From the NCBI GenBank assembly GCA_020061125.1, contig JAGUYV010000288.1:1-5864 (forward strand): a stretch of DNA of 5,864 nucleotides, written 5' to 3'. The stretch comes from a bacterium (GTDB taxonomy: Bacteria > UBP15 > UBA6099 > DSWB01). Position 1 is the stretch's first letter, and each line of letters begins with the position of its first letter. A program made the translations under genes and the position numbers. The notes below the pieces were generated by a model. The model ran no database searches. It saw nothing but the letters and a program-made list of their open reading frames with translations, and had not been told where the DNA came from. Positions 1-5,864 of this stretch are shown one piece after another.

Positions 1-515
1 ACATTGCCGAACCGCACGGACGCGAACCGGACCTCGCGGCCGCCCTTGTACAGGTTGGCGGCGGCCGTGAGGCGCTCGGCCAGCAGCTTGGTGGCGCCCA
101 TGGTGTTGATGGGGCTTACGGCTTTGTCCGTGCTCACGGTGATCATGCGTTCGACCCCGGCGGCCATGCACGCGTCAATCAGGTTCTGCGTGCCCATGAC
201 ATTGGTCTTGACCGCTTCGAAGGGGTTGTATTCGCACACGGGCACATGCTTGAGCGCGGCCGCGTGGAACACCGCGTCCACGCCGTCCACAGCCAGGGCC
301 ACGCGCGCGGCGTCGCGCACATCGCCCACCAGAAACCGCAGCCGCGCCCCGTGATCGCGGAACTCCTGCTGCATTCGGTACTGGCTGTGCTCGCCTCGGC
401 TGAATACGCGCACCACGGCCGCGCCGCACGCCAGCGACTGGCGCACCACCTCGCGTCCCACCGAACCCGTGCCGCCCGTCACCAGTATGCGCTTGCCCTC
501 GTAAAACTCCTGCAT
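1..515 (-). CDS. CapD/FlaA1-like nucleotide-sugar 4,6-dehydratase, partial (3' end outside window)
   Basis: N-terminal 171 residues of an extended short-chain dehydrogenase of the polysaccharide-biosynthesis group (CapD, FlaA1, PglF, WbpM), which typically remove water from UDP-GlcNAc to make UDP-4-keto-6-deoxy sugars using bound NAD(P). Seen: the Rossmann motif TGGTGSVG at residues 13-20, GDVRD at 64-68, FHAAALKHVP at 83-92, EYNPFEAVKTNVMGT at 95-109, and STDKAV..N.MGATK at 128-143, all in family order. The usual catalytic Tyr is Met139 (NTMGATK), as in the large membrane forms WbpM/PglF as I recall them, while Asp130 and Lys131 are kept. The protein starts directly at the Rossmann fold, so the N-terminal membrane part of those large enzymes is absent. 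ATG at 515 has AAGGA (528-532) at a long 12-nt spacing. It follows the GH4 gene by 33 nt and is probably cotranscribed. The family is secure; the exact substrate is not. Confidence 0.88.
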   Translation of the reverse strand, partial: MQEFYEGKRILVTGGTGSVGREVVRQSLACGAAVVRVFSRGEHSQYRMQQEFRDHGARLRFLVGDVRDAARVALAVDGVDAVFHAAALKHVPVCEYNPFEAVKTNVMGTQNLIDACMAAGVERMITVSTDKAVSPINTMGATKLLAERLTAAANLYKGGREVRFASVRFGN

Positions 516-548
516 TAGGAACAAGGATCCTTTCCCGCCGCCATCCCG

Positions 549-1841
549 TCAGTCGAACGGCAGCAAATGCTTCTGCGTTTGCATCATTTCGTCGAACATG
601 CGGCGGCATGCGGCCTCGCCGGGGGGAGACAGCGGATCCATGGCCACGGCCTGGAACGCCAGGTTCGGGTCTTTTTCCAGGGCCGCGCGCACCACGAGAT
701 CCTGAATTTCGATCTGTGTGCGCATCATGGCGGCCAGATCCTCCTGCACGGGCGGCATGGTTTCCGGCTCCAGATCGTTCGCGCCGGTCCATGCGGGCAC
801 TTCTACAATGGCGCCGTCGGGCAGGTTGGGGATGTATCCCCTGTTCGGCACATTCACGCCGTCCAGGTACACACGGTCTCCCGTGACCAGGCCCTCAATG
901 ATGGGAAACGCCTGTTCCATGGAGCGCGGCAGCTTGTGAATCGGGAGCGGGGGGAACACGCCTTTGCCGTACCATTTTGTCAACTGGTCGCGGATGGCGC
1001 AGTCGGTCTGATGGAACCGGCGGAAGTTCATGTGGCGACCCACGATGTCCTTGACGCCGGGGAAGTACTCGCCGATGTGGCTGTCCTCGGAGGTGGCGAA
1101 CACGCCGTATTCGTTGCAGATGTGGCGCACCAGAGGCGGGTGCAGGAACGGGAATTTTTCCATGTGGCGGCGCACTTTGGGATAGAGATCCTCGCCGGTG
1201 TCCGCGTCGTCTATCTGGGTGAAAAATGTGAAGTGGTTGATGCCGGTGGCTTTGGCGCTGATCTTGTTCATGGGCTTGAGCAGCATGAACATGAGACGCG
1301 CGAGGCCGCCGTGGAACTCGTGGCACAGGCCCACATTGCGGAACTTTGTGGCGCGGTTGATGGCCAGGGTGACGCGGCTCATGGGGTTGGTGAGGTTGAT
1401 GAGGTACGCGTTCGGGCAGATGGCCGCGGCGGTGTCGCAGATGCCCAGCACGGTTTTGATGCTGCGGAGCGAATGGAACGCGCCACCGGGGCCGCCGTTC
1501 TCGCCCATGATCTGCGTACTGCCGTGCTTGACCGGGATTTCGTAGTCCGTCTTCCAGCCCCAGAACCGTTGAATCTCCACGCTCAACAGCAGGAAGTCCG
1601 CATCGCGGTACGCGGTTTCCGGATCTGTTGTGGCGGACATGCGCACGGGTTCTCCTGCGGCGCGGTTGAGCCGGTCCGCGGCTGCGAAGGCGTTGTCCAG
1701 CCGTTCCTGGTCAATGTCGTGCAACACCAGTTGAGCGCCCGCGATTTTGGGGCTGTGCACGGCGTCATGCACCATGACGGGGCCGAAGGACATGCCGCCA
1801 GCGCCCACGAGCACTATCTTGGTTTCCTGCGGAGTTTTCAT
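549..1841 (-). CDS. Glycoside hydrolase family 4 (NAD- and metal-dependent alpha-glycosidase type)
   Basis: A 430-residue protein of the GH4 family, cytoplasmic enzymes that cleave glycosides by NAD-mediated oxidation at C3, elimination and re-addition of water, using a divalent metal. Seen: the Rossmann motif VGAGGMSFG at residues 12-20 with an acidic beta2 end (LHDID, 40-44), GENGGPGGAFHSLR at 113-126, TNPM at 151-154, CHEF at 173-176 and GINHFTFF at 200-207. By family knowledge Cys173 and His203 are the metal ligands and Asn152 contacts the sugar. Length is normal for GH4. No phosphate-recognition signature of the 6-phospho-glycosidases (CDMP or CNVP) is present, so the substrate is probably not phosphorylated. 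The start at 1841 is chosen because AAAGGA (1851-1856) lies 9 nt upstream and the Rossmann strand follows at once; an in-frame start at 1919 would overlap the preceding gene. Substrate (alpha-glucoside, galactoside or uronide) is undecided. Confidence 0.93.
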   Translation of the reverse strand: MKTPQETKIVLVGAGGMSFGPVMVHDAVHSPKIAGAQLVLHDIDQERLDNAFAAADRLNRAAGEPVRMSATTDPETAYRDADFLLLSVEIQRFWGWKTDYEIPVKHGSTQIMGENGGPGGAFHSLRSIKTVLGICDTAAAICPNAYLINLTNPMSRVTLAINRATKFRNVGLCHEFHGGLARLMFMLLKPMNKISAKATGINHFTFFTQIDDADTGEDLYPKVRRHMEKFPFLHPPLVRHICNEYGVFATSEDSHIGEYFPGVKDIVGRHMNFRRFHQTDCAIRDQLTKWYGKGVFPPLPIHKLPRSMEQAFPIIEGLVTGDRVYLDGVNVPNRGYIPNLPDGAIVEVPAWTGANDLEPETMPPVQEDLAAMMRTQIEIQDLVVRAALEKDPNLAFQAVAMDPLSPPGEAACRRMFDEMMQTQKHLLPFD

Positions 1842-1850
1842 GATGTGTTG

Positions 1851-1856
1851 TCCTTT
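1851..1856 (-). promoter_or_regulatory. Ribosome binding site deciding the GH4 start
   Basis: AAAGGA on the minus strand, 9 nt before ATG 1841. The open frame extends to ATG 1919, but those extra 26 residues are basic and Pro-rich, precede the Rossmann fold, and would overlap the previous gene by 44 nt, so 1841 is the start. Confidence 0.75.
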
Positions 1857-1875
1857 ATGCAACATTCCGGTGCGG

Positions 1876-2715
1876 CTATTTGCCGGGGGCCGGTTCCGGC
1901 GCGGGGGCCGCGCCGTCAATTGTAATCACGGGTTTCTTTTCCTGGCCCGGCGGCTCTTCTTCAAGAATCTGAAAAAAGAAACCGTCGCCCGACTTCTCCA
2001 GGTATCCCCTGACCGTGGCCAGGGCCGGTGTTTTGGCGTCTGGCTTGAGGGGGAACGGACCGCGCACGCGCACGCAACGGCCGTCCGCGCCCGCCATGAT
2101 CCATGTTTCCGCATTCGCGTCCGGAAGCTCGGGCGGCGGGGTTTTGCAGGCCTCGGGGCCGGGTGCGGCCAGGCCCTTCATTCCAATGGGTTTTGCGATG
2201 TATTTATCCGGCGTTTTCAGCACGGATTCCAGGGTGAGAATCGCCATGTCTCCGTCGCGCATCTTGCGCAGGGCCAGCAGCGCGCGCGGATTCACGGTCT
2301 GCACGGGTTTGTTCTTCTCCGTATATGGAACCAGGAAGAAAGGCTGGCCGGACTCCTGCTTCACGACATAGCCGGAGAGGGTTATCATCTCCCCGTATCC
2401 TTTTTTCTGTATGGGATCGAAATTCGCGGGCAGGGGGCCGTTTGCGTAAATGCACAGGCCCTGCTTGTCGTGGATCATCACATCGGCCGCGCTCACGGGC
2501 TGGACGGTTCTGCACCCGCCGTTGAAGCCCATGAACTGGCCCACGAGCAGAACGCGTTCGTCTTTATATTCGTCCGGCTGCGTGAGCGCCTGCTTCACGG
2601 AAACAACGCGGGGTTTGGCTTTTTCCGCGGGGGCGGTTTCTCCCTCGGCTGACGCGGTCCGCGCCGCGGCCATGGCGGCCATCAAGGCAATCACCGTTAT
2701 GTACCGTTTGTTCAT
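1876..2715 (-). CDS. Secreted or periplasmic protein with two tandem OB-like domains
   Basis: A 279-residue protein I do not recognise as a named family. Residues 1-23 are a signal peptide: MNKR, a hydrophobic stretch rich in Ala and Met, then ASA before Glu24, a good signal peptidase I site. The mature part contains the same domain twice, about residues 38-130 and 160-251. Shared landmarks are PDEY/PDKY (47-50, 169-172), CRT/CKT (68-70, 190-192), GLC/GRC (86-88, 212-214), a GP.PL-like stretch (93-95, 219-223), and GYVVKQESGQPFF/GYLEKSGDGFFF near each end. The beta-rich pattern resembles bacterial OB-fold domains, but that is inference. Each copy has two Cys 20 or 24 residues apart, a possible disulfide outside the cytoplasm. 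The C-terminus is a Pro/Ala-rich tail. ATG 2715 has GAGGG (2723-2727) 7 nt upstream. It lies 34 nt before the GH4 gene, so it is probably in the same operon. Function unknown. Confidence 0.85.
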   Translation of the reverse strand: MNKRYITVIALMAAMAAARTASAEGETAPAEKAKPRVVSVKQALTQPDEYKDERVLLVGQFMGFNGGCRTVQPVSAADVMIHDKQGLCIYANGPLPANFDPIQKKGYGEMITLSGYVVKQESGQPFFLVPYTEKNKPVQTVNPRALLALRKMRDGDMAILTLESVLKTPDKYIAKPIGMKGLAAPGPEACKTPPPELPDANAETWIMAGADGRCVRVRGPFPLKPDAKTPALATVRGYLEKSGDGFFFQILEEEPPGQEKKPVITIDGAAPAPEPAPGK

Positions 2716-2748
2716 TATGTATCCCTCTCTTTCCGCTCGCAATGGAAA

Positions 2749-2780
2749 CAGCGCCGCAACGCATAATGAAAGCGCCGCTG
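2749..2780 (-). other. Imperfect hairpin between the beta-helix and secreted-protein genes
   Basis: CAGCGCCGC and GCGCCGCTG pair with one internal mismatch around a 14-nt loop. On the minus strand the stem is followed only by TTTCC, too short for a clear terminator. It may be a weak attenuator or an mRNA-processing structure inside the operon. The same bases also form an AGCGCCGC direct repeat (2750-2757, 2771-2778). Confidence 0.3.
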
Positions 2781-2784
2781 TGAA

Positions 2785-3471
2785 TCACGACATGCGCGGA
2801 GAAATTTCCACGGTCTGCCGCAGCTTGACCACGGACCGCGGCGGCGTAAATCCGCGCAGGGTGGTGTTGGGATAAACCAGGGTTCCTGGACCCACCAGGG
2901 CGCCGGGCATGGTTACGGCGTTGCACCCGAGTTCGCACCCGTCGCCGAGAATTGCGCCCATTTTGCGCAGCCCCGTGTCGTGCCGGGTTCCGTGAATCTC
3001 GACGCGCACGCCCCGGTCTCCGGTGTCCACTTTGAAATTCGCCAGTTTGGTTCCCGCGCCAAGATTCACGCCGTTGCCGAGGATGCTGTCGCCGATGTAG
3101 GCGAAGTGCCCGGCCTTGGCCCCGTTCAGAAACACCGAGTTCTTGACTTCGGTGGTGTGCCCCACCACGCAGTTGTCGCCGATGATGGCGTTGCCGCGGA
3201 TGTATGCGCCCTGTCGGATCTCGCAGTTGTCGCCGATCAGCACCGCGCCCTTGATCATGGCGCCAGGCTCCACGACTGTGCCGCGCCCGATGGCGATGCG
3301 TTCCCCCTGCAGCCAGGCGTGGGGCGACACGCGTCCCAGGATTTCAAAGCGGCGCCGGGATTCGAGAAACGGAGCGATGCGCCCGAGGGCATCCCACACG
3401 GCGTCCCCGTCGTGAAACAGTTCCGGAAACGGGAATTTCGAGACATCGAAATAGTCGGTTGCTTTTATCAT
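2785..3471 (-). CDS. Left-handed beta-helix protein like the C-terminal domain of GlmU-type enzymes
   Basis: A 228-residue protein made largely of hexapeptide repeats (for example IGRGTVVEPGAMIKGAVLIG from 61), hence a left-handed beta-helix, probably trimeric and cytoplasmic. Residues 102-145 follow the acetyl-transfer region of GlmU: EVKN (108-111), KAGHFAYIGD (119-128) and NVNLGAGT-type NLGAG (136-140). By comparison with E. coli GlmU, Arg92, Lys110, His122 (catalytic base), Tyr125, Asn136 and Asn145 match active-site residues. After Asn145 a longer insert, ending in GTRHDTGLRKMGA, resembles the archaeal-type bifunctional sugar-1-phosphate nucleotidyltransferase/acetyltransferases (from memory). 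There is no N-terminal nucleotidyltransferase domain; residues 1-55 are a short helical lead. ATG 3471 is chosen because it begins the conserved-looking MIKATDYFD and has GGAGG (3484-3488), at a long 12-nt spacing. An acyltransferase role on an amino sugar is plausible; a structural or regulatory role is not excluded. Confidence 0.88.
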   Translation of the reverse strand: MIKATDYFDVSKFPFPELFHDGDAVWDALGRIAPFLESRRRFEILGRVSPHAWLQGERIAIGRGTVVEPGAMIKGAVLIGDNCEIRQGAYIRGNAIIGDNCVVGHTTEVKNSVFLNGAKAGHFAYIGDSILGNGVNLGAGTKLANFKVDTGDRGVRVEIHGTRHDTGLRKMGAILGDGCELGCNAVTMPGALVGPGTLVYPNTTLRGFTPPRSVVKLRQTVEISPRMS

Positions 3472-3483
3472 AAAGGCAAAATG

Positions 3484-3488
3484 CCTCC
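3484..3488 (-). promoter_or_regulatory. Ribosome binding site of the beta-helix gene, long spacing
   Basis: GGAGG on the minus strand with 12 nt to ATG 3471. The longer reading frame beginning at 3564 would start inside the promoter and has no comparable site, which supports the 3471 start. Confidence 0.6.
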
Positions 3489-3497
3489 GCAGTGAGT

Positions 3498-3517
3498 GGC
3501 GCGCCCCGAGGCGCGCC
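3498..3517 (-). other. Perfect GC hairpin in the leader of the beta-helix gene
   Basis: Two copies of the self-complementary 8-mer GGCGCGCC (3498-3505 and 3510-3517) flank a 4-nt loop, TCGG in the minus-strand transcript. This is a very stable 8-bp stem between the promoter at 3536-3564 and the ribosome site at 3484-3488. No T-run follows on either strand, so it is not a standard intrinsic terminator; it may affect mRNA stability or translation, or bind a dimeric protein as DNA. Confidence 0.6.
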
Positions 3518-3535
3518 GGATCCGCAGCAGACTCA

Positions 3536-3564
3536 ATTATAGCCGCGGTGTGAATACCGGGCAA
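3536..3564 (-). promoter_or_regulatory. Sigma70-like promoter of the beta-helix gene and its operon
   Basis: On the minus strand a perfect TATAAT (3536-3541) lies 17 nt downstream of TTGCCC (3559-3564, 4 of 6 consensus bases). Start of transcription would be near 3529, leaving a leader of about 58 nt before ATG 3471. The spacer holds the inverted repeat CGGT-N6-ACCG (3546-3559). The promoter lies in the 116-nt gap after the kinase-like gene and would drive the four downstream minus-strand genes. Confidence 0.6.
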
Positions 3565-3587
3565 ATGTCAGGGGGAGGGGGTGGTCT

Positions 3588-5318
3588 TCAGAACTCCGCC
3601 TGCCCGCCTCGCGCGGATTTTTCCTGCTCGATGCGCTTGAGGAATTCGAAGGCGCAAACGCGGATTTCGATTTTGTCCCGCTCGTCGCGCACGATGTTGC
3701 CCCGGCTGTCAATGGAGATGAGGAAGTGGCTGCCCCGGGTGTAAAGGTCCTCGACGCCTACGCGGCGCAGTTTCTTGCGCGTGCGCTGGAGCAGGGCGAT
3801 GTAATCCTGCTCGGAGATGATGCCCTCGCGGTACGCGCGCAGGGTGTCCACGCCTTCGTAGTAGTCGCCGTCTTTGGTCGCGAGCTTGTCGTCCGGTCCG
3901 TTCCAGTAGCCCCAGATCACAACATATTCATGATCGCGCACCAGGACTTTGCGCCGGTCCGGGGTTTTGATGCGCGCGTGGCTTTTATAACGGCTTGTGT
4001 CCAGCAGGTGCTTGGGAATGCGGGTCTTGTTGCCGCTCATGTAAATGGCGCGGGGGTAGATGGTGGGAATGCCCTTGTCCGCCATCTCCAGGGCTATGGA
4101 GAACTCTTCGAAGGGGCTGTTGTACCCGTGCTCGAGGATGTCTTTTTCATCGTTCTTAAAGGGATCCATGTCCGGGAACAGGCCCACGCGCGAGACTTTC
4201 CAGACCAGGTGAATGTGGTCTTTGGTGACGGTGTAATAGGTGGCCTGGTAGGTGGATATTTTCGTGCGGGGCGTCTGCTCCCATTTCTCGGGGAGAAAGA
4301 AGTCGAACAGGTGCGGGTCCCGGCCGGCCACCCAGAGGCGACCCTTTGTGCTTTCCACCTGGCCGTACACATAGTCCACGCCCAGGATGTTCACATGCTT
4401 GAGATGCGGGTGGAATGTTTTGGGGATGGAGATGCGGAAGCGGTCCTTCTGGCGCTGGAGGTAGTCTGTGCGCCGGTCCTTCTTTTTCTGCGCGTAGCGT
4501 TCCGGAGAATGGGCGAGAAGCTCGAAATCCACCAGGCCCTTGGGAGCGTCCAGAGGCTCGATGGAGTGTCCGCGCGCGGGCTGGCTGCCTCTCAAGATCA
4601 CATGCTCGGGCTTGTAGTCTTTAACCACGAAACCTTTCTTATGAATAATGCCGTGCGCGTGCTCGTTGGCGGCCTCCACGGCCGCGTCGCGCAGCATTTT
4701 CAGGTCCCGCGCCTGAAGAAGGTCATGGCCGTGAATCCACTCATAGATGACCGCGTACGAGCGGTGCATATCCAGCTCCACATCCCTGTGTTTCTGCATG
4801 AGGGCCTGCATCATGTGATGCTTGCGGCCCAGTTGCCACAGCTCCGATGTGTCCGCTGGCACATAGATGGCGAGCGGTGTCTGGATGGCGAGCCGTTCCT
4901 CGTCGCCGCGCATTTCGTCCTTGAGTTCCATGACCAGCGAGAATTCTTCGAAGGGGCTGTTGAATTCCGCGAACATCATGCCGTGCACATTGCGGCTGCC
5001 CGGCACCTCCTGGCCCATGCGGTTCCATTTGAGAACGATGTCCAGGGCGCGGCCGGCCACCTCTTTTGTGCGCACGCGGAACACGGTGCTTGTGCCGCTC
5101 AATTGCTCGGAATGGGCTTCGAACCACGCTTCGTCGGTCCAGTAGTTTTCAGGACGCAGAATGTCTATGTGCGGCACGCCGAACCGGGTGACATACAGGT
5201 CGTCCCTGTTGCGCAGGGTCAGGTGCGCGTATTCCACGCCGAACACCTTGGCCAGAGCCACGCCGCGGGCTTTGCGGTTCCTGTCGTACCAATCTTTTAT
5301 CACCGGATCCTGAATCAT
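3588..5318 (-). CDS. Tandem kinase-like protein: atypical kinase domain plus degenerate second copy
   Basis: A 576-residue soluble protein of no family I can name. Module 1 (about 24-270) has the marks of a protein-kinase-like fold in order: a beta3 lysine in IVLKWNR (Lys97), a helix-C glutamate in NSPFEEF (Glu124 or Glu125), a hinge-like IYEWIHGHD (191-199), a catalytic-loop look-alike VKDYKPEHVIL (232-242, compare HRDLKPENILL) and DFE (264-266, compare DFG). Module 2 (about 308-563) repeats the layout: GVDY (313-316, as GVEY at 27-30), LVWKVSR (Lys374), NSPFEEF (400-406), a hinge-like VIWGYWNGPD, but AFEF (556-559) where module 1 has DFEL, and no DxKPxx loop. Module 1 may phosphorylate a protein, glycan or small molecule; module 2 looks like a pseudokinase. 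ATG 5318 has AGGGAGG (5328-5334) with 9 nt between GGAGG and the start. It has its own promoter and is followed by a 116-nt gap. The kinase assignment rests on motifs only. Confidence 0.75.
   Translation of the reverse strand: MIQDPVIKDWYDRNRKARGVALAKVFGVEYAHLTLRNRDDLYVTRFGVPHIDILRPENYWTDEAWFEAHSEQLSGTSTVFRVRTKEVAGRALDIVLKWNRMGQEVPGSRNVHGMMFAEFNSPFEEFSLVMELKDEMRGDEERLAIQTPLAIYVPADTSELWQLGRKHHMMQALMQKHRDVELDMHRSYAVIYEWIHGHDLLQARDLKMLRDAAVEAANEHAHGIIHKKGFVVKDYKPEHVILRGSQPARGHSIEPLDAPKGLVDFELLAHSPERYAQKKKDRRTDYLQRQKDRFRISIPKTFHPHLKHVNILGVDYVYGQVESTKGRLWVAGRDPHLFDFFLPEKWEQTPRTKISTYQATYYTVTKDHIHLVWKVSRVGLFPDMDPFKNDEKDILEHGYNSPFEEFSIALEMADKGIPTIYPRAIYMSGNKTRIPKHLLDTSRYKSHARIKTPDRRKVLVRDHEYVVIWGYWNGPDDKLATKDGDYYEGVDTLRAYREGIISEQDYIALLQRTRKKLRRVGVEDLYTRGSHFLISIDSRGNIVRDERDKIEIRVCAFEFLKRIEQEKSARGGQAEF
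4101..4962 (-). repeat. Internal duplication in the kinase-like gene (two conserved copies of a 22-nt core)
   Basis: The 22 bases at 4101-4122 and 4941-4962 differ at one position only. They are 840 nt apart, exactly 280 codons, and encode the NSPFEEF element of each module. The flanking DNA has diverged, although the proteins remain alignable (GVEY/GVDY, ILRPENYW/FLPEKW, IVLKWNR/LVWKVSR). The interval runs from one core to the other; the duplicated modules are about 250 codons each. Confidence 0.7.
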
Positions 5319-5353
5319 GCCGGCGCGCCTCCCTGCTTGATTCCTTCTCGCTT

Positions 5354-5382
5354 ATTATCCCGCGCGCCGGGTTGTGTATCAA
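5354..5382 (-). promoter_or_regulatory. Sigma70-like promoter of the kinase-like gene
   Basis: On the minus strand TTGATA (5377-5382) and GATAAT (5354-5359) are separated by exactly 17 nt; each differs from the consensus at one base. Transcription would start near 5347, giving a leader of about 29 nt that contains the AGGGAGG ribosome site of the gene starting at 5318. The spacer is GC-rich and carries a short inverted repeat (CCCG/CGGG). Confidence 0.65.
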
Positions 5383-5423
5383 TCAAAGCGGACAAATCGC
5401 GCGGCGCGGGTTTTGCGCATTGC

Positions 5424-5452
5424 TTGCAGGAATGGCGCGAACAGCCTATAGT
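5424..5452 (+). promoter_or_regulatory. Possible promoter of the RRM gene
   Basis: TTGCAG (5424-5429) and TATAGT (5447-5452) on the plus strand are 17 nt apart. The -10 box matches 5 of 6 consensus bases, the -35 only 3 of 6. Transcription would start near 5459 and give a leader of about 145 nt, long for such a gene. A promoter closer to the gene is not apparent, because the DNA between is GC-rich. Confidence 0.45.
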
Positions 5453-5542
5453 GAAGTTGGTTTAGAGTCTTGGAGAGACCAGGACATAGAGCAGCATGAA
5501 CGCCTGCCGCCCGCATCCCGAATCTCACACGGCCAGGAACCA

Positions 5543-5575
5543 CCCCGGCATGGGGACGGCCCGGCGCGTCCGGGC
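5543..5575 (+). other. Two tandem hairpins in the RRM gene leader
   Basis: Two perfect inverted repeats follow each other just before the ribosome site: CCCC/GGGG with a 5-nt loop (5543-5555), and GCCCGG/CCGGGC with a 5-nt loop (5559-5575). They end 14 nt before AAAGGAG at 5590. They could shape translation of the RRM gene in a temperature- or protein-dependent way, but that is inference; short GC hairpins are also expected by chance in DNA of this composition. Confidence 0.45.
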
Positions 5576-5589
5576 GCACATCATTGACC

Positions 5590-5596
5590 AAAGGAG
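5590..5596 (+). promoter_or_regulatory. Ribosome binding site deciding the GTG start
   Basis: AAAGGAG with 7 nt to GTG 5604 is near-ideal. It selects GTG over the in-frame upstream ATG codons at 5496 and 5550, which have only weak purine-rich sequence before them. Confidence 0.8.
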
Positions 5597-5603
5597 CAAC
5601 ACG

Positions 5604-5864
5604 GTGAGCAAGAAATTGTATGTGGGCAATTTGAGTTTTGACACGCGCGACGACGATCTGCGCGGCCTGTTCGAGCAGTATGGGGCCGTTGAGAGCGCGG
5701 AAGTGGTGACGGATCGCGACAGCGGGCGCAGCCGCGGGTTCGGGTTTGTGGTTATGCCTTCGGACCAGGAAGCGCAGGCGGCGATTGACGCGCTGAATGA
5801 AAAGGAAGTGGGCGGGCGCAACATCGCGGTGAATGAGGCGCGGCCTCCGAAACCGCGCACGGGC
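5604..5864 (+). CDS. RNA-binding protein with one RRM domain, partial (3' end outside window)
   Basis: The first 87 residues of a small bacterial RNA-recognition-motif protein. The domain starts almost at the N-terminus and is complete: RNP2 is LYVGNL (5-10) and RNP1 is RGFGFVVM (44-51), each with the aromatic residues that stack on RNA bases (Tyr6, Phe46, Phe48). The domain ends near NEARP (77-81) and a Pro/Arg-containing tail begins as the window ends. Such proteins in bacteria are usually about 80-150 residues, often with a Gly/Arg-rich tail, and bind RNA in the cytoplasm; several are cold-induced (family knowledge). GTG at 5604 is chosen because AAAGGAG (5590-5596) sits 7 nt upstream and RRM proteins commonly begin M(S/T)KKLYVGNL. 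The frame stays open upstream to ATG 5496, so a 36-residue extension is formally possible. It diverges from the kinase-like gene. Confidence 0.95.
   Translation, partial: MSKKLYVGNLSFDTRDDDLRGLFEQYGAVESAEVVTDRDSGRSRGFGFVVMPSDQEAQAAIDALNEKEVGGRNIAVNEARPPKPRTG

Follow-up and report, generated by a model that had tools for sequence, protein, structure and literature searches.

A bacterial family of tandem kinase-like proteins with a probably active first module and a pseudokinase-like second module

The stretch of DNA analysed here (5,864 nucleotides of contig JAGUYV010000288.1, hereafter the window) carries on its minus strand a gene whose 576-residue product holds two successive copies of a very small kinase-like domain. 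Computation shows that internal duplication produced this tandem of a kinase and a pseudokinase module in one polypeptide, and we consider it moderately probable that the first copy (module 1) is active and that the second (module 2) is a pseudokinase. Tandems of kinase and pseudokinase typify eukaryotic signalling. The same layout in bacteria, reached via duplication of a minimal domain, would offer a simple setting for studying how an inactive copy governs an active one.

Results

The tandem gene and its product

An earlier sequence-only reading of this gene had described a kinase module followed by a degenerate repeat. All residues that it cited were in place, in module 1 (Lys97, Glu124/125, V232-KDYKPEHVIL and D264-F-E-L) as well as in module 2 (Lys374, N400-SPFEEF and A556-F-E-F), and the tandem layout is well supported. 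The features are listed in Table 1.

Table 1. Features of the tandem gene. Coordinates are positions in the window; fractions are counts among 68 aligned full-length family members.
Feature	Residues	Position	Strand	Remarks
Tandem kinase/pseudokinase gene	576 aa	3588..5318	minus	ATG start; homologues found
Module 1, kinase-like	19-292	4443..5264	minus	Conservation, model, fold search, hhalign
Glycine-rich-loop equivalent	73-82	5073..5102	minus	Gly75 68/68
Beta-3 lysine	Lys97	5028..5030	minus	67/68
Helix-C motif	N120-SPFEEF	4941..4961	minus	Glu125 68/68
Catalytic loop, VKDYKPEHVIL	232-242	4593..4625	minus	Asp234, Lys236 and His239 each 68/68
DFG equivalent	D264-F-E266	4521..4529	minus	Asp264 and Glu266 both 68/68
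Helix joining the modules	272-291	4446..4505	minus	Sole helix after DFE, replaces the usual C-lobe (model)
Module 2, pseudokinase-like	297-563	3630..4430	minus	Fold searches, hhalign, conservation
Beta-3 equivalent	Lys374	4197..4199	minus	K37 R25 E3 Q3 of 68
Repeat of the module 1 motif	N400-SPFEEF	4101..4121	minus	Glu405 68/68
Degenerate catalytic loop	524-531	3726..3749	minus	His531 68/68; 526 mostly Asn, Tyr here
DFG equivalent	A556-F-E	3645..3653	minus	Asn in 62/68, Ala here

None of the Pfam and NCBIfam models covers the 576-residue protein, profile searches of the PDB returned no match, and the best phmmer match, ULK2, was not significant (E 1.3). The literature searched, mostly without subscription papers, contained neither a description of the protein nor a bacterial family of such layout, in agreement with the earlier statement that no such family had been described. 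Given the lack of a Pfam or NCBIfam entry, genes of this family are presumably annotated as hypothetical. A role as a defence kinase was not supported, PADLOC giving only PD-T4-6 at E 0.02 to 0.05. An antisense open frame of 579 residues (3726-5465, plus strand) lies over the kinase gene; the DNA is GC-rich and the frame is probably not a gene.

Alignment of the profile of residues 19-292 with that of residues 297-563 using hhalign matched 234 columns at a probability of 99.85 and an E-value of 1.6e-30, a pairwise and uncalibrated figure. The proposal that module 2 repeats module 1 is thus borne out beyond chance, by hhalign and by conservation in 68 homologues. As the aligned region extends from the first strand as far as the DFE/NFE motif, it was the whole module that was duplicated.

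Predicted fold and the short C-lobe

AlphaFold2 models built with 59 homologues had a mean pLDDT of 87.7 for the whole protein and 89.9 for module 2 modelled alone. Foldseek and VIA-align searches, carried out with the whole-protein model and with module 2 alone, returned almost exclusively kinase-like structures and so bear out the kinase-like fold read for both modules. For module 1 the best matches were DAPK1 (Z 10.0; 151 residues, 3.6 Angstrom), MSMEG_1954 (Z 9.7) and WaaP (Z 9.3). Module 2 best matched PRPK/Bud32 (Z 9.1) inside the whole model and, when modelled alone, MSMEG_1954 (Z 8.5), WaaP (Z 8.2) and RIOK1 (Z 8.2), with a few NIS siderophore synthetase entries further down the list and a best Foldseek E-value of 3e-3. 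Agreement is moderate, in the Z values as in the superpositions (some 150 residues at 3.6-4 Angstrom; TM to target ~0.3 in Foldseek), and conservation of the motifs weighs as much as the fold. Measured against the protein-kinase-like (PKL) superfamily, module 1 has both the fold and the complete set of residues, and module 2 the fold only.

Both modules lack the APE motif and the peptide-binding helices of ordinary kinases. Module 2 ends 5 to 28 residues past NFE in nearly all members, without the helix that follows DFE in module 1, and the aligned stretches of stand-alone relatives (see below) end 3 to 29 residues past DFE. With no full C-lobe and no match to the Pfam kinase model (PF00069), the protein falls outside the Hanks-type kinases.

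Conservation of the two active sites

In addition to the module 1 residues in Table 1, Arg100 and Gly102 are kept in 68/68 members, and conservation on this scale supports the claim of an intact active site. Where the sequence-only reading had named Glu124/125 as the helix-C glutamate, the assignment holds for Glu125; Glu124 is kept in 58/68 only. The catalytic loop follows the pattern Asp234-x-Lys236-Pro-x-His239, in which His239 stands in place of the usual metal-binding Asn. A His at this position is invariant in both modules and in the stand-alone relatives and characterises the family. As Gly75, the Lys97-Glu125 pair, Asp234/Lys236 and Asp264, which serve Mg-ATP binding and phosphate transfer, are all kept, module 1 is probably an active phosphotransferase; judged from its sequence, catalysis is likely.

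In module 2 the commonest letters at the Gly75 position are A13 V11 E8 S8 D8 T6, with no glycine among them. The Asp234 position (residue 526) reads N42 S10 Y6 D2 of 68 and the Lys236 position R42/K13 of 68, while the DFG-equivalent Asp is N62 of 68 and is followed by a Glu position of E63; the catalytic and metal-binding aspartates are, in short, mainly replaced by asparagine. The degeneracy proposed earlier for module 2 is therefore supported and extends to the glycine of the glycine-rich loop, although two details required correction. A counterpart of the DxKPxx loop, said to be lacking, does exist as Y526-T-R-G-S-H531, degenerate but with an invariant His, and AFEF in place of DFEL, correct for the 576-residue protein, is peculiar to the window copy, the family reading NFE. 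With the loop glycine, catalytic Asp and DFG Asp lost, and the fold, Glu405, His531 and the invariant stretch IWGYWNG (468-474) kept, module 2 is probably a pseudokinase, a class defined in sequence terms by a kinase fold that has lost at least one of the beta-3 Lys, the catalytic Asp and the DFG Asp.

Distribution of the family and stand-alone relatives

A search of ~85,000 species genomes with two conserved peptides yielded 69 loci, nearly all of them full-length and 40-62% identical. The record titles name Elusimicrobia, Omnitrophota, Auribacterota, Nitrospirae, Spirochaetes, Deltaproteobacteria, Planctomycetota, Verrucomicrobia, Lentisphaerae and Kiritimatiellae. The genomes are nearly all metagenome-assembled and come from many phyla, most of these uncultured; a few odd labels (Nanoarchaeota, Nealsonbacteria, Actinomycetota) may reflect mis-binning. 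In phylum samples that partly include family genomes already known, the family was patchy, being present in 20/240 genomes of Verrucomicrobia (15 full-length, one split, four stand-alone), 8/244 of Planctomycetota, 4/120 of Spirochaetota and 1/116 of Omnitrophota. Relatives were not found in viral contigs or plasmids.

Ten single-module proteins, in open frames of 295-426 residues, were recovered from the Verrucomicrobia and Planctomycetota samples. They align to module 1, retain the catalytic Asp, Lys, His, Asp and Glu in 10/10 cases and form one well-supported group in the module 1 tree; no stand-alone module 2 was seen among the relatives found. The homologue search hence refutes the notion that both modules always occur together, the tandem being common and not obligatory. 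On this tree, rooted by midpoint only, the stand-alone proteins may either predate the duplication or derive from tandems that lost module 2.

A few irregular frames were encountered. In one Verrucomicrobia genome (G346) the modules occupy overlapping separate frames (L069:7944-9652, identical to L089 and L094), a two-gene form that may be a split gene or one frameshift and is indistinguishable from an assembly error. Locus L097 has a 466-residue frame that matches the family only to about residue 354 and represents a truncated copy or a broken frame. A frame of 1187 residues (L049) resembled a fusion; it was set aside on the impression that its N-terminal part is antisense DNA in translation. 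A match in G041 (E 5e-4) was discarded as lying inside an AMP-binding synthetase-like ORF.

Gene neighbourhood

The most recurrent neighbour is the gene for GTP-dependent PEP carboxykinase (PEPCK-GTP), located on the same strand in 10/69 loci. It lies directly upstream in eight planctomycete loci (L030, L032, L033, L035, L038, L040, L047 and L071), with gaps of -1 to 215 bp, and 3 bp downstream in two Verrucomicrobia loci (L022 and L023); it is also found ~270 bp downstream of the stand-alone L103. These adjacencies represent three separate branches of the module 1 tree (built without L047). A further search for stand-alone members in Planctomycetota brought no additional PEPCK neighbour to notice, the PEPCK screen covering only the earlier loci. 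On a rough estimate that assumes ~35 lineages, two neighbour slots and 3000 gene families, the chance of any family recurring in three lineages is below 1 in 100, and recurrence in two would not be surprising. PEPCK-GTP was present in 43/46 family genomes against background values of 26/98, 211/240 (Verrucomicrobia) and 70/120 (Spirochaetota), with a stratified one-sided p of ~0.005 uncorrected for phylogeny; three family genomes show no PEPCK-GTP. As the enzyme is common in these groups, the co-occurrence is weak evidence.

Most family loci, the window included, have other neighbours, and the genome of the window carries its PEPCK elsewhere. In L030 and L033 a polyphosphate kinase 2 gene (PPK2; L030:9629-10504, L033:9710-10585) directly follows, giving the order PEPCK - tandem kinase - PPK2; a neighbour in L032, taken by length for PPK2, is a xylose-isomerase-like protein. 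Closer to the window in the tree, L006, L010, L011 and L073 are flanked by genes for PEP-dependent EIIA and/or Na+/H+ exchangers, the exchangers carrying EIIA or CBS in some cases. L005 also has EIIA, Na+/H+ exchanger or ClC-CBS flanks, and a ClC-CBS channel lies upstream in the nearest relative. In the window itself the same strand encodes downstream a hexapeptide-repeat (acyltransferase-like) protein, a 278-residue protein, a GH4 enzyme and a sugar-nucleotide epimerase-like protein.

Several neighbouring genes were recorded in passing. The 278-residue protein (1876-2712, minus strand), encoded between the GH4 and hexapeptide genes, has a signal-peptide-like start and no Pfam match, and a divergent gene (5604-5864, plus strand) that runs off the window encodes a product that by eye resembles a small RRM-type RNA-binding protein. 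In four Verrucomicrobia loci (L090, L091, L092 and L093) the gene immediately after the stand-alone kinase was identified, again by eye, as an ArgJ-like ornithine acetyltransferase; L091 and L092 also have an rpsI-like gene close by. Upstream of the kinase in L023 (4163-7783; same gene in L022) is a gene for a 1207-residue protein that has an alpha/beta-hydrolase domain and also matches the hydrazine-synthase-alpha middle domain.

Discussion

Proposed mechanism and alternatives

We propose that a minimal protein-kinase-like domain ending just after the DFG equivalent was duplicated within one polypeptide and that one copy may now serve the other. Module 2 could supply the missing C-lobe surface, hold the substrate, or switch module 1 on a metabolite signal; on one reading it stands in place of the absent peptide-binding surface. 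It is plausible that module 2 regulates module 1, since all 68 full-length members have kept it even though its catalytic residues are lost. The likeliest target would be GTP-dependent PEPCK or another PEP-node protein, at any rate for the Pirellulales and a single branch of Verrucomicrobia. This lead comes from gene adjacency and co-occurrence: since the PEPCK gene adjoins the family in several lineages, the protein may act as an inbuilt control on central carbon metabolism. Taken alone, a PEP-node target is possible, though unlikely, and the full proposal, in which a kinase-pseudokinase pair with an exceptionally small C-lobe reversibly controls GTP-PEPCK or another PEP-node protein, is a shade more doubtful still. 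If functional, the operon link would suggest that an enzyme of central metabolism is controlled covalently. PEP-node control would then be a so far unrecognised way of switching post-translationally between gluconeogenesis and glycolysis, used by Planctomycetota, Verrucomicrobiota and Spirochaetota as well as by several uncultured phyla.

That the adjacency to PEPCK is incidental operon packing, with the target elsewhere (e.g. in EIIA or ion-exchanger control), has only slightly less than an even chance and can be combined with an active module 1. Most loci are without PEPCK next door, and the family members closer to the window in the tree are repeatedly accompanied by genes for EIIA and Na+/H+ exchangers; however, the PEPCK cases are three, separated in the tree, with differing gene orders, and two of them have gaps of a few bases.

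Another view, which we regard as rather improbable, is that module 1 phosphorylates a small molecule (a sugar, nucleotide or lipid precursor), as do kinase-like enzymes of the aminoglycoside or WaaP type. WaaP and ABC1-type proteins rank high in the structural comparisons, a C-lobe for protein substrates is absent, and many neighbours are metabolic enzymes, such as the GH4 enzyme and the hexapeptide acyltransferase-like protein of the window. The neighbours nevertheless vary between lineages and indicate no one pathway, the commonest of them, PEPCK, requires no extra kinase for its own reaction, and the conserved pseudokinase partner is better suited to regulation.

A kinase-like fold with other chemistry, e.g. 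AMPylation or glutamylation as in SelO and SidJ, could be suspected from the unusual His239 and DFE and the absent C-lobe, and such folds are described (PMC10870513, PMC6858067). It seems very unlikely here, as the invariant Asp234 and Lys236 are a signature of ordinary phosphotransfer. SelO differs from module 1 in the conservation of the catalytic-loop Asp and Lys. It is equally improbable that both modules are non-catalytic binding domains of a scaffold or metabolite sensor, as the His at the metal-binding position and the tiny C-lobe might suggest, for the catalytic set is wholly invariant in module 1 and the stand-alone relatives and lost in module 2, a pattern most simply read as purifying selection on catalysis.

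Comparison with known systems

Both modules find some of their best structural counterparts in the ABC1/UbiB atypical kinases (Rv3197, MSMEG_1954, COQ8A/ADCK3). Module 1 differs from them in its G-loop Gly, the tandem layout, the His for Asn and DFE; no Pfam model was matched, and a UbiB match (NCBIfam) was found in 1/59 members only, at E 0.16. The minimal kinases WaaP, Bud32 (PRPK) and RIO are also structural matches and share the small C-lobe, but they show no sequence match, and the domain of the present family stops a few residues after DFE/NFE. Bacterial Ser/Thr pseudokinase families with defined catalytic losses and as yet unassigned function include ActPs1-3, GLW, CP1, DYD and DLHK, covered in a review (PMC12599244); these are of the bSTK type, whereas the present family has no Pfam kinase match, and that review makes no mention of 'tandem', Planctomycetes or Verrucomicrobia.

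AceK, the isocitrate dehydrogenase kinase/phosphatase, offers a parallel as a bacterial kinase-like regulator of a branch-point enzyme and is of similar length. It has ~578 residues and a different regulatory domain in place of a second kinase copy, and scanning the window protein and two homologues against Pfam, up to E 10, brought up no AceK model. The likeness to JAK drawn in the sequence-only reading does not extend to the architecture. In JAK the pseudokinase is N-terminal to the kinase and a FERM-SH2 part belongs to the protein; here the kinase comes first, the pseudokinase is C-terminal, the C-lobe is far shorter and there is no further domain. Like the present family, JAK and plant tandem kinase-pseudokinases (WTK1/Yr15, PMC6170490) join an intact and a degenerate kinase domain in one polypeptide, although they are eukaryotic protein kinases unrelated to it in sequence, and their degenerate domain is thought to regulate. 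For such control of a live copy by a dead one, the stand-alone relatives would provide natural controls.
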